From the NCBI GenBank assembly GCA_021767985.1, contig JAASSH010000119.1, positions 1-6,760 of the forward strand: a stretch of 6,760 nt of DNA. The letters run 5' to 3'. The position numbers and the translations under genes were made by a program. Source of the stretch: Gammaproteobacteria bacterium. Lineage in GTDB: Bacteria; Pseudomonadota; Gammaproteobacteria; GCA-001735895. Under the pieces are notes generated by a model. It had not been told where the DNA came from. It saw only the letters and a list, made by a program, of their open reading frames with translations, and did not search any database. This document shows, piece by piece, positions 1 to 6,760 of the stretch; within the stretch, counting starts at the first letter, position 1; each line of letters begins with the position of its first letter.

Positions 1-622
1 ACTGCTGTTCTTCGTCCTGTACAAGTTCTACCTGGACCTGCCGGACGGACTGATTCTCGGTATCAATGCCTGGATGCCGTTAATGGAGTTAGTGCCCGGG
101 GAATCGAGCGACGCGATTTACCTGGCCACGCTGGTCGCGATCCTGGCGACGCTGATCCAGGTGGCGGCGGCCGCGATCGTGGTCAAGAAAGTCGAAAAGA
201 TGCCGCTGATTACGCTGGCGCTGCTGATCGTTTTCGGCGGCGCAACGCTGGCGCTGAAGGACCCGCTGTTCATCCAGTGGAAGCCGACCGCTATCAACTG
301 GCTGTTCGGGCTGGTGTTTCTCGGCAGCCAGTTCGTTGGCGACAAGCCGTTGATTCAGCGCATGATGGGCAAGGCGATCGAGATCCGGGAGCAGCGCGTC
401 TGGGTGCAGCTCAACCTGGCCTGGGTCGGCTTTTTCGTCGTCGCCGGCATCGCCAACATGATCGTCGCACCCGAGATCGACCCGCTCGGACTGCAGTTCA
501 GCGAGGATACCTGGGTCGATTTCAAACTGTTCGGACTCATGGGCATGACGCTGGCGTTCGTCGTCGCGCAGGCGTTTTACCTCGCCCGCTACATGCCGGG
601 CACGGATGAGGAAACCAGCTAA
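1..622 (+). CDS. yciB: Septation protein A / inner-membrane protein YciB (5' partial)
   Basis: Polytopic inner-membrane protein of the YciB/IspZ family, linked in enterobacteria to cell-envelope synthesis and septation; no enzymatic activity is established. The frame is open from base 2, so the first visible ATG at 74 is internal. Residues before it ([10 protein letters not shown]) match the family's first helix, and only about 7-10 N-terminal residues should be missing. Further hydrophobic segments follow ([51 protein letters not shown], a helix around [18 protein letters not shown], and a last one around [19 protein letters not shown]). Family landmarks are [22 protein letters not shown] and the helix-rich end. 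About 206 residues are visible, against roughly 180 in E. coli. The excess is an extra loop of about 27 residues between the first helix and AIYLAT. The stop overlaps the start of the next gene by one base, suggesting cotranscription. Confidence 0.93.
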
Positions 623-921
623 TGCTATACAGTATCGTCGGCATCGATAACGAGAACAGCCTCGAGGCCCGCATGTCGGTGCGCGCCGACCACGTGGCGC
701 GCCTGAACGCGCTCAAGGATGAAGGTCGATTGATTATTGCCGGCCCCAATCCGGCGATCGACAGCCCCGATCCCGGCGAAGCCGGGTTCAGCGGCAGTAT
801 CATCATCGCGGAATTCGAATCGCTGGCGGCGGCCCGCGCCTGGGCCGACGAAGACCCCTATATCAAGTCGGGCGCCTACGCGGAAGTCACGGTCAAACCT
901 TTCAACAAGGTCCTGCCCTGA
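622..921 (+). CDS. YciI family protein
   Basis: Small (99 aa) soluble protein of the YciI superfamily, a ferredoxin-like alpha/beta fold related to dehydrochlorinase-type domains; the physiological reaction is unknown for most members. Visible family features are the N-terminal strand MLYSIVGID, His24 in the R-A-D-H-V-A-R-L helix, the E-G-R-L-I-I-A-G-P turn (residues 34-42), the S-G-S-I-I-I-A-E-F strand, and the A-W-A-D-E-D-P-Y motif (73-80), whose Asp pairs with the His in the putative active site. The ATG overlaps the yciB stop (TAATG), and an AGGA ribosome site lies 9 bases upstream inside yciB. In E. coli yciI also lies close to yciB, so the pairing fits known gene neighbourhoods. The downstream gene is convergent, so the unit probably ends here. 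Confidence 0.9.
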
Positions 922-1012
922 AACACCGGCTGCCGGATCGCGACAATAAAGCACCGATTACCCGCGCGCGTGACCATGCGACGCGTTGTGAAGGCATAGA
1001 ATTGGAAAGCGT

Positions 1013-1027
1013 CGGCTAAAACAGCCG
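1013..1027. terminator. Weak hairpin between convergent yciI and rsd
   Basis: A 5-bp stem (CGGCT / AGCCG) with a 5-base loop sits in the 109-base gap between two convergent genes, just past the rsd stop. It lacks a following T-tract on either strand, so it is at best a weak or non-canonical bidirectional 3'-end structure. The rest of the gap (922-1030) shows nothing else I can name. Confidence 0.25.
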
Positions 1028-1030
1028 GGA

Positions 1031-1567
1031 TTAGAGGGACTTGCTGGGGCTCTCGAGATTGTCGCTGATTTCACGCAGCAACATGTCTTCGGATTCGATG
1101 CGCTCCGCCATCGCCTCGCCGATCGATGACAGGTCCTGGTAAAGGTCGAGAATACTGTCGGCCTCGTCGGCGCCCTCGTATTTGTCGTTAAAATCGACGA
1201 ACAGTTGCGTGGTCTCGGAAATCGACGGGTAAACCCGGTCGGCTACCATTTTGATATTACCGCGCCGCTCCTTGCCGTCGATGATTCGCTCATAAATTTC
1301 GAAATGACCCATCGCGGTGTAGTCGACCAGGCGCTGGTTGAAGTTGCGCAGGTTATGAATCACGGTTTCCGCCGGCACCTCGCTCGACTCGAGTTCCGCC
1401 AGTTCGCACATCGACACCAGCACCTGTTGCCGTTCCTCCAGCAGGCTGCTTATGGTATGCGTCTGTCGTGTGCGTCGATTTTCTTCGGCCGAAATTCTCT
1501 CGGCAATCTGGGCTATCTTGTCAATTTGTGATTCGCTCACGGGGAACCTCATTCGTATTACTGCCAT
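1031..1567 (-). CDS. rsd: Rsd/AlgQ family anti-sigma-70 regulator
   Basis: Member of the Rsd/AlgQ family. In E. coli Rsd binds sigma-70 region 4 and frees core RNA polymerase for alternative sigma factors in stationary phase; in Pseudomonas AlgQ has the corresponding role. The diagnostic stretch is L-V-D-Y-T-A-M-G-H-F-E-I-Y-E-R-I (residues 80-95), nearly the same as in E. coli Rsd (LVDYLSAGHFSIYERI). The helix TRQTHTISSLLEERQQVLVSM (about 33-53) matches the family's first long helix, and D-L-S-S-I-G-E-A-M-A-E-R (145-156) matches the C-terminal helix. The protein is all-helical and acidic, with no membrane segment. At 178 aa it is about 20 residues longer than E. coli Rsd, mostly at the N-terminus; Met6 is an alternative start, but neither start has a free, strong ribosome site. 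It is transcribed divergently from slyX-rsmJ. A hairpin covers its leader. Confidence 0.88.
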   Translation of the reverse strand: MAVIRMRFPVSESQIDKIAQIAERISAEENRRTRQTHTISSLLEERQQVLVSMCELAELESSEVPAETVIHNLRNFNQRLVDYTAMGHFEIYERIIDGKERRGNIKMVADRVYPSISETTQLFVDFNDKYEGADEADSILDLYQDLSSIGEAMAERIESEDMLLREISDNLESPSKSL

Positions 1568-1569
1568 GT

Positions 1570-1585
1570 AACCTGCGAACAGGTT
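1570..1585 (-). promoter_or_regulatory. Perfect 16-base palindrome/hairpin in the rsd leader
   Basis: On the minus strand this reads AACCTG-TTCG-CAGGTT: a 6-bp stem with a UUCG tetraloop, ending two bases before the rsd ATG. The only ribosome-site-like sequence for that ATG (AGG in CAGGTT) is in the 3' arm of the stem. As RNA it could hide the ribosome site; as DNA it could be an operator overlapping the transcription start. The palindrome is seen directly; its role is inference. Confidence 0.5.
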
Positions 1586-1596
1586 GCGATGCGCCT

Positions 1597-1625
1597 ATTA
1601 TGCGATTGAATTCGCCATCGGTAAA
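1597..1625 (-). promoter_or_regulatory. Predicted sigma-70 promoter for rsd
   Basis: Reading the minus strand, a TTTACC -35 box (1625-1620) is followed by exactly 17 bases and a CATAAT -10 box (1602-1597). This gives four and five matches of six to the consensus. Transcription would begin near 1590, leaving a leader of only about 23 bases that is almost entirely the hairpin described above. Confidence 0.55.
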
Positions 1626-1657
1626 CCATCATTATATATTTTGGCCCGGGTAATTTT

Positions 1658-1666
1658 TGTTAAACT
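1658..1666 (+). promoter_or_regulatory. Possible extended -10 promoter for slyX-rsmJ
   Basis: TGTTAAACT combines the extended -10 TGn element with a TAAACT hexamer (four of six matches). It follows an AT-rich tract (1631-1660) with only a weak -35 candidate (TTTTGG at 1639). A start near 1673 would leave a short leader containing the AAGGG ribosome site. The call is tentative. Confidence 0.35.
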
Positions 1667-1679
1667 CGTCGGATTTGGC

Positions 1680-1684
1680 AAGGG
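1680..1684 (+). promoter_or_regulatory. Ribosome binding site fixing the slyX start
   Basis: AAGGG lies 8 bases before the GTG at 1693. It favours that GTG over the in-frame TTG at 1657, which would add 12 residues with no family resemblance and has no ribosome site. Confidence 0.7.
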
Positions 1685-1692
1685 CTATTTCC

Positions 1693-1911
1693 GTGAATGA
1701 TTCACTTCTGGCCAGGCTGGAGCGTCTCGAGACGCTCTACAGCGAGCAGGAATACACCGTCCAGGCACTAAACGACGTGGTCGCGAACCAGGATCGCGAG
1801 ATTACCAGGCTTACGCTCGCCATCGAGCGACTCGAGGAACAGCTCAAGGCGCTCAGGACCGAAACCTCCAGCGACATTAGCTCCGAAATCGAGAAGCCCC
1901 CGCATTATTGA
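1693..1911 (+). CDS. slyX: SlyX family protein
   Basis: Short coiled-coil protein of the SlyX family, whose molecular function is unknown. With a GTG start it is 72 aa, the same length as E. coli SlyX. Heptad-like leucine/isoleucine spacing runs from LLARLERLETLYSEQEYTVQ to ITRLTLAIERLEEQLKAL, consistent with a dimeric coiled coil. The C-terminus ends in P-P-H-Y, which is the family signature. The stop overlaps the rsmJ ATG (TGATG), so the pair is probably co-translated. It lies divergent from rsd and may share its control region. Confidence 0.9.
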   Translation: MNDSLLARLERLETLYSEQEYTVQALNDVVANQDREITRLTLAIERLEEQLKALRTETSSDISSEIEKPPHY

Positions 1912-2612
1912 TGAATCCACGCGCCCCTCTCGCCCGGGATACCCTGCCTGTGCTCGCGCGCGAGGCGCCGGTCGAACTCGAAATCGAGACCGACGACGAC
2001 GGTGTCGTTATCCGCCTGCCACTGGCGCCCCTGTCTTGTCATCACAGCTTTACCAGCGGCGCACTCGCCAGGCGCGCCAGGCAATCGAAGCAGGCTTTAC
2101 TCAGGGCCTGTAACAATAAAGCGCGCAGTATCCGCCAGGTGCTCGATCTGACCGCCGGCTGGGGCGCGGATAGCCTGACCCTCGCCTGCCATGGACAACA
2201 GGTTACGCTGCTGGAGCAGAACCGGCTGATCTGCGCCATCCTCGATTATTCGCTGCAATGCCTGTCGCGCGAGTCGAACAGTAGCGAGGTCGCCGACCGT
2301 ATGCAACTCGTGCAGGCCGAGGCCGGCGCGTACCTGCGCCAGCTTGCCGACGATCACGCGTTCGACTGTATCTATCTCGATCCGATGTTTCCGAACCACA
2401 AATCCAGCGCCAAGCCCGCCAAGGAAATGCAAATACTGCAGGCGCTAACCAGCAACCTGGATATCGAATCCTGCTTCGACCTGGCGCTGCAAAAAGCTCG
2501 CAAACGCGTCGTGGTCAAACGGCCGGCAAAGGCGCCCGATCTGACCGCCGTCAAACCCGACGTCGTTTACCGTGAAAAAACAATTCGTTTTGACGTCTAC
2601 CTGACCGGCTAG
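1911..2612 (+). CDS. rsmJ: 16S rRNA (guanine-1516-N2) methyltransferase RsmJ
   Basis: SAM-dependent methyltransferase that makes m2G1516 in 16S rRNA of the small ribosomal subunit; cytoplasmic. The protein is 233 aa (E. coli about 250). Visible motifs are the SAM-binding motif I V-L-D-L-T-A-G-W-G-A-D-S (77-88); the acidic end of the second strand, L-L-E-Q-N (100-104), which would contact the ribose; the catalytic motif Y-L-D-P-M-F-P (155-161); K-E-M (171-173); and V-V-V-K-R-P (200-205). All match E. coli RsmJ/YhiQ closely. The N-terminal 40 residues are the more variable substrate-recognition part. I chose the ATG at 1911, which overlaps the slyX stop, over the TTG one codon earlier. No separate ribosome site is evident, suggesting reinitiation from slyX. 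The next gene, yajQ, is convergent with a 51-base gap holding no clear terminator. Confidence 0.95.
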   Translation: MNPRAPLARDTLPVLAREAPVELEIETDDDGVVIRLPLAPLSCHHSFTSGALARRARQSKQALLRACNNKARSIRQVLDLTAGWGADSLTLACHGQQVTLLEQNRLICAILDYSLQCLSRESNSSEVADRMQLVQAEAGAYLRQLADDHAFDCIYLDPMFPNHKSSAKPAKEMQILQALTSNLDIESCFDLALQKARKRVVVKRPAKAPDLTAVKPDVVYREKTIRFDVYLTG

Positions 2613-2663
2613 CCGCCATTTTGCGTCGGATCGAATTTCAGCGCGGGGCTGGCGCCGGCAGCG

Positions 2664-3146
2664 TTAATCCCGGAAATTGTTGAACTGCAGCGGGATTCCA
2701 AGCCCGGCCCCGCGCAGGTTTTGCATGACTTGCTGCAGGTCGTCGCGCTTTTTGCCGGTGACCCGGAGCTGCTCACCCTGGATCGCGGCCTGTACCTTGA
2801 GCTTGCTGTCCTTGATCAGTTTGACCATCTTGCGCGCCAGATCCCGGTCCAGCCCCTCGCGCACGGTTACCGGCTGGCGCGCGCGCTTGTTCATCTCGAC
2901 AATATCGCCGAACTCGAGACAGTCGACATCGATACCGCGCTTCGACATTTTCTCCTTGAGTATGGGCGCCATTTGCTTGACCTGGAATTCCGACTCGGCT
3001 TCCAGGGTTAACTGGTTGCCGGCCTGCTCGATACGGGCATTCGAGCCCTTGAAATCGTAACGGGTGCCGATTTCGCGATTCGCCTGGTCGAGCGCGTTAC
3101 TCAACTCGTGGTGATCGACTTCGGAGACAACATCGAATGAAGGCAT
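2664..3146 (-). CDS. yajQ: YajQ family nucleotide (cyclic di-GMP)-binding protein
   Basis: Cytoplasmic protein with two ferredoxin-like (RRM-resembling) domains. A Xanthomonas homologue binds cyclic di-GMP and acts with a transcription factor; other work shows nucleotide binding. The precise role here is unknown. It is 160 aa, close to the E. coli length of about 163. Signatures are M-P-S-F-D-V-V-S-E-V-D at the N-terminus, R-Y-D-F-K (29-33), K-L-I-K-D-S-K-L-K-V-Q-A-A-I-Q-G (109-124), V-T-G-K-K-R-D-D-L-Q (129-138) and the C-terminal Q-F-N-N-F-R-D. An AGGA ribosome site is 7 bases before the ATG. The start is 13 bases after the stop of the Rieske-like gene, so it is likely the last gene of the ligA-led operon. 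Confidence 0.95.
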   Translation of the reverse strand: MPSFDVVSEVDHHELSNALDQANREIGTRYDFKGSNARIEQAGNQLTLEAESEFQVKQMAPILKEKMSKRGIDVDCLEFGDIVEMNKRARQPVTVREGLDRDLARKMVKLIKDSKLKVQAAIQGEQLRVTGKKRDDLQQVMQNLRGAGLGIPLQFNNFRD

Positions 3147-3159
3147 ATTACTGTCCTGC

Positions 3160-3768
3160 TCAGGGTCTGATTGTTAAGGTACTGAAATCAGCGGCAAAAT
3201 TATAATCCGGAACATCCAGATTCGGAAACTTCTTTGCGCCCTTCAGCGCCCTGCCGGCAAAATCGTAGCGCGCTGAACCGCAGACTTCCCCGAGTTCCTT
3301 ACCGAAAGCCTCAACCAGGCAGCCAAGATCGGTGCCGATTGCGTAGCTCACAAAATACCTGGGATGCCTCGAGCGCAGGGGATTTCGCGCGAATTCAGGT
3401 TGCCGGCTGCCATCGGACCCCGGGTCCTGCAGATTACTCCCGGAACTCTCCAGTGCGGCAATGGTCTGGTCGGAACGCCGGATCACCAGTATCGCCAGGT
3501 TGTCCCGACGTAATATTTCGACTCGATCGACAGCGAGTTCGCGCAGGCTAAAGCGGTAGGATTCCTGAATACCGGAGGGACGGATATCTATCGCGAAATC
3601 GAGCAGGGTGTAAAGGCATGCGACGACAATAAAGGCGGCGCAGTACCTGATCAAAGTTAACAGTAACTTTCTTCTTGCTAAACTCACTTGTGATGCTCGC
3701 AGTGTCAGCCACTGAAGCCGGCCGACAGCCAGGCTGACCGGTATCTGCCGGGCAGGCGCTGCGGCCAC
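3160..3768 (-). CDS. Membrane-anchored Rieske-like protein lacking the [2Fe-2S] ligands
   Basis: I know no named gene for this. After a basic N-terminus with a twin-arginine-like stretch (A-R-R-K-L-L-L, 31-37), one hydrophobic helix spans about 39-60. An ectodomain follows that would be periplasmic. Residues 131-200 follow the Rieske pattern: F-V-S-Y-A-I-G-T-D-L-G-C (139-150) aligns with box I (CTHLGC), and G-E-V-C-G-S-A-R-Y-D-F-A-G-R (160-173) with box II (CPCHGSxYDxAGR). Then come A-L-K-G (174-177) and N-L-D-V-P-D-Y (183-189), as in bc1 Rieske subunits. The cluster-binding Cys and His of box I are Gly145 and Asp147; those of box II are absent (Glu161 and Gly164 in a gap-free alignment). Cys150 and Cys163 sit where the structural disulfide forms. 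So a Rieske fold without a cluster is inferred. The start is uncertain: GTG 3768 is the longest, GTG 3687 (175 aa) is also possible, and neither has a clear ribosome site. Downstream yajQ is 13 bases away. Confidence 0.75.
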   Translation of the reverse strand: MAAAPARQIPVSLAVGRLQWLTLRASQVSLARRKLLLTLIRYCAAFIVVACLYTLLDFAIDIRPSGIQESYRFSLRELAVDRVEILRRDNLAILVIRRSDQTIAALESSGSNLQDPGSDGSRQPEFARNPLRSRHPRYFVSYAIGTDLGCLVEAFGKELGEVCGSARYDFAGRALKGAKKFPNLDVPDYNFAADFSTLTIRP

Positions 3769-3793
3769 AGGGCCATCGCGTCAAACCGAAAAC

Positions 3794-4114
3794 TTAACCG
3801 AGTACGACTGCCTCGCCGGCCTGCTCGCTGCAGTAGCGACCCAGGCAACTGAACAGCTCCTCGCCGCTTCCCTGCAGGCGCCAGCACTCTTCGGCGGCAT
3901 CGTAATCGAAATGATAGCCGCCCGAACGTGCCGCAACCCAGATCTGGGTCAGCGGCGCCTGCTTGTTGACAATGATCTGGCTGCCGTCGGCAAATTCCAG
4001 CGTCAGGATACCGCCCGCGTTATCGTAGTCGATATCGACACCGCAATCTTCGATCGCCTCCTCGATGGCGACCATGGTGTCCTCGGCAATCTGGTCGAAA
4101 TCGGACTCATTCAT
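3794..4114 (-). CDS. cyaY: Frataxin-like iron donor CyaY
   Basis: Bacterial frataxin: binds iron and interacts with the IscS cysteine desulfurase to modulate Fe-S cluster assembly in the cytoplasm. It is 106 aa, exactly the E. coli length. The first helix carries the acidic iron-binding ridge (Glu3, Asp5, Asp7, Glu11, Asp12, Glu18, Glu19, Glu22, Asp23). The sheet has L-T-L-E-F-A-D-G-S-Q-I-I-V-N-K-Q (37-52), Q-I-W-V-A (58-62) with the conserved Trp60, and G-G-Y-H-F-D (65-70), all diagnostic. The ATG at 4114 was chosen because the 28 residues of an upstream in-frame extension are arginine/serine-rich shadow sequence lying inside msrB. The start overlaps the msrB stop by 8 bases (ATGAATGA), with a GAGG ribosome site 9 bases upstream. 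Confidence 0.95.
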   Translation of the reverse strand: MNESDFDQIAEDTMVAIEEAIEDCGVDIDYDNAGGILTLEFADGSQIIVNKQAPLTQIWVAARSGGYHFDYDAAEECWRLQGSGEELFSCLGRYCSEQAGEAVVLG

Positions 4115-4491
4115 CGCCGCCGACCTCGAAATCGAGCGACAGCGAATTGATGCAGTAGCGTTTGCCCGTGCTGTCCGCGGGGCCGTCGTCGAAGACATGA
4201 CCGAGGTGACTGCCGCAGCGCTCGCACATGACCTCGACCCGGCGCATGCCGAGGCTGCTGTCTTCCTCGTAGCGAATCACCTGGTCCGAGGCAGGCCGGT
4301 CGAACGACGGCCAGCCTGAACCCGAGTCATACTTGTCACCGGAATCGAACAGCATTTCGCCGCAGCACTTGCACAGATACCTGCCTGTCTGGTGATTATG
4401 GTAATACTCGCCGCTGAACGGCGGCTCGGTGCCCTTCTCGCGGCACACCCGGTACTCCTCGGGGCTTAGCTTACCGCGCCATTGTTCGTCA

Positions 4492-4499
<8 letters not shown>
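4107..4499 (-). CDS. msrB: Peptide-methionine (R)-S-oxide reductase MsrB
   Basis: Reduces the R-epimer of methionine sulfoxide in proteins, usually with thioredoxin as electron donor; no signal peptide, so cytoplasmic. It is 130 aa from the ATG at 4499. Visible features are E-E-Y-R-V-C-R (14-20), the zinc site Cys43/Cys46 and Cys92/Cys95, S-G-S-G-W-P-S-F (59-66), H-L-G-H-V-F-D-D-G-P (98-107) and the catalytic Cys116 in R-Y-C-I-N-S. Many MsrB proteins have a resolving Cys in the SGCGWPSF position; here it is Ser, so the sulfenic acid must be reduced directly or through another Cys. The start overlaps the upstream gene by 8 bases (ATGAATGA). Confidence 0.96.

Positions 4500-6760
<2,261 letters not shown>

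What the first reader, a model, noticed from the sequence alone, without database searches (positions are those of the whole stretch)
3160..3768. Rieske-fold membrane protein that has lost the cluster ligands but kept the disulfide cysteines
The C-terminal 70 residues align along their length with bc1-type Rieske domains: box I, box II, YDxAGR, a KG, and NLxVPxY. Box I reads GTDLGC instead of CTHLGC (codons 3319-3336), so both ligands (Cys and His) are replaced while the second Cys, which normally forms the disulfide, stays. In box II (codons 3274-3288) a gap-free alignment gives E-V-C-G-S for C-P-C-H-G: again both ligands are lost and only the disulfide Cys remains. With a one-residue gap, the Cys would instead fall at the His position, so this part is less certain. 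The frame is intact, with no stops or frameshifts, and the gene is spaced like a functional operon member. A conserved cluster-less Rieske protein would be a non-redox assembly, sensing or structural factor; I know of no described function for one.
Basis: partly seen in the sequence, partly recalled or inferred. Interest (0 to 1): 0.75.

Follow-up and report, generated by a model that had tools for sequence, protein, structure and literature searches.

The report
Redox-dead twin of Rieske protein
Many Gammaproteobacteria keep a second copy of the Rieske electron carrier that has lost at least three of the four residues that normally hold its iron-sulfur cluster but kept its two disulfide cysteines, and because three relatives in which no cytochrome bc1 complex was found lack it too, it likely serves that respiratory complex without carrying electrons.

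The parts
3160..3687 (-). gene of the ligandless Rieske-like protein (RLP), 175 aa, GTG start
   Evidence: open frame; the closest homologues have the same length and begin here
3589..3681 (-). N-terminal helix, residues 3-33, predicted membrane anchor
   Evidence: AlphaFold2 helix 3-33; aligns together with the head to PetA of 8smr over residues 1-175
3319..3336 (-). box I GTDLGC (canonical CTHLGC): ligands Cys and His replaced by Gly and Asp, disulfide Cys123 kept
3274..3288 (-). box II E-V-C-G-S (canonical C-P-C-H-G): ligands Cys and His replaced by Glu and Gly, disulfide Cys136 kept
2664..3146 (-). yajQ, next gene downstream, 13 bp away; part of the conserved locus
   Evidence: PF04461 and NF003819; synteny
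3794..4114 (-). cyaY (frataxin), upstream, 106 bp from the RLP start; part of the conserved locus
   Evidence: TIGR03421; synteny
1908..2612 (+). rsmJ, convergent neighbour of the yajQ/RLP block; part of the conserved locus in the distant families
   Evidence: NF008012, 104 bits, below cut-off; synteny

Best explanation
The gene encodes a paralogue of the cytochrome bc1 Rieske subunit that has lost all four [2Fe-2S] ligands and kept the two disulfide cysteines, and it likely acts as a non-redox assembly, placeholder or structural factor of the bc1 complex. Shown: sequence, one branch apart from PetA, selection, conserved locus, a petA-range second match in all 56 near-complete carriers. Predicted: the Rieske fold and the anchor helix. 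Inferred: the helix holds the head on the periplasmic side; without a cluster it would not need the Tat route and could be inserted by Sec, with a Cys123-Cys136 disulfide standing in for the cluster as the clamp between the two loops. Inferred: it would bind the cytochrome b/c1 core, or PetA itself, through the shared head surface. It would not shuttle electrons, in line with the lost alanine-rich hinge and Pro loop.
Against: No interaction was tested. The gene is not in the petABC operon. Four RLP carriers show no bc1 gene in the searches made: G002 (88% complete) and G226 (86%) lack petA, PF00032 and PF02167; G695 (77%) and G711 (74%) lack petA and PF02167, PF00032 not searched. I put this down to incompleteness, but G009, which I count as a loss, is no more complete (87%); only G008 and G011 are firm losses. 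bc1 occurs without RLP in G039 and G040, whose locus is intact without the gene, and six of the 48 genomes of another order show only a petA-range match (two of them read as canonical petA), so RLP is not essential to bc1. With two or three co-losses the sign test gives p 0.5 and could not reach 0.05. The RLP anchor is more hydrophobic than PetA's (median hydropathy 2.22 against 1.81), so it may not fill PetA's place in the membrane. The window's own N-terminus still reads ARRKLLL, which resembles a Tat motif, so the Sec route is uncertain here.
Confidence: 0.45

Rival explanations
1. The former cluster pocket became a new polar site that binds a metal ion or small ligand; RLP is a periplasmic sensor or carrier of that ligand.
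For: The ex-ligand positions are not random: Cys2 is Glu or Asp in 231 of 242 rows; in the 71 rows outside the window's own group, Arg at the old box II His (38 rows) always comes with Asp at the old box I His, and acid tends to sit at one His position or the other. A Zn ion can occupy the pocket of PetA in place of the cluster (PMC10492824, abstract start and passages).
Against: Rows are related and partly duplicated, so the pairing may reflect few events; 13 of the 71 rows have no acid at either position and 3 have it at both. A salt bridge that merely closes the empty pocket explains the pattern as well. It does not predict co-loss with bc1.
Confidence: 0.16
2. The invariant cysteine pair is a redox-active thiol-disulfide switch that senses the periplasmic or quinone redox state.
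For: The two Cys are among only five columns invariant in 25 divergent RLPs; msrB lies nearby in the window.
Against: The same two Cys are invariant when 21 canonical PetA rows are added (94-row alignment), and in canonical Rieske protein they form a disulfide that stabilises the cluster (PMC3119413, passages). msrB was not seen in the loci of the distant families.
Confidence: 0.13
3. RLP works with CyaY (frataxin) in building the Fe-S cluster of PetA or other proteins.
For: cyaY is the immediate upstream neighbour in the window and in its family.
Against: RLP's head is inferred to lie in the periplasm while CyaY and cluster insertion are cytoplasmic (established knowledge). In the distant families RLP sits by rsmJ or yajQ, with cyaY on the other strand or not seen at the locus. 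cyaY stays at the locus where RLP is missing (G009, G011, G039, G040).
Confidence: 0.05
4. A decaying petA copy or sequencing error.
For: Loss of all four ligands is what decay could start with.
Against: Open frames, dN/dS 0.17-0.39, one branch of 40 divergent sequences, and both Cys kept in 187 of 187 counted.
Confidence: 0.01

Closest known systems
PetA, bc1-type Rieske subunit (TIGR01416, PF00355)
   Same: predicted fold, N-terminal anchor helix, disulfide Cys pair, YDxAGR, the LxDPxS..QP..N..RS stretch, NLxVPxY
   Different: no cluster ligands, no Pro-Ala-Pro loop, no alanine-rich hinge, twin arginines mostly absent, gene not in petABC
TEF5/PSB33/LIL8 of plastids (PMC12164590, passages and abstract seen)
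   Same: membrane-bound Rieske-like domain without the residues for a cluster or iron; the tef5 mutant is impaired in assembly of photosystem II
   Different: C-terminal membrane helices, green lineage only, acts on photosystem II; sequence kinship with RLP not tested
NirD, small subunit of nitrite reductase (recalled; no call)
   Same: Rieske fold without cluster, as recalled
   Different: soluble and cytoplasmic, as recalled; not compared here
Zn-bound form of T. tepidum PetA, 7yr9 (PMC10492824, passages seen)
   Same: closest solved structure, Rieske head without the 2Fe-2S cluster, disulfide formed
   Different: it has all ligands and is a putative maturation state of the normal subunit

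Membership tests
bc1-type Rieske iron-sulfur proteins (PetA) | Rieske fold with membrane anchor | tested here: met
bc1-type Rieske iron-sulfur proteins (PetA) | four ligands C-x-H ... C-x-x-H | tested here: not met
   window 0 of 4; 0 of 187 relatives with either Cys ligand or the box II His, 12 of 187 with the box I His
bc1-type Rieske iron-sulfur proteins (PetA) | disulfide cysteine pair | tested here: met
   187 of 187 counted; the bond itself not tested
bc1-type Rieske iron-sulfur proteins (PetA) | curated profile cut-off | tested here: not met
   window: TIGR01416 48.3 bits against 97.4; no Pfam match in any of 25 RLPs
bc1-type Rieske iron-sulfur proteins (PetA) | Pro-Ala-Pro loop over the cluster | tested here: not met
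   0 of 186 RLPs, 71 of 73 canonical
bc1-type Rieske iron-sulfur proteins (PetA) | twin-arginine (Tat) signal anchor | tested here: inconclusive
   RR before the helix in 42 of 187 RLPs against 69 of 74 canonical; the window's own protein reads ARRKLLL
bc1-type Rieske iron-sulfur proteins (PetA) | gene in petABC operon | tested here: not met
   locus is cyaY/yajQ/rsmJ; the canonical petA-petB lies elsewhere
Ligandless Rieske-like assembly factors (TEF5/PSB33) | Rieske-like domain without ligands, membrane-bound | tested here: met
   sequence and prediction; definition from PMC12164590
Ligandless Rieske-like assembly factors (TEF5/PSB33) | C-terminal membrane helices | tested here: not met
   the only membrane-length helix is residues 3-33
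Ligandless Rieske-like assembly factors (TEF5/PSB33) | role in assembly of a membrane electron-transport complex | not testable with these tools
   only co-occurrence and co-loss with bc1

The most novel reading that the evidence does not exclude
A bacterial respiratory complex has its own redox-dead decoy: a pseudo-Rieske subunit that docks on the cytochrome b/c1 core where the real Rieske head would sit, acting as an assembly placeholder or brake, a pseudo-electron-carrier comparable to a pseudoenzyme.
Probability: 0.25. Interest if true: 0.87.

Novelty: new variant of a known kind. Interest (0 to 1): 0.7.

Why it matters
In bc1 complexes the Rieske fold is known as the holder of the cluster. 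A family that has kept the fold and its cysteine pair in seven Gammaproteobacterial families, with the cluster site gone, points to a second, non-redox job for this fold in bacteria with bc1. It would give a genetic handle on how bacterial bc1 is assembled or regulated. It also exposes a misannotation: 23 of the 120 listed homologues carry the source name 'ubiquinol-cytochrome c reductase iron-sulfur subunit', so counting Rieske subunits by annotation overstates functional ones.

Tried and rejected
Rejected: pseudogene or sequencing error. The one-residue gap in box II. CyaY partnership as the main reading. The Paraglaciecola hit (L013) is canonical petA, not a member. L067/L040 (G396) scores like a distant member but reads CTFDGC ... 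CPCCGS, a different paralogue.

Limits. Score alone does not separate family members from canonical PetA: in the order of G297, members score down to about 133 bits (109 for one cut by its contig end) while in the class draw canonical-range matches reach 145. So 14 of 369 class genomes is a lower bound; in the phylum draw only the window's own genome of 299 had a match above 134 bits, and that draw was not read sequence by sequence. In 'second match' was counted from the tables, not read one by one. Protein lists were capped: one search lists 120 of 325, one search lists 120 of 281. Eight proteins were set aside before the counts: P0205 and P0232 (near-canonical), P0224, P0265-P0269 (far or intermediate; P0269 lacks the two-cysteine pattern); P0224 and P0265 were kept in the tree. 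The 243 rows hold some proteins twice (as P and as locus); one (L179) is cut by its contig end and was not scored. The first AlphaFold2 model had 21 canonical PetA rows and P0224 in its alignment; it was repeated without them. The Fisher values use rounded counts and an assumed share of synonymous sites.

Literature: the listings of searches showed no account of this bacterial family; only open-licence PubMed Central papers are held, and most listed papers were seen as titles and abstract starts only. Seen as passages: PMC12164590 (also abstract and section list), PMC3119413, PMC3623810, PMC10492824. NirD is recalled only.

Full report
What is there. The window carries yciB, yciI, rsd, slyX, rsmJ, yajQ, the gene in question, cyaY, msrB, a small membrane protein gene and ligA (ligA was named from its sequence by recall, not scanned). 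The gene in question, here called RLP (Rieske-like protein, my name), is on the minus strand at 3160-3687. Its stop lies 13 bp before the yajQ start. Box I reads GTDLGC (3319-3336) and box II E-V-C-G-S (3274-3288), as stated.

Ligands and disulfide. In 120 of 120 listed homologues both disulfide cysteines are present; the box I His position is Asp in 115, Glu 2, Asn 2, His 1; the first box II position is Glu in all. In the 187 ligandless proteins counted from three searches (eight set aside) both Cys are present, no Cys ligand and no box II His is present, and 12 keep the box I His. With locus proteins added, 242 of 243 rows could be scored: 0 Cys1, 14 His1, 0 Cys2, 0 His2. No scored row keeps more than one ligand. 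In the distant families box II is often D-x-C-R-G-S-R-Y-D, a canonical box with Cys to Asp and His to Arg, which fixes the gap-free alignment. Among 25 divergent members only five columns are invariant, two of them these cysteines. In canonical Rieske protein the same two cysteines form a disulfide (yeast Cys164-Cys180, PMC3119413, passages).

Other features that go with the cluster are gone too. The Pro-Ala-Pro loop is in 0 of 186 RLPs and 71 of 73 canonical proteins; a twin arginine stands before the helix in 42 of 187 against 69 of 74; an alanine-rich hinge motif is in 0 of 187 against 48 of 74. PetA of Shewanella is Tat-exported, with its signal as anchor (PMC3623810, passages). The window's own protein still has ARRKLLL, so the export route is open.

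Origin and spread. A tree of 40 RLPs and 37 PetAs with the four ligand columns removed puts all RLPs on one side of a branch with 100/99 support. RLP is in 34 of 41 genomes of the window's order as held (all one family; two of the 34, G027 and G035, are seen only in part or in pieces, and G035 was read whole), in 14 of 369 genomes drawn from the class, in seven families (a lower bound), and in 40 of 48 genomes of another order by reading the sequence. In the window's family the order is cyaY-RLP-yajQ-rsmJ. In that other order 38 of 38 loci have rsmJ within 3 kb. Of the 11 loci first fetched from six other families, 10 lie near rsmJ, yajQ or cyaY, the exception being Ectothiorhodospiraceae bacterium 2226. 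This is what vertical descent from an old duplicate would give. dN/dS is 0.17-0.39 in seven distinct close pairs.

Link with bc1. The window's genome (71% complete) has a canonical petA-petB with CTHLGC and CPCHGS. Of RLP carriers at least 90% complete, 56 of 56 have a second match in the petA range. Seven carriers without one are 74-88% complete; cytochrome b or c1 was still found in G015, G024 and G036; G002 and G226 showed neither; G695 and G711 showed no cytochrome c1 and were not searched for cytochrome b. Three genomes of the window's genus, G008, G009 and G011 (98, 87, 97% complete), show no petA, cytochrome b or cytochrome c1 but do have haem-copper oxidases, and none has RLP. In G009 and G011 cyaY and yajQ lie side by side without RLP; in G008 the stretch upstream of yajQ has no RLP. 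On a tree of six housekeeping proteins bc1 was lost three times (two on starred branches) and RLP went each time. G009 is no more complete than G002, so only G008 and G011 are firm. Against the link, G039 and G040 keep bc1 and lack RLP at an intact locus, and six genomes of the other order show only a petA-range match. So RLP seems to need bc1, not the reverse. The number of events is too small for a significant sign test (p 0.5).

How it probably works (inferred). RLP would be a membrane-anchored, periplasmic Rieske head clamped by its disulfide, with nothing to carry electrons. It would bind the bc1 core or PetA in assembly, as a placeholder, or as a structural extra subunit. The published precedent is TEF5/PSB33, a membrane-bound Rieske-like protein lacking the cluster ligands; the tef5 mutant is impaired in photosystem II assembly (PMC12164590). 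Whether RLP's anchor fits PetA's place is doubtful, as it is more hydrophobic. A new polar site in the old cluster pocket is a real rival: 38 of 38 rows with Arg at the old box II His have Asp at the old box I His, though a closing salt bridge would do the same.

Verdict. The observation and its interpretation hold. It is a new variant of a known kind: a ligandless, disulfide-keeping Rieske paralogue family in Gammaproteobacteria. I saw no description of it in the listings of nine literature searches.

Noticed in passing
P0224 (172 aa): Groups with canonical PetA apart from the other ligandless proteins (97/89): aligned, it reads CEIRRC and CTCGSS, so both Cys ligands and both disulfide Cys are kept while both His ligands are lost, perhaps an intermediate form.
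   Followed up: partly
L067:5767-6387 (G396): A Rieske paralogue with box I CTFDGC and box II CPCCGS, both His ligands replaced, the second by Cys; it might bind a different Fe-S site.
   Followed up: no
P0266 (329 aa): A ligandless Rieske-like domain that keeps both cysteines, with a C-terminal stretch that looks like ankyrin repeats (by eye, no search).
   Followed up: no
window 4492-4851 minus: A 119-aa membrane protein gene (by eye) between ligA and msrB with no Pfam or NCBIfam match; a homologue lies next to ligA in all loci of the window's family that hold ligA.
   Followed up: no
homologues: 23 of the 120 listed members carry the source name 'ubiquinol-cytochrome c reductase iron-sulfur subunit' although they lack the usual cluster ligands.
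   Followed up: partly
L126, L127, L128 (G011, G009, G008): Members of the window's genus in which no bc1 gene was found while haem-copper oxidases remain.
   Followed up: partly
L168, L169, L171, L172, L177, L178 (order of G297): A sub-group with GTG(M/A)GC and D-x-C-D: the acid sits at the old box II His instead of the old box I His.
   Followed up: partly
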